Assembly (NCBI GenBank): GCA_022562795.1
Contig: JADFOP010000013.1
Coordinates: 1-47,637, forward strand
From: Nitrospinota bacterium
Lineage (GTDB): Bacteria > JADFOP01
DNA length: 47,637 bases
Reading direction: 5' to 3'
Of this stretch, positions 1 through 47,637 are shown one piece after another. The translations under genes and the position numbers were made by a program. Numbering within the stretch: the stretch's first letter is position 1; the number at the start of each line of letters is the position of its first letter. Under the pieces are notes generated by a model. The model did no database searches, was not told where the DNA came from, and saw only the letters and a program-made list of their open reading frames with translations.

Positions 1-2
1 CG

Positions 3-962
3 GCTCAAGGCCGTTCCTTCCGCCCCGATCAGGCGGCGAAACTCAATCGGCTCGTTGCCGGCGGCCGTTTGAAGTTTGACGCGGCCGCGCAGCCGCAGAG
101 TCGTCGGCAGCTTGTCGGCATCGACGAGAAAGTTCGACCGCAACGACAACCGGCGGCCTCCCTCGCCGAGCGGCTGGCCTGGCTAAAGGACGCGGGGCTA
201 CCTGGCGAGGCGGTATCGGCCGACGAGCTCCGGAAGCTCGAGCCTGCTCTATCCCCCCATATTCTCGGCGGCCTGCTCCTACCCGAGGACTGGCACGTAA
301 ACAACCGAAAGATGACCCAGGCTTACGCCCAGGCGGCCGAGGGGTGCGGAGCAATAATCCATCCCGATCGGCCGGCGACCGAATTGCTCGTCGACGGCGG
401 GCGGGTCATCGGGGTCGCGACACCTTCGGGCCCCGTCCACGCCGGGGTGACGATCAACTGCGCGGGCCCCTGGGCGAGCGAACTCGCGGCGACGGCGGGG
501 CTCACCCTCCCGATGGAGCCCGTCAAGGGCCAGCTATTGGGCCTGGAGGTCTCGCCTCCACCTGTCCGGCACGTCATCTACTCCAGCCAGGCCTACGTGG
601 TGCCCCGCCTCGGAGGAGAGGTGATACTTGGGACCACCGAGGAGTGGGTCGGCTTCAACATCGAGCCCACACCCGCCGGCATGGCCGCAATCTTGAGCGG
701 CGCCGTCGGGGTCTGCCCGGCTTTGGGCGAGGCCCCCTTCCGGCGGGCCTGGGCGGGGCTTCGGCCGTGTCCGCCCGACCTGCTGCCCTACCTGGGATGG
801 GACCCTAGAGTGGAAGGCCTCGCCGTGGCGACGGGCCACCATCGTAACGGCATCCTGCTGGCCCCGATAACCGCCCGGGCGTTGAAGGAGCTCCTCTTCG
901 ATGAGACCCCGTCGGTGGATCTGGCGCCTTTCCAGGTCGACCGGCATCCCTCGGCCGCCTAA
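3..962 (+). CDS. thiO: Glycine oxidase ThiO-like FAD-dependent oxidoreductase, 5' end missing
   Basis: From about residue 55 this matches the C-terminal two thirds of the DAO/ThiO family, flavoenzymes that oxidise glycine to the imine used for the thiamin thiazole. Seen: a substrate-domain stretch ending in LEPALSP, a 'NCAGPWA' flavin-proximal segment, a beta strand near VVPRLGGEVILGTTEE, and the C-terminal ATGHHRNGILLAP motif typical of ThiO. The N-terminal FAD-binding GxGxxG is not in the window. The frame is open to the left edge, but the first 50 or so residues are Arg/Gln-rich and do not resemble the family (see findings), so the true ThiO homology may begin only near base 165. No thiamin genes follow. 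Sarcosine or another amine oxidase of the same fold is possible. Confidence 0.75.
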   Translation, partial: AQGRSFRPDQAAKLNRLVAGGRLKFDAAAQPQSRRQLVGIDEKVRPQRQPAASLAERLAWLKDAGLPGEAVSADELRKLEPALSPHILGGLLLPEDWHVNNRKMTQAYAQAAEGCGAIIHPDRPATELLVDGGRVIGVATPSGPVHAGVTINCAGPWASELAATAGLTLPMEPVKGQLLGLEVSPPPVRHVIYSSQAYVVPRLGGEVILGTTEEWVGFNIEPTPAGMAAILSGAVGVCPALGEAPFRRAWAGLRPCPPDLLPYLGWDPRVEGLAVATGHHRNGILLAPITARALKELLFDETPSVDLAPFQVDRHPSAA

Positions 963-1118
963 CACCCTTCAGTCGCGGGAATATTTCACCTTCGAGGGGT
1001 CAAATAGTTAGGGAAAAAAGTATTGTAGGTTCGGAAAAATAATCTTACAAAGCTAAATTACTACTTTTTCCACGTTTTTTCTCTTCCGAAGGGAACATAA
1101 AATTTCTTCAATAAATTT

Positions 1119-1148
1119 TTGCAAAAAACGTGTCGAATGTGATATTAA
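1119..1148 (+). promoter_or_regulatory. Possible sigma70 promoter for the AT-hook protein gene
   Basis: TTGCAA (1119-1124), 18 bp, TATTAA (1143-1148), in a strongly AT-rich block (about 1010-1195) that contrasts with the GC-rich genes around it. A start near 1155 would leave a leader of about 48 nt before the strong AGGAGG ribosome site. Nothing else is apparent in 963-1202. Confidence 0.4.
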
Positions 1149-1202
1149 ATAGGCAATGGCAATTTTTCCCGAATTTTTTTGGCGAATATAGGAGGAAAAA
1201 CA

Positions 1203-1499
1203 ATGGCGAAGTTTGAAACCGTTCCTGTCGAAAAGCTCAAAGCCGTAGCGGGTCTTTCTCCCGCAAAATTGAAAGCCCTGGAGCAGTATAAAAAACACCT
1301 CAAAAAGTTGGATTCAAAGACGGGCGGCGTTTTAACCTTGGGGCGGGGCGAAGATATCAAGACGGTGCGCTCGGACCTCCGGCGCGCCGCGAAAGCCGAG
1401 GGGTATAACCTGACAATTAAAGCCTCCGGCAACAAGGTCGCATTTTATCTCAAAGAAGAAAAACGCAGGCGAAGAGGCCGGCCTCGGAAGAAGAAGTAG
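1203..1499 (+). CDS. Small basic protein with C-terminal AT-hook
   Basis: 98 residues. The ATG at 1203 is chosen because AGGAGG lies 7 nt upstream (1190-1195); an upstream in-frame codon at 1179 lies before that site. The protein starts MAKFETVPVEKLKAV, has a Lys-rich helical N-terminal half, and ends with RRRRGRPRKKK. This contains an Arg-Gly-Arg-Pro core flanked by basic residues, the classical AT-hook that binds the minor groove of AT-rich DNA. I do not recognise the N-terminal part. Inference: a nucleoid-associated or regulatory DNA-binding protein. The gene stands alone between AT-rich DNA and a repeat, with its own promoter and a strong ribosome site, so it is probably well expressed. 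Confidence 0.8.
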   Translation: MAKFETVPVEKLKAVAGLSPAKLKALEQYKKHLKKLDSKTGGVLTLGRGEDIKTVRSDLRRAAKAEGYNLTIKASGNKVAFYLKEEKRRRRGRPRKKK

Positions 1500-1545
1500 A
1501 GCCAATACTCGATATTCCCCGTAGCAATTAAACTATTCACACATT

Positions 1546-1624
1546 GGGTAGTCCCGCCTTCCGCCTTAGGCGGACCTAAGGCGGATGAGCTACCCAAATT
1601 TAGGGTAGTCGGGGTCGCCCCGGA
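1546..1624. repeat. Intergenic hairpin repeat, copy A
   Basis: GGGTAGTC (1546) is followed by CCGCCTTAGG (1561-1570), loop CGGA, then CCTAAGGCGG (1575-1584), a perfect 10-bp stem; CTACCC at 1590-1595 pairs with the initial GGGTAG. A second GGGTAGTCGGGG begins at 1603. The same module occurs at 18023-18060. It looks like a dispersed REP/MITE-like palindromic repeat. Confidence 0.7.
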
Positions 1625-1702
1625 CCCAGACACCTTACCGAAACGGCCAAACGGGGATGAGGCCGTCGAGCTCGCCCTAGAGGTGGAGGGGGCGGCGGTG
1701 GG

Positions 1703-1804
1703 TTAGGGAGAAAGCGATGCCTCGACGACGGCAATCTCCTCGGGTGGCAGGTCGTATTTACAACAGACGTATATATTCCAGTTAGTGGGGTTCGAGATTA
1801 CCCC
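1703..1804 (-). other. Open extension in frame with the next gene, beyond its TGA stop
   Basis: Directly after the TGA at 1805-1807 of the minus-strand gene, the same frame stays open for 33 more codons to TAA at 1703-1705. The translation has protein-like composition (it includes KYDLPPEEIAVVEASL). It has no start codon of its own. It may be the original C-terminus of the upstream protein cut off by a nonsense change, or a remnant of another gene. The rest of 1500-1702 holds only the repeat. Confidence 0.3.
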
Positions 1805-2260
1805 TCAACCCCCTCCTTCACGATAGAGTTTAAACCCCCATTCCTCGGCGAGGCGGTCGGGCTCGTCGGGGCCGCTTGAGGCCCCGAATTCCTGGTGGCC
1901 CAGGTAGTAGCGGGCGACCTCACGGGCGACGACCCATAACCTGTGGTCTTCTTCGTACGTCGCAACTTTAGGGTTGAAGAGGAGCTGGGCCTTGCCGCGC
2001 TTGACGAGCAGGGGTCGCCAACGGGTCGTTGATGCCTCTTGCCCCAGCCCATCGTCCACGTCGAAGACGCAGTGGGTCTCGAAGCCTTCCTCGCCGGTCC
2101 GCTCGTCAACAAATGGCCGGACGGCCAGCAGGGCGGCCCGTATCTTTTCAGGGAGACGCGTAAGCACGGCCTCGATCGAGGCCGTGAGGGCGGGCTCGTC
2201 CGTTCTCACCCCACCGCATTCCAAAAACCGCCTGACGTCGTCGTGCACCGCGCTTCTCAA
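1805..2260 (-). CDS. Unrecognised 151-residue protein with a degenerate metallopeptidase-like helix
   Basis: I cannot assign this protein to a family with confidence. Residues 110-122 (VVAREVARYYLGH) resemble the zinc-binding helix of ImmA/IrrE- or M48-like peptidases (HExxH followed by a Gly-His), but the two His are Arg (REVAR, 113-117), so a zinc site as in active enzymes is not visible. The N-terminal half is helical, then comes a beta-rich stretch (residues 60-100). No signal peptide is seen. The start is uncertain: TTG at 2260 is the first candidate and there is no clear ribosome site. The gene lies 29 nt downstream of the glutaredoxin on the same strand and is probably cotranscribed with it. 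Confidence 0.5.
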   Translation of the reverse strand: MRSAVHDDVRRFLECGGVRTDEPALTASIEAVLTRLPEKIRAALLAVRPFVDERTGEEGFETHCVFDVDDGLGQEASTTRWRPLLVKRGKAQLLFNPKVATYEEDHRLWVVAREVARYYLGHQEFGASSGPDEPDRLAEEWGFKLYREGGG

Positions 2261-2289
2261 TCGGCAGGGGCGGACAATGGGTATGACCC

Positions 2290-2550
2290 CTAGCCCGTCC
2301 CCAGCATCTCATCTAGCTTGCCTGCGTCGTTCAGGGCCTTGAGGTCGTCATATCCGCCAACGTGGTGGCCGTCGATAAAGATCTGCGGCACAGTCTGGCG
2401 ACCCGTCTCCTCAACCATCGCCTGGCGGCGGTCGGGCTCGGCCACTATGTCGATCTTCTCATCTATGTCGAAGCCCTTCTTGGCGAGCAACTGCTCGGCC
2501 CGCATGCAGTAGGGTCAATGGTCTTTATGGTACATAACGATATGGGGCAT
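2290..2550 (-). CDS. grxC: Glutaredoxin, probable selenoprotein (UPYC active site, in-frame TGA)
   Basis: Read from ATG at 2550, the frame gives MPHIVMYHKDH, then TGA (2515-2517), then PYCMRAEQLL and the rest of a complete Grx3-type glutaredoxin with the TVPQIFIDG (cis-Pro) and GGYDDL glutathione-binding motifs. TGA sits exactly where the first Cys of the CPYC redox site belongs, giving U12-P-Y-C15 in 86 residues. An AAAGGAG ribosome site (2560-2566) 9 nt before the ATG supports this upstream start, which lies 45 nt 5' of the first ATG after the TGA. A bSECIS-like hairpin follows the TGA (2482-2500). Selenocysteine glutaredoxins with UxxC sites are known in some bacteria. The alternative is a Cys-to-stop mutation, which would leave a protein with no active site. 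Confidence 0.85.
2482..2500 (-). promoter_or_regulatory. Bacterial SECIS-like hairpin in the glutaredoxin reading frame
   Basis: Starting 14 nt after the in-frame TGA on the minus strand: GG, bulged C, CGAGC, loop AGUU, GCUCG, CC. That is a 5-bp GC-rich stem extended by two G-C pairs beyond a one-base bulge. The apical loop carries G-U at positions 24-25 after the UGA. These features (single bulge below the upper stem, small loop with GU, 16-37 nt from UGA) are those expected for SelB-binding bSECIS elements. Confidence 0.7.
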
Positions 2551-2646
2551 GGCTGCGCGCTCCTTTGCTTCGAGTGTGTAGGCTTCCCGGTATTATTGAG
2601 TCTAGGTCGGGCGGGCGAGGAAGGCAAGGCCGAGCCGCCTGGGGCC

Positions 2647-4032
2647 TCAGCGACGGCGCTTGGGGGTCGCCTCCTTGAGGGCCTCGCCCGTCTCCTGGTG
2701 GAAGCGGTAGCCTAGCTCCTCGGCCCGCTTGAAGTGGGCGCGGGCTTTGTCGAGCTGCTTGGTGAAGTGGTAGATGATGGCGAGGTTTGTGTGCGCCTCC
2801 CGGTGGTCGGGGTTGATGGCCACCGCCTCTTCCAGCTCGCCGATGGCATCATCGAGACGGCCCAAGCTGGCGTAGATGGCCCCCAGGTTGGTTCGGGCCT
2901 TGACTAAGCCCGGGTCGAGGCGGGTGGCGGTCCGATACTCGCGGGCGGCGTCTTCGAGGCGCTGCTGCTCGAGGTAGGTGCGGCCGAGGTTCGCGTGGGC
3001 CTTTGCGTAGCCGGGATTCAAGGCGATGGCCTTCCGGATGGCCCGGATTGCAGAGGCATACCGGCCCAGATTGAAGTAGACCTCCCCCAGTTTGTCCCAG
3101 GCCCGGGCATGGTCCTCAGTGAGGGTCGGCTTGATCTCAATCGCCCGCTTGAGGCTGGAGAGGGCTTCTTTCATCTTGCCTTGGTCAGCGGCCACCGCCC
3201 CCAGGTTGAGGTGGGCCTCGGCCATGGATGGCTTAAGGGCCAAGACCTTCCGGTAGAGCTGCTTGGCCTGCTTGAGGTCGGCACCCTGGCCGTACCGCAC
3301 CCCTTGGGGGTTGTACTCGTAGGAGAGAGCCAGGTTGTAGTAGGCATCCACGTAGTTGGGATTGATCTTGATGGCGCGTCGGTAGGCTTGACGGGCCTCC
3401 GCGAGCTTCCCGAGGCTTCGGTATGCGAGCCCCATGTTGTTGTAAGCGCCATGGAGGGAGTCGTCGAGCTCCAGGGCCCGGCGGTTGGCGGCGAGAGCCT
3501 CGGCCCACTGCTCTTTCTTGAGGTAGACCCGGCCCAAGAAGAAGTGGGCTTCTGGGCCGTCGGGGTCGATAGCCGCGGCCTTCTCGTAGTGTTTCAGGGC
3601 TTGTTCAAGGGCTCCCTGCTCCTCGTAGAGCCCTGCTAGGTTGGCGTGGGCGGTGGCGAAGGAGGGGTTGGTACGAATGGCTTCATTGAAGGCTGCGATG
3701 GCTTTGTCGGGGTCTCCCGCGCGGGCGTAGGCTACTCCGAGGTTGACCTGGGCCTCGACCATGGAGGGATTGAGAGCGATGGCCCGCTTGAACTGGCCGA
3801 TCGCCTTGCCGGGCCTCCCCGTGGCGGCGTAGGCGGCCCCCAGGTTGACCCGGAGGGTCGCGTCGGTAGGATTCTCCTTGACCGCCTGCTCCCATTTGGC
3901 GACGGTGGCCCTAAGTTTGTCCTCAGGAGGCTGGGTAGACTGGGCGGCGGCCGGCGCGGCGAGAACGATGAGCGCAGCCAGGGTGAAGAGCAAGCGGCAG
4001 AGGCTGCCTATGAGACCTCGACGAGATAGCAT
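2647..4032 (-). CDS. Secreted tetratricopeptide-repeat protein
   Basis: 461 residues. The N-terminus (MLSRRGLIG plus a hydrophobic core ending AAPAAAQS) is a Sec signal peptide cleaved near residue 31. The remainder is about a dozen 34-residue TPRs with the usual small-residue pattern (for example LGAAYAATGRPGKAIGQFKRAIALNP), ending in a basic tail (TPKRRR). It is probably a periplasmic scaffold for protein-protein contacts; the partner is unknown. The ATG at 4032 has no ribosome site and lies only 9 nt from a strong -10 box, so the mRNA is probably leaderless or nearly so. It is transcribed alone. Confidence 0.85.
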   Translation of the reverse strand: MLSRRGLIGSLCRLLFTLAALIVLAAPAAAQSTQPPEDKLRATVAKWEQAVKENPTDATLRVNLGAAYAATGRPGKAIGQFKRAIALNPSMVEAQVNLGVAYARAGDPDKAIAAFNEAIRTNPSFATAHANLAGLYEEQGALEQALKHYEKAAAIDPDGPEAHFFLGRVYLKKEQWAEALAANRRALELDDSLHGAYNNMGLAYRSLGKLAEARQAYRRAIKINPNYVDAYYNLALSYEYNPQGVRYGQGADLKQAKQLYRKVLALKPSMAEAHLNLGAVAADQGKMKEALSSLKRAIEIKPTLTEDHARAWDKLGEVYFNLGRYASAIRAIRKAIALNPGYAKAHANLGRTYLEQQRLEDAAREYRTATRLDPGLVKARTNLGAIYASLGRLDDAIGELEEAVAINPDHREAHTNLAIIYHFTKQLDKARAHFKRAEELGYRFHQETGEALKEATPKRRR

Positions 4033-4041
4033 AACACGTTC

Positions 4042-4070
4042 ATTTTAATGGGGTCGCCGAGAGTTGTCAA
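4042..4070 (-). promoter_or_regulatory. Strong sigma70 promoter of the TPR gene
   Basis: On the minus strand TTGACA (4070-4065), 17 bp, TAAAAT (4047-4042). The start point 6-7 nt further falls at about 4035, two or three bases before the ATG at 4032. Confidence 0.75.
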
Positions 4071-4117
4071 CGAATGGGACGGCACGATTAGGTCCTCTTA
4101 CTTTAGAATGCGCGCCC

Positions 4118-5026
4118 CTAGATAACTTCGGGCAGGATCATGGCGATCTGGGTGCCGGGGAAGGCGGGCAGCCCCTCGGCTTTGGCCCGCCCCCGGGCCC
4201 ACGGGGGGATTAGGCTCAGGCGGGCGGTGCCGCTTCTTAAGACGAGCTTGCCCTTCCAGCGGGTCACGAATCTGCGAACGGCGGCCAGGCCGTGGCCTCG
4301 GCCGACATCGTCGTAGCGGCTCGCCCCGTGGAAGAGGGCCCGCTCCAGGGCGAGGAGGTCGCCCCACGCCGAGCCGAACTGGGCCACCAGCCGCTCCTCC
4401 AGAGAGCGACGTATACCCACCCCCAGGTCCATAACAGCGATCTTGACGGCGTTCCGCCCCAGGCGGCGGGCGAAGAAGTATTTCTGAATACCCACCAAAC
4501 CGGCGTCTTCGCTGTGCTCGACGATGTTCTGGCAGAGCTCGGCCAGCGACACGCAGAAGCCGTCGATGGCCTCCTTGGGGTAGCGGAGGTGGCGCTCCAG
4601 GATGGTCCGGGCCCGCTCGCGCACCGTCTCCACCACTTGGTGGACGTCGTCGGAGCGGACGATGGGGGTAATTTCCAGAAGGATGTCCGACGCGGATGAG
4701 CGGGTAGGTTGAGAAGGAAAGAGGGATTCTTGGCGCTGGAGGTGGAAATAGGCCTGAGCATGGCGGAAGAACTCCATCCGCTCCAGGTAGCTTTCCATGT
4801 CTTGGGAGGCAGGCACCTTGAGAGTGCAGCGAACCCCTTGGCGGGCGAGCAGGCGGCCGACTTCGAGCAGGCCCACCATGCCGAAGGGGTCGACGAACTG
4901 GACCGCCGTGCAATCGATTATCGCCTCTTCACCCGGCCGGGCCGGCCGCTCCGCCAGGTCTCCGAGGAACTCCTCGAAGGATTCCTCGTCCAGAACGGCA
5001 GCCGGCCTGAGCGTGAGGTAGGCCAT
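4118..5026 (-). CDS. STAS domain plus HATPase regulatory protein
   Basis: 302 residues from the ATG at 5026, whose A is shared with the TGA of the MFS gene (TGATG), implying translational coupling; the longer frame to 5101 would overlap that gene. Residues 1-110 look like a STAS domain (IIDCTAVQFVDPFGMVGLLEV). Residues about 150-300 form a GHKL ATPase like anti-sigma-factor kinases: N box (LAELCQNIVEHSED), G1 (VMDLGVGIRRSL), G2 (GRGHGLAAVRR). There is no phospho-acceptor His domain. Inference: a partner-switching regulator combining the antagonist-like and kinase-like folds in one chain. Its target is not visible; it is the last gene of a long minus-strand operon. Confidence 0.75.
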   Translation of the reverse strand: MAYLTLRPAAVLDEESFEEFLGDLAERPARPGEEAIIDCTAVQFVDPFGMVGLLEVGRLLARQGVRCTLKVPASQDMESYLERMEFFRHAQAYFHLQRQESLFPSQPTRSSASDILLEITPIVRSDDVHQVVETVRERARTILERHLRYPKEAIDGFCVSLAELCQNIVEHSEDAGLVGIQKYFFARRLGRNAVKIAVMDLGVGIRRSLEERLVAQFGSAWGDLLALERALFHGASRYDDVGRGHGLAAVRRFVTRWKGKLVLRSGTARLSLIPPWARGRAKAEGLPAFPGTQIAMILPEVI

Positions 5027-6315
5027 CAGGAAGCCGTCCGGAGGGTCGCCCGGGGCCAGCGGACGGCCAGCAGCAGCGTCCCGGCGGCCACGACCAAGCA
5101 CGCGGAGGCGATGAGGAAGCCAGGCGCGTAGGAGCCTGAAACATCGAAGAGGTAGCCGGCCAAAAGTGGTCCCAAGGCGCCCCCCACGCCGTTTCCGAAG
5201 TGGACGAAACCGTAGATTGTGCCGAAGCGCTTGCCTCGGAAGTGGTCCGCCGTGGCCGCCGAGACGAGGGGGCCACGCGTCCCCAGGGCAAAGCCGAAGG
5301 CGGCGGCAAAGAGGTAGACTCGCCAGACATCCGACGGGTCGCGCACCGTCAGCAGCACCAGGATGCCCGCAGCCGAAAGTCCAAAAGATAGCAGAATGGC
5401 GCCCGGGCGGCTGAGCCGGTCGGCCAGGTAGCCGATGGTCATCTTACCCACAGCGCTCATCAGGCCCTGGAAGCCGAAAATGGTGGCGGCAAATAGGGCC
5501 GAAAACCCCGCATCGACGAGATAGACCACGTGGTGGACGACGATGGGGAAAATCCCCAGGGGTGTGAAGAAGAAGCAGCCGACCAGGGCCCAGAATGGGA
5601 CGGTTGTGGCGGCCCGCGCCAGCGTCCATTCTTCCTCCGCATCGTCGGTGTCCGAGTCCTCCCTCTCGGCTCCCAGGGGCTCTCCGTCGGGGCCTCGGCC
5701 TACTTCTTCAGGCGTTTCCTTCAGCACCCAGAGCACAAGGGGCGCCACAACGGCGCCCACGAAACACGCCAGGGCCACGAAGGCCCACCGCCATCCGAAT
5801 CGGTCGATGATGACCTGCACGAGGGGTCCAAAGGCCAGCATCGAGATCCCAACGCCCGCCGAAGCGATGCCTATGGCCGAGCTGAACCGGCGTACGAACC
5901 AGCGGGAGAGAAGGCCCACATGGGGGACGAGGCCTAAAAACCCGATCCCCACTGAGAGGACCACCCCGTATAGGAGGTAGAGCTGCCATAGGGCGCTTAC
6001 GCGGCTGCAAAGCAGCAGGCTCGTCCCCATCAAGACCGTCCCCACGAGCATCACCCGCCGGGCGCCGTGCTTATCGAGCAGGATGCCCACAACCGGTGAA
6101 GCGCACCCAAAGATGAGGGTGCCGAGCGAGAATACCCCTGCCAGGAGGGTCCGGCTCCAGCCAAACTCCTTGAGGAGCGCCACGAAGAATATCGCGAAGG
6201 AGAGCCGAACGCCGTAGACAACCGTGAAGATGGCGAAGGAGGCGGCCACGATGACCGTCCCGTACCACCACCACGTGGAGGCGGGGGTCCGGTGGGTGTC
6301 AGCGGCCGGCGTCAT
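5026..6315 (-). CDS. Major facilitator superfamily transporter
   Basis: 429 residues with about 12 hydrophobic helices in two halves, separated by an acidic cytoplasmic loop (residues about 205-235, rich in Glu/Asp). The loop 2-3 signature is GILLDKHGARRV and its repeat in the second half is GYLADRLSRPG. The overall pattern (WWWYG start, long second-half TMs) resembles the monocarboxylate/oxalate (OFA, MCT-like) branch. The substrate is unknown. It overlaps rluD by 17 nt at its 5' end and the STAS/ATPase gene by one base at its 3' end, so it is translated within the S2P-trpS-ileS-lspA-rluD operon. Confidence 0.85.
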   Translation of the reverse strand: MTPAADTHRTPASTWWWYGTVIVAASFAIFTVVYGVRLSFAIFFVALLKEFGWSRTLLAGVFSLGTLIFGCASPVVGILLDKHGARRVMLVGTVLMGTSLLLCSRVSALWQLYLLYGVVLSVGIGFLGLVPHVGLLSRWFVRRFSSAIGIASAGVGISMLAFGPLVQVIIDRFGWRWAFVALACFVGAVVAPLVLWVLKETPEEVGRGPDGEPLGAEREDSDTDDAEEEWTLARAATTVPFWALVGCFFFTPLGIFPIVVHHVVYLVDAGFSALFAATIFGFQGLMSAVGKMTIGYLADRLSRPGAILLSFGLSAAGILVLLTVRDPSDVWRVYLFAAAFGFALGTRGPLVSAATADHFRGKRFGTIYGFVHFGNGVGGALGPLLAGYLFDVSGSYAPGFLIASACLVVAAGTLLLAVRWPRATLRTAS

Positions 6316-7258
6316 GAGAGCTACTCAGGCGACGGAGGGCCTCTTCGAAGTCCTCCGGCGGGGGCGCCTCAAAGGCCATCCGGCGCCCGTCGACGGGATG
6401 GTTGAAGGCAAGGCGCCAGGCGTGGAGCGCCTGACGCCCGATGAAGGGCTCCCCGCCGGCTTGCCGTCCTCGCCGACCCCCGTAAATCAGGTCACCGAGG
6501 ACGGGGTGGCCTTCGGATGCCAGATGGACGCGAATCTGATGGGTCCGGCCCGTCCGCAGGGCGACCTCCAGGTGGGTGTGAGCGTCGAAACGCTCGATGA
6601 CACGTAAGGTGGTGAGTGCCTCCCGGCCCCCTTCGACGACGGCCATCCGCTTGCGATCCGTCGGGTGGCGGCCGATGGGCTTATCGATCTCACCCTCGTT
6701 AGCCTCGACCAACCCGAGGACAATCGCCCGGTAGCGCTTCTCCACTTTTCTTCCAGCGAACTGCTCGGTTAGGCTCACGTGGGCGCGGTCGGTTTTCGCG
6801 GCGATAAGCAGGCCCGAGGTCTCCTTGTCAAGGCGGTGGACGATGCCCGGCCGCTCGACCCCGCCGATTCCCGAAAGACCCCCGGCGCAGTGGTGGAGGA
6901 GGGCATTGACGACGGTTCCGGAGCGCACCCTCCCTGCGGGATGGACCACCATCGAGGCAGGCTTGTTGAGGACGAGGAGGTCTCCGTCCTCGTAGAAGAC
7001 CTCGAGGGCGATGGCCTCTGGCTCCACGGAGGGAGGCTTTAGCGCGGGCATGGATATAGAGACGGTTTCGCCGGTTCGCATCGGTCGGCTCGGCTTGACG
7101 GTCTGGCCGCCGACGGTAACCGCCCCGTCTTGGATGAGCCTCTTGAGGCGGGCCCGTGAGAGCCCTACGGCGGGGTGGCTCGCCAGATAAGCGTCTAGGC
7201 GCTGGCCCTCGGCCTCGGCTCCGGCTTCCAACACGACCGACCTGCCCTCGTCACCCAC
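6299..7258 (-). CDS. rluD: RluD-family 23S rRNA pseudouridine synthase
   Basis: 319 residues. The N-terminal S4 RNA-binding domain (residues about 15-75, LSRARLKRLIQDGAVTVGG) is followed by the RluA/RluD catalytic domain with HRLDKETSGLL, whose Asp is the catalytic nucleophile, and the RTHQIRVHLAS motif near the C-terminus. It isomerises uridines in large-subunit rRNA, probably helix 69, though RluC-type specificity cannot be excluded from sequence alone. GTG start at 7258 with GGAGG 9 nt upstream, 5 nt after the lspA stop. lspA-rluD adjacency is common in bacteria. Confidence 0.9.
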   Translation of the reverse strand: MGDEGRSVVLEAGAEAEGQRLDAYLASHPAVGLSRARLKRLIQDGAVTVGGQTVKPSRPMRTGETVSISMPALKPPSVEPEAIALEVFYEDGDLLVLNKPASMVVHPAGRVRSGTVVNALLHHCAGGLSGIGGVERPGIVHRLDKETSGLLIAAKTDRAHVSLTEQFAGRKVEKRYRAIVLGLVEANEGEIDKPIGRHPTDRKRMAVVEGGREALTTLRVIERFDAHTHLEVALRTGRTHQIRVHLASEGHPVLGDLIYGGRRGRQAGGEPFIGRQALHAWRLAFNHPVDGRRMAFEAPPPEDFEEALRRLSSSHDAGR

Positions 7259-7263
7259 CGACG

Positions 7264-7758
7264 CTATCCTCCTTCGACCCGCTCCCTCCGAACGAAGCTC
7301 TCAAGCAGAATGAGGGCGACACCGATAGTGATGGCACTGTCGGCCACGTTGAAGGCGGGCCAGTGGTAGGGGCCCCGGTAGAGGTCGATGAAGTCGATGA
7401 CCTCACCGAGGCGGAGCCTGTCGATGAGGTTGCCGACGGCCCCGCCCAGGACTAAGGCGACTCCCCAGCGGGTCCAGGCGTGGCCGGGAGGCGCGGTCAT
7501 GTAGAGGTAGCCGAGGGCCACGACGGCCAGGGCTGTGGCCCCAATGAAGATGGGTTGAGTATAGGCCGGATCGAGCCCGCTCAATAGGCCGAAGGCGGCC
7601 CCCGTGTTTCGGATGTAGGTGAGGTTCGCCAGGCCGGGTACGATGACGATGACCTCGAACAGGTCGAGACGAGACGCCACGGCGGCCTTAACGAGCTGAT
7701 CGAGCCCCGCGATCAGGGCGGCGATGAGCAGCGGGCGGATTAGGGGGGCGCGGGGCAT
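7264..7758 (-). CDS. lspA: Lipoprotein signal peptidase II
   Basis: An aspartic protease of the inner membrane that cleaves the signal peptide from diacylglyceryl-prolipoproteins. Four hydrophobic helices are visible, and the two catalytic regions are present: GNLIDR and FNVADSAI. From ATG 7758 it has 164 residues, the usual family length; GTG 7773 or 7764 and TTG 7770 are also possible starts and would overlap the ileS stop. No clear ribosome site is seen, so translation is probably coupled to ileS. Together with lnt elsewhere in the window it shows the organism makes mature outer-membrane lipoproteins. Confidence 0.92.
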   Translation of the reverse strand: MPRAPLIRPLLIAALIAGLDQLVKAAVASRLDLFEVIVIVPGLANLTYIRNTGAAFGLLSGLDPAYTQPIFIGATALAVVALGYLYMTAPPGHAWTRWGVALVLGGAVGNLIDRLRLGEVIDFIDLYRGPYHWPAFNVADSAITIGVALILLESFVRRERVEGG

Positions 7759-7774
7759 CGCCACAGACAACACA

Positions 7775-10570
7775 TCATTCGGCACGTAGGCGGTCCACAC
7801 AGCGGCCGCAGAGGGTAGGATGGTCCGTTGAGGAGCCCACATCCTCTTTGAATACCCAGCAGCGCTCGCACTTCTTGCCGGGCGCCCGCTCCCAGGCCAC
7901 GGCGAGCCCGGCTATCTCGTCGCTTCGCATCGCAGCATCCGGGACGGAATCGGGAGCGGCCAGATCGACGGCCGAGACGATAAAGATCTCCGGCAACTGG
8001 TCCCGGTGCGCCTCCAAGAGTTTCTTAAGAGTGCCGTCGGCTCCAATGATAACCTTCGCTTCTAGGGAGCTTCCAATGGCTTTGTCGCTCCGTGCCCCTT
8101 CCAGGCACTTGGTGACCTCGCTGCGGACGGCGAGCAGTGTATCCCACGTGGCTGCCAACGTCTCGTCCTGGTAGGCTGGCTCGACCTCCGGCAAGGCAGC
8201 CAGGTGGACGCTTTCGGCCGTCTGGAGAGCCGGGGCCATATGCTCCCAGACCTCCTCGGCCGTGTAGGCGAGCACAGGGGCCATGAGACGGACCATCGTC
8301 GAGAGGACCTCGCTCAAGACCGTCTGGGCCGCGCGCCGGGCCGGCGAAGCCGCCTCGTCGCAGTAGAGCCGGTCCTTCAAAACGTCGAGGTAGAAGGAGG
8401 AGAGGTCTAGCACACACCAATTGTGAAATGCATGGTAAAAGAGGTGGTACTCGTTACGGGCGTAAGCCCTGCCGACGCGCTCCACGAGGAGCTGAAGCCG
8501 GTGGAGGACGTAGCGCTCCATGGCGGGCAGCTCTGTGTACGGAACCTCATCGCGGGCCGCCTCGAAGTCATAGAGGTTCGCCAAGAGGAACCGGCACGTA
8601 TTGCGGATGCGGCGATATGCCTCGGTCAATCGAGTGAGAATCTCCTCGGAGATGCGCACGTCGTCGCGGTAGTTCTCCGAGGCCACCCAGAGGCGGAGAA
8701 TCTCTGCCCCGTAGCGCTCGATGATCTCCTGGGGGGCGATGACGTTTCCCGCGCTCTTCGACATCTTTTTGCCCTCGCCGTCGACCACGTAGCCGTGGGT
8801 GAGGACCGACCGATAGGGGGCCCCGCCGCGCGTGCCCACGGCTGCGAGCAGGGAGCTGTGGAACCACCCCCGGTGCTGGTCGCTTCCCTCCAGGTACATA
8901 TCGGCCGGCCAGTCCAGGCGCCGCTCGCCGGTGAGGACCGCCGCGTGGCTCACCCCCGACTCGAACCATACATCGAGGATGTCCTCCTCCTTGCGAAAGT
9001 CCGCAGCTCCGCAGGCCGGGCAGGCGAGCCCCGAAGGGACGAGATCGGCCACGGGGCGCTCAAACCAGGCGTCGGCCCCCTCTTCGGCCACGAGGGCTGC
9101 TGCGTGCTCAGCCAGCTCCTTCGACAGGACCGTCTCGTCGCAGGCCTCGCAGTATAGCGCCGTGATAGGCACCCCCCAGGCTCGCTGACGGGAGATACAC
9201 CAGTCCGGTCGCCGCTCGACCATCTGGTATATGCGCTCCTCGCCCCAGGCGGGAATCCACGTCACTTGGCGGATCTCCTCCAGGGCCTTACGGCGAAGCT
9301 CCTCATGGTCCATGGAGATAAACCACTGGGCAGTAGCGCGAAAGATGATGGGCTCCTTGCACCGCCAGCAATGGGGGTAGGAGTGGGTGACTTCATCGGC
9401 CGCGATGAGGTGGCCGTCGGCCCTGAGGCGCTCAATGATGCCGTGGTTGGCCTCCCAGACATTGAGTCCCCCGAAGAGCTCCATCTCCGGGACGAAGCGG
9501 CCGTGGTCGTCCACCGGGTTGTAGACCTCGAGGCCGTAGCGTAGCCCGACCTCGTAGTCATCATGACCATGGCCCGGGGCTGTGTGGACGCACCCGGTCC
9601 CCTGCTCCAGGGTCACGTGTTCGCCGAGCAGGATCGGGCTTGGCCGCTGGTAGAAGGGATGGCGGCAGACGAGGCCTTCCAGGGCCGAACCCTTGACCGT
9701 GCCAAGTTCAGCCGGGGTAGCGCCTGCCACCCGTTTGAGGACCTCCGCCTTCAGCCCCTCGGCCATGACCCACACTTCTTCGTCGATCTCCACGGCCGTG
9801 TACTCCAGGTCGGGGTGGACGCAGATGGCCAGGTTGGCAGGGAGGGTCCAGGGCGTCGTCGTCCAGATGAGAACGAAGGCAGCTCTATCGGCCGCATCGG
9901 GAAACCACCGGCCGAGGTCGCCCTCGACGGGGAACTTGACGTAAATTGAGGGGGAAGTACGGTCGTCGTACTCCACCTCGGCCTCGGCCAGCGCCGTCAC
10001 ACAGCTAGTGCACCAGTGAACCGGCTTCAGCCCGCGGTAGACGCTCCCCCGTTCGACGAAGCGGCCGAACTCCCGAATGATAGTGGCCTCGTAGCCTGCA
10101 TCCATCGTTAGGTAGGGGGCGTCCCAATCGGCGAAGACCCCCAGGCGCTTGAACTCCTCACGCTGGATGGCGACGAACTTCTCGGCGAAGGCCCGGCACC
10201 GCTTGCGGACCTCGGTTTTGGAAAGCTCTTCGAGCCGTGGTCCTAGCTCCTGTTTTACCTGGTGCTCGATTGGCAGCCCGTGGCAGTCCCAACCGGGGAC
10301 GTAGACGGCGTCGAAGCCCTCCATCTGCTTAATCTTGACTATGATGTCCTTGAGAATCTTGTTGAGGGCGTGCCCGATGTGGATGTGCCCGTTGGCGTAC
10401 GGCGGCCCGTCGTGGAGGATGTAGGTGGGCCGATCGGCGGACGCCTCCCTGAGAACCCGGTAGATGTCCATGGCCTCCCAGCGGGCGAGAATCTCGTTTT
10501 CCCGCACGGGGAGGTTCGCCCGCATGGGAAAGGCGGTCTTGGGAAGGTTCAGGGTCTCTTTGTAGTCCAT
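7775..10570 (-). CDS. ileS: Isoleucine-tRNA ligase
   Basis: 931 residues, normal for bacterial IleRS. Class I signatures: [12 protein letters not shown] near residues 57-67 and KKMSKS near 600. The CP1 editing region lies between them, and a C-terminal zinc finger of four Cys (CERC and CGRC) follows near residues 905-925. It charges tRNA-Ile with isoleucine and hydrolyses Val-tRNA-Ile. It lies 37 nt downstream of trpS and overlaps the possible upstream starts of lspA. No T-box leader is present; the operon leader before the first gene is only about 35 nt. Confidence 0.97.
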
Positions 10571-10607
10571 ATGGCGGCGGTGATCCTAGGGGCCGGGAGA
10601 AGCCGAG

Positions 10608-11594
10608 CTAAATGCTCATCGCCTCGCGGACCTCTTCCATGGTGGCCTGTGCGACGAGGCGGGCCCGCTTGCTCCCCTCTTCGAAGATCTCGAGGGCGGC
10701 CTTGGGCTTCGAGGCCAGCTCGGCCCTCTTCTCAAAAAAGGGCTCCATAGTCTCCTCGAGGTGGGGCAGGAGAACCCCCTTGCAATCGAGGCACCCGATG
10801 GCCGCCGTCCGGCAGCCCTCGGCGCAGGCCTCCCGCTCGGCCTCGGGGGTGAGGACCTTGTGGATATCGAAGACGGGGCAGACATCGGGATTGCCCGGGT
10901 CTGTCCGCCGCACCCGGGCCGGGTCGGTCACCATGGTCCGGATCTTCTGGCGCACCGTCTCCCGGTCGTCGGACAGGTAGATGCAGTTGTCGTAGCTCTT
11001 GCTCATCTTCCGCCCGTCTGTGCCGGGGACCTTCGGGGCTTCCGACAGTAGCGCTTCGGGCTCAATGAAGACTTCCCGGCCGAAGAGGTGGTTAAAGCGG
11101 CGCACAATCTCCCTGGCCAGCTCCAGGTGGGGTAGCTGGTCGATGCCCACGGGCACATGGTGGGCCTTGTAGATGACGATGTCGGCCGTCTGGAGCACCG
11201 GATAGCCTAGAAATCCGTAGGTGGAAAGATCACGGTCGGCGAGCTCTTGCTGCTTTTCCTTATAGGTCGGATTCCGCTCGAGCCACGGCACCGGGGTGAT
11301 CATCGACAGCAGGAGATGGAGCTCGGCGTGCTCTGGCACCCGGGACTGAATGAAGAGGGTCGATTTCTCCGGGTCGATGCCGGCGCACAGCCAGTCTATT
11401 GCTATCTCCTCGATGTTGGGGCGAATCTCGTGGGTGTCCTGGTAGCTGGCCGAAAGCGCGTGCCAGTCTGCGATGAAGTAATAGCAGTCGAATTTCTCTT
11501 GTAGGCGGGTCCAGTTGTCCAGCGCCCCGAGGAGGTTGCCCAGGTGGAGCCGTCCGGAGGCCTGCATCCCGCTAAGGACTCGTTTCTTGCTCAT
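10608..11594 (-). CDS. trpS: Tryptophan-tRNA ligase
   Basis: 328 residues, typical of bacterial TrpRS. HLGN (class I HIGH variant) follows SGMQASGR near residue 17, and KMSKS is in GRKMSKSYDN near residue 195. The hallmark tryptophan and adenylate binding regions lie between. It attaches tryptophan to tRNA-Trp in the cytoplasm. It is second gene of the operon, 23 nt after the S2P protease gene. A cysteine-containing insertion near residue 265 (CAEGC and CLDC) could bind a metal; this is an observation only. Confidence 0.96.
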   Translation of the reverse strand: MSKKRVLSGMQASGRLHLGNLLGALDNWTRLQEKFDCYYFIADWHALSASYQDTHEIRPNIEEIAIDWLCAGIDPEKSTLFIQSRVPEHAELHLLLSMITPVPWLERNPTYKEKQQELADRDLSTYGFLGYPVLQTADIVIYKAHHVPVGIDQLPHLELAREIVRRFNHLFGREVFIEPEALLSEAPKVPGTDGRKMSKSYDNCIYLSDDRETVRQKIRTMVTDPARVRRTDPGNPDVCPVFDIHKVLTPEAEREACAEGCRTAAIGCLDCKGVLLPHLEETMEPFFEKRAELASKPKAALEIFEEGSKRARLVAQATMEEVREAMSI

Positions 11595-11617
11595 AGAGAC
11601 CGCCGCTTCGGCCCTGG

Positions 11618-12271
11618 TCAGACCGCCATCATCCGGGTGACCAGGAAGACCACGGGAAAGAGAATCTTATCGATAAAGCCGGTAAAGATAAGCGCCAGGA
11701 GAATCATGAAGCCGTAGGGTTTGAGCCGGCTGAAGTGGGCCGCTTGGCGCAGCGGCAACAGCCCTTCGAGCACGTGGCTGCCGTCGAGGGGATAGACGGG
11801 CAAGAGGTTGAATATGGCCAGCAGGACGTTGATGTAGACGCTCATCCGGAGCATGAGGGCGACCGGCACCACGATGCTCCCCCGGGCGGCCAGCGTGGAG
11901 GGGCCTACCGCTCCGCTCAGAACGTGGAGCCCTACGGCACTCAAGGCCGCCAGCACCAGGTTGGCCACAGGGCCCGCAAGAGCCACCCAGAGCCAGTCTC
12001 GCCGGGGGTTGTGGAACTTCCGGCTGGTCACGGGGACGGGCCTCGCCCACCCAAACCCGATCGACATAGTCGCCATGGTGAGGAAGAAGACCAGCGTGCC
12101 CATAGGGTCTAAGTGTTTGAGCGGATTGAGGGTAATCCGGCCCAGCATACGGGCGGTATCATCGCCCAGCCTCTCGGCCATCCAGCCGTGGGCCGCCTCG
12201 TGGCACGAGATGGCCATCAGGAAGGGCGGTCCTTGGATGATGATGTTCTGGATGACCGTGTCCCAGTTCAT
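11618..12271 (-). CDS. Site-2 protease (M50) family membrane metalloprotease
   Basis: 217 residues, mostly hydrophobic. HEAAH (residues about 24-28) supplies two zinc ligands and the catalytic Glu, and NLLPVYPLDGSH near residue 155 supplies the NxxPxxxLDG motif with the third ligand Asp. This is the compact M50 form without a PDZ domain, as in YwhC-type proteins. It cleaves substrates within the membrane; the substrate is unknown. It is the first gene of the trpS-ileS-lspA operon, directly after a perfect sigma70 promoter. Confidence 0.88.
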   Translation of the reverse strand: MNWDTVIQNIIIQGPPFLMAISCHEAAHGWMAERLGDDTARMLGRITLNPLKHLDPMGTLVFFLTMATMSIGFGWARPVPVTSRKFHNPRRDWLWVALAGPVANLVLAALSAVGLHVLSGAVGPSTLAARGSIVVPVALMLRMSVYINVLLAIFNLLPVYPLDGSHVLEGLLPLRQAAHFSRLKPYGFMILLALIFTGFIDKILFPVVFLVTRMMAV

Positions 12272-12312
12272 CGAATTAATCCCTCACCCGCGTGCCAAAC
12301 CATAAATGCTGA

Positions 12313-12341
12313 ATTATAAAAAGGCTCCAGGACCTTGTCAA
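12313..12341 (-). promoter_or_regulatory. Consensus sigma70 promoter of the S2P-trpS-ileS-lspA-rluD operon
   Basis: TTGACA (12341-12336), 17 bp, TATAAT (12318-12313) on the minus strand: both boxes match the consensus completely. The -35 box overlaps the last codons of the CCA gene. The predicted start is near 12306, about 35 nt before the first ATG. Confidence 0.85.
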
Positions 12342-13648
12342 CGCGGCGGGGGCCCGTAGGTCTCCCGGACGAAGGCAATTTCCTCGTCCTTGGTCTTAAG
12401 CTCCCCGTCGATTCGGCGGTCCCGGACAGTCTCGAGAATCTCCTTGAAGCGGGGGCCCGGCTCAAACCCTATGGCGATGAGGTCCTCTCCACCAATTGCC
12501 GGCTCCACCGTTCGGGTCTTCGTGAGATAGTGGGAGAGCCGGCGGCGTGCTTCTTCTTTATCCGTTCGAGCGATGAGCACCATTAGGGCTTCGGGCGCCA
12601 CATCCTCCAGGGCGCGGTAGACCTCGCTCGGCCTCGGCGGCGGCTCGCGTTCCACGACGTCGGCCACACGGGTGCGCTGGTCCCAAAATCGCTCCAGCGC
12701 CTCCTGGAGCCGCTCCGGCAGTGCCAGCCGATGGCCGACCGCGCTGGCCTCCTCGGCCGGCAGGGGGTCCAACAGGGCCAGGAGGTAGATGAACCATCGC
12801 TCCAGGGGTAAGTCGAGGTCGTTAAGCCCGTCCAACGCCATCACCTCCTCGAGGCTTTGGAGGATAGGGCGCTCCTCGCTGGGTCCGGCAAAGGAGGGAT
12901 GGATGAAGCGTAGCACGTCGAGCTCGGCCATCCGCCGGACCATTTTCAGAGGCTGCTTTTCTTCCAACATGTAGCGAAGCTCGGTTGCGAGCCTGGCCGG
13001 AGCAAGCCGGCCTACGAAGTCCCCGACCACGGCCTCATTGAGGAGAGCAAGGGTCTGGCGGCCGATGGAGAAACCGAGGCGCTGCTCAAACCGGATGGCC
13101 CTGAAGACCCTCGCAGGGTCCTCGACAAAGCTCGCCTCATGGAGCACACTGATGGTCCGCTCCTCGATATCTCGCCGGCCCTCGAAACAATCCACCAGGT
13201 GGAAGGCGTCCGGTTCGTTGAGCTTGATTGCCAGGGTGTTTATGGTGAAGTCCCGCCTAAATAGGTCGTCCTTCACCGACGACGCCTCAACCACCGGCGG
13301 TGCGGCAGGATATTCGTAGAATTCCACCCTGGCCGTGGCGACGTCCAGCCGGAAGCCATCGGGCAGGAGCAGGACGGCCGTCCCGAATTGCTCGTGAGGC
13401 TGGAGCCGGGCTCCCAGCAGGGCCGCCATGCTACCGGCGACCTTCAGGCCGTCGCCCTCGACTACGATGTCCACATCGTCGTTCTCAATGCCAATGAAGA
13501 GGTCGCGCACGAGGCCCCCAACGGCGTAGGCGGCCATCCCCTCGGCCTCGGCGGCGCTGCCCGCCGCCTCAAGAAGGCGAAGAATATCGGGCGCCACCCT
13601 CTCCACCACCAGGCTCTTCACGCTCTTTTTGGAGGTCATTACGTGCAT
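12338..13648 (-). CDS. cca: tRNA nucleotidyltransferase/poly(A) polymerase family protein (CCA-adding type)
   Basis: 436 residues. The N-terminal class II nucleotidyltransferase fold shows GGLVRD (residues about 44-49) and the metal-binding DVDIVV; RRDFTINTLA follows, then the RNA-binding helical domain (residues about 185-250). The C-terminal region is helical with no clear HD phosphohydrolase motif. It probably completes or repairs the CCA end of tRNAs; a poly(A) polymerase or A-adding-only enzyme is the alternative, not separable by eye. The ATG at 13648 has GGGAG 8-10 nt upstream. It has its own promoter with an overlapping palindrome. Confidence 0.88.
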   Translation of the reverse strand: MHVMTSKKSVKSLVVERVAPDILRLLEAAGSAAEAEGMAAYAVGGLVRDLFIGIENDDVDIVVEGDGLKVAGSMAALLGARLQPHEQFGTAVLLLPDGFRLDVATARVEFYEYPAAPPVVEASSVKDDLFRRDFTINTLAIKLNEPDAFHLVDCFEGRRDIEERTISVLHEASFVEDPARVFRAIRFEQRLGFSIGRQTLALLNEAVVGDFVGRLAPARLATELRYMLEEKQPLKMVRRMAELDVLRFIHPSFAGPSEERPILQSLEEVMALDGLNDLDLPLERWFIYLLALLDPLPAEEASAVGHRLALPERLQEALERFWDQRTRVADVVEREPPPRPSEVYRALEDVAPEALMVLIARTDKEEARRRLSHYLTKTRTVEPAIGGEDLIAIGFEPGPRFKEILETVRDRRIDGELKTKDEEIAFVRETYGPPPR

Positions 13649-13708
13649 CGGCCTCTCCCGTCCTTAAACGGTCTGGCCGACCCGTGGGTCTAAGGGGTCG
13701 TAAACCGT

Positions 13709-13729
13709 ATCCTACGGGCATTGTAGGAT
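13709..13729. promoter_or_regulatory. Palindromic operator-like site over the CCA gene promoter
   Basis: ATCCTAC (13709-13715), 7-nt spacer, GTAGGAT (13723-13729): a perfect 7-bp inverted repeat covering the -10 box (13725-13720) and the likely start point (about 13713). A repressor bound here would block the promoter. Confidence 0.45.
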
Positions 13730-13748
13730 ATTTACCATAGAGGGTCAA
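13720..13748 (-). promoter_or_regulatory. Sigma70 promoter of the CCA gene
   Basis: TTGACC (13748-13743), 17 bp, TACAAT (13725-13720), each one mismatch from consensus. The leader to the ATG at 13648 would be about 65 nt. The remaining 13749-13898 shows only a short hairpin, CAGGT/ACCTG near 13840, and no gene. Confidence 0.65.
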
Positions 13749-13898
13749 AGCATGGGCAAGGCCAACGCCATCGCAATCGGGCCTCCTTGATCATGCTTCA
13801 GAAAACCTCAACCGGCCAAAAAAAACATAGCCTGCAGGTGTGATACCTGATAGAATATTGCAGAAGTGTCTCTTCTCTAAAAGGGTTAGGGGGGAGTT

Positions 13899-14114
13899 TT
13901 GGAAGAGACGCGCAGAAAGATTGCAGAGCTTGAAGTGACCATCGCCCGACATAGAGAAGAGCGTCTAAAAGCTGAGAGCATCGGCTGCTTCTCCGATAAA
14001 GAACTTGCGGAAAAAAACGAGCGCCTCCAGAAGCTGGACCACCAAATCACGAGTCTTAACGTCGAGAAAGAAAAGCTGAAAAATAAGATACGCATCAAAC
14101 CCTTACGGGGATGA
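13899..14114 (+). CDS. Small coiled-coil protein
   Basis: 71 residues from a TTG at 13899, chosen because a strong purine ribosome site (AGGGGGGAG, 13888-13896) sits just before it. The protein is almost entirely charged heptad-like helix (EETRRKIAELEVTIARHREE at the start, NEKEK-like patterns later) with a single Cys in the middle. No signal peptide. It lies 7 nt before the von Willebrand A gene and is probably cotranscribed with it. Its function is unknown. Confidence 0.6.
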   Translation: MEETRRKIAELEVTIARHREERLKAESIGCFSDKELAEKNERLQKLDHQITSLNVEKEKLKNKIRIKPLRG

Positions 14115-14121
14115 AGAGTCC

Positions 14122-15687
14122 TTGCAAGCCTCCGTTCATGGGGATGGAAAATCGGTGCACCGCTACCTTGCAGTAGCCCTCACAGTTGTTCTCCTGCTCG
14201 CCGGGGGGCTATCGCCTATCGCCGCTCCCACCGCCCGGGCCGCTACCACCGTCAGGGTGAGTATTAATGACCCTAGAGACGGGGAGACCATTTCCGAGCC
14301 CCGGGATGTGATCTTCGTCGGGGGCCACGCCTATGCGCGAGGTGAGGAAGCCCCCGCATTTGACATAGCGATACTCATCGACACCTCTGGGAGCACCAGC
14401 AAATCGTCGGGCGTAGACGTCAACGGAAACGGTATCGTCGGGCTCACTTCCCGCCCCACGGCGGTCATTAGCGTCTTCGGCGTAAGAATAGAGGCCACCG
14501 CTGACCCCGGCGACAGCATCTTGGCTGCCGAGGTCCTGGCGGCAAGAAAGCTCATCTCCCAGCTAAACCCCCGCACCACCCGGGTCGCCCTCGTCTCATT
14601 CGCGGGGGACTACCTGCCCGGGACGGGTAAGGGCGGCAACCGGACCTACCTGGCCAACCCTGCCACCCCTGACGCCTACCTCGAGCAACCCCTTACGAAC
14701 AACTTTAGGCTGGCCCGGGTCGCCCTCGGCCAGGTTGAGCGAGGCGGACCGTATGGCGGCACCAACATCGCAGAGGGAATCCGGGTGGCCATTAAAGAGC
14801 TGACGGGCCTGTCAGGAAGCGGCTCCGTGCCCCGCAGAGACGCCCATAAGGTCATCCTCCTGCTCACCGACGGCTTTCCAACCTTCCCCGTGGGCAGCCA
14901 CAGAATGGACCCAGGGGATGTTAAGCTCGCAGTGGAAGCGGCCGAGGTGGCCGGCCGGTTCGGGATAAGGGCCCACACCTTTGCCTTGGGCAGGGAGGCG
15001 CTCAGCGAACCCTTCACGGTCAAAGAAGTTGCACGGGTGACGGGCGGACGGTTCACCCCGGTGCCCGACCCCGCCGACATCATTACAGTCCTTCCGGGCA
15101 TCAACCTCATCGACCTCTACCGTGTCGAGGTTGTCAATGTCACTACCGGACAGAGGGCCCTGCGGGTCAAATCGGGGCCAGACGGGAGCTTTCGAGCGTT
15201 GGTGCCGGTGCAAAACGGCCTCAATAAAATATCCGCGGTCGCCCGCGCCACCGATGGCGCACAGGACCAAGCGGAGGTTAACATCACCTTCATCAAGCTT
15301 CCATCCGAGGAACGCCGGAATTTGGAGCTTGCACGCCAATCTGAACTCGACCTGGACCTGGAGAAGGCCGAGACCGACCGCCTCCAGCTCGAGCTGGATA
15401 AGTTGAAGAAAGAGAATCTGGAGCGTGGAATCGAGCAAGCTAGGCGCGACGGACAGCATCTGAAGGCGGAGCTGGGCCGCTTGCGTGACCAGCTAGCGCG
15501 GGAGGCCGAGGAGCGGCGGCGCCAGGCTGAAGAGGCGAAGCTCACCAGCCAGCGAGAAGCGGCCCTCCAGGCGATCGAGGAGGCCGAGCGCCGGGAAATC
15601 CAAAAGTGGAACGACGAGGAACGGCGCCGGCGCGAACAGCTCGAGCTCGATCTCACTGTAAAGGACAAAGGTGGAACCTCGAAGTAG
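14122..15687 (+). CDS. Secreted von Willebrand factor A protein with C-terminal coiled coil
   Basis: 521 residues from TTG 14122; GTG 14155 would start just before the signal peptide (HRYLAVALTVVLLLAGG ... PTARA) and is equally likely. A short Ig-like lead (residues 43-80) precedes a vWA domain with a complete MIDAS: DTSGS at 87-91, GGTN near 213 and TDG near 252. A second beta domain (about 335-400) follows, then a long, very charged coiled coil (about 400-510, Glu/Arg/Lys-rich). Inference: a periplasmic metal-dependent adhesion or scaffold module. It is 9 nt upstream of a lytic transglycosylase, suggesting a role at the cell wall. Confidence 0.85.
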   Translation: MQASVHGDGKSVHRYLAVALTVVLLLAGGLSPIAAPTARAATTVRVSINDPRDGETISEPRDVIFVGGHAYARGEEAPAFDIAILIDTSGSTSKSSGVDVNGNGIVGLTSRPTAVISVFGVRIEATADPGDSILAAEVLAARKLISQLNPRTTRVALVSFAGDYLPGTGKGGNRTYLANPATPDAYLEQPLTNNFRLARVALGQVERGGPYGGTNIAEGIRVAIKELTGLSGSGSVPRRDAHKVILLLTDGFPTFPVGSHRMDPGDVKLAVEAAEVAGRFGIRAHTFALGREALSEPFTVKEVARVTGGRFTPVPDPADIITVLPGINLIDLYRVEVVNVTTGQRALRVKSGPDGSFRALVPVQNGLNKISAVARATDGAQDQAEVNITFIKLPSEERRNLELARQSELDLDLEKAETDRLQLELDKLKKENLERGIEQARRDGQHLKAELGRLRDQLAREAEERRRQAEEAKLTSQREAALQAIEEAERREIQKWNDEERRRREQLELDLTVKDKGGTSK

Positions 15688-15696
15688 TATTGAGCG

Positions 15697-16284
15697 ATGG
15701 AAGAGCGACCCGTCGGTGTGATTGCCCTCGCGGCCGTTTCCCTGGGTCTTTTCGCCACCTTCCTCGTCCCCTTCAACACGGACTTCAAGTACTCTCTCGT
15801 ATCCGGGTCTTCTAAGGGCTCCCCGGGGCTCATGGCCCAACCATCCCTGCTGACGTCGTGGCTCTATCCCCTGCTCGATACGGCCAAGATGCTCCATGAC
15901 GACCTCCAGATGCCGGTCGACCTGGCCCTTGAGACGGCCGCCAGCATCCACCGCCACACGCAAGCCACCCGCATCGCTCCCGAGCTGGTGGTGGCCCTCA
16001 TCCAGGTGGAAAGCGGCGGCGACCCAAGAGCGGTGAGCCCCAAGCAGGCCGTCGGGCTCATGCAGGTCCGCCATTCCGTGTGGGCCCAAACCCTTGGCGT
16101 CTCCTACAGGGAGCTCTTCGACATCGACACGAACATCCGGGCAGGCATCTACATCCTCAATTACTACCTGAAGCGCCACGAGACCATGACCGCCGCCCTG
16201 GCGGCTTACAGCGGCAATACCCGCTCCACGCGCTACCCCAAAAAGGTCTTGGCGACCTTCCGCGAGCTCGCCAGCGAGACTTAG
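15697..16284 (+). CDS. Lytic murein transglycosylase (SLT/GEWL fold)
   Basis: 195 residues. The N-terminus has one hydrophobic segment (residues about 5-22), so the protein is exported or membrane-anchored. The catalytic domain (about 80-190) shows VESGGDP with the catalytic Glu, AVGLMQV, and the late AYSGNT and Tyr-containing motifs of family 1 transglycosylases. It cleaves peptidoglycan between MurNAc and GlcNAc to form 1,6-anhydro ends. Its 9-nt distance from the vWA gene suggests the two proteins act together, for example opening the wall for a surface structure. Confidence 0.88.
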   Translation: MEERPVGVIALAAVSLGLFATFLVPFNTDFKYSLVSGSSKGSPGLMAQPSLLTSWLYPLLDTAKMLHDDLQMPVDLALETAASIHRHTQATRIAPELVVALIQVESGGDPRAVSPKQAVGLMQVRHSVWAQTLGVSYRELFDIDTNIRAGIYILNYYLKRHETMTAALAAYSGNTRSTRYPKKVLATFRELASET

Positions 16285-16434
16285 CCTCAAGCAGCGATGG
16301 GGTGAGTTGCCGCTCTCACGCAATCACCCGGTCTGGTTGAATTAGAATGTATTTTAGCTCGGTGGGGTCTAACGTACTGAAATAGCAGGCGGGAAAAATT
16401 ATTCGGAAAATCACGGAAAAAAAGAGAAAAAGGC

Positions 16435-16463
16435 TTGACAACCCAAGATGTAGTGGTTATTAT
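16435..16463 (+). promoter_or_regulatory. Strong sigma70 promoter pointing into the palindromic locus
   Basis: TTGACA (16435-16440), 17 bp, TATTAT (16458-16463). The predicted start is at about 16470, directly before the inverted repeat. The 150 nt before it (16285-16434) are AT-rich without a gene. Confidence 0.75.
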
Positions 16464-16469
16464 ATATAG

Positions 16470-16625
16470 AGAATACAACATACTGTGGCAGGGGACTCCC
16501 TCCATCATCCAACCGAAGAAGGTGCGCTTAAAGAAGGTTGAACTCCCACCCCCTGCCACAGTATTCATTTGACCGAGGGCAATTCCCAATTATACCCAGC
16601 CTGGTCGCCCTGTCAAGGGTTTTTT
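16470..16625 (+). ncRNA. Candidate structured noncoding RNA, unclassified
   Basis: A perfect 15-bp inverted repeat, ATACTGTGGCAGGGG (16480-16494) and its complement (16549-16563), encloses an internal loop and a second stem CAACC/GGTTG with a 21-nt apical loop. It is preceded by a strong promoter and followed by CCCT-GTCA-AGGG and six T (16608-16625), a weak terminator. No good reading frame is present. The closing stem, open bubble and inner stem vaguely recall 6S RNA but it is much shorter; I do not recognise SRP RNA, tmRNA or a known riboswitch. The opposite strand also has a promoter, so the real transcript may be antisense to this one. Confidence 0.55.
16589..16616 (-). promoter_or_regulatory. 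Consensus sigma70 promoter facing the palindromic locus from the right
   Basis: On the minus strand TTGACA (16616-16611), 16 bp, TATAAT (16594-16589), both boxes perfect. A transcript from about 16582 would read leftwards through the same inverted repeat and reach a T-rich stretch (minus strand, about 16434-16412). Confidence 0.7.
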
Positions 16626-16681
16626 CCACCGCTTCTCCACATCTTCTCGCCATTAATCATTAATCGTTCTTTTTCCACGCC

Positions 16682-16710
16682 TTGTAGATGCGCCGAGCCG
16701 GTGGTATAAC
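16682..16710 (+). promoter_or_regulatory. Likely promoter of the methyltransferase gene
   Basis: TTGTAG (16682-16687), 17 bp, TATAAC (16705-16710). A start near 16717 gives a leader of about 36 nt containing GGAGG (16738-16742). Confidence 0.55.
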
Positions 16711-16752
16711 CCCCTTCAAGCGCCCCGCCTACTTTCTGGAGGAACACACCCG

Positions 16753-17739
16753 ATGGCCGCTCTTGAGACGTGGGACGACCTCTCCGAGCTCAGCAGGGGC
16801 TTCATGGCCGCCAGGATTATCATTGCGGCCGCTGAGCTGGAAATTTTCGACCACCTTGAGGATGAAGGGGCGACGGCCGAGGAGGTGGCCGCAAGCTTCG
16901 GAGGTACGGATCGGGCCTACGTCATCGTCTTGAACGCCCTGGCTGCTCTCGGGGTAATCGAGAAACAGGACGGCCGCTACCGTAACACCCCTCTCACCCA
17001 GCGCCACCTAGTCACCACGAGCCCCCAGTACCGTGGCGACGGCCTGCGGATCCACAGCAACCTGTGGGATAGCTGGACCGGGCTCGAATCAATCCTTCGC
17101 GGCGAACCTTATGAAGCCCCCAAAATCATGGACGACCCGGAGCGGAATCGCCGTTTCACCCGGGCCATGCACGCCTACCACTTCGACGAGGCCGGCGAAA
17201 TCGCTCCCCTGCTCGGGCTGGAGCGAGCCACCTCAATGCTCGACCTGGGGGGCGGCGCGGCCAGCTACTCCATCGCATTCTGCCAGGCCTCCCCCTCTCT
17301 AAAGGCCGTGCTCATAGATCGGGCCCAGACCCTTGAGACGGCCAGTGAGTACGTGGAAGAGCACGGCATGAGCGAGCGGATTACGCTTCGGGGCGGCGAT
17401 TTTTACGAAGATGAGGCCTTTGACCTGGGCGGTCCATACGACTTCGTCTTCATCTCCAACGTTCTCCACATCGAGGACGAGGGGCGTAACCTCGCCCTTC
17501 TCGGCAGGGCCTTCGAGGCCACAACGCCCGGAGGCCGCATCGTCATCAACGAGGTCCCAATCAAGGAGAGTGGCGTTGAACCACTTTGGGGCGCAATCTT
17601 CGCCGTCAATATGCTGGTAGCCACCGACCGGGGCGACAGCTATCCCCAGTCCACCATGGGCTCTTGGCTCAAGGCCGCGGGCTGCACCCGCGTGGACTTC
17701 CTCACCGAGGCTCTCACCATCGGCCACAAGGGGCAGTAA
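16753..17739 (+). CDS. SAM-dependent O-methyltransferase (Methyltransf_2 type)
   Basis: 328 residues. The N-terminal winged-helix dimerisation domain (residues about 10-85, AAAELEIFDHL then EEVAASFGGTDRAYVIVLNAL) precedes a Rossmann methyltransferase with the SAM motif MLDLGGGAASY near residue 160, then PYDFVFISNVLH and GGRIVINE. The family includes small-molecule O-methyltransferases of quinone, pigment and polyketide pathways; no specific substrate can be read. GGAGG lies 10 nt before the ATG. The gene is monocistronic with its own promoter. Confidence 0.85.
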   Translation: MAALETWDDLSELSRGFMAARIIIAAAELEIFDHLEDEGATAEEVAASFGGTDRAYVIVLNALAALGVIEKQDGRYRNTPLTQRHLVTTSPQYRGDGLRIHSNLWDSWTGLESILRGEPYEAPKIMDDPERNRRFTRAMHAYHFDEAGEIAPLLGLERATSMLDLGGGAASYSIAFCQASPSLKAVLIDRAQTLETASEYVEEHGMSERITLRGGDFYEDEAFDLGGPYDFVFISNVLHIEDEGRNLALLGRAFEATTPGGRIVINEVPIKESGVEPLWGAIFAVNMLVATDRGDSYPQSTMGSWLKAAGCTRVDFLTEALTIGHKGQ

Positions 17740-17791
17740 ACCCCGCCCTCGCCACCATCACCCCGTTTGACACAGTGGACAGATTTGACAT

Positions 17792-17884
17792 TTTTAGACA
17801 CTTTTGACATGGGTGCCCAGGTGTCCAATTCCGCCGTAACAAATTGAATATAAATATACAATGAGATAACCGGAGTGTCTAAAA
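17792..17884. repeat. Inverted repeat in AT-rich gap with recurring GTGTC words
   Basis: TTTTAGACACT (17792-17802) has its exact complement AGTGTCTAAAA at 17874-17884. Related words (GGTGTCC at 17819, AGGTGTCT at 17891, GACAC and GGACA near 17769-17780) recur around it. No gene is seen in 17740-18094. Confidence 0.5.
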
Positions 17885-17950
17885 TAAGGCAGGTGTCTAA
17901 GGGTAAATGAGAATGAAAATCGGTGATAATGAAGGGTTGAGGGGCTTGGC

Positions 17951-18066
17951 CCCTGCAGGGACAGGGTTGAACCCTGTCCGAGCGGATCCGCCTGAGGAGG
18001 ACAAGGGCTGTCCCTACATCCTGGGTAGTCGGGGTTCCGCCTCAGGTGGACCTCAGGCGGGCCCCC
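17951..18066. repeat. Intergenic hairpin repeat, copy B, with additional palindromes
   Basis: GGACAGGGTT (17959-17968) is followed after one base by its complement (17970-17979). CCGCCTGAGG (17989-17998) is the exact complement of 18051-18060. GGGTAGTCGGGG (18023-18034) with CCGCCTCAGG (18037-18046), loop TGGA and CCTCAGGCGG (18051-18060) is a second copy of the module at 1546-1584. The array lies just downstream of prfB and could act in 3'-end processing of its mRNA. Confidence 0.6.
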
Positions 18067-18094
18067 AACACATGTCTGGCTCTGAGGAGAACCC

Positions 18095-19199
18095 CTAACC
18101 CGCCGCTTGCATGAGGTAGGCTTCGATGAAGGGGTCGATCTCACCGTCCATGACGGCGTCGAGGTTGCCCGTCTCGACGCCCGTGCGGTGGTCTTTGACC
18201 ATCTGGTAGGGGTGGAAGACGTAGGAGCGGATCTGGCTGCCCCACGCGATATCCTTCTTGTCCTTATGCAGCTCTTCGAGCTTTTCGCGCTGGCGCTCCT
18301 GTTCGATCTTGTGGAGGCGGGCCCTGAGAATCTTCATCGCCGTGGCCTTGTTCTTATGCTGGCTCCGCTCGTTCTGGCAGGAGGCGACAATGCCCGTCGG
18401 AAGGTGGGTGATGCGTACCGCCGAGTCGGTGACGTTGACGTGCTGGCCGCCGGCGCCGCTCGAGCGATAGGTGTCGATTCTTAGGTCGTTCTCGTCGATT
18501 TCGACCTCGATCTCCTCGTCGATGTCTGGAAAGACGAATATGCTGGCGAAGGAGGTGTGGCGGCGGCGGTTGGTGTCGAAGGGGCTTATTCGCACCAGAC
18601 GGTGCACACCCACCTCGGAGCGGAGGTAGCCGAACGCGTATGGGCCGGACACCTCAAGGGTTGCGCTCTTGATGCCCGCCTCCTCGCCGCCCTGGACGTC
18701 TACGAGGCTTGTGGCGAAGCCCCTTCGTTCGGCCCAGCGGGCGTACATCCGAAGCAACATCTCGGCCCAGTCCTGGCTCTCGGTGCCCCCGGCGCCCGAG
18801 TGTATGAGGACGAGGGCGTCTCGGCCGTCGTGCTCTTCGGATAGCGTGAGCTGGAGCTCCTGGTCATCCAGGGCCTTTCCTATTCGCTTGACCGTGGCCT
18901 CGAGCTGGGCGATGAGCGCCCGGTCTTCCTCGGGCTCCTCGTCCACCAGGGAGATGAGTTCGGCCGTCTCGTCCACCTCCAGGCCCAAGCTATCCCAGTA
19001 GTCCAGAAGGTCGCCTATGTGAGCCCGCTCGCGGGAGAGGCGTTGCGCCCGCTCTGGATCATCCCAGAGGTCGGGCCGGGCGATGGTTTTGTCGAGCTCG
19101 CCCAGTCGGGCCCTTTTGGCCTCCAGGTCAAAGACGCCCCCGGAAGAGCTCCAACTTGGCGCGAAGCTCCTCGATTGTTCCGGCCAGGGCATCAAGCAT
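18095..19199 (-). CDS. prfB: Peptide chain release factor 2, expressed by programmed +1 frameshift
   Basis: The zero frame begins ATG at 19199 (AAGGAGG 7 nt upstream) with MLDALAGTIEELRAK and stops at TGA (19130-19128) as codon 24. Skipping one T at CTT-TGA-C moves to the frame that begins DLEAKRARL and runs to 18095, giving about 367 residues. RF2 hallmarks follow: the SPF stop-recognition tripeptide (in RISPFDTN) and GAGGQ, which triggers peptide release. It decodes UGA and UAA. The frameshift senses RF2 level, as in most bacteria. It is the last gene of the HNH-lnt-prfB operon. Annotation as one continuous frame would give a wrong N-terminus. Confidence 0.95.
19127..19145 (-). promoter_or_regulatory. 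Programmed +1 frameshift site of prfB
   Basis: Minus-strand order: an internal Shine-Dalgarno-like run of G (about 19143-19137), then CTT (19133-19131), TGA (19130-19128) and C. This is the conserved prfB layout, in which the G-run pairs with 16S rRNA and tRNA-Leu slips from CUU to UUU. Confidence 0.92.
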
Positions 19200-19213
19200 A
19201 ACTCATCCTCCTT

Positions 19214-20842
19214 CTAGTCGTGCTCGTACTTGTACTCGTCCAGCGACAAGTCCGAGGTGATGACCATCGGGCCTCGGCCGGGGCCGGACCTCAAACGACC
19301 GACCACGGCTACTAGAATCAGCCCAATTAAGCAGGCGTATGCGAAGAGGTCGCCGATCCAGGTGTATAAAGCTCCCGGCTCGGCCACGACGGGAATGGTC
19401 TCTGTCACATGGGTGCGGACGAAGAGGTCCGTGGCCTGTACTACTCGCCCGAAGGGGTCCACGACTGCCGTTATTCCCGTGTTGGCCGCCCGAATGAGCG
19501 GGACCCGGTTCTCCACCGCTCGAAAGACCGCCATTGAGAGGTGCTGGGCGCTCGCCGCCGAGCGGCCGAACCATGCGTCGTTGGTGATGTTGACCAGGAA
19601 CTGCGCTCCCCCCTTAACGAACCGCCTCACCAGGTTGGGAAAGATGACCTCGAAGCAGATTAGCGTCCCAAATCGGCCCTGGGGGATTTCAAAGACAGTG
19701 TGGCGCTCGCCGGGATAGAAGGTCCCGATACCCTCAGCCAGCCTCCTCACGAAGAAGAGGACCGAGCTCAGAGGCACGTACTCCCCGAAGGGGACCAGGT
19801 GGATTTTGTCATAATGCTCCAGGGTCCCTCCTTCGGGGCCGAGCAGATAGGCCCGGTTGTAGTAAGCCTCCCGGCCGTCGATCTTCTCATACCCCGGCGC
19901 ACCCATCAGGTGGTAGACCTTCGTTCGGCGGACGACTGAGCGGACCTTCTCCTGCAGGGTTCCGTCCTGCTCGAAGTAGAATGGGGCGGCCGTCTCCGGC
20001 CAGACGATTAGCTGGGGCGCGGCGGGGCCTCGGCTCACCTCCGAGACCAGGACCGAGTAAAGGTTGACCGTCTCTTGCTGGGAGGCGGCGTCCCACTTGA
20101 GGTCCTGGGGGATGTTGCCCTGAAGCAGGGCGAATCGAAGCTTCGGGGTACCCGGCGGGACGGTCCGCTCCGGCCGCGCCAAAACGGACCATCCGTAGCC
20201 CAGGGCCAGGCCTACGGCCAGGGAGGCCGAGAGGATGAGCCTTACGTTGCTGGGCGCGGGCCTCCGGCGGACCAACCCGAATGTGCCGCTTCCGGCGAGG
20301 TTCTCAAACAGCTCCACGATCGTGGCATTGACCAGCACTATGAGGAACGCCACCCCGTATACGCCCGTGATGTCGGCAATCTGGATGACGGGCAACACGC
20401 TGAACTGGGAGTAGCCGAGGTTCGCCCAGGGGAAGCCGCTCAGGATGTGGGCCCGGGCGAGCTCCGCTACTACCCAGGCCAGCGGGGCAAGGAGCCAACG
20501 AAGGGCCCTCTGGCCTCCCGCGAGGACGACCACCGCCCATGCGAATAGGGCCACGTAGCAGGCCAGGTAGCCCGCCAGGAGCACTAGGACCCCAAGGCTT
20601 GCCGGCCAGGAGAGCTTGCCGTAGCGGGTCATTGTGTTCATGACCCAGAAGAGGACCGTTGAGTAGTGTATGAAGCCTGCAAGGGCGCCGAGCTTGAGGG
20701 CTTCGGTGGGCCTCGTGCGCCTAAGAGCCCAGAGCAACGGGACCAGGGCAACCCAGGCCACCACCCAAAGGTTCGAGGAGGGAAATGCCGCCGTCAGCAT
20801 ACCACCGCTTGCTGCGGCCAACAGCAGCTTATTCGTCGACAT
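19214..20842 (-). CDS. lnt: Apolipoprotein N-acyltransferase
   Basis: 542 residues from ATG 20842, which has GGGAGGAG 8 nt upstream; the GTG at 20866 would place that site inside the gene. Eight or so N-terminal transmembrane segments (residues 1-215) precede a periplasmic nitrilase-like domain with the catalytic triad Glu (WPETAAP), Lys (KIHLVPFGEY) and Cys (TLICFEVIFPN), then a last membrane segment. It adds the third acyl chain to lipoproteins in the inner membrane, the step after LspA. It is 15 nt upstream of prfB. Confidence 0.95.
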   Translation of the reverse strand: MSTNKLLLAAASGGMLTAAFPSSNLWVVAWVALVPLLWALRRTRPTEALKLGALAGFIHYSTVLFWVMNTMTRYGKLSWPASLGVLVLLAGYLACYVALFAWAVVVLAGGQRALRWLLAPLAWVVAELARAHILSGFPWANLGYSQFSVLPVIQIADITGVYGVAFLIVLVNATIVELFENLAGSGTFGLVRRRPAPSNVRLILSASLAVGLALGYGWSVLARPERTVPPGTPKLRFALLQGNIPQDLKWDAASQQETVNLYSVLVSEVSRGPAAPQLIVWPETAAPFYFEQDGTLQEKVRSVVRRTKVYHLMGAPGYEKIDGREAYYNRAYLLGPEGGTLEHYDKIHLVPFGEYVPLSSVLFFVRRLAEGIGTFYPGERHTVFEIPQGRFGTLICFEVIFPNLVRRFVKGGAQFLVNITNDAWFGRSAASAQHLSMAVFRAVENRVPLIRAANTGITAVVDPFGRVVQATDLFVRTHVTETIPVVAEPGALYTWIGDLFAYACLIGLILVAVVGRLRSGPGRGPMVITSDLSLDEYKYEHD

Positions 20843-20944
20843 GGGCCGTCTCCTCCCCCGGCTCACTCCGCGAGGGGCCCTGTGCGGCCAGGCGTCGGTC
20901 CGGAGGCATCCTTCGCGAGGTCCGCGGCCAGGGCTCGCGCCCGG

Positions 20945-21469
20945 TCAGCCTTTGGAAGCGTAGACGAGGTACTTGGCCCAGGCGGCCTGCACCGAGGCCG
21001 GGGCACCTTGGGCGGTGCGGGCAAAGGAGAGGTCGCTAGGACGAACGGGCGGGCGTAGCAGCGACAAGGAGGTCTCATGGAGAGGGCGGTCGCCCTTCTT
21101 GGCGTTGCAGCTCCGGCATGCGATGACGACGTTCTCCCAGTCGGTCGCCCCGCCCCGGGAGCGGGGAATGACGTGGTCGAGGGTGAGTGTGCCGCCGCCG
21201 CCGCAGTACTGGCAGGTGTACTGGTCGCGCTTGAAGACGTTCTTCTTGCTGAAGGCCACGCCCGGCCGGTACGGCCTTCTAACGTAACGCATGAGGCGGA
21301 TGACGGCGGGCAGCCTCATCGTCAAGGAGGGCGAGCGAACCAGGTAGCCGTCAACCTCAACCTTCTGGGCCCGTCCCTTGAGGACCATGACGATGGCCCG
21401 CCGGGTGGCGCAAAACTGCAACGGCTCGTAAGAGCTATTGAGTACGAGGACTTTCCATTCGGGCAACAT
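20945..21469 (-). CDS. HNH endonuclease family protein
   Basis: 174 residues. The HNH/zinc region is complete: YTCQYCGG, then LDHVIPRSRGG, NVVIACRSCNAKKGDR, giving two CxxC pairs and the His-Asn-His core (residues about 85-130). The N-terminal 60 residues (VLNSSYEPLQ, RRAIVMVLKGRA) are characteristic of the widespread free-standing HNH proteins of unknown role, not of homing or restriction enzymes. It is the first gene of an operon with lnt and prfB, with AGAGGAA 8 nt upstream of its ATG and a perfect promoter. A housekeeping DNA-repair role is possible but unproven. Confidence 0.88.
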   Translation of the reverse strand: MLPEWKVLVLNSSYEPLQFCATRRAIVMVLKGRAQKVEVDGYLVRSPSLTMRLPAVIRLMRYVRRPYRPGVAFSKKNVFKRDQYTCQYCGGGGTLTLDHVIPRSRGGATDWENVVIACRSCNAKKGDRPLHETSLSLLRPPVRPSDLSFARTAQGAPASVQAAWAKYLVYASKG

Positions 21470-21496
21470 TCCAACGTTCCTCTGGTGATGACCGAG

Positions 21497-21526
21497 ATTA
21501 TAAGGGCGGGCTCAAACAGTTGTCAA
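21497..21526 (-). promoter_or_regulatory. Consensus sigma70 promoter of HNH-lnt-prfB
   Basis: TTGACA (21526-21521), 18 bp, TATAAT (21502-21497) on the minus strand, a full match in both boxes. The start at about 21490 leaves a leader of about 21 nt. Confidence 0.82.
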
Positions 21527-21612
21527 CGGTCTTTTCCCTTCCACCCCGACTCGCTCTCTGGTATTCTTGCCTCAGAAGACCTTGATTTCCAACCAATTGG
21601 ATAGGAGCACTC

Positions 21613-23862
21613 GTGCTTCCGCGACCCCGCATCGTAAAGGTGACGCTGCTGGCAATCTCCCTGGTAATGGGAGGAGGGGCAGGCGCGCTCTTGAGCTACC
21701 TGCAGGACCTCCCCGAGGTCAAGTCCCTCGAGGACTACCGGCCCCAGACCGTAAGCCGACTCTACGACAAGGACGAGCGGCTAATCGCCACCTTCTATCT
21801 TGAGAAGCGCATCCTCGTTCCCTTGGGAAGCGTCCCCAAGACCCTCATTCAGGCCGTCATCGCCACTGAGGATGCCCGCTTCTACGATCACAGAGGCATC
21901 GACCCCAGGGGGATCGCCCGGGCCCTGTGGGCCGACATTAAGGCAGGCCGCATCGTTGAGGGCGGCTCCACCATCACCCAGCAGCTGGCCAAGGTCCTCT
22001 TCCTGACGCCCGAGCGGAGCCTCCGGCGCAAGATCAAGGAAGCCATCCTGGCGCTCCAGATCGAGAGGACGTACAGCAAGGACCAAATTCTGGAGTTTTA
22101 CCTCAACCAGGTCTATATGGGAAGCGGGGCATACGGCGTAGAGTCTGCCGCCCGGACCTACTTCGGTCGATCGGTCGAGGAGCTATCCCTGAGCCAGTCC
22201 GCCCTGCTCGCGGGCTTGCCCCGGGCCCCAAGCCGCTACTCGCCGTTGGGCCACCCCGACGAAGCCCTCAGGCGTCGAGCCCACGTGCTCGGCCGGATGG
22301 CAAAGATGGGCTTCATCATCCCTGAGGAGCAAGAGAGAGCCGCCCGAGAGCCCCTGCGGCTTGCCCAGAAAGTTGAGGAGCGCCACGCTCCCTACTTTGT
22401 CGAGCACGTGCGCAGGATTATCGAGGAGACCCATGGCGCTCAGGCCCTCTACCACGGGGGCCTGCACATCTCCACTACCCTGGACCTCGAGCTCCAGCGG
22501 GCCGCCGAAGAAGCCCTGGTCCGAGGTGCGAAGGCAGTCGAGAAGCGGGCCGGCTGGGAGCCGCTCGATCTCGACACCCCTCTTACGGAGCTCGATGGCC
22601 CGCCGGCCCTCGGTCAGCTCCTGACCGTCCTGGTCCTGGAGGTGCGGCCCAACGGCCTCGTCGTTGGCGTGGGAAACGAGGGCGGCTTCATCCCGGTTCA
22701 CACAATGGAATGGGCGAAAATCAACGACCCGTCGAAGGTCTTCAACATCGGTGAGCTCGTCCAGGGCCGGCTCGTTACCGTTGGGTCGGCCGGCAGCCCG
22801 CTTCGCTACACTCTGGCGTTGGACCAGGCTCCCCGCGTGCAGGGGGCCCTAGTCGCCTTGGACGTCTCAACCGGCGCCATCCGCGCCATGGTGGGCGGGG
22901 TGGACTTCGCTGCCAGCCAGTTCAACCGTGCTACCCAGGCCCGCCGCCAGCCGGGAAGCGCATTCAAGCCCTTCATCTACGCCGCGGCCCTCGACAACGG
23001 CTATACGGCTGCCGACCGGCTGGCCGACGCTCCCGTGGTATACGACGACCCCTCCACGGGCGAGCCCTGGAAGCCTACCAACTTCGAGAAGACCTTCCGC
23101 GGCTGGGTCACGGTGCGCACGGCCCTGGAGCATTCCATCAACGTGGCCACCGTCCGGCTGCTCAGTAAAATAGGCCCTTCCTCGGCCGTCGAGTACGCCG
23201 AACGGCTCGGCATCAACCCCTCTCTCAGGCCTTATCTCTCCCTGGCATTAGGGGCATTCGAGGTCTCCCCGATGGAGGTCACCAATGCCTACGGCGTCTT
23301 TGCCAGCGGAGGCATACGGGTCGAGCCTTACGCCGTTCAAGTCGTCACCGATGGGACGGGGGCCGTCGTGGACGAGCACGTTCCATCGCCTCGGGACGTC
23401 CTGAGGGCAGAGACGGCCTACCTCGTGACTTACCTCCTGCAGGGGGTGGTCAAACACGGCACTGGGCGTGTTGCCAGAAGCCTGGGACGGCCGGTCGCCG
23501 CCAAGACGGGCACGACCAACGACTTCCAGGATGCCTGGTTCATCGGCTACACGCCTCAGTTGGTCGTCGGCGTCTGGGTTGGACGTGACGACAACCGCCC
23601 ACTCGGAGAAGGTGCAACGGGGGCCCGCGCGGCCGGGCCCATCTGGGTGCAGTTCATGCAGCAGGCCATGAAGGGGTTGCCGGAGGAAGAATTCAAAGTG
23701 CCGCCAGGGGTCCGTTTTCTCAAGGTGGACCGCCGCACGGGCCTATTAAGCCGAGAGGGCTGTGGGCCAAAGGTGCGGGAGGCCTTCATCGAGGGCTCAG
23801 AGCCGACACGCTCCTGCACCGATACAACCCTTCAGGAACTCATGCGGAGAGATTTGGGATAA
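21613..23862 (+). CDS. mrcA: Penicillin-binding protein 1A-type bifunctional peptidoglycan synthase
   Basis: 749 residues from GTG 21613 with AGGAG 5 nt upstream. One N-terminal membrane helix; family GT51 glycosyltransferase (residues about 60-230) with EDARFYDHRGID containing the catalytic Glu, GGSTITQQLAK and the YLNQVYMG motif; then an OB-like insert (about 310-400), and the transpeptidase with SAFK (nucleophile Ser), SIN and KTGTTND (KTG box). It polymerises and cross-links peptidoglycan in the periplasm. It is divergent from the HNH operon. A terminator follows. Confidence 0.93.
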   Translation: MLPRPRIVKVTLLAISLVMGGGAGALLSYLQDLPEVKSLEDYRPQTVSRLYDKDERLIATFYLEKRILVPLGSVPKTLIQAVIATEDARFYDHRGIDPRGIARALWADIKAGRIVEGGSTITQQLAKVLFLTPERSLRRKIKEAILALQIERTYSKDQILEFYLNQVYMGSGAYGVESAARTYFGRSVEELSLSQSALLAGLPRAPSRYSPLGHPDEALRRRAHVLGRMAKMGFIIPEEQERAAREPLRLAQKVEERHAPYFVEHVRRIIEETHGAQALYHGGLHISTTLDLELQRAAEEALVRGAKAVEKRAGWEPLDLDTPLTELDGPPALGQLLTVLVLEVRPNGLVVGVGNEGGFIPVHTMEWAKINDPSKVFNIGELVQGRLVTVGSAGSPLRYTLALDQAPRVQGALVALDVSTGAIRAMVGGVDFAASQFNRATQARRQPGSAFKPFIYAAALDNGYTAADRLADAPVVYDDPSTGEPWKPTNFEKTFRGWVTVRTALEHSINVATVRLLSKIGPSSAVEYAERLGINPSLRPYLSLALGAFEVSPMEVTNAYGVFASGGIRVEPYAVQVVTDGTGAVVDEHVPSPRDVLRAETAYLVTYLLQGVVKHGTGRVARSLGRPVAAKTGTTNDFQDAWFIGYTPQLVVGVWVGRDDNRPLGEGATGARAAGPIWVQFMQQAMKGLPEEEFKVPPGVRFLKVDRRTGLLSREGCGPKVREAFIEGSEPTRSCTDTTLQELMRRDLG

Positions 23863-23882
23863 GGGAGCATATCATGACCTAG

Positions 23883-23905
23883 GAGACCCTAGAGGGGTCT
23901 CTTTT
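23883..23905 (+). terminator. Rho-independent terminator after the PBP1A gene
   Basis: GAGACCC (23883-23889), 5-nt loop, GGGTCTC (23895-23901), then four T. A 7-bp perfect stem 21 nt after the stop codon. Confidence 0.75.
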
Positions 23906-24278
23906 CATCCGAAAATTGTAAACCACAGGGCCGAGGTTGGGGTACTCAACGACCTAATAGCCGACACAGTTCACCGGGAATCTCTTCGGCGGAGGAGACC
24001 TACCCGATTCGAACAACATTTAGATAGTGGCCAAATCAGAATCGAAGGAGCACAATAATTAATAGTTGCTTACAGCTCAATGGGGGGACAGACCAGAAGG
24101 CAAAGCCACACGGAAAAAATAATCTTGAACAAATTAGTCAACTTTATTCTTGACAAATCAGACTTTATGAGTAAAGATTAAATGGTGGTTGGCCATCCAG
24201 TCGTCGCACGACGTATATATATTGTAGAAATAGGGGGAAGGGGTGGCTGCTTACCGGGTGATTTTCGCCGAGGCCCCC
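23906..24278. other. Gene-free gap before the sulfate assimilation cluster
   Basis: No convincing gene. 24040-24240 is AT-rich. TTGACA occurs at 24150-24155 but the expected -10 position is poor; immediately after it CTTTA-TGAG-TAAAG (24163-24176) is a small palindrome. CGTCG-CA-CGACG is a second palindrome near 24202-24213, just before TATATATA. These are candidate control sites for the cysteine/sulfate genes. Confidence 0.35.
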
Positions 24279-24353
24279 ATGTCTAAGCGGATATCGACAG
24301 CGGCAAGCGAGATTTTGGAGCGCAGAGAAGAGTGGACGCAATTATCCATTTGA
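24279..24353 (+). CDS. Possible 24-residue upstream peptide coupled to the permease gene
   Basis: ATG 24279 opens MSKRISTASEILERREEWTQ and closes at TGA 24351-24353, whose A is the first base of an in-frame ATG of the permease gene (TGATG). The spacing suggests translational coupling, but there is no clear ribosome site and the peptide is not recognised. Confidence 0.25.
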   Translation: MSKRISTAASEILERREEWTQLSI

Positions 24354-25123
24354 TGTCCGGACTAAGTGGCCCGACGATCTTGATCGGCCTCGTCGTCGGC
24401 GTCCTGATAGGCCTGACAGGGATGGGCGGCGGTAGCCTTCTCACCCCCGCACTCATCGTGCTGCTTGGGCGTGACCCGCTCACGGCCGTCGGCACGGGGC
24501 TTGTCATCGCGGCCGTTACGAAGCTGTTTGGGTCGGTGGCCCACGGCCGCTTGGGAAATGTGGACGGAAGAACGACGCTCACGCTGTTGGCAGGCAGCCT
24601 TCCAGGCGCCCTCGCCGGAGCGGGCCTCCTCTGGGGCGTCCTCTACACCGGAGTGGTGGCTGTCGGCTCGCTGGTGAAGACGGCCATAGGGTTCACCCTC
24701 CTGCTGGCCGCGCTCTCGCTTTGGACCCGGCCGCTTTGGGAGCGGAGCGGTACGCGAGCGGCCCGCAAGCCTGAGGTGGTGAGGACCTCGACGGTGATGG
24801 TCGCCTTCGTCGTTGGGGCCCTCGTGACCTTGACCTCCGTGGGTACCGGAACCTTGCTTGTTCCGTTTCTCATCTTCTTCTACCGACTGCCCGTCTCTAA
24901 AGTGGTCGGGACGGATATCGTCCACGGGTTGGTTCTTACCGCTGTGGTCGCAACTATGTACGGGATCGGCGGACATGTGGATTGGACCCTTGCCACGACG
25001 GTCCTCGTCGGGGCCGTCCCCGGCGTGGTTCTTGGCAGCCACCTGAGCCTCCAGGTGCCGCAGCACACCATGGAGCGGATTCTCGGCTCGGTGCTTCTCG
25101 TAAGCAGCCTGAAGTTCCTATAG
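24332..25123 (+). CDS. TauE/SafE family sulfite exporter-like membrane permease
   Basis: 263 residues, with seven or eight hydrophobic helices in two related halves. The family signature repeats are visible: GLTGMGGGSLLTP near residue 28 and LTSVGTGTLLVP in the second half. Start GTG 24332 or ATG 24353 (the latter overlaps the upstream stop). Members move sulfite, sulfonates or sulfate-related anions across the inner membrane. Being the first gene before cysC-cysH-cysG-sat, it probably exports excess sulfite or imports the sulfur source; direction cannot be read from sequence. Confidence 0.85.
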   Translation: MDAIIHLMSGLSGPTILIGLVVGVLIGLTGMGGGSLLTPALIVLLGRDPLTAVGTGLVIAAVTKLFGSVAHGRLGNVDGRTTLTLLAGSLPGALAGAGLLWGVLYTGVVAVGSLVKTAIGFTLLLAALSLWTRPLWERSGTRAARKPEVVRTSTVMVAFVVGALVTLTSVGTGTLLVPFLIFFYRLPVSKVVGTDIVHGLVLTAVVATMYGIGGHVDWTLATTVLVGAVPGVVLGSHLSLQVPQHTMERILGSVLLVSSLKFL

Positions 25124-25174
25124 GGGCCGGAAGGTCAAGGAGACTGGATAATCTAGCGAAGGGAGAGAGACGAC

Positions 25175-25822
25175 GTGACAGAGCAGGGTTGCACCATCTG
25201 GTTTACAGGCCTATCGGGTTCTGGGAAAACGACTATCGCCGATTCTCTCAAAGACGCCCTACACAAGCGAGGGACGACAAAGGTAGAGATCCTCGACGGT
25301 GACGTTGTCAGGACCAATCTGAGCAAAGGGCTCGGTTTCTCTAAGGAAGACCGGGACACGAACATTCTTAGGATCGGCTTCGTCTGCGACCTGTTGTCGA
25401 GAAACGGGGTCGTCGCCATTGCGGCCGCCATATCACCATATCGCTCGACCCGCGACGCCGTCAGGGAGCGTATCGGAGAGGCATTCATAGAAGTCTTCGT
25501 AGACGCCCCCCTGGAGGTCTGTATGGAGCGGGATGTGAAGGGGCTCTACGAGCGAGCCCTGAAGGGAGAGATTCCCCAGTTCACGGGTGTTTCCGACCCA
25601 TACGAGGAGCCGCTGAGCCCTGAGGTGATTCTTAGGACCGACCGGGAGAAGGTTGAGCTAAGCGTGGCGAAGCTGCTAAGGGCCATGGAGCTTTTAGGTT
25701 TATTGCCGGAGGATGGCCGGATACTCAACGACGCTGAAGAAGAGGCGCTCCATCGTCAGCTTGCGGCGGCCGGCCGCTTGGCCAACCGTGCAAAGGCTGC
25801 ACAACGCGAGGTTGGGTCATGA
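25175..25822 (+). CDS. cysC: Adenylylsulfate (APS) kinase
   Basis: 215 residues from GTG 25175 with a GGGAGAGAG ribosome site. The P-loop GLSGSGKT lies at residues 12-19, then [22 protein letters not shown] (APS-binding loop) and ISPYRSTRD, the canonical APS kinase motifs. It phosphorylates APS to PAPS in the cytoplasm. The final 35 residues are an Ala/Arg-rich helix beyond the usual core. Its TGA overlaps the ATG of cysH (ATGA), so the two are translationally coupled. Confidence 0.95.
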
Positions 25823-26577
25823 ACCCTACCAGGGGCGGGATAAGCCTTCCTGGGGCACTTAGGCGGGGCGAGGATATATCGCCTGCAGAGGTGCTCGCCT
25901 GGACCCTTGAGCATTTCAGCTCACGCGTTATCATGACGACGGCCTTCGGGCTCAACGGAGTGGCCCTCATCCACATGACCAACGCTTTTGAGCCGAGCAT
26001 GCCCATACTATTTATCGACACCGGATTCCACTTCCCAGAGACCCTGGAGACGAAGCACCGCGTTGTTGAGCGCTACGGGCTCAACCTCATCGAGTACCGA
26101 GTTCCACCCCCCCCTGAAGTAGACGAGAACCCTTCCGCCCTAGTGCCTTCCCCCGAGACCCCCGAGCTGTGCTGCGCCGAGCGAAAGGTCGAGACCTTCC
26201 AGCGGGCTCTTGCGGAGCTTAAACCCGACGCCGTTATCAGCGCCAGAAGCCGGCACCAGTCGGAGACCCGAAGCGAGCTTGCCATCATCGAGCTGGAGAC
26301 TCACCCGGTGCGGGTCAACCCGCTAGCCCAATTGAGCCTGGAGGAGGTCGAACGCTACGTTCGGGAAAACGAAGTTCCATACAATCCTCTCTACGACCGA
26401 GGCTTCAAGAGTGTGGGCTGCTGGCCCTGCACGCGGCCCGTCGAGCCCGGCGAAGATGTCAGGGCCGGGAGGTGGAGCGGTCAGGACAAGCAGGAGTGCG
26501 GCATCTGGATCGTCGACGGAGACGTCGTCCGCCGGCCTCAGGATGAGCGTCCCTCCTCGGAGCCGAACTCGCCATAG
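25819..26577 (+). CDS. cysH: Iron-sulfur type APS/PAPS reductase
   Basis: 252 residues. Adenylyl-binding regions: [14 protein letters not shown] and [13 protein letters not shown]. The Cys pairs C118-C119 (ELCCAERK) and C201, C204 (GCWPCTR) are those that bind a [4Fe-4S] cluster in APS reductases; E. coli-type PAPS reductases lack them. The C-terminal catalytic Cys (C227 in ECGIW) is present, though the following His of the usual ECGLH is Trp here. It reduces APS (possibly PAPS) to sulfite with thioredoxin or glutaredoxin. ATGA overlap with cysC. Confidence 0.92.
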
Positions 26578-26592
26578 GAGCGGAGGAGTCCA

Positions 26593-28122
26593 ATGGACGA
26601 AATCCAACACGCCTACCCAATCTTTCTCGACCTGCGCGGCAAGGCGTGCCTGGTCGTTGGCGGCGGCCGGGTTGCCACACGGCGGGTCCGGCGTCTCATT
26701 GAAAGCGGGGCTCGCGTCACGGTGGTCAGCCCGAAGGCCACGAGGGAAATCAAGGGGCTCCATGCTCGCGGCGAGCTGACGTACGTGGCCAGGCCGTACC
26801 AGAGAGGTGACCTTGCTGGCCACGGCTTCGTCATCTTGGCCACCGATGATGACGCCGCCCATGAGCAGGTGCTCCACGACCGCCTCGGCGAAGGTAGAGC
26901 CATTCTGGTCAACGATGCCATTCGGCCCGAGCGGGGCGACTTCACTGTTCCGGCGCTCTACCGGGAGGGCTCCTTGTCGGTGGCCGTCGCTACGGGGGGT
27001 CTGATGCCGAGGTTGGCGGCGGCAGTGGCAACCGAGGTTGGCCGTCTCTTCGGACAAACAGCGGCCGCCATTCTGCGCCGCTACCGGACCTGGAAGGGGA
27101 GGGTGATGCTCCAGCGCGAAACGAGCCCCGATGCGGTGCGCGCCCTCAGGCGGGCCGTCGACCAGCGGCTCCTGGAGGCCTTCCGCTCTGGCGACCTCGT
27201 ACGAGTCGCGGACACCATCGAACGCGCCGAGAAGCTCTCATTCATTGAGCCGGGCCGGGCGAATCCAGGGGCCGATCCGTACACCCGGCCGACGCCGGGC
27301 CAGACGGGGACTGTCTACCTCGTTGGCGCAGGCCCTGGCGATCCGGGGCTCCTCACCCTCAAGGGCAGAGATGTCCTCCGGCGGGCGGGGGCGGTCGTCT
27401 ACGATCGCCTCATCGACGCCACGCTCCTCGAGCTCCCCCCTCCTTGGGCGTGCCTTCTCCCCGTTGGCAAAGTGCCTGGCCGACACGCAGTGAGCCAAGA
27501 TGCCATCAACGAGCTGCTTAAAGAGCAAGCGGGTAAACACGAGGTTGTGGTGCGGCTCAAGGGGGGAGACCCCTTCATATTTGGACGGGGGGGCGAAGAG
27601 GCCGACTTTCTGCAAAACGAGGGAATTGCCTTCGAGGTGGTCCCGGGAGTGTCGGCGGCTGCGGCAGCTCCGGCCTACGCCGGCATCCCTCTCACACACA
27701 GGGACTGCGCATCCTCTTTCGCCGTCGCGACGGCTCATCCGGCCTGCGCCGAGGAGACTATCCCCATCGCAGTTCCAGAAGCCGACACCCTCGTCTACCT
27801 CATGGGCCTGGCCAACCTCCCGGCCATAGTCAAGGCCCTGCTAAGCAAGGGTAGATCCCCCGACACCCCCGTGGCCGTCATCAGTATGGCGACTACCGCC
27901 CGACAACAGGTTGTCTCCGCTCCGCTTGAGGCTATCGCAGAGGAGGCTCGCCGGGCAGACCTTCTTCCGCCTGCTGTCATTGTTGTGGGGGAGGTCGTCC
28001 GTTTTTCCGACCGCCTACAGTGGTTTAGAGAAGGCGGCGCCCGGGAATTTCCCGTGGACGCTTCACCCCAAGCCGCCTCGCGTTCAACCCTGAAGCAGGC
28101 GAAGTCGGCCCTGGCCGGCTGA
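26593..28122 (+). CDS. cysG: Siroheme synthase, fused dehydrogenase/chelatase and uroporphyrinogen-III methyltransferase
   Basis: 509 residues. N-terminal precorrin-2 dehydrogenase/ferrochelatase (residues about 5-215) begins with an NAD site, VVGGGRVATRRV. The C-terminal uroporphyrinogen-III C-methyltransferase (about 235-480) has VGAGPGDPGLLTLKG and GDPFIFGRGGEE. Order and length match E. coli CysG. It makes siroheme for the assimilatory sulfite reductase, which is not in the window. A GAGGAG ribosome site precedes the ATG; 15 nt after cysH. A 20-residue polar tail follows the catalytic core. Confidence 0.95.
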   Translation: MDEIQHAYPIFLDLRGKACLVVGGGRVATRRVRRLIESGARVTVVSPKATREIKGLHARGELTYVARPYQRGDLAGHGFVILATDDDAAHEQVLHDRLGEGRAILVNDAIRPERGDFTVPALYREGSLSVAVATGGLMPRLAAAVATEVGRLFGQTAAAILRRYRTWKGRVMLQRETSPDAVRALRRAVDQRLLEAFRSGDLVRVADTIERAEKLSFIEPGRANPGADPYTRPTPGQTGTVYLVGAGPGDPGLLTLKGRDVLRRAGAVVYDRLIDATLLELPPPWACLLPVGKVPGRHAVSQDAINELLKEQAGKHEVVVRLKGGDPFIFGRGGEEADFLQNEGIAFEVVPGVSAAAAAPAYAGIPLTHRDCASSFAVATAHPACAEETIPIAVPEADTLVYLMGLANLPAIVKALLSKGRSPDTPVAVISMATTARQQVVSAPLEAIAEEARRADLLPPAVIVVGEVVRFSDRLQWFREGGAREFPVDASPQAASRSTLKQAKSALAG

Positions 28123-28150
28123 GCCACCGTCTACCGAAGGAGCAGCGTCG

Positions 28151-29332
28151 ATGCATGGACTCATCGCCCCCCACGGAGGAAAGCTGATCAACCTGGTTCT
28201 CGAGGCGGACGAAGGCGCCGCCGCCGAAGAGCGCGCCGCCGACCTGCCGCAGGTCGCCCTCAACGCCCGTGCCATCTCCGATCTTGAGCTAATCGCCACG
28301 GGGGCCTTCAGCCCCTTGGAGGGTTTCATGGGCCGCCAGGACTACCAGGGCGTAATAAAGGATATGCGGCTTTCCAACGGCCTGCCATGGAGCCTGCCAA
28401 TCACGCTGGCGGTCGACAAATACGAAGCAGAGGGGCTTCGGCCTGGCCAAGACGTCGCCCTGGTTAACCCCCACGGACGCCTGCTGGCCCTGCTCCACCT
28501 CGAGGAGGCCTACCCGTACGACAAGAAGGTTGAGGCCGGCCTCGTCTACCGGACGGAGGAGGCCGCCCACCCTGGAGTCCACTACCTCTACCAGCGGGGG
28601 GAGGTGCTGCTGGCTGGCAAGGTGAGCCTGGTGCGCCGCTCCTCTCTAAAGGGCTTCGAGCCTTACAATGCCGAGCCCCGAGAACTGCGCAGCCAGTTCA
28701 CCGAGCGCAACTGGCGCACGGTAGTCGCCTTCCAGACCCGAAACCCCATCCACCGCGCCCACGAATACATCCAAAAATGCGCCCTGGAGCTGATGGACGG
28801 GCTCCTCATCCACCCTCTGGTGGGCAGGACGAAGCTCGACGATGTGCCGAGCTTGGTCCGCCTCGAGTGCTACCGGGTGCTCCTTGAGAACTACTACCCC
28901 AAGGAGCGCGCCATCATGACCGCATTTCCGGGCGCCATGCGGTACGCTGGCCCGCGCGAGGCCATCTTCCACGCCCTCGTCCGCAAGAACTACGGCTGCA
29001 CCCACTTCATCGTCGGCCGCGACCACGCCGGGGTCGGCGACTATTACGGGACCTACGACGCCCAGCAGATCTTCAGCGAGTTCGGCCGGGATGAGCTCGC
29101 CATCACCCCACTCTTCTTCGAGCATACCTTTTACTGCTCCACTTGCGGGGCGATGGCCTCGCCGAAGACCTGCCCCCACGACGACGGGTCGCGGATTACG
29201 CTTAGCGGCACGCGGCTTCGGGAGATGTTGGCCGACGGCTCCTTGATCCCCGAGGAGATCACCCGCCCAGAGGTGGCCCGGGTGCTAAGGCAGTGGGCCG
29301 AGGAGCATAAGCATAAGAACCAATCCGCCTAA
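28151..29332 (+). CDS. sat: Sulfate adenylyltransferase (homooligomeric ATP sulfurylase)
   Basis: 393 residues, the Sat type also found in dissimilatory sulfur bacteria, not the CysDN type. Motifs: FQTRNPIHRAHE and GRDHAGVGDYY, both nucleotide-binding, and a late Cys cluster CSTCGAMASPKTC that may bind zinc. It forms APS from ATP and sulfate, supplying CysC and CysH encoded upstream. It is the last gene of the cluster. Its TAA lies at the centre of a hairpin repeat (29324-29338). Confidence 0.95.
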   Translation: MHGLIAPHGGKLINLVLEADEGAAAEERAADLPQVALNARAISDLELIATGAFSPLEGFMGRQDYQGVIKDMRLSNGLPWSLPITLAVDKYEAEGLRPGQDVALVNPHGRLLALLHLEEAYPYDKKVEAGLVYRTEEAAHPGVHYLYQRGEVLLAGKVSLVRRSSLKGFEPYNAEPRELRSQFTERNWRTVVAFQTRNPIHRAHEYIQKCALELMDGLLIHPLVGRTKLDDVPSLVRLECYRVLLENYYPKERAIMTAFPGAMRYAGPREAIFHALVRKNYGCTHFIVGRDHAGVGDYYGTYDAQQIFSEFGRDELAITPLFFEHTFYCSTCGAMASPKTCPHDDGSRITLSGTRLREMLADGSLIPEEITRPEVARVLRQWAEEHKHKNQSA

Positions 29333-29338
29333 GGCGGA
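29324..29338. repeat. Short palindrome spanning the sat stop codon
   Basis: TCCGCCT-A-AGGCGGA, a perfect 15-base odd palindrome sharing the CCGCCT/AGGCGG core of the repeats at 1561-1584 and 18037-18060. The TAA of sat is inside it. The following 29339-29627 has no gene; a weak CCTGTT/AACAGG stem lies at 29394-29413. Confidence 0.5.
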
Positions 29339-29627
29339 CTGAGCCGGGCCTCTGCTAGCTGCCGGATGGCCCCTGTCGTTTCCTGTCTAAAGGCCTGTTT
29401 ATAAACTAACAGGGAGCAGTCGAAATCGATTGCGCGCCTTCTTCTTCCTAAACGAGCAACCGCTCACAAGTGGTGGTCTAGGCATCTTCCGTGAGGAGCC
29501 AATTTTGAGCCGGGGTGCGCCGCGTGGCGCTCTTAGGGAGGCGCCCAGCGAACGTGTCAAGACTACAAATAAAATGGAAATTCCCGATATGTATGTAGGG
29601 TGAGGAAATTTCGGGAGCGGAGAAACA

Positions 29628-29933
29628 ATGAGGCTCACGATAGCAAGGAAGCTGCTGCTAGGTTTCGGGTCGCTCTTGGCGATTTTTCTCATAACAGGCC
29701 TGGTCGTCAATGCCAATATTCGTACGATCGAGAAGGATTTGACGGAGATCACCATGGTCGAAGAGCCGACCAGCGCCGCCGCCTACGAGATGGAGATAAA
29801 CGTCATCGGGACGGGCCTGGGGCTTTCGATCTGCCAGGGCATCGTCGAGGCCCACGGGGGTTCGATCCACGCCGAGAACGGCCTCGAGGGGGGCGCGGCC
29901 TTCGTCGTCCGATTGGGCCTGGATGAGGCCTGA
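29628..29933 (+). pseudogene. Internally deleted sensor histidine kinase remnant
   Basis: 101 residues. The first 64 (MRLTIARKLLLGFGSLLAIF, a transmembrane helix, then DLTEITMVEEPTSAAAYEMEINVIGTGL) are the N-terminus of a large sensor of the four-helix-bundle/CHASE3 kind. From GTGLGLSICQGIVEAHGGSI on, the sequence is the G2 end of a histidine-kinase ATPase domain. HAMP, PAS, the phospho-acceptor His domain and the N/G1 boxes are absent. The join is exactly at a GTGL shared by both parts, and the frame is preserved. GGAG precedes the ATG, so a short membrane peptide could be made, but it cannot be a kinase. Confidence 0.75.
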
Positions 29934-29999
29934 CGGTGGGGAGAGCGTCGGTCTGGTAATGAACCATGGAAGTATTTTTAAACACCATGCATTCTTTTC

Positions 30000-30026
30000 T
30001 AAACCTTGGGCCGAAAGGTCCGATTT
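30000..30026 (+). promoter_or_regulatory. Possible sigma28 (FliA)-like promoter before the riboswitch
   Basis: TAAA (30000-30003), exactly 15 nt, then TCCGATTT (30019-30026), against the flagellar consensus TAAA-N15-GCCGATAA: 4 of 4 and 5 of 8 matches with the right spacing. It also overlaps a GGGCC-GAAA-GGTCC hairpin (30008-30021), so the match may be chance. Confidence 0.3.
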
Positions 30027-30058
30027 TATGTATGAAGGAACAATTGAATAGCTGTCCT

Positions 30059-30149
30059 CTATTTCGAAAAGGGCAAACTATCCGAAAGGGTAGGGCGCAA
30101 AGTCACCGGCCCTCGGCGTAGCGCCAGGGAAGCGGGACCGCCGAAATAG
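30059..30149 (+). promoter_or_regulatory. Cyclic di-GMP-I (GEMM) riboswitch aptamer
   Basis: Closing stem P1: CTATTTCG (30059-30066) with CGAAATAG (30142-30149). Inside it are GGGCAAAC, hairpin P2 CTATCC-GAAA-GGGTAG (30078-30093) with its GNRA tetraloop, the conserved GGGCGCAAAGTCACCGG, and a second arm ending GAAGCGGGACCGCCG. These match the c-di-GMP-I consensus in order and spacing. The intact GGG before CAAA favours c-di-GMP over the cGAMP-binding variant. It lies upstream of the receiver gene at 30272. Confidence 0.88.
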
Positions 30150-30161
30150 TTTTTTATAGGC

Positions 30162-30193
30162 GAGCCGGCTCTTTTTGAGGCGGCTCTTTTTTT
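30162..30193 (+). terminator. Riboswitch expression-platform terminator
   Basis: GAGCCG (30162-30167) pairs with CGGCTC (30181-30186), with an inner CTC/GAG stem and a T-rich loop, followed by seven T (30187-30193). CCGCC in the aptamer (30138-30142) could instead pair with GGCGG (30179-30183) and act as antiterminator. Confidence 0.82.
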
Positions 30194-30271
30194 GTCCAAG
30201 ATGATGTATGACTGGGCTGCTGTCCGAATAAATGGGTGGCCTTGGTCGCCCTAGATGGATGAACAGGACCG

Positions 30272-30640
30272 ATGACTCCAATAAAAATACTGGTGGTTGA
30301 CGACGAGCCGTTGTTCCGAAAGATGCTGCGCAGATTCCTTGTCGGTGAAGGTTTCAGCGTGGTAGAGGCCCGCGACGGCGACGAAGCCATAATAGCATAC
30401 AAGAATCAGAGGCCCGATGTGGTTCTGCTCGATGTCAGGATGCCGGGCAAGGACGGCCTAGAGACCCTTCGGGAACTCAAAGCTAACGACCCCGAAGCGC
30501 GAGTCATGATGCTCACCGCCGTTTGCGACGAGGATGTCATCGATCGGGCCTTGGCCGATGGGGCCGCTGACTACGTCACCAAGCCCATCAACCTCAAATA
30601 TTTAGGGGCCACCTTACAAGCGGTCATTGCCTCACCCTAG
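30272..30640 (+). CDS. Single-domain response regulator (CheY-like receiver)
   Basis: 122 residues, a receiver domain and nothing else. The acidic pocket D10-D11 (VVDDEP), phospho-acceptor D54 (LLDVRMPG), switch Thr (MLTAV) and Lys (VTKPIN) are all present, so it should be phosphorylatable. There is no output domain. Preceded by a c-di-GMP riboswitch with terminator, so its level probably follows c-di-GMP. The only kinase nearby is the inactivated remnant at 29628, leaving it an orphan here; it may act in motility or on another kinase. Convergent with smc, 31 nt apart. Confidence 0.88.
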   Translation: MTPIKILVVDDEPLFRKMLRRFLVGEGFSVVEARDGDEAIIAYKNQRPDVVLLDVRMPGKDGLETLRELKANDPEARVMMLTAVCDEDVIDRALADGAADYVTKPINLKYLGATLQAVIASP

Positions 30641-30671
30641 TCTGTAAGTCACTCCCAGCGGGAAGCCGGTC

Positions 30672-33600
30672 TTAGTGGGCGTGGGCGGAAGCCTGCTCCA
30701 GGTTGAGCGAGACGACTCTGCTTACGCCTTCCTCCTCCATGGTCACGCCGCAGAGAACCTCACCTTGGACCATGGTCTGCTTGTTGTGTGTGATGACGAT
30801 GAATTGGGTCTCGGCGGCGCGTTCCTTCAGAAGGTTGGTGAAGCGCTGAATGTTGGCGTCGTCCAGTGTGGCGTCGACTTCGTCGAGGAGGCAAAAGGGC
30901 GCGGGCTTGACCAGGAACATGGCGAAGAGCAAAGCCAAGGCCGTTAGAGCCCTTTCCCCGGCCGAAAGTAGGGTGATGGAGCCGAGCCGCTTGCCCGGCG
31001 GCTGCACGGATACCTCTACGCCGGCCTCTAGGATGTCATCGTCAGTCAGCACGAGCATGGCTGAGCCGCCCTCGAAGAGTCGGGCGAAGACCTCCTGGAA
31101 GCGGGTGTTGACCGCCTCAAAGGTCTCACGAAGCATGCGGCGGGTGGTGCGGTCGACTTTCTCGATTACCTTGGTTAAGTCGGCGATGGAGCGCTCCAGG
31201 TCTGTCTTCTGGGCTGCGAGGAAGGCGTGGCGAGCCTCCACTTCCTCAAACTCCTCCAGGGCCTCAAGGTTGACCCCGCCGAGGTTTCTGAGCCGGTTCC
31301 TGAGGGCTTCGGCCTTACGGCGGCGCTCCTCAAGGGGCGGGCCTTCAGGGTCGTGGTAGGCCACGAGGGCCGGCGAAACCAGCCGCCAATCCCGGCGTAG
31401 CCGCTCCTCAATATGTGCGATTTCCACCCGGACCTCCGCTTGGGCCACCTCTATTGGGCCCATCCGGTCCTTTGCTTCATCCAAGCGGTCCCGGCTTCGC
31501 CCGATTGCTTCCTCCGCGGCCAAGGCCACACGTTGGTGGGAGACGAGCTTCTCCTCAACTGCACGGAGACGATCCGTGAGTCCGGCCCTCTTCTTGAAGT
31601 GCTCTTGTAGCTCGGCCTCGAGGGCTTCCAGGGAATGGCCGACGGCAGCCTCTCGTTTGGCCGCCTCCACGCGGCGGCTCTCCAGGTCAGCGAGACGGGC
31701 CGACAGATCCTCGGAGCGTTGGACAGCAGCGGTTTGCTCTGCCCGGTGGGCGTCTCGCTCACCCCGAAGTCGGGTGACTGTTAGGGACTGCTCGTGGACC
31801 GCCTGCCTTGCTTCCTCCCAGGAGGAGGCGGCCTCCGCCAGAGCCTTCTCGGCCTCTGCGATGAGGCCCTCCTGCTTAAGCCTGTCGGATTCGGCTTCGT
31901 TGCGGAGGTCAGCCAACCTGGCCTGATCGGCATCGATGGCCTCCAGGTCGACCTCCAGGCGGGAGGCCTCGGCCGCTGCGACTTCCAACGACCGAGCGAT
32001 ACGCTCTCTCTCCAGGGCCAGGTGTTCCAGGGTCTTATCAACCTCCACGAGCCGTTTGTCCAGCTCGGCGATACGTCGATTGAGGAGCTCTCGGTCGCCC
32101 TCGAGGGTCTGGCGCTGATGAAGGAGCCGAGCCAACTCCTCCTCCATTGGGGCGAGCCGCTCCTGGAGGTCCACCACCTCGTCGCTCAACTGGCGCACAA
32201 GCCGCCGCTTCTTCAGCAACTCCAGGTGTCCGCTGTTGGCGGAGCCGCCAATGATCAGTCCGTTAGGCTCCATGACGATGCCGTCGAGGGTGACGAGGGT
32301 TACGCTGCGGCCGTTGTTACGCCACACATCGAGGGCCGTGTCCAAGTCCTCCACGAGCCAGACCCCGCCGAGCAGATGTCGGATGACAGGGCGGAACTCC
32401 TCTCGGCACGAAACCACCTCCATGGCGGGCCCGATGAGGCCCGGCGAGGGAGGCAGCGCCTTGGGAGGCCCGTTTCCTTCGAGACTGAGGGGAATAAAGG
32501 CGCTACGGCCAGCGGAGTCGTCCCTGAGTCGCTCGATGGCGACCCGGGCGTCGGAATGGGTCTCCACTACGAGGCTCTGGACCCGCTCGCCTAGGGCCGC
32601 CTCTATCGCAACCTCGTATGACGGGGGGCATTCGATGAGCTCCGCCACCACACCTCGAATGCCCGCCAGCTCAGCCGACTCCTCGCGGCGTTCCATGAGA
32701 TAGCGGACCCCCTCTCTGTATCCCTCGAAAGAGCGGTGAATCGCCTCTAGGCTGCTCAGTAGCGATCTTCTCTCCGTCAGGGTTTCTCGTAGAGTGGAGA
32801 TCTTTTCCTCGACGGAGTGGATGGCCTCAGCCGTACGGGTCATTTCGTTCACGCACGTCGCCCTTTGGCGGAGGGCCTCTTCGTGGTCCTCACCCGTCTT
32901 CCGGCGGGCAGCCGTGTGGGTCCGATGCGATGTCTCTATTTGCTCGGCGCTCTCCCGGTCGGCCTCGGAGCCTCCTTCAAGCTGCTCCCGGCGCACTTCG
33001 AGGGCCTTGCGCCGTGCCTCTAGGGCGGTGGCCTCGTTGGAGAGAGAGCTTTCGGCCCGCATCTGCTCCAGGAATATCGCTTTTGCTGGCTCTTGAGCCG
33101 CCTGGGCCTCCTGGAGCAGCTCAGAGGCCGCGGCCGCCTCCGCATCACGTGATTCGTGAAGAGCCCAAGCCGCCTCGTAGGACTCCTCGAGCTCTCGACC
33201 ACGCCCCTCCAGAGATCTCATGCGTTCCGCCTCCTGCGTGACCGCGCCCCGGAGGCGCTCGAGTTCCTTGTCGGTAGCTTCCCCCTCCTTGGAGAGCTTT
33301 TCCCTCTCGTCCCGCAGGATGCCCACTCGGTGTTCGGCCCGATCGATGGCACCCTCACACTCCAGGAGCTCCTGGCGGCGGGCCGCAACGGCCCTCTCCT
33401 TGGTCACCCCGTCGAGACGGAGGCCCTCCAGGTCCCCCTCTCGCGCGGCAACATCCGCGGCGTGACCTTCCAGCTCGGCCCGGCGTCGTTCGGCCTCGCC
33501 GGCTAAGGATTCGGTACGGGCCTGGGCGGCGAAGAATTCTCCGGCCAGGATGGTGAGCTCCACGCCCCGCAGCTCACGGCTCAGGTCCTTATAGCGGCGG

Positions 33601-34247
33601 GCCCTCTGGGCTTGCCGCCGGGGCCGCTCCACCTGACGACGCAGCTCCTCTACGAGGTCGCCCACGCGCTCCAGGTTGTCGCTGGCCGCATCGAGCCTGC
33701 GTTGAGCGATAGCCCGCTTGTGCTTGTACTTCATCACGCCTGCGGCCTGCTCGATGAGGAGTCTGCGGTCTTCGGGTTTGGCGCTTACGATGGAGGCCAC
33801 CCGGTCCTGCTCGATGACGGCGAAGGCGTTGGTGGCCAGACCCGATTCGAGAAATAGCTCCACAATGTCCTTGAGACGGCAGGGGGACCCGTTGAGTCGG
33901 TACTCGCTGGTCCCATCACGGTAGAGACGGCGGGAGACCTTCACCTCGTCAAAGGCCGCGTAGGGGGAATCACCGAGGGTTGAGGCCGCATCCTCGAGAA
34001 CCAGAGAAACCTCGGCCATTCCGATCGGCGCCCGGGTGGCCGAGCCGTTGAATATGAGGTCTTCCATACGGCGGCCCCGCAGGAGCTTGGCGCTCTGCTC
34101 GCCTAACACCCAGCGAATAGCATCGGAGATGTTGCTCTTTCCGCAACCGTTGGGGCCGACAATGACGGTGATACCCGGCTCGAAGGTGAGGAGGGTGGGC
34201 TCGACGAATGACTTAAAGCCGACCAGCTCGATGGATTTGAGGTACAT
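30672..34247 (-). CDS. smc: Chromosome segregation ATPase SMC
   Basis: 1191 residues from ATG 34247 (GGAG 6 nt upstream; the ATG at 34259 lacks a ribosome site). Head motifs: Walker A GPNGCGKSN near residue 32, signature LLSAGERALTALALLFAMF and Walker B FCLLDEVDATLDDAN near the C-terminus. Two long coiled coils flank a hinge (about residues 510-660, with VVAELIECPPSYEVA and GNGPPKALPPSPGL). It condenses and segregates chromosomes with ScpA/ScpB, which are not in this window. Convergent with the receiver gene. Confidence 0.96.
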   Translation of the reverse strand: MYLKSIELVGFKSFVEPTLLTFEPGITVIVGPNGCGKSNISDAIRWVLGEQSAKLLRGRRMEDLIFNGSATRAPIGMAEVSLVLEDAASTLGDSPYAAFDEVKVSRRLYRDGTSEYRLNGSPCRLKDIVELFLESGLATNAFAVIEQDRVASIVSAKPEDRRLLIEQAAGVMKYKHKRAIAQRRLDAASDNLERVGDLVEELRRQVERPRRQAQRARRYKDLSRELRGVELTILAGEFFAAQARTESLAGEAERRRAELEGHAADVAAREGDLEGLRLDGVTKERAVAARRQELLECEGAIDRAEHRVGILRDEREKLSKEGEATDKELERLRGAVTQEAERMRSLEGRGRELEESYEAAWALHESRDAEAAAASELLQEAQAAQEPAKAIFLEQMRAESSLSNEATALEARRKALEVRREQLEGGSEADRESAEQIETSHRTHTAARRKTGEDHEEALRQRATCVNEMTRTAEAIHSVEEKISTLRETLTERRSLLSSLEAIHRSFEGYREGVRYLMERREESAELAGIRGVVAELIECPPSYEVAIEAALGERVQSLVVETHSDARVAIERLRDDSAGRSAFIPLSLEGNGPPKALPPSPGLIGPAMEVVSCREEFRPVIRHLLGGVWLVEDLDTALDVWRNNGRSVTLVTLDGIVMEPNGLIIGGSANSGHLELLKKRRLVRQLSDEVVDLQERLAPMEEELARLLHQRQTLEGDRELLNRRIAELDKRLVEVDKTLEHLALERERIARSLEVAAAEASRLEVDLEAIDADQARLADLRNEAESDRLKQEGLIAEAEKALAEAASSWEEARQAVHEQSLTVTRLRGERDAHRAEQTAAVQRSEDLSARLADLESRRVEAAKREAAVGHSLEALEAELQEHFKKRAGLTDRLRAVEEKLVSHQRVALAAEEAIGRSRDRLDEAKDRMGPIEVAQAEVRVEIAHIEERLRRDWRLVSPALVAYHDPEGPPLEERRRKAEALRNRLRNLGGVNLEALEEFEEVEARHAFLAAQKTDLERSIADLTKVIEKVDRTTRRMLRETFEAVNTRFQEVFARLFEGGSAMLVLTDDDILEAGVEVSVQPPGKRLGSITLLSAGERALTALALLFAMFLVKPAPFCLLDEVDATLDDANIQRFTNLLKERAAETQFIVITHNKQTMVQGEVLCGVTMEEEGVSRVVSLNLEQASAHAH

Positions 34248-34286
34248 CACTTTCTCCATCCGAACCGGCAGGCGCGCTTATCAGAT

Positions 34287-34315
34287 ATCCTACCACTCGA
34301 CGGAATCCTTGTAAA
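34287..34315 (-). promoter_or_regulatory. Likely smc promoter
   Basis: TTTACA (34315-34310), 17 bp, TAGGAT (34292-34287) on the minus strand. The start at about 34280 leaves a leader of about 33 nt. Confidence 0.5.
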
Positions 34316-34704
34316 GGAAAAAATACAATACTTTGTGCCGATTCTCCGCTCGGCGTCAAGATGTTGTGTGGGTCCCCTGTTACGGTCGTCAAGCCTCTGG
34401 GGCGGTTCCCTTAATCAAACGCCCCACTGGCTCGCCGAGACTTAAAGGATTGATTTCCTCTAGACTGCCGGATATACTTTTATTTGGAGCAAGGTTGGCA
34501 ACTGGGGCGCCTGGCTTAACAGTTTGTGTATTTTTAAATCGGAGAGCCGCCGCGGCGGATCTCGCCTCCACGTGGCCTCCGATGGGCTGACAGCCGCCCT
34601 GTCCATGAAGCGCCTTCAGGCCCTCATTGCCGAATCGTCGATCAATCCTCCTCGGGTGGAATCTGTTGCTCATGACCTTGGGGAATACTGAGGCGTAGCG
34701 GCCC
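34316..34704. other. Gene-poor gap with a hairpin and a possible small ORF
   Basis: TGGGGCG (34398-34404) and CGCCCCA (34420-34426) form a 7-bp stem-loop. A plus-strand frame from GTG 34572 (or ATG 34605) to TGA 34691 encodes 39 residues ending SVAHDLGEY, 13 nt before the next gene. It has an amphipathic helical look with only a faint FlgM-like feel; I do not call it a gene. Otherwise nothing is evident. Confidence 0.3.
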
Positions 34705-35439
34705 ATGGATTCGCCTGGCGCATACGTGGGGCGGCTCCTTGGAGCGCTTCGGGACCGTCTGGCCCTTCGCCTGTCCCTCACCCGCATCCAGCCTAACCAG
34801 ATAACACTCCTTGGCGTGGCCCTATCGGCCGCGGCGGGCTTCCTCTTCGCCCAGCTCGCCGAGGGCTGGGCGGGCGCGGTGCTCCTCGGTGCCGGGACGT
34901 GCGATGTCCTCGCCGGGGCCCTGGCCCGGGCCAAGGGCAAGCTCACCACCTTTGGGGCCATTTACGATTCGACCCTAGACCGCTATAGTGACTTCTTCAT
35001 ATTCTTCGGCATAGCGATCGGGGGCCTGCGGGCACTTCGGGCCGACAGGTTCGGGCTTGCCCTCGCGGTCACCGTCGGGGCGGTCCTGACGAGCTACGTG
35101 CGTGCTCGCGCCGAGCGTCACATCGAGAGGTGCGACGTGGGATTTACGGAACGGCCCGAGCGGCTGGTGGCGATAATCGTGGGCGCCTTGATCGGCCACC
35201 TCGACAGGGCACTCTGGGTCCTCGTCCCGTTGACCCACTTGACTGTAATCCAGCGGCTGCTCTACACGCGCCACGCGTTGGGGCCACAGCAACCCCTACC
35301 GTCGGGCTGGAGGAGAATGCTCCGAGGCCTTCTGCTGTGGCCTTACCCCCGGATGAGCTGGCAGTACGACCTGGTGGCTGGCTGCATAATGGCCTTACTT
35401 ATTGTCCCCTGGCCGTTGCCGTTGGGTCTAATAATATAA
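34705..35439 (+). CDS. CDP-alcohol phosphatidyltransferase family membrane protein
   Basis: 244 residues with about six hydrophobic helices. The family motif spans residues 67-92: CDVLAGALAR ... FGAIYDSTLDRYSD. D67, G71, A74-R75, G84, D88 and D92 are present, but the second metal-binding Asp is Ala (A70). The enzymes transfer a phosphatidyl group from CDP-diacylglycerol to an alcohol such as glycerol phosphate or inositol phosphate. The headgroup cannot be told here, and the A70 change may alter or abolish catalysis. The next gene is a secreted protein 38 nt downstream. Confidence 0.82.
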   Translation: MDSPGAYVGRLLGALRDRLALRLSLTRIQPNQITLLGVALSAAAGFLFAQLAEGWAGAVLLGAGTCDVLAGALARAKGKLTTFGAIYDSTLDRYSDFFIFFGIAIGGLRALRADRFGLALAVTVGAVLTSYVRARAERHIERCDVGFTERPERLVAIIVGALIGHLDRALWVLVPLTHLTVIQRLLYTRHALGPQQPLPSGWRRMLRGLLLWPYPRMSWQYDLVAGCIMALLIVPWPLPLGLII

Positions 35440-35477
35440 ATTGGGCACTTCTTGCCCCCGAGAAGGAGAAAAAAACC

Positions 35478-35840
35478 ATGACGCGTAGAGTCACTATTGC
35501 TGGTCTGCTCCTTGTCGTGGCCGCCCTTGGGGGTGGTACGGTGGCAGCAACCGAGGAGAAAACACCTCCCACGCCGCACGAGGCCTCCAGCACTGTCCTT
35601 TCCCTCAAGGCCAATATGGGAGGACATCACTTGGAAGTGGAGGTCGAGCAGACCGACGACGGGGTAACCGTCAAGGGCGCCCTTGATGAGAAGACCATCG
35701 AGGCCTACGGCACGCGCCAGGCCGACGGGACGGTCCGCGTGGAGGTCACCTCGGACAATGAGACTATGCTCGAGATGACCATCAACCCTGAGGCTTTGGT
35801 CCAGATGACTACTCCCTCCGGCCCTCCAACGCAGCCGTAG
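35478..35840 (+). CDS. Small secreted protein of unknown function
   Basis: 120 residues from ATG 35478, with AAGGAG 10 nt upstream; the same frame is open further 5' but inside the preceding gene. Signal peptide (MTRRVTIAGLLLVVAALGG, cleaved near residue 24), then a Thr/Pro linker and a beta-rich domain with alternating charged strands (HHLEVEVEQTDDGVTVKG and VRVEVTSDNETMLEM). It ends in a Pro/Thr tail. It is probably periplasmic. I do not recognise the family; it could resemble small heat-shock-like or immunoglobulin-like folds, which is a guess. Confidence 0.7.
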   Translation: MTRRVTIAGLLLVVAALGGGTVAATEEKTPPTPHEASSTVLSLKANMGGHHLEVEVEQTDDGVTVKGALDEKTIEAYGTRQADGTVRVEVTSDNETMLEMTINPEALVQMTTPSGPPTQP

Positions 35841-35900
35841 ATTCATAAGGGCCCGCCATACTCCCTCCTAAGGAGGAAGGGAGAAAGCCCCCCCATTTAA

Positions 35901-35930
35901 GTGTTCATTACATGAACACCATTGTTTTTT
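35901..35930 (+). terminator. Hairpin with downstream T-run between convergent genes
   Basis: GTGTTCAT (35901-35908), 3-nt loop, ATGAACAC (35912-35919), an 8-bp perfect stem, followed after 5 nt by six T (35925-35930). A second imperfect palindrome (CTCCCT ... AGGGAG) lies at about 35861-35883. It probably ends the plus-strand transcript; the perfect symmetry would also suit an operator. Confidence 0.55.
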
Positions 35931-36011
35931 AAAGAGTGTTCGGTGATAGGTGGCCACCGTACATGGCCTGTGGGACTATAGCAAATGTTGGGGCTTAAGG
36001 TCTCGCGGAAG

Positions 36012-36719
36012 CTATATATTGGGTCTCGTACTTTCTAGCCGCTTCAGTGCCTGTCGGGCGGCGGCCTGTTCGGCATCCTTTTTGCTCTTTCCGGTGCCTC
36101 GGCCTAATAATCCCTTGGAATCAAACACCTCGATCTCAAAAGTCTTTTGGTGGTCGGGGCCCCGTTGAGCGACAACTGTATAGTTCGGCAGGCCCTGACT
36201 CGTCTCCTGACACCACTCCTGGAGGAGGCTTTTGAAGTCGGTCGTAGGTACCGCCGAAGCCACATCCTCTAGGACATCTGCGAAAAGGTCCAACAGAATG
36301 GACCGAGTCCTGTCGTATCCCGCCTCCAGGTAGAGGGCCGCCGCCAGAGCCTCGTAAGCGCCGGCTAGGAGCGAGGGTTTGTCCCTACCTCCTGTAAGCT
36401 CCTCCCCGCGGCCGAGCCGCAGGTGGTCTCCCAGGCCGAGGAGTCGGGCCCGGTTGGCCAGGGCCGCCTCGTTGACTAAGTGGGATCGTCGCTTGGAGAG
36501 CACTCCCTCAGGGGCGTTGGGAAGCGTTTGGACGAAGTGCTCCGAGATGACGAGGTCGATGACCGCGTCGCCGAGGAATTCGAGCCGCTCGTTGTGCGAT
36601 GTGGGCTCGGGCTGCTCGTGGGCGAAGGAGGTGTGGGTCAGGGCCTGCTCCAGGAGGTCCTTGTCGGCAAAGTTATAGCCGATTCGTTCCTCCAGGGAGG
36701 CCAGAGGTGGGCGAGGCAT
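36012..36719 (-). CDS. rnc: Ribonuclease III
   Basis: 235 residues. The RNase III signature NERLEFLGDAVIDL at residues about 42-55 contains the metal-binding Glu/Asp, with a second acidic cluster in the LLAGAYEALAAALYLEAG helix near 118-135. The C-terminal double-stranded RNA-binding domain (about 160-230) follows. It cleaves dsRNA in rRNA precursors and mRNAs. GGGAGG precedes the ATG. It is the last gene of the fatty-acid operon, 19 nt after fabF, a common arrangement. Confidence 0.95.
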   Translation of the reverse strand: MPRPPLASLEERIGYNFADKDLLEQALTHTSFAHEQPEPTSHNERLEFLGDAVIDLVISEHFVQTLPNAPEGVLSKRRSHLVNEAALANRARLLGLGDHLRLGRGEELTGGRDKPSLLAGAYEALAAALYLEAGYDRTRSILLDLFADVLEDVASAVPTTDFKSLLQEWCQETSQGLPNYTVVAQRGPDHQKTFEIEVFDSKGLLGRGTGKSKKDAEQAAARQALKRLESTRPNI

Positions 36720-36738
36720 GCTGCCTCCCTGATCAGCC

Positions 36739-37974
36739 CTACATCTTCAGAAATGCCAGCGTGACGTTCGTCCCCCCGAAGCCGAAAGAGTTGGACAGGA
36801 CCTTGCGGACGGTCGCCTTGCGCGCCTCGTTGGGGACGTAGTCGAGGTCACATTCCGGGTCGGGGGTCTCGTAGTTGATGGTGGGCGGGATAATGCCGTG
36901 CTTCATGGTCAAGATGGAGAAGATGGCCTCAACACCGCCGGCGGCGCCCATGAGGTGTCCGGTCATGGACTTGTTCGAGCTAATGGCCAGATTGTAGGCA
37001 TGCTCGCCAAAGACCTGCTTGATGGCTAGGGTTTCGAGCTTATCGTTGAAGGGGGTGGAGGTGCCGTGGGCGTTGATGTAGTCGACCTCCGTGGGGTCCC
37101 AGCCGGCCTCATCAACCGCCAGTTTTATGCACCGGGCCACCTGGGTTCCGTTGGGATCGGGCATTGTGATGTGGTGGGCATCTGCTGTCATGCCGTAGCC
37201 CACAATTTCGGCGTGGATCTCCGCCCCGCGGGCCCTGGCCCCCTCGAGGCTCTCCAGGACCAGAACTCCCGCGCCCTCCCCCATGACGAAACCGTCGCGG
37301 TCGGAGTCGAAGGGTCGGCTCGCGCCGACAGGATCGTCGTTGCGGGTCGAAAGGGCCCGCATGTTGGTGAAGCCGACTACCGCCAACGGGGTGATGGTGC
37401 CCTCGGTCCCGCCGGCCAGCATGATATCGGCGTCACCCCGTTGGATAATCTTGTAGGCATCTCCGATTGCGTGGCCGCCGGTGGCGCAGGCCGTGACCAC
37501 ACAGCTGTTGGGGCCCTTCATATTAAACCGCATGGAGACCTGACCGCTGGCCAGATTACAGATAATCATTGGGATAAAGAAGGGACTGACCCTCCTGTGC
37601 CCCTTTTCGAGCAACATCTTGTGGAAGTGCTCTATGGCCATCAGTCCACCCATTCCTGATCCTATGATGACACCGGCCCGCTCGGAGTTCTCTTCTGTGA
37701 TCTGGAGCTTTGCGTCCTCGAGGGCGCGATAGCTTGCCGCGAGTGAGTAGTGGATAAAGAGGTCCATCTTCTTGATCTCTTTTTTGTCCACCCAGTCTTC
37801 GGGCTGAAAGTCCTTGACCTCGCCGGCAATGCGTACGGGCAGGTCGTCGGCATCAAAACGGGTGATTGGCCCCAGCCCGCTCTTTCCGCGGATCGCTCCC
37901 TCCCAATTCTCCTCGATGGTGTTACCCAGGGGCGTTATGGCCCCTAGACCGGTTACGACGACTCGTCGGGACAA
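36739..37974 (-). CDS. fabF: Beta-ketoacyl-ACP synthase II
   Basis: 411 residues. The start is taken as TTG 37974: AAGGAGG ends 8 nt before it and the protein then begins [17 protein letters not shown] as in the family, whereas GTG 37983 abuts the ribosome site. Catalytic Cys in [12 protein letters not shown], His in [11 protein letters not shown] and His in [13 protein letters not shown] form the Cys-His-His triad. It elongates acyl-ACP with malonyl-ACP. Downstream of acpP, upstream of rnc. Confidence 0.95.
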
Positions 37975-38012
37975 AGCAATCACCTCCTTCCATTGACCTC
38001 CCCGCTCGGGGG

Positions 38013-38249
38013 TCAGCCCAACTGCTGTTGTTTGACATAGTCAATTGCATCTTTGACCGTGACAATTTTTTCGGCCTCCTCGTCAGGGATTTCGACGTCG
38101 AACTCCTCTTCGAAGGCCATGATCAGCTCCACCGTGTCTAAGCTGTCCGCACCCAAATCATCAATAAAGGATGCCTTGGGAGTCACTTCATCCTCTTCTA
38201 CACCCAACTGCTCCACAATAATCTCTTTCACGCGTTGATCCAGCGACAT
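38013..38249 (-). CDS. acpP: Acyl carrier protein
   Basis: 78 residues, strongly acidic. The phosphopantetheine Ser is in [18 protein letters not shown] (the DSL motif). It carries growing acyl chains for the Fab enzymes encoded beside it and for PlsX. AAGGAGG precedes the ATG. The codon use (plain GAG/GAC, few rare codons) and strong ribosome site fit high expression. Confidence 0.97.
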
Positions 38250-38309
38250 GGTCGGGGTTCCTCCTTCTACGTCCCGTCGGAGCGGGCTGGTCAGCCCCGG
38301 GGGCGCATA

Positions 38310-39053
38310 TTACGGCATTAACATGCCCCCATTGATATGAATCACTTGTCCCGTAATATAACACGCCCCGTCACCTGCAAGAAATAGCACAGCGTGGGCC
38401 ACATCCTCGGGGCTACCTAGGCGTCCCAGAGGAATATGGCTCAGGAGCTCTTCTCTAATCTTTTCCGGGAGCGCCTGCGTCATGGCTGTGTCGATAAAAC
38501 CTGGAGCGATTGCATTGACCGTGACCTCCCGGAGGGCCCCCTCCCGCGCAAGGGCCTTCGTCAGACCGATGACGCCAGCCTTGCTGGCGGCGTAATTTGC
38601 CTGGCCTACGTTGCCCATAACACCTACAACGGAGCTTATGTTGATTATCCTGCCGGCCCGCTGCTTGAGCATGACCTTGAGGGCCGCCTGGGAGCAGAGC
38701 CAGGTCCCGGTGAGGTTGACGCCCATGACGATATCCCAGTCGGCTGGCTTGAGCCGAATGCCCAGGGCATCGCGAGTGATGCCCGCATTGTTGACTAGTA
38801 TATCGAGCCGACCGAGTTCGGCCACACAACGGCCCACCATAGTCCCGACCTGGTCGGGGTCGGTGACGTCGCAGGCCACCGCCACGGCTCGGCCCCCCTC
38901 GTCGGCAATATCCTTTACGACCGTCTTGGCCCCTACCTCATCCACATCGGCCACACAGCATGCGGCCCCAGCTCCCGCAAGGACCCTTGAGATGGCCTCG
39001 CCAATCCCTCGGGCCGCTCCCGTAACCAGCGCAACCTTACCCGATAGTACCAC
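38310..39053 (-). CDS. fabG: 3-oxoacyl-ACP reductase
   Basis: 247 residues. A short-chain dehydrogenase: NADPH site TGAARGIGEA at residues 12-21, NNAG (LVNNAGITRDA), and catalytic Ser-Tyr-Lys in NISSVVG ... QANYAASKAG. It reduces beta-ketoacyl-ACP in fatty-acid elongation. Position between fabD and acpP confirms the assignment among the many SDR paralogues. Start is GTG 39053 with GGAGG just upstream. Confidence 0.95.
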   Translation of the reverse strand: MVLSGKVALVTGAARGIGEAISRVLAGAGAACCVADVDEVGAKTVVKDIADEGGRAVAVACDVTDPDQVGTMVGRCVAELGRLDILVNNAGITRDALGIRLKPADWDIVMGVNLTGTWLCSQAALKVMLKQRAGRIINISSVVGVMGNVGQANYAASKAGVIGLTKALAREGALREVTVNAIAPGFIDTAMTQALPEKIREELLSHIPLGRLGSPEDVAHAVLFLAGDGACYITGQVIHINGGMLMP

Positions 39054-39065
39054 CCGCCTCCCCCT

Positions 39066-40007
39066 CTAAGCCGTCAGAGCCGCCAGCGTTTTTTCGAAGC
39101 TTGCCGGATCTTCGACGTTGTAGGTGGTTGTGTCCTGAGAGTGGCGCCGGAGCAGAGCGCTCAAAACCCGGCCTGGGCCCACTTCTATGGTTGCCTTGAT
39201 GCCAGACCTTACGAGAGCATCCATGGTCGCCACCCACTGGACGGGGGAGACGACCTGGCGCACGAGGAGCTCTTTGACCCGCTCCAAGCCTGTCACCGGC
39301 TCGGCGGTAACATTTGCAATCACGGGAAATCGGAAAGGCTCTAGCTCCAAGGGCTCAAGGGCCTTACCGAGCTCAGCACCCGCGGGCTCCATGAGCCGGC
39401 AGTGAAACGGCCCACTGACGGGCAACATGATGGCCCTTCTGGCGCCAGCCGCCTCGGCGGCCTCCACCAACGCTTCCACAGACGTTCGATGGCCGGCCAC
39501 GACCACTTGGTCGGTGGCGTTTAGGTTGGCCGGCTGGAGCACGCGCTCACCCCCGTCGTCCAACTGTCGACACAGAGACTGGATGGTCTTTTGATCGAGC
39601 CCGATTATGGCCGCCATGGCTCCACGGCCCGAGGGCACGGCGGCATTCATCGCCGCTCCCCTCCACCGGACCAGCCGTAAGGCATCAGCAAAGCGTAGTA
39701 CACCGGCCACCACGAGGGCCGAATACTCACCCAAGCTATGGCCGGCGGCGATGATGGGTGGTGGCAGGCCGGCCTCCTCCAAAATGCGGGCCACCGCAAC
39801 GCTGAGGGTGAGGATTGCGGGCTGTGTGTTTTCGGTCTCGGTGAGAGTTGCCTCCGGGCCCGTAAAGCAGATGTCCGAAATTTGGTCGCCGAGGACCTCA
39901 TCGGCTTCGCCAAAAGTCGCCCGAGCCGTCGGAAAGGCTTCGACCAACGAGCGTCCCATGCCCACGTACTGTGAGCCCTGCCCGGGGAATAGCCACGCCA
40001 CGCGCAT
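39066..40007 (-). CDS. fabD: Malonyl-CoA:ACP transacylase
   Basis: 313 residues from ATG 40007, which has AAGGAG 8 nt upstream; the in-frame codon at 40031 lies inside fabH. GQGSQ at residues 10-14, nucleophile Ser in AGHSLGEYSAL, and catalytic His in VSGPFHCRLM. It loads malonyl groups on ACP. It lies 17 nt after the fabH stop and 12 nt before fabG. Confidence 0.95.
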   Translation of the reverse strand: MRVAWLFPGQGSQYVGMGRSLVEAFPTARATFGEADEVLGDQISDICFTGPEATLTETENTQPAILTLSVAVARILEEAGLPPPIIAAGHSLGEYSALVVAGVLRFADALRLVRWRGAAMNAAVPSGRGAMAAIIGLDQKTIQSLCRQLDDGGERVLQPANLNATDQVVVAGHRTSVEALVEAAEAAGARRAIMLPVSGPFHCRLMEPAGAELGKALEPLELEPFRFPVIANVTAEPVTGLERVKELLVRQVVSPVQWVATMDALVRSGIKATIEVGPGRVLSALLRRHSQDTTTYNVEDPASFEKTLAALTA

Positions 40008-40024
40008 CCGTCCCGCTCCTTCGC

Positions 40025-41008
40025 CTACCATCTGATTAAGGTCGAGCCCCAGGTCAGCCCGGCCCCCATTCCTACTAACAGCACGAGGTCGTCCCGGTTG
40101 ACCCGACCGGACCGCCGGGCCTCGTCGAGAGCAATGGGGATTGAGGCTGCCGAGGTGTTGCCCAGCCGGTCGAGGTTGATGAAGACCTTCTCTCGCTGTA
40201 TGCCGAGCCTTTTGGAGATAGCATCGATAATTCGACTATTCGCCTGGTGAGGGATGAAGAGATCCACATCGGTCGGCTTGTAGCCATGGTGGTCGAGGAC
40301 CTCGAGGGCCGCCCTGCTCATGGTCCTTACGGCAAGCTTGAAGGTCTCATTTCCCCGCATCTGGATGTAGTTGAGGCGGTTGCGGAGAACCTCCTCACTC
40401 ATGGGCATCCGGCTTCCGCCCCCTTGGATGATGAGGTGATCGGCCATGCCGCCGTCGGCGTGGAGGTGGGTCGAGAGGATGCCCCGGCTTGGGTCGTCGG
40501 AGGCCCGAAGCACCGTGGCACCCGCCCCATCGGCGAAAAGGACGCACGTGTTACGGTCCTTCCAGTCGATGATACGACTCAAGACCTCCGCGCCCACCAC
40601 GAGGATGGTCCGGTAGCGGCCCGTCAGAAGGTATTGCTCGGCAACCGACAGGCCGTAGATAAAACCCGAGCAGGCTGCCGAGAGGTCGAACGCCGCCGCC
40701 TGCCATGCGCCTAGATGGCGCTGGAGGTGGCATGCTGTCGCAGGAAAAGGGGTATCCGGGGTCACGGTAGCTACCACCAGTAGGTCTAGCTCCCCCGGGG
40801 TAACCTTCGCGTCGTCGAGGGCCACCAGAGATGCCTGATAGGCCATATCGCTGGTCGCCTCGTCCTGGTCTGCTAGGCGCCGCTCCCGAATCCCCGTTCG
40901 GGTGAAAATCCACTCGTCACTCGTCTCGACCATCTTCTCCAGGTCGAAGTTCGTCAATACCCGCTTGGGGGTGTACGAGCCCGTTCCGATGATTCTTACA
41001 CCCTTCAT
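40025..41008 (-). CDS. fabH: Beta-ketoacyl-ACP synthase III
   Basis: 327 residues from ATG 41008 (MKGVRIIGTGSYTPK, AAGGAG 10 nt upstream); the longer frame to 41062 would overlap plsX. Catalytic Cys in DLSAACSGFIYG, His in FIPHQANSRI and Asn in DRLGNTSAAS. It condenses a starter acyl-CoA with malonyl-ACP to begin fatty-acid synthesis. It follows plsX closely, the usual order. Confidence 0.95.
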   Translation of the reverse strand: MKGVRIIGTGSYTPKRVLTNFDLEKMVETSDEWIFTRTGIRERRLADQDEATSDMAYQASLVALDDAKVTPGELDLLVVATVTPDTPFPATACHLQRHLGAWQAAAFDLSAACSGFIYGLSVAEQYLLTGRYRTILVVGAEVLSRIIDWKDRNTCVLFADGAGATVLRASDDPSRGILSTHLHADGGMADHLIIQGGGSRMPMSEEVLRNRLNYIQMRGNETFKLAVRTMSRAALEVLDHHGYKPTDVDLFIPHQANSRIIDAISKRLGIQREKVFINLDRLGNTSAASIPIALDEARRSGRVNRDDLVLLVGMGAGLTWGSTLIRW

Positions 41009-41015
41009 CCTCGTC

Positions 41016-42125
41016 TCACTCCTTGGCTCCGTCTTCTCCGCTTCCGGTTGGCTCATCCTCATGGGACCCCTTTCGCTGGAAGGACTCCCTGATGGAGCGC
41101 CAAATCCGGCCCTTCACATGGGCGCCCTCTTGGATCTCCTGGTTCAGCTCGATGTCGTCCTGAATACGGGTACTGATGTTGTGAATGACAAATCGGCGGG
41201 CCTGGTAGATTGCGTTCTTGACCGCGCGGGGCGATGAAGCGCCGTGGCCGATGATGCAGGTGCCGTTGGTCCCCAGCAGGGGCGCCCCACCCAGCGAGGC
41301 GTAGTCGGTCGTTCCCATGAGCAGTTCCAGGTCTGATTTGAGCAAGACGGAAGCCAGTCTACCCGCTATACGGGAGCTGAACAGCTCCTCGAGCTTGGAT
41401 TGATAGTGATCCGCAAGACCTTCGGAAAACTTCAAACCCACGTTGCCTGCAAACCCATCGCACACGATAACGTCGGCCTGACCGCTGAATACTCCCTTGC
41501 CGTCGACGTTACCGATGAAATGGAGGCTCGAGCGCTTGAGCATCTCATAAGCCTCTAGAATGGTCTCGTTGCCCTTGCCCTCTTCTTCGCCGATAGTGAG
41601 CAGGCCCACCTTGGGCTTTATGTTGCCCAGAATGTATTTGGCATAGACAGCCCCCATGATGCCGAACTGGAAGAGCTGGATCGCCTTGCATTCGACGTTT
41701 GCTCCCACATCAAGCACAATGGAGTGTCCGTGAAGAGAGGGGAAGAGGGCGGCGATAGCAGGCCGAAAGATTCCCTTCAAGGGCCGAAGAATCAATGTGG
41801 CGGCGGCCAGGGCCGCACCGGTGTTGCCAGCGGTGAAGACTGCATCGGCCTCGCCGTTCTTAACCATCTGGATGGCCACACGGATGGAAGAGTCCTTCTT
41901 GCGACGCAGAGCCTTGGAAGGCGCTTCGTCCATAGCCACCACCTGGGAGGCGTGCTGGATATGCACCGGTAGGTCGGCAGTCTCGTGCTGGGCTAGCTCT
42001 TCCTCCAGAATTCCCTTGTCGCCAACCAATATGACGGGAATACGAAAATCCCTCGCCGCCAGCACTGCTCCCTCAACGATGGTACGAGGAGCATTGTCGC
42101 CGCCCATGGCATCGATGGCGATCAT
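41016..42125 (-). CDS. plsX: Phosphate acyltransferase
   Basis: 369 residues from ATG 42125, with GAGG 9 nt upstream; the GTG at 42140 would contain that site. Starts MIAIDAMGGDNAP, the PlsX hallmark, and has the family motifs VFTAGNTGAALAAA and VCDGFAGNVGLKFSEG. It makes acyl-phosphate from acyl-ACP for phospholipid synthesis. A 20-residue polar tail extends past the core. It lies between rpmF and fabH, as in many bacteria. Confidence 0.95.
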   Translation of the reverse strand: MIAIDAMGGDNAPRTIVEGAVLAARDFRIPVILVGDKGILEEELAQHETADLPVHIQHASQVVAMDEAPSKALRRKKDSSIRVAIQMVKNGEADAVFTAGNTGAALAAATLILRPLKGIFRPAIAALFPSLHGHSIVLDVGANVECKAIQLFQFGIMGAVYAKYILGNIKPKVGLLTIGEEEGKGNETILEAYEMLKRSSLHFIGNVDGKGVFSGQADVIVCDGFAGNVGLKFSEGLADHYQSKLEELFSSRIAGRLASVLLKSDLELLMGTTDYASLGGAPLLGTNGTCIIGHGASSPRAVKNAIYQARRFVIHNISTRIQDDIELNQEIQEGAHVKGRIWRSIRESFQRKGSHEDEPTGSGEDGAKE

Positions 42126-42167
42126 CGAAGAGTTCCTCACCAGTTCGCCCCTAGGGGCGAACGGATA

Positions 42168-42350
42168 CTAGACTTCCTCCACGGCTAAGACCGGTCGGCC
42201 CCGGTACGTCCCGCAATTGGGACACGCCCTGTGGGGTTGTTTGGGCTCATTACATTGGGGGCAAGTGGTCAACGTTGGAGCCGTGAGCTTTTGGTGGGTT
42301 CGCCGTTTGTTGCGGCGAGCCCGTGAATGTCGGCGCTTGGGCACAGCCAT
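42168..42350 (-). CDS. rpmF: 50S ribosomal protein L32
   Basis: 60 residues. Starts MAVPKRRHSRARRNKRR, the invariant L32 lead, and carries a zinc ribbon with CPQC and CPNC. It is a structural protein of the large subunit. It sits 19 nt after the YceD-like gene and 42 nt before plsX, the conserved yceD-rpmF-plsX arrangement. Confidence 0.97.
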   Translation of the reverse strand: MAVPKRRHSRARRNKRRTHQKLTAPTLTTCPQCNEPKQPHRACPNCGTYRGRPVLAVEEV

Positions 42351-42369
42351 GGATCAATCCTCAGTGACT

Positions 42370-42900
42370 CTATTCTCGTTCCTGCAACTGCTTGAGGGCG
42401 GCAAACCGCTCGTCGACCTCCTCGGCTGAACAGGAACAAGGGACAAGGTTACGGTTGGACCCACAGGAGGAGCATAACCCTTTGCAATCAGGATGGCAAA
42501 GCGGCTGGATTGGGATGGCCGAAAGCAAGTGGTCTCGGACAATTGATCCCATGTCCAGCATCTCCCCGTTGTAATAATAGAGGTCCATCTCGCTGACAGC
42601 GAGCTCACGGTCTTCCTCATCGGACATCTCTTCGGCCGGCAGAGCCACCACATCGAAGTCCATCTCAAGGGAGCTGACTGCTGGCTCCAGGCACCGCCCA
42701 CAAGGCACCTCCGTCGTCGTAGCGAGCCTCCCTCGTATAGCCACGGTGGTTCCCACCCGTTGAATACGGGCCTTGAGGGCAACCGGGCCGCGGAGGTGGG
42801 CGTCGGACGACTCGAAGCTGAAGGCTGTAGACGGGATGGCGAGGGCGAGGTCTTGCCCGCCTTCAGGGATAGCAGCCAGATCTATTATCAGGCCTGGCAT
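42370..42900 (-). CDS. yceD: YceD/DUF177 family protein
   Basis: 176 residues. First gene of the operon before rpmF, which is the usual place for this family; it has been linked to 23S rRNA accumulation and ribosome assembly. A beta-rich N-terminal half with CGRCLEP is followed by an acidic stretch (EEMSDEEDRE) and a Cys-rich end (CHPDCKGLCSSCGSN ... CSC), which probably binds zinc, as in non-enteric members. The stop lies 19 nt before rpmF. Confidence 0.9.
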   Translation of the reverse strand: MPGLIIDLAAIPEGGQDLALAIPSTAFSFESSDAHLRGPVALKARIQRVGTTVAIRGRLATTTEVPCGRCLEPAVSSLEMDFDVVALPAEEMSDEEDRELAVSEMDLYYYNGEMLDMGSIVRDHLLSAIPIQPLCHPDCKGLCSSCGSNRNLVPCSCSAEEVDERFAALKQLQERE

Positions 42901-42931
42901 ACTCTCGTCCCCAATGTCGACGTTTTCCCAA

Positions 42932-42947
42932 TAACTTGAATAAGTTA
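42932..42947. promoter_or_regulatory. Palindrome in the leader of the fatty-acid operon
   Basis: TAACTT-GAAT-AAGTTA, a perfect 6-bp inverted repeat about 25-40 nt after the predicted start point and about 30 nt before the yceD start. It is a possible operator or RNA hairpin controlling fatty-acid and phospholipid genes; it does not match the FapR or FabR sites I know. Confidence 0.4.
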
Positions 42948-42977
42948 CGGGAAGTTAATCCCAAAAAAGTTGCGGGC

Positions 42978-43006
42978 ATTATACCGGCTGCCCTACCGCT
43001 TGTCAA
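42978..43006 (-). promoter_or_regulatory. Consensus sigma70 promoter of the yceD-rpmF-plsX-fab-rnc operon
   Basis: TTGACA (43006-43001), 17 bp, TATAAT (42983-42978) on the minus strand, perfect in both boxes and spacing. The start is near 42971, with a leader of about 70 nt. Confidence 0.87.
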
Positions 43007-43103
43007 GACATATTCTCCCCGTACAGACGGTATCTATGCCCCCGGAACGCTGCGTGTTTCAAGGCCGGAACGGCGAGGCCCCTCTGCGAGCAAATGCGCT
43101 CAT

Positions 43104-44048
43104 TCAGTCCGACAGAAGATCTAGCACGAGGCCCTCCCGCAGCCCGTACTCGCTTACGAGGAGCTCGCGGGCGCCGAAGACCTCCATAATGACCCGGGCG
43201 AGGGCCGCCCCTGCCACGATCACGTCCTCTCGGCCCGGCTCCATTAGGGGGATCTCGCGCCGCTGCTCGATGGTCATCGAGCCGAGCTCCTCCAAGAGGT
43301 GGGCCACTGCCTTTTCAGTCAGGACGTGGCCATTGACCCGATTGGGCTCGTACTGCATGAGCGCCAGATCCATGGCGGCGAGGGTGGTCACAGTTCCGGC
43401 GGTCCCGATGAGCGTTAGGCCGTAGCCGGCCTCCAGGACGTGCTTGACGGAAGTGACGGCGTCGGTGAAGTAGGCCATTAGCGCCTTCAATTCCTCCGGC
43501 TCCACCGGGTCGCGGGCGAGAAAGGCCTCCCGTCCCTTCACCACTCCTATCGGCAGGCTCACCACCTTTGCAGGCAAGCCCGCCCTGAGACCGATAAACT
43601 CGGTCGAGCCGCCCCCGATGTCAAAGAGGACCCCATCGGCGGGCAGCCCCGCGAGCCCCCGTCGGATCCCGAGGACCGTAAGCCGAGCTTCCTCCTCCCC
43701 GGCTAGGACCGTCAGCGGCTCCCCTAGAGCTTCGGCGACCTTCCGGGCAAAGGCCTCCCCGTTGGCGGCCTCTCTGACGGCCGCGGTCGCGGCAATCCTC
43801 ACCCGCTCGGCCCCGTGGGACCGCCAGGCGGAGGCGAACACCTCCAGGACCTCTAGGGTCCGCCGGGCTGCCTTGGAACTGAGGCGGCCCGTTGCTTCGA
43901 GCCCCTCCCCCAGACGGGTGACTTTCTGGGCGGCGTGGACGACGGTAAGTCCTCCGTCCGGGGAGCGCTCGCCCACTAAGAGTCGAACCGTGTTGGTGCC
44001 CAGATCAACAGCGGCGACGCGGCGGCCCGATGAGTCCTGGGCTTTCAC
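43104..44048 (-). CDS. Ppx/GppA family phosphatase
   Basis: 314 residues from GTG 44048, whose bases overlap the TGA of the carbonic anhydrase gene (GTGA); the frame is open much further 5' but over that gene. The ASKHA fold shows VDLGTNTVRLLVGE and FDIGGGSTEF (phosphate/ATP loops) and GTAGTVTTLAAMD. It is the short, single-module form without a C-terminal HD domain. It hydrolyses polyphosphate or pppGpp; which one cannot be decided by eye. Last gene of a four-gene minus-strand run. Confidence 0.9.
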   Translation of the reverse strand: MKAQDSSGRRVAAVDLGTNTVRLLVGERSPDGGLTVVHAAQKVTRLGEGLEATGRLSSKAARRTLEVLEVFASAWRSHGAERVRIAATAAVREAANGEAFARKVAEALGEPLTVLAGEEEARLTVLGIRRGLAGLPADGVLFDIGGGSTEFIGLRAGLPAKVVSLPIGVVKGREAFLARDPVEPEELKALMAYFTDAVTSVKHVLEAGYGLTLIGTAGTVTTLAAMDLALMQYEPNRVNGHVLTEKAVAHLLEELGSMTIEQRREIPLMEPGREDVIVAGAALARVIMEVFGARELLVSEYGLREGLVLDLLSD

Positions 44049-44587
44049 GGAGCGAAGGGCTCCAGGGACTGGCCAAAGCCATCGTCCTTCATTGCCTGCA
44101 GGTACTCCAGATAGTTTCGGACCGTGCGACCAGAGCGAGCCCGCTCCTGCTCGGACACGGCTCGTCGGACTTTTGCCGGCACACCCAGGACGAGCACGCC
44201 CGGCGGAACGGTCTCCCCCTCGGGAACCAGCGCGCCAGCGCCCACAATCGCCCCCTCCTCCACCTCGCAGCCGCTCAGCAGCACTGCCCTCATGCCTATG
44301 AGCGCTCCCCGGCGTACAGTGCATCCGTGGAGGATTACCCCGTGGCCCACGCTCACCTCCTCCTCGATGATGGCAGGGTTGGAGCCCCGATCAGTGTGTA
44401 CGATGGTGCCGTCTTGGAGGTTCGTCCGGGCGCCGATGGAAATGAAGTGGACATCGCCCCTTAGAACGCCCCCGTACCACACGTTGGCCTCTGGGCCGAT
44501 TTCAACGTCCCCGATGACCACTGCGTCGTCTGCCACGAAGGCCGATGGATGAATGCGGGGGGTCTTTCCTCCAAATGCTCGGATCAT
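44045..44587 (-). CDS. Gamma-class carbonic anhydrase-like hexapeptide protein
   Basis: 180 residues. Left-handed beta-helix with hexapeptide repeats throughout (VVIGDVEIGPEANVWYGGVLRGD) and a C-terminal helix. The zinc-ligand pattern of gamma carbonic anhydrases is seen: His in IVHTD and two His in VGHGVILHGC. YrdA/PaaY-type proteins of this subgroup are active in some species and not in others. It may hydrate CO2 or act as a bicarbonate-related accessory. Starts 26 nt after the membrane-protein gene. Confidence 0.88.
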   Translation of the reverse strand: MIRAFGGKTPRIHPSAFVADDAVVIGDVEIGPEANVWYGGVLRGDVHFISIGARTNLQDGTIVHTDRGSNPAIIEEEVSVGHGVILHGCTVRRGALIGMRAVLLSGCEVEEGAIVGAGALVPEGETVPPGVLVLGVPAKVRRAVSEQERARSGRTVRNYLEYLQAMKDDGFGQSLEPFAP

Positions 44588-44613
44588 GGATAGGTGTGGC
44601 TGGCGCTGGGGCC

Positions 44614-45276
44614 TCAGCCGCTCTCCTCGATGTTGCCCCGGGCGATGAAGGCCTCGGCGGAGAGCTTGCCGGCCGAGAGCAGGCGACAGGCACGGGTTGA
44701 GACCACGAAGCGGCCCGCCTGGCCTCGTTTTTTCTCACTGATGGCGATAATAAGATCGTCGGTGGCAAACTTGCTTCGGGCGGTTCCCATGCCTACCCAA
44801 TGGGCCAGGGTGAGGAGGTCCTCGAAGACTCGCTCCTTTGTGGTCACGAGGTCCATCGTGACGGAGTAAATCTTGTTCTGGCCCTCGGAGGGGACGACGG
44901 CCGTGCGGGACAGGTTGATCCCCACCCGCTCGGCGGCCCTGACGTACATCCGGGGCATGCGGGCGATGGTCCAGCGCGGCGTCGGAGTCTCCTTAATAAT
45001 GCCGATCATCTCCTGGCTTTTTCGCTTGACCCGCTCTAGAATCCCGGCGCCCTCATCGAGGATGGCGCTGTCGGCCGCGGCAAGTCGGTCGGCCACCGTC
45101 AGGGGGACGGCGGCCTCCACGGCCTTCTCCCTGGCGGTTGAGCGCAGGGGATAGAAGAAGTAGCCCAAGGCCGCCCCGTGGAGGAGAAGGCTGAAGAGGA
45201 GCCCGGTCAATATGAACCTGAAGCCGCCGAGGCGCGGGAGGTTCCCGCCGACCACTCGGGAAGAGCTTCGGACCAT
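44614..45276 (-). CDS. Membrane-anchored protein of unknown function
   Basis: 220 residues. One N-terminal transmembrane helix (about 20-42, FILTGLLFSLLLHGAALGYF) with an Arg-rich cytoplasmic lead, then a soluble domain: a helical stretch (about 50-95) and a mixed alpha/beta domain (about 100-215) ending in a typical beta-alpha pattern. I do not recognise it. It is translated between the tandem-repeat protein and the carbonic anhydrase and probably faces the periplasm. Confidence 0.65.
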   Translation of the reverse strand: MVRSSSRVVGGNLPRLGGFRFILTGLLFSLLLHGAALGYFFYPLRSTAREKAVEAAVPLTVADRLAAADSAILDEGAGILERVKRKSQEMIGIIKETPTPRWTIARMPRMYVRAAERVGINLSRTAVVPSEGQNKIYSVTMDLVTTKERVFEDLLTLAHWVGMGTARSKFATDDLIIAISEKKRGQAGRFVVSTRACRLLSAGKLSAEAFIARGNIEESG

Positions 45277-45341
45277 GGTGTGCCTCGTAAATGGCCTGGG
45301 GCTGGCAAGCCCGACTCTGGGCTCGCGCCGAGCCTCCCCCG

Positions 45342-45851
45342 CTACTTGGTCTTGGGCATCCGGGCCATGTCGGAGCCGAATTTCGCTGGGTGTAGCAGGC
45401 CGATCCAGATGTCGCGAATCCCATCGAAGAAGTCGGTGGAAAGATTGGCCTTGTTCTCCGCCTTGAACTGCTCTGCCTTCCTCGTCTCGGTGGAGAGCCC
45501 GATGGGGTTCACGGCCTTCTCTATGAGAGTGTTATCGAACTCCATTTTGCCCGCAGCGGGCTTGGCCTCCAATGTGCCCACATCTATTGCGAACTTCGCC
45601 GGGTGCAGCAGGCCGATCCAGATGTCGCGAATCCCCTCGAAGAACTCGTCGGAGACATTGGCCTTGTTCTCCGCCTTGAACCGCTCGGCCTTCCTCGTCT
45701 CGGTGGAGAGCCCGATGGGGTTCACTGCCTTCTCTATGAGGGTGTTATCGAACCCCTGCTTGCCATGCTGCCCCGCCCAACCGGAGGCCGGAATGACGAA
45801 GAGCAGGACGGCCACGGCTACGACCAGCATACCAATCGATCTATGCTTCAT
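45342..45851 (-). CDS. Secreted protein made of a tandem 71-residue duplication
   Basis: 169 residues from ATG 45851, with GGAGGAAGG just upstream; longer frame 5' lacks a ribosome site. Signal peptide (MKHRSIGMLVVAVAVLLFVI, cleaved near WAG), then two copies of one unit with the same order: FDNTLIEKAVNPIGLSTETR, KAENKAN, GIRDIWIGLLHPAKF. They are almost identical for 55 residues with a 16-residue linker. No Cys. The family is unknown. Amphipathic aromatic helices suggest membrane contact or oligomer assembly. It begins a run of four minus-strand genes with its own promoter. Confidence 0.75.
   Translation of the reverse strand: MKHRSIGMLVVAVAVLLFVIPASGWAGQHGKQGFDNTLIEKAVNPIGLSTETRKAERFKAENKANVSDEFFEGIRDIWIGLLHPAKFAIDVGTLEAKPAAGKMEFDNTLIEKAVNPIGLSTETRKAEQFKAENKANLSTDFFDGIRDIWIGLLHPAKFGSDMARMPKTK
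45378..45753. repeat. Tandem DNA duplication inside the secreted protein gene
   Basis: Two near-identical segments, 45378-45540 and 45591-45753, 163 bp each at a period of 213 bp. They differ at only a handful of positions, some of them nonsynonymous (Arg/Gln, Val/Leu). Confidence 0.85.
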
Positions 45852-45941
45852 GAGCACCTTCCTCCCGTCTGCGCCGCGCAGCACGCCCCACGGGACGCTC
45901 AATCCCTACATCTCAACCGCGCAGCATCCAACGTTGCGGCG

Positions 45942-45970
45942 ATTATAACGCTCCTCGTTGCCCATGACAA
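45942..45970 (-). promoter_or_regulatory. Sigma70 promoter of the tandem-repeat protein gene
   Basis: TTGTCA (45970-45965), 17 bp, TATAAT (45947-45942) on the minus strand. The start is near 45935, with a leader of about 84 nt. Confidence 0.75.
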
Positions 45971-46042
45971 CCTTGTTTCAATCTGTTGGACCACGAGCGG
46001 CGCCCCTCACGAAAAGCCCGTTATGCCCAAGGAGGAGCCGTC

Positions 46043-46071
46043 TTGGGCCGCTTTCGCCGCTGTGCTATACT
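46043..46071 (+). promoter_or_regulatory. Likely promoter of the aminotransferase gene, with start-site palindrome
   Basis: TTGGGC (46043-46048), 17 bp, TATACT (46066-46071). Right after it, CCTCCCGAA (46073-46081) and TTCGGGGAGG (46084-46093) form a near-perfect palindrome that covers the start point and contains the GGGGAGG ribosome site, so it may be an operator or an RBS-sequestering hairpin. Confidence 0.5.
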
Positions 46072-46098
46072 GCCTCCCGAAAATTCGGGGAGGCGGCT

Positions 46099-46956
46099 GT
46101 GATTGTCTACTTGAACGGCGATTACGTGCCCGCCGAGGAGGCCCGGGTGAGCGTCTTCGACCGGGGCTTTCTCTACGGCGACGGCATCTATGAGACCCTC
46201 CGGGTGTACGGCGGGCGGGTCTTCAAGCTCGAAGAGCACCTGAGCAGGCTCGAGCGCTCGGCCCGAATGATTCGCCTGAGCCTTCCCCTAAGCCCGGCGG
46301 CCTTCGCCGAGGCCATCGAGACCTGCCTGAAGCTCAACGACTTATCCAGCGCCCTGGTCCGCATCGGCGTAAGCCGCGGGGAAGCCTCGAGTCCGGGCCT
46401 CGACCCCGCCCTCGTGGCTGGCCCGGCCACGGTGGTGATCGTCACTCGGCCCTTCGAGCCCTACCCGGAGGCCATGTACGAGGCGGGCATTCGGGCCGCC
46501 GTCGTCTCGGTCCGCCGCACACCTACCGAGGCCTTAAGCCCGATCATTAAGTCGACTAATTTCCTCAACAATATAATGTCCAAGATGGAGGCCCTCGAGG
46601 CGGGCGCCGACGAAGCCATCATGCTCAACACCGACGGCCACATCGCCGAAGGCACCACCACCAACGTCTTCTGGTTCGATGGTAAAAGCCTCTGCACGCC
46701 CCCCTTGGAGGCGGGCATCCTCGACGGGGTGACCCGCTCGGAGGCCCTCACCATCGCCCAGAAACACCTAGCCTACCGGGCCGTCGAGGTCCTACGGGGC
46801 CGGGACGCGCTGGAGGAGGCCGAGGAGGTCTTCGTCACCAGCACCTCGTACGAGATCATGCCGGTCACGACCATCGACGGCAAGCCCGTCGGAACAGGGC
46901 GGCCGGGCCCCGTAAGCCTGGGGATTTTGAGAAAATTCAGGGAGCTTTACTGGTAG
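46099..46956 (+). CDS. Class IV PLP-dependent aminotransferase (branched-chain aminotransferase / aminodeoxychorismate lyase type)
   Basis: 285 residues from GTG 46099 with GGGGAGG 5 nt upstream. Family motifs: FLYGDGIYETLRVY, Lys in IKSTNFLNNI (the PLP Lys of fold IV), EGTTTNVFW and TSTSYEIMPV. BCAT (IlvE), D-amino-acid aminotransferase and PabC share this fold. The PabB-like gene 8 nt downstream makes an aminodeoxychorismate lyase (PabC) role in folate synthesis likely, but IlvE cannot be excluded. Confidence 0.88.
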   Translation: MIVYLNGDYVPAEEARVSVFDRGFLYGDGIYETLRVYGGRVFKLEEHLSRLERSARMIRLSLPLSPAAFAEAIETCLKLNDLSSALVRIGVSRGEASSPGLDPALVAGPATVVIVTRPFEPYPEAMYEAGIRAAVVSVRRTPTEALSPIIKSTNFLNNIMSKMEALEAGADEAIMLNTDGHIAEGTTTNVFWFDGKSLCTPPLEAGILDGVTRSEALTIAQKHLAYRAVEVLRGRDALEEAEEVFVTSTSYEIMPVTTIDGKPVGTGRPGPVSLGILRKFRELYW

Positions 46957-46964
46957 GGCGCTTT

Positions 46965-47600
46965 ATGCCTCAAGGAGCTTTGCGAGCCCAAATCGTCCCA
47001 CTTCAGGGGGCGCTGGATGCTGAGACCCTCTTCGCAGCCGTATCAGACGGGGCGTATCCATTCTGGCTCGACAGCGCCATGGACCCGGCCAAGCTCGGCC
47101 GATACTCATTCATGGGCTCTGCCCCCTACCAGGTGTTTCGCGCAAAAGGAGAGCGGGTCGTCCTGGAGCGAGGGGGCTATCGTGAGGAGCGTCGGGGAGA
47201 CCCATGGGCGGCGGCCGAGGAGTGCTGGCGCGGCGAGCCGAGGGTCGAGCGCGACGGGCGACTGCCATTCCTAGGCGGCGCCGTGGGGTATTTCGGCTAC
47301 GAGCTGGCCCGCCACCTGGAGCGCCTCCCATGCCAGTCCCAAGATGATCTGGGTACCGATGATCTGGTGCTCGCCTTCTACGACAACGGACTCGGAGTTG
47401 ACCACGCCACGGGCCAGGCCTACGCCTTCGCGACAGGCGCGCGTGAGGCAACCGCCCATCTTGCGGGCAAGCGGGCCCAGGCCGACCTTGAATTGCTTCT
47501 CCAGCGGGTGGCCGAGGCGGCGAGCCGCCCTCCGGAGCCCCGACCGGATGCCCCCCCGAGGGGAGGGCTCATCCGGCCCATCGTCTCCCGTCGGGCTTAA
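46965..47600 (+). CDS. pabB: PabB-like aminodeoxychorismate synthase component I, N-terminal part, cut by an in-frame TAA
   Basis: The N-terminal domain of anthranilate/aminodeoxychorismate synthase component I: FWLDSAMDPAKLGRYSFMGSAP near residue 28, FLGGAVGYFGYELARHLERLP near 103. The frame hits TAA at 47598-47600, but the same frame then reads LDKVERIQEYIA to the window edge, exactly the start of the chorismate-binding domain (the usual lead is xxxYLxxVERIQEYI). So TAA replaces a Tyr codon. Either a nonsense mutation (pseudogene) or a base-call error; the remaining catalytic domain lies beyond the window. It would work with the preceding aminotransferase on p-aminobenzoate. Confidence 0.75.
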   Translation: MPQGALRAQIVPLQGALDAETLFAAVSDGAYPFWLDSAMDPAKLGRYSFMGSAPYQVFRAKGERVVLERGGYREERRGDPWAAAEECWRGEPRVERDGRLPFLGGAVGYFGYELARHLERLPCQSQDDLGTDDLVLAFYDNGLGVDHATGQAYAFATGAREATAHLAGKRAQADLELLLQRVAEAASRPPEPRPDAPPRGGLIRPIVSRRA

Positions 47601-47637
47601 CTGGATAAGGTGGAGCGAATCCAGGAGTACATCGCCG

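Follow-up and report, generated by a model that had tools for sequence, protein, structure and literature searches.

A Grx3-type glutaredoxin gene with an in-frame TGA at the catalytic position, most likely read as selenocysteine, in a Nitrospinota bacterium

Main finding

The gene at positions 2290 to 2550 on the minus strand of the window (the whole stretch of DNA analysed here, 47,637 nucleotides of contig JADFOP010000013.1 from a Nitrospinota bacterium) very probably encodes a Grx3-type glutaredoxin that uses selenocysteine (Sec) as its catalytic residue. We consider Sec to be the most likely reading of its UGA codon, because an intact Grx3 sequence lies on both sides of the TGA, all alignable homologues carry Cys at the corresponding column, tRNA-Sec and a Sec-type selD are found in the same genome, selA and selB are present in both relatives tested, and two other genomes have a TGA at this column. 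A glutaredoxin read in this way would probably be functional, as judged from its sequence. The evidence base for the TGA itself is a single gene copy in a single assembly.

The glutaredoxin gene and its in-frame TGA

When the minus strand is translated from 2550 to 2290, the 86 codons give MPHIVMYHKDH-TGA-PYCMRAEQLLAKKGF, followed by a Grx3-like end. The forward-strand TCA at 2515-2517 is the TGA of the minus strand; it is codon 12 and the sole TGA found in the frame that starts from the ATG at 2550, and with the TGA taken as U the N-terminal part reads MPHIVMYHKDH-U-PYC. The xPYC motif with the TGA in its first place corresponds to the CPYC-type active site of Glutaredoxin 3 (TIGR02181), and this model matches residues 4-83, with the TGA read through, at 102.1 bits, above its cut-off of 90. 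The top relatives among solved structures are likewise glutaredoxins, including 2khp, 2mzc, 1fov and 4tr0, and we assign the gene to the Grx3/GrxC type with a UPYC active site. Nine nucleotides 5' of the ATG, at 2560-2566 on the minus strand, AAAGGAG is a likely ribosome-binding site. The standard list of open reading frames contains just a frame of 71 aa at 2290-2505, from which the active site is missing. These results bear out three claims that the sequence-only reading had made before any search: a TGA replacing the first Cys of CPYC in a Grx3-type glutaredoxin, an ATG with a ribosome site upstream of it, and a truncated frame from 2505 in which the active site is lost.

The homologue set was composed of loci from two genome searches (60 and 386 genomes) and of named matches from a search seeded with peptides; of the 131 loci given, 117 yielded an alignment spanning residue 12 at E up to 1e-8 and 14 did not. 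Residue 12 is Cys in 117 of the 117 alignable homologues, and the aligned part is free of stops in all of them. On average, the first 80 of the 117 alignments show 54% identity to the window protein on the 3' side of the TGA and 35% on the 5' side, and GC3 on the 3' side is 0.83, matching the 0.79-0.83 of four neighbouring genes; together these values indicate, at the level of sequence comparison, that protein-level constraint runs on past the TGA.

The search of 386 genomes at E up to 1e-10 gave 54 glutaredoxin matches in 47 genomes, and the two that bear a stop, the window gene and one from genome G152, both have TGA. The G152 protein, which is 33% identical to the window's, reads VVVYTASL-TGA-PYC with the TGA in the same column. 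At E up to 1e-3, the search of 60 genomes added two more stop-bearing matches: a weaker one from G033, reading PT-TGA-SSC with the TGA at the catalytic column as in the window gene, and one from G014, whose TAA is an ordinary stop close to the end of the protein and which we therefore did not accept as a Sec case. The TGA matches of G152 and G033 were fetched separately and stand outside the set of 117. Pairs of UGA and Cys at this position, for which the sequence-only reading had recommended aligning homologues, are thus present. The two loci deserve mention in their own right. The one in G152 (L192, contig C4, 1272-1514, plus strand) is a second candidate for a UPYC Sec-glutaredoxin and has an in-frame GTG upstream, with no ATG before the nearest stop, and the glutaredoxin-like locus in G033 (L193, contig C64, about 850-1170, minus strand), with PT-U-SSC, is a further selenoprotein candidate.

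In the window's own genome, a second and distant glutaredoxin-like match (C1:18647) has no inner stop. No glutaredoxin match was found at E up to 1e-10 in the relative of the same genus (G001; 386-genome search), nor in either the 60- or the 386-genome search in the relative of the same class (G002). We also tried to trace the origin of the window gene by a tree of 115 glutaredoxins, in which the window protein joins two long branches; with few columns and many forks left open, this tree supports no statement on transfer. Gallionella, which supplied the best named matches (60% identity), was not taken as the origin either, since that search was seeded with the window's own peptides.

A candidate bSECIS hairpin

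Downstream of the TGA, at 2482-2500 on the minus strand, lies a candidate bSECIS hairpin of 7 bp with one bulged C, GGC-c-GAGC (AGUU) GCUC-GCC, whose loop AGUU has G in second place followed by U. The spacing from the UGA to the loop is 22 nt and the energy is -10.5 kcal/mol; when a longer stretch is folded, the lowest-energy fold differs (-15.0) and has a 9-nt loop. According to the legend of Fig. 2 in PMC13188914, the bSECIS model has a loop of 3-9 nt with G within its first two positions, an upper stem of 4-16 bp, a distance of 16-37 nt from the UGA and an energy of at most -7.5 kcal/mol. The window hairpin (AGUU, 22, -10.5) agrees with the model as that legend gives it, a model that discriminates weakly: 82 of the 117 Cys homologues have a hairpin under a loose version of it, so that this version barely separates Sec from Cys genes. 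We also applied a strict test (loop of 3-6 nt, G and then G/U in the first places, local energy), which the window hairpin passes together with 11 of the 117 Cys homologues, 97 of 2000 synonymous recodings and all three other Sec sites tried, namely selD of the window's genome, selD of G002 and the fdhA-like gene of G002. For selD of G002, the scan also returned an off-frame string lacking a hairpin, which we regarded as a chance match and left out of the count. For the G152 gene, the hairpin has a GGC loop and a spacing of 20; it gives no strict match, and the free fold is -6.9. With these pass rates, the hairpin was rejected as decisive evidence and mildly favours the Sec reading. The bulge, the GU in the loop and the suitable distance on which the sequence-only reading had relied are all there, and it is their discriminating power that falls short.

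Sec machinery in the window's genome and in its relatives

The genome to which the window belongs amounts to 2.15 Mb in 84 contigs and is rated 97.1% complete. It has a tRNA-Sec on contig C37 (77.6 bits, with the gathering score at 47; anticodon tca) and, on C27, a Sec-type selD with a TGA within GGG-U-ACK. This selD is split: it leaves C27 at the contig end, its last part is on C45, and comparison by eye with the G002 selD puts the gap between the pieces at about 14 residues. On C45 the last part (L050, minus strand, 2505-1390) continues in frame into a PAS-domain fragment, and this fusion is likely, as its sequence suggests, to represent a chimeric contig end. In G001, too, the selD fragment stops at a contig end (C770).

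In this assembly, neither a selA match nor a selB match over the cut-off was found; the selB model picked up eight proteins, namely EF-Tu (2), IF-2, LepA, EF-G (3) and Der, and the SelB C-terminal domain gave no match in the genome. The working SelA/SelB/SelC/SelD system anticipated from the sequence is thus supported for tRNA-Sec and selD, and selA and selB were not recovered. The combination that the sequence-only reading had named as counting against it, lack of both selB and tRNA-Sec in a complete genome, is seen here in half: tRNA-Sec is present, and selB was not found in 84 contigs of 97.1% completeness. None of the ten formate dehydrogenase matches in the window's genome has the inner stop of a Sec-type enzyme. 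In G002, a formate-dehydrogenase-type protein (L184, contig C43, about 1930) has an in-frame TGA and a strong hairpin, and it is likely a Sec-type formate dehydrogenase in the same class.

Both relatives, G001 and G002, have selA and selB adjacent to each other, and selA is adjoined by scpA, scpB and a pseudouridine-synthase gene on the opposite strand (gene names by Pfam for G001 and by likeness for G002). The scpA block of the window's genome is on contig C34, where likeness to G001 breaks off upstream of scpA, 47 bases from the listed frame; the 1.8 kb from there to the contig end consists of different sequence, and scpA lies 1852 bases from this end. An alcohol-dehydrogenase-like gene (Pfam), which in G001 lies beyond selB, is found in the window's genome on C78, 957 bases from the contig end. 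Both flanks face the missing selA-selB segment, and a rough count puts the chance of such positions at about 7% and 4%, respectively. In the window's genome, the flanks known from G001 run into contig breaks that face the missing segment; we therefore regard an assembly gap as likelier than loss, and we infer that selA and selB of this genome sit in the unassembled gap.

Under the Sec reading, we propose that SelA and SelB would be encoded in this gap, and that SelB carrying Sec-tRNA-Sec would read the glutaredoxin UGA with help of the hairpin. The selenol of U12 would then attack either a disulfide or a mixed disulfide with glutathione; Cys15, the resolving residue, would close a selenenylsulfide, which would be reduced again by glutathione or another thiol.

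Other explanations of the TGA

An ordinary Cys glutaredoxin in which TGC became TGA, by a sequencing or assembly error or by a fresh nonsense mutation, is an unlikely source of the pattern. In its favour, a single base separates TGA from TGC, at least one join in the assembly looks suspicious, selA and selB were not found there, and the absence of the gene from both relatives leaves no close copy that confirms the TGA. Against this, the Cys version of the gene has 26 single-base changes that lead to a stop, just one of which is the TGA at codon 12, so that a nonsense mutation or base error arising at random would strike this codon about once in 26; when TGA stops alone are counted, the fraction is one in three. 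The remainder of the gene is intact, tRNA-Sec and Sec-type selD are encoded in the same genome, the hairpin appears in few of the synonymous recodings, and G152 and G033 have their TGA at the same column. An actual loss of selA and selB would turn the gene into a former selenoprotein gene, with translation stopping at codon 11 or with the UGA decoded otherwise. This is quite improbable, even with neither gene found in a nearly complete assembly and with the neighbourhood that joins scpA and selA in G001 and G002 replaced there: the genes that border the segment in G001 lie near contig ends to a degree that chance would seldom give, and there is no decay in tRNA-Sec or in the glutaredoxin frame. 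We think it very improbable that SelA and SelB were truly lost while tRNA-Sec, Sec-type selD and the Sec-glutaredoxin were kept, with the UGA decoded in some other way, for instance by replacement factors that are unknown or very diverged.

A code in which UGA is a sense codon genome-wide is hardly credible. The lone in-frame TGA is compatible with any sense reading, but eight of 27 hand-picked open reading frames of the window end in TGA, including a class I tRNA synthetase at 7775-10570, and the window encodes a release factor (PCRF and RF-1 domains; 18095 to about 19199, minus strand) whose frameshift site, CTTTGA at 19133-19128, is of the RF2 type and identifies it as RF2; UGA acts as an ordinary stop in this genome. 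For the release-factor gene the list of open reading frames gives a 366-aa piece from TTG instead. The Sec reading of the glutaredoxin UGA is the one that we retain.

Gene neighbourhood and significance

As context, the glutaredoxin gene is followed downstream, on its own strand, by a gene at 1805-2260 that encodes a protein of 151 aa with no match in NCBIfam or Pfam. Its relative in G001 (72% identity) adjoins a SelR-domain (MsrB-type) gene and not a glutaredoxin gene; the glutaredoxin gene was either gained in the window's lineage or lost in G001. Elsewhere in the window, sulfate-assimilation genes (Pfam: PAPS/APS reductase domain, siroheme-type methylase and ATP sulfurylase) are found on the plus strand at 25819-29332. 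Reductases of the PAPS/APS type can draw on glutaredoxin or thioredoxin.

The Sec reading corrects the annotation of a redox enzyme whose active site would otherwise be lost, and it adds a Sec-glutaredoxin together with the Sec-decoding trait to a sparsely sampled lineage: among the 60 genomes searched, its own included, the class is represented by the window's genome and by two others only (G001 and G002). No concept is changed by this, because Sec-glutaredoxins have already been described.

Comparison with known selenium glutaredoxins

Among solved structures, the window protein matches PDB chain 1fov, a glutaredoxin 3, at 77.2 bits and PDB chain 4tr0, named 'Glutaredoxin 3', at 65.7 bits. 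1fov is glutaredoxin 3 of Escherichia coli, a member of the same family that in this species has Cys in place of Sec, and 4tr0 presumably comes from Clostridium oremlandii. The UXX-star (seleno)proteins (NF041212 and relatives) are also glutaredoxin-like and are named for a U at the catalytic site, as in the window protein, which we do not place among them at 37.7 bits against a cut-off of 66 for NF041212.

Glutaredoxins with a UxxC motif are, by the parts of the literature drawn on here, an already described selenoprotein family (PMC1088965, PMC1794560, PMC13188914, PMC7642778). The accounts consulted give ten Sargasso Sea sequences of the selenoprotein glutaredoxin (Grx, UXXC; COG0695 / PF00462) (PMC1088965) and Sec-Grx in Geobacter sulfurreducens, Moorella thermoacetica and Alkaliphilus metalliredigenes (PMC1794560); the listing in PMC13188914 puts Grx before the group 'Predicted with high confidence', and the same article describes Sec in Grx as increasing catalytic efficiency. 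By these descriptions, the published proteins have Sec in place of the first Cys in the Grx motif, as the window protein would under the Sec reading; the host is another one, and the window gene is of Grx3 type by TIGR02181. cGrx1 of C. oremlandii is described as a native selenoprotein with U(or C)PXC that uses GSH as reductant, and it was proposed there as the reductant of a selenoprotein MsrA (PMC7642778). By that description, the window protein, read with Sec, would share with cGrx1 Sec in the first position of the motif and a resolving Cys three residues later.

Follow-up and report, generated by a model that had tools for sequence, protein, structure and literature searches.

Palindromic locus between two facing promoters

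We analysed a 47,637-nt stretch of DNA (contig JADFOP010000013.1; hereafter the window) from a Nitrospinota bacterium whose genome assembly (G000) comprises 2.15 Mb and is 97% complete. The locus under study lies upstream of an O-methyltransferase-like gene (16753-17739); an SLT transglycosylase gene (15697-16284, + strand) adjoins the element, and genes for a CCA-adding-type enzyme and a VWA protein are further upstream neighbours. The initial annotation had described a perfect 15-bp inverted repeat with an inner stem, placed between a rightward and a leftward consensus promoter, and each of these features proved exact (Table 1). The rightward promoter matches the consensus at 11 of 12 positions and the leftward one at all 12. 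The repeat arms, ATACTGTGGCAGGGG and CCCCTGCCACAGTAT, are complementary at 15/15 positions and enclose a 55-nt spacer, within which CAACC (16510-16514) and GGTTG (16536-16540) form the inner stem. Among perfect inverted repeats of 13 bp or longer whose arms lie no more than 100 nt apart, it is the only one in the window; a 15-bp repeat of this kind is not expected by chance, since dinucleotide shuffling of the window (200 replicates) yielded 0.01 on average. Sites matching the promoter consensus at 11/12 or better comprised the facing pair and four others in the window, whereas shuffled sequences averaged 0.075, indicating that the canonical consensus is typical of this genome and not a product of chance. 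Further perfect (12/12) promoters of the form TTGACA-N17/18-TATAAT were found at 12341, 21526 and 43006 (-) of this GC-rich window.

The RNA predicted from the + strand would fold into one long hairpin with an internal bubble, and its fold energy was below that of shuffled sequences (z -3.8 to -5.8). Two near-identical C-rich motifs, ACUCCCUCC and ACUCCCACC, occupy opposite sides of the internal loop. In the predicted fold, the first is unpaired with a probability mostly >0.9 in relatives and 0.5-0.96 in the window copy, and the second is unpaired but for its last base.

Table 1. Features predicted at the locus (positions in the window)
Feature	Position	Strand	Basis
A-rich, UP-element-like tract just 5' of the + promoter	16404..16433	+	Sequence; A-rich in 4/4 copies; presumed role
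Sigma-70-like promoter of the predicted sRNA, TTGACA-N17-TATTAT (TATCTT in relatives)	16435..16463	+	11/12 match; conservation
Predicted sRNA, ~103 nt, both ends estimated	16470..16572	+	Promoter position; stem-T7 in two copies; conservation
Closing stem, 5' arm, 15 bp	16480..16494	+	Sequence; predicted fold
C-rich unpaired motif 1, ACUCCCUCC, anti-Shine-Dalgarno-like	16495..16503	+	Invariant in three copies
Inner stem CAACC/GGUUG with conserved terminal loop GAAGAAGGUGCGCUUAA	16510..16540	+	Conservation; predicted fold
C-rich unpaired motif 2, ACUCCCACC, last base already in the stem	16542..16550	+	Invariant in three copies
Closing stem, 3' arm; with the T tract, intrinsic terminator in relatives	16550..16564	+	
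Eroded T tract TCATTTGA (TTTTTTGT / TTTTTTAT in relatives)	16565..16572	+	Comparison of copies
Possible back-up terminator GCCCTGTCAAGGGT-TTTTT	16607..16626	+	Sequence; not conserved in relatives
Antisense promoter TTGACA-N16-TATAAT	16589..16616	-	12/12 match; -35 invariant in three copies
Predicted antisense RNA, fully complementary to the sRNA; estimated ends, the 3' end especially uncertain	16404..16582	-	Promoter position

Dispersed copies in one genus

The element occurs once in G000 and three times, at separate places, in G001, a Nitrospinae genome (85% complete) that was the sole other genome of the same genus compared. The three copies, C44, C674 and C477, are 86%, 83% and 89% identical to the window copy, respectively; C477 is cut by a contig end, and the contig carrying C674 corresponds to JALLOF010000070.1 (Nitrospinae bacterium AH_259_B05_G02_I21). 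A covariance search, which the initial annotation had proposed, returned homologues only in G000 and G001 among 290 genomes, with no matches in a genome of the same class (G002) or in the 287 more distant genomes. Matches of 26-35 bits on the - strand in G000 and G001 represent the palindrome itself. Plasmids gave no match to the element, and viral contigs gave none to its long sequence pattern. A Vibrio phage match covered only a 39-nt piece (82% identity, E 0.7) and was not convincing, and the single viral-contig match to a 19-mer had no stem, lay in an apparent coding frame and was taken as chance.

Stem conservation had also been put forward as a check, and the hairpin turned out to be nearly invariant compared with its coding neighbours. 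Across its 85 nt (16480-16564), one substitution and a 2-nt indel separate the window copy from C44, and two substitutions and the same indel separate it from C674; the invariant blocks are ACTCCCTCCATCAT, CAACCGAAGAAGGTGCGCTTAA and GGTTGAACTCCCAC. DNA identity between G000 and G001 was 76% for the O-methyltransferase-like gene, 74% for the VWA protein gene and 78% for the gene of the CCA-adding-type enzyme, and the intergenic flanks mostly could not be aligned. Of the 23 stem pairs, a single one is altered on one side only (C-G to U-G) and none on both sides; as the stems hardly vary among the three near-identical copies, compensatory changes are uninformative here.

Promoter, stem, loop and tail are kept together as a unit in the dispersed copies, which stand in differing gene contexts. 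C477 has the upstream neighbours of the window copy (CCA-adding-type enzyme and VWA protein) and C674 has its downstream one, so that, when the two genomes are compared, the locus comes apart at the element; copies may have recombined, or a fragmented assembly may have a gap there. The G001 stretches that were inspected yielded no SLT transglycosylase gene; among them was the interval from the VWA gene to the element at C477.

A predicted sRNA gene on the + strand

The -35 of the + promoter is invariant in all four copies, and the whole promoter is kept in 4/4. Its spacer (16441-16458) is unusually conserved, 14 of 17 positions being invariant in three copies, and contains a dyad, ACCCA-N8-TGGGT, in C44 and C477 that would fit the binding of a repressor or an activator within the promoter, between -35 and -10. 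Directly after the stem, C44 and C674 have T7 on the + strand, so that the stem constitutes an intrinsic terminator there. The window copy has no clean T run there; a hairpin followed by T5/6 lies 40 nt further on, and this tract is absent from the copies in the sister genome.

The initial annotation had reported no ORF at the locus. In substance this holds, since no frame is conserved, but mechanical ORFs do exist: a 100-aa ORF with a TTG start at 16589-16287 (-) and a GTG ORF on the + strand from 16485. In the homologous copies these frames break, or change mostly by amino-acid-altering substitutions, and their lengths diverge; the 2-nt indel means that no conserved reading frame runs through the core. 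We also rejected a small peptide or type I toxin, there being no conserved short frame opposite the antisense RNA.

Rfam searches at the locus, both at the gathering threshold and with E up to 10, produced chance matches only, and no riboswitch family matched. Elsewhere in the window, a c-di-GMP-I-GGC riboswitch was detected above its gathering score (30063-30146, +; 64.9 bits). The reported lack of resemblance to 6S and SRP RNA was borne out by the covariance models. The locus resembles 6S RNA (RF00013) in being a long hairpin with an internal bubble but did not match that model, and the genome has its own 6S RNA (G000 C28:6771-6952; 107 bits). For SRP RNA (RF00169, RF01854), there was neither a covariance match nor a GGAAG..AGCAG core at the locus. 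As a separate observation, neither SRP RNA (small form, large form or core pattern) nor the Ffh M domain (PF02978) was matched anywhere in G000 (97% complete) or G001 (85% complete); G002 has both SRP RNA and Ffh, and Ffh was present in 14/14 control genomes. The genus may have lost the signal recognition particle, or the relevant sequence may be missing or masked.

The predicted gene thus appears to stand alone, with its own promoter, its own intrinsic terminator (in C44 and C674) and no conserved frame. Very probably, the + strand of the element encodes a self-terminating regulatory RNA of ~100 nt that is dispersed in the genus. The earlier suggestion of an ncRNA absent from Rfam is well supported by conservation above that of the coding neighbours, by the dispersed units and by the stem-T7 terminator in relatives. 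The predicted sRNA matches no catalogued RNA family, and its mode of action is most likely that of known sRNAs.

A likely antisense partner

The initial annotation had also raised the possibility of a pair of complementary RNAs. The pair remains plausible, with an antisense -35 that is invariant in three copies; the antisense half is the weaker part, its -10 decaying from TATAAT in the window to TAGAAT and, in C44, TAGAGT. Only 8 of the 16 spacer positions of this promoter are invariant. Because half of the spacer has changed and the overlapping hairpin-T tract is not conserved, retention for a promoter role would be the simplest reason for the invariance of the -35. Judged on these sequences, an antisense promoter is probable in the window's genome and uncertain in C44. 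We found no recognised terminator for the antisense RNA in the sequence; a T-rich tract occupies 16404..16433 on the - strand, and the RNA might end there. At the presumed antisense start lies a GGG-AATT-CCC dyad (16577-16588; GGGCAATTCCC, GGGTAATTTCCC in relatives) that could be an operator. An sRNA gene with an antisense partner reading the opposite way is therefore likely, although less certain than the sRNA itself.

Proposed mode of action

We propose that the + strand yields an autonomous sRNA that would act in trans through its C-rich motifs and be limited by the antisense RNA. RNA polymerase would start near 16470 and produce a ~100-nt RNA, closed by the 15-bp GC-rich stem, which together with a U tract would terminate transcription; in the window copy, where the U tract is eroded, the hairpin-T5/6 tract (Table 1) may take over. 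The closed hairpin would display the two C-rich single-stranded motifs across the internal loop, along with the conserved terminal hairpin. Most likely acting in trans, the motifs would pair with G-rich ribosome-binding sites on target mRNAs, thereby blocking translation. From the facing promoter, ~10 nt past the sRNA 3' end, a fully complementary RNA would be made, limiting the sRNA through duplex formation and cleavage, transcriptional interference, or both. We give this explanation as a whole about an even chance (roughly 0.5): its direct basis is the sequence, its conservation, the copies, the terminator in relatives and the predicted structure, from which transcription, Shine-Dalgarno pairing and antagonism are deduced. 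Going by the predicted fold and by analogy, ACUCCCUCC and ACUCCCACC would suit pairing to Shine-Dalgarno sequences, a proposal that is not specific, since many G-rich sites could accommodate a C-rich motif.

Known systems offer partial parallels. LhrC of Listeria monocytogenes is a multi-copy sRNA of 111-114 nt whose redundant C-rich (UCCC) motifs block ribosome-binding sites, and it acts independently of Hfq (PMC4132741). Hfq (PF17209) was not found in G000, which speaks against the proposal, but LhrC shows that Hfq is not always required. LhrC spreads three motifs over two loops and a linker, whereas the present locus has two that face each other in one internal loop; the locus also differs in its single copy in the window's genome and in its antisense promoter. 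The nearest functional parallel, with no sequence relation claimed, is CJnc190 of Campylobacter jejuni, whose C/U-rich loop blocks G-rich ribosome-binding sites and which has a fully complementary cis-encoded antagonist, CJnc180 (PMC8687705). Unlike that pair, the present element has dispersed copies and a stem that is its likely terminator. In Escherichia coli, SdsR and RyeA are mutually cis-encoded sRNAs with facing promoters and with reported mutual degradation and transcriptional interference (PMC6610125); one of their promoters is sigma-S dependent, whereas both promoters here are sigma-70-like.

Alternative explanations

An unlikely but still appreciable alternative is that a protein binding the loop GAAGAAGGUGCGCUUAA and the internal bubble mediates the action of the sRNA in place of mRNA pairing, the C-rich bubble being part of the binding site. 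Invariance extends over the entire loop, beyond the C-rich motifs, and proteins commonly bind RNAs of this form, in which a long hairpin carries a bubble and a terminal loop. On the other hand, nothing at the locus matches 6S, SRP or another Rfam RNA, the genome has a 6S RNA elsewhere, and neither Hfq nor CsrA was matched; for CsrA (PF02599), neither G000 nor G001 gave a match, whereas G002 has it.

It is improbable that the - strand RNA, G-rich and transcribed from the strong 12/12 promoter of the window, is the effector and the + strand RNA its antisense. The + strand is favoured by the T7 after the stem in C44 and C674, by the retention of its promoter in all copies and by the C to T stem change in C674, which gives a U-G pair on the + strand but A-C on the -. 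In C44, a C/T difference next to the inner stem preserves - strand pairing, although it fits either strand. Against a - strand effector also stand its decaying -10 in relatives and its missing terminator. Because no CsrA was found in the two genomes of the genus, the - strand GGA motifs do not lend themselves to a CsrB-like interpretation, and a CsrA-sequestering RNA was rejected, one GGA having moreover been lost in C44.

About equally improbable is a palindromic, self-terminating sRNA that multiplies in genomes along with a convergent antisense promoter of its own, forming a sense-antisense unit of RNA only, free of any peptide and possibly addictive or selfish; its host lineage has no detectable Hfq (G000) or CsrA (G000, G001). 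Slightly less probable still is an RNA-only pair like SdsR/RyeA that resembles a toxin-antitoxin system: one RNA would be harmful when overproduced and its partner would neutralise it. The convergent RNAs would be fully complementary, such a pair has been reported in E. coli (PMC6610125), and one genome holds several copies, but the antisense promoter is not strongly conserved and no peptide was found.

We consider it doubtful that the element is non-transcribed DNA, whether a mobile palindromic (MITE-like) repeat or a site for recombination or protein binding. Its several copies in G001 and the split of the locus would agree with this, but G000 has a single copy, loop and bubble are conserved like the arms, promoter and terminator are kept alongside, and an unsystematic inspection noticed no terminal repeats or target duplications. 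Least likely, by a narrow step, is a cis-regulatory leader of the O-methyltransferase-like gene: that gene lies 3' of the element in both the window and C674, but the context of C44 is different and no notable + strand gene follows it directly, the stem and T7 would end transcription, and no riboswitch family matched.

Implications

The locus leaves general views unchanged. A literature search found no small-RNA work on the Nitrospinota-like lineage. If the proposed sRNA and its antagonist are real, they would add one more candidate to the sRNAs restrained by a cis-encoded antisense partner, and would give this poorly studied lineage an sRNA family that is confined to one genus and whose seed motifs can be tested.
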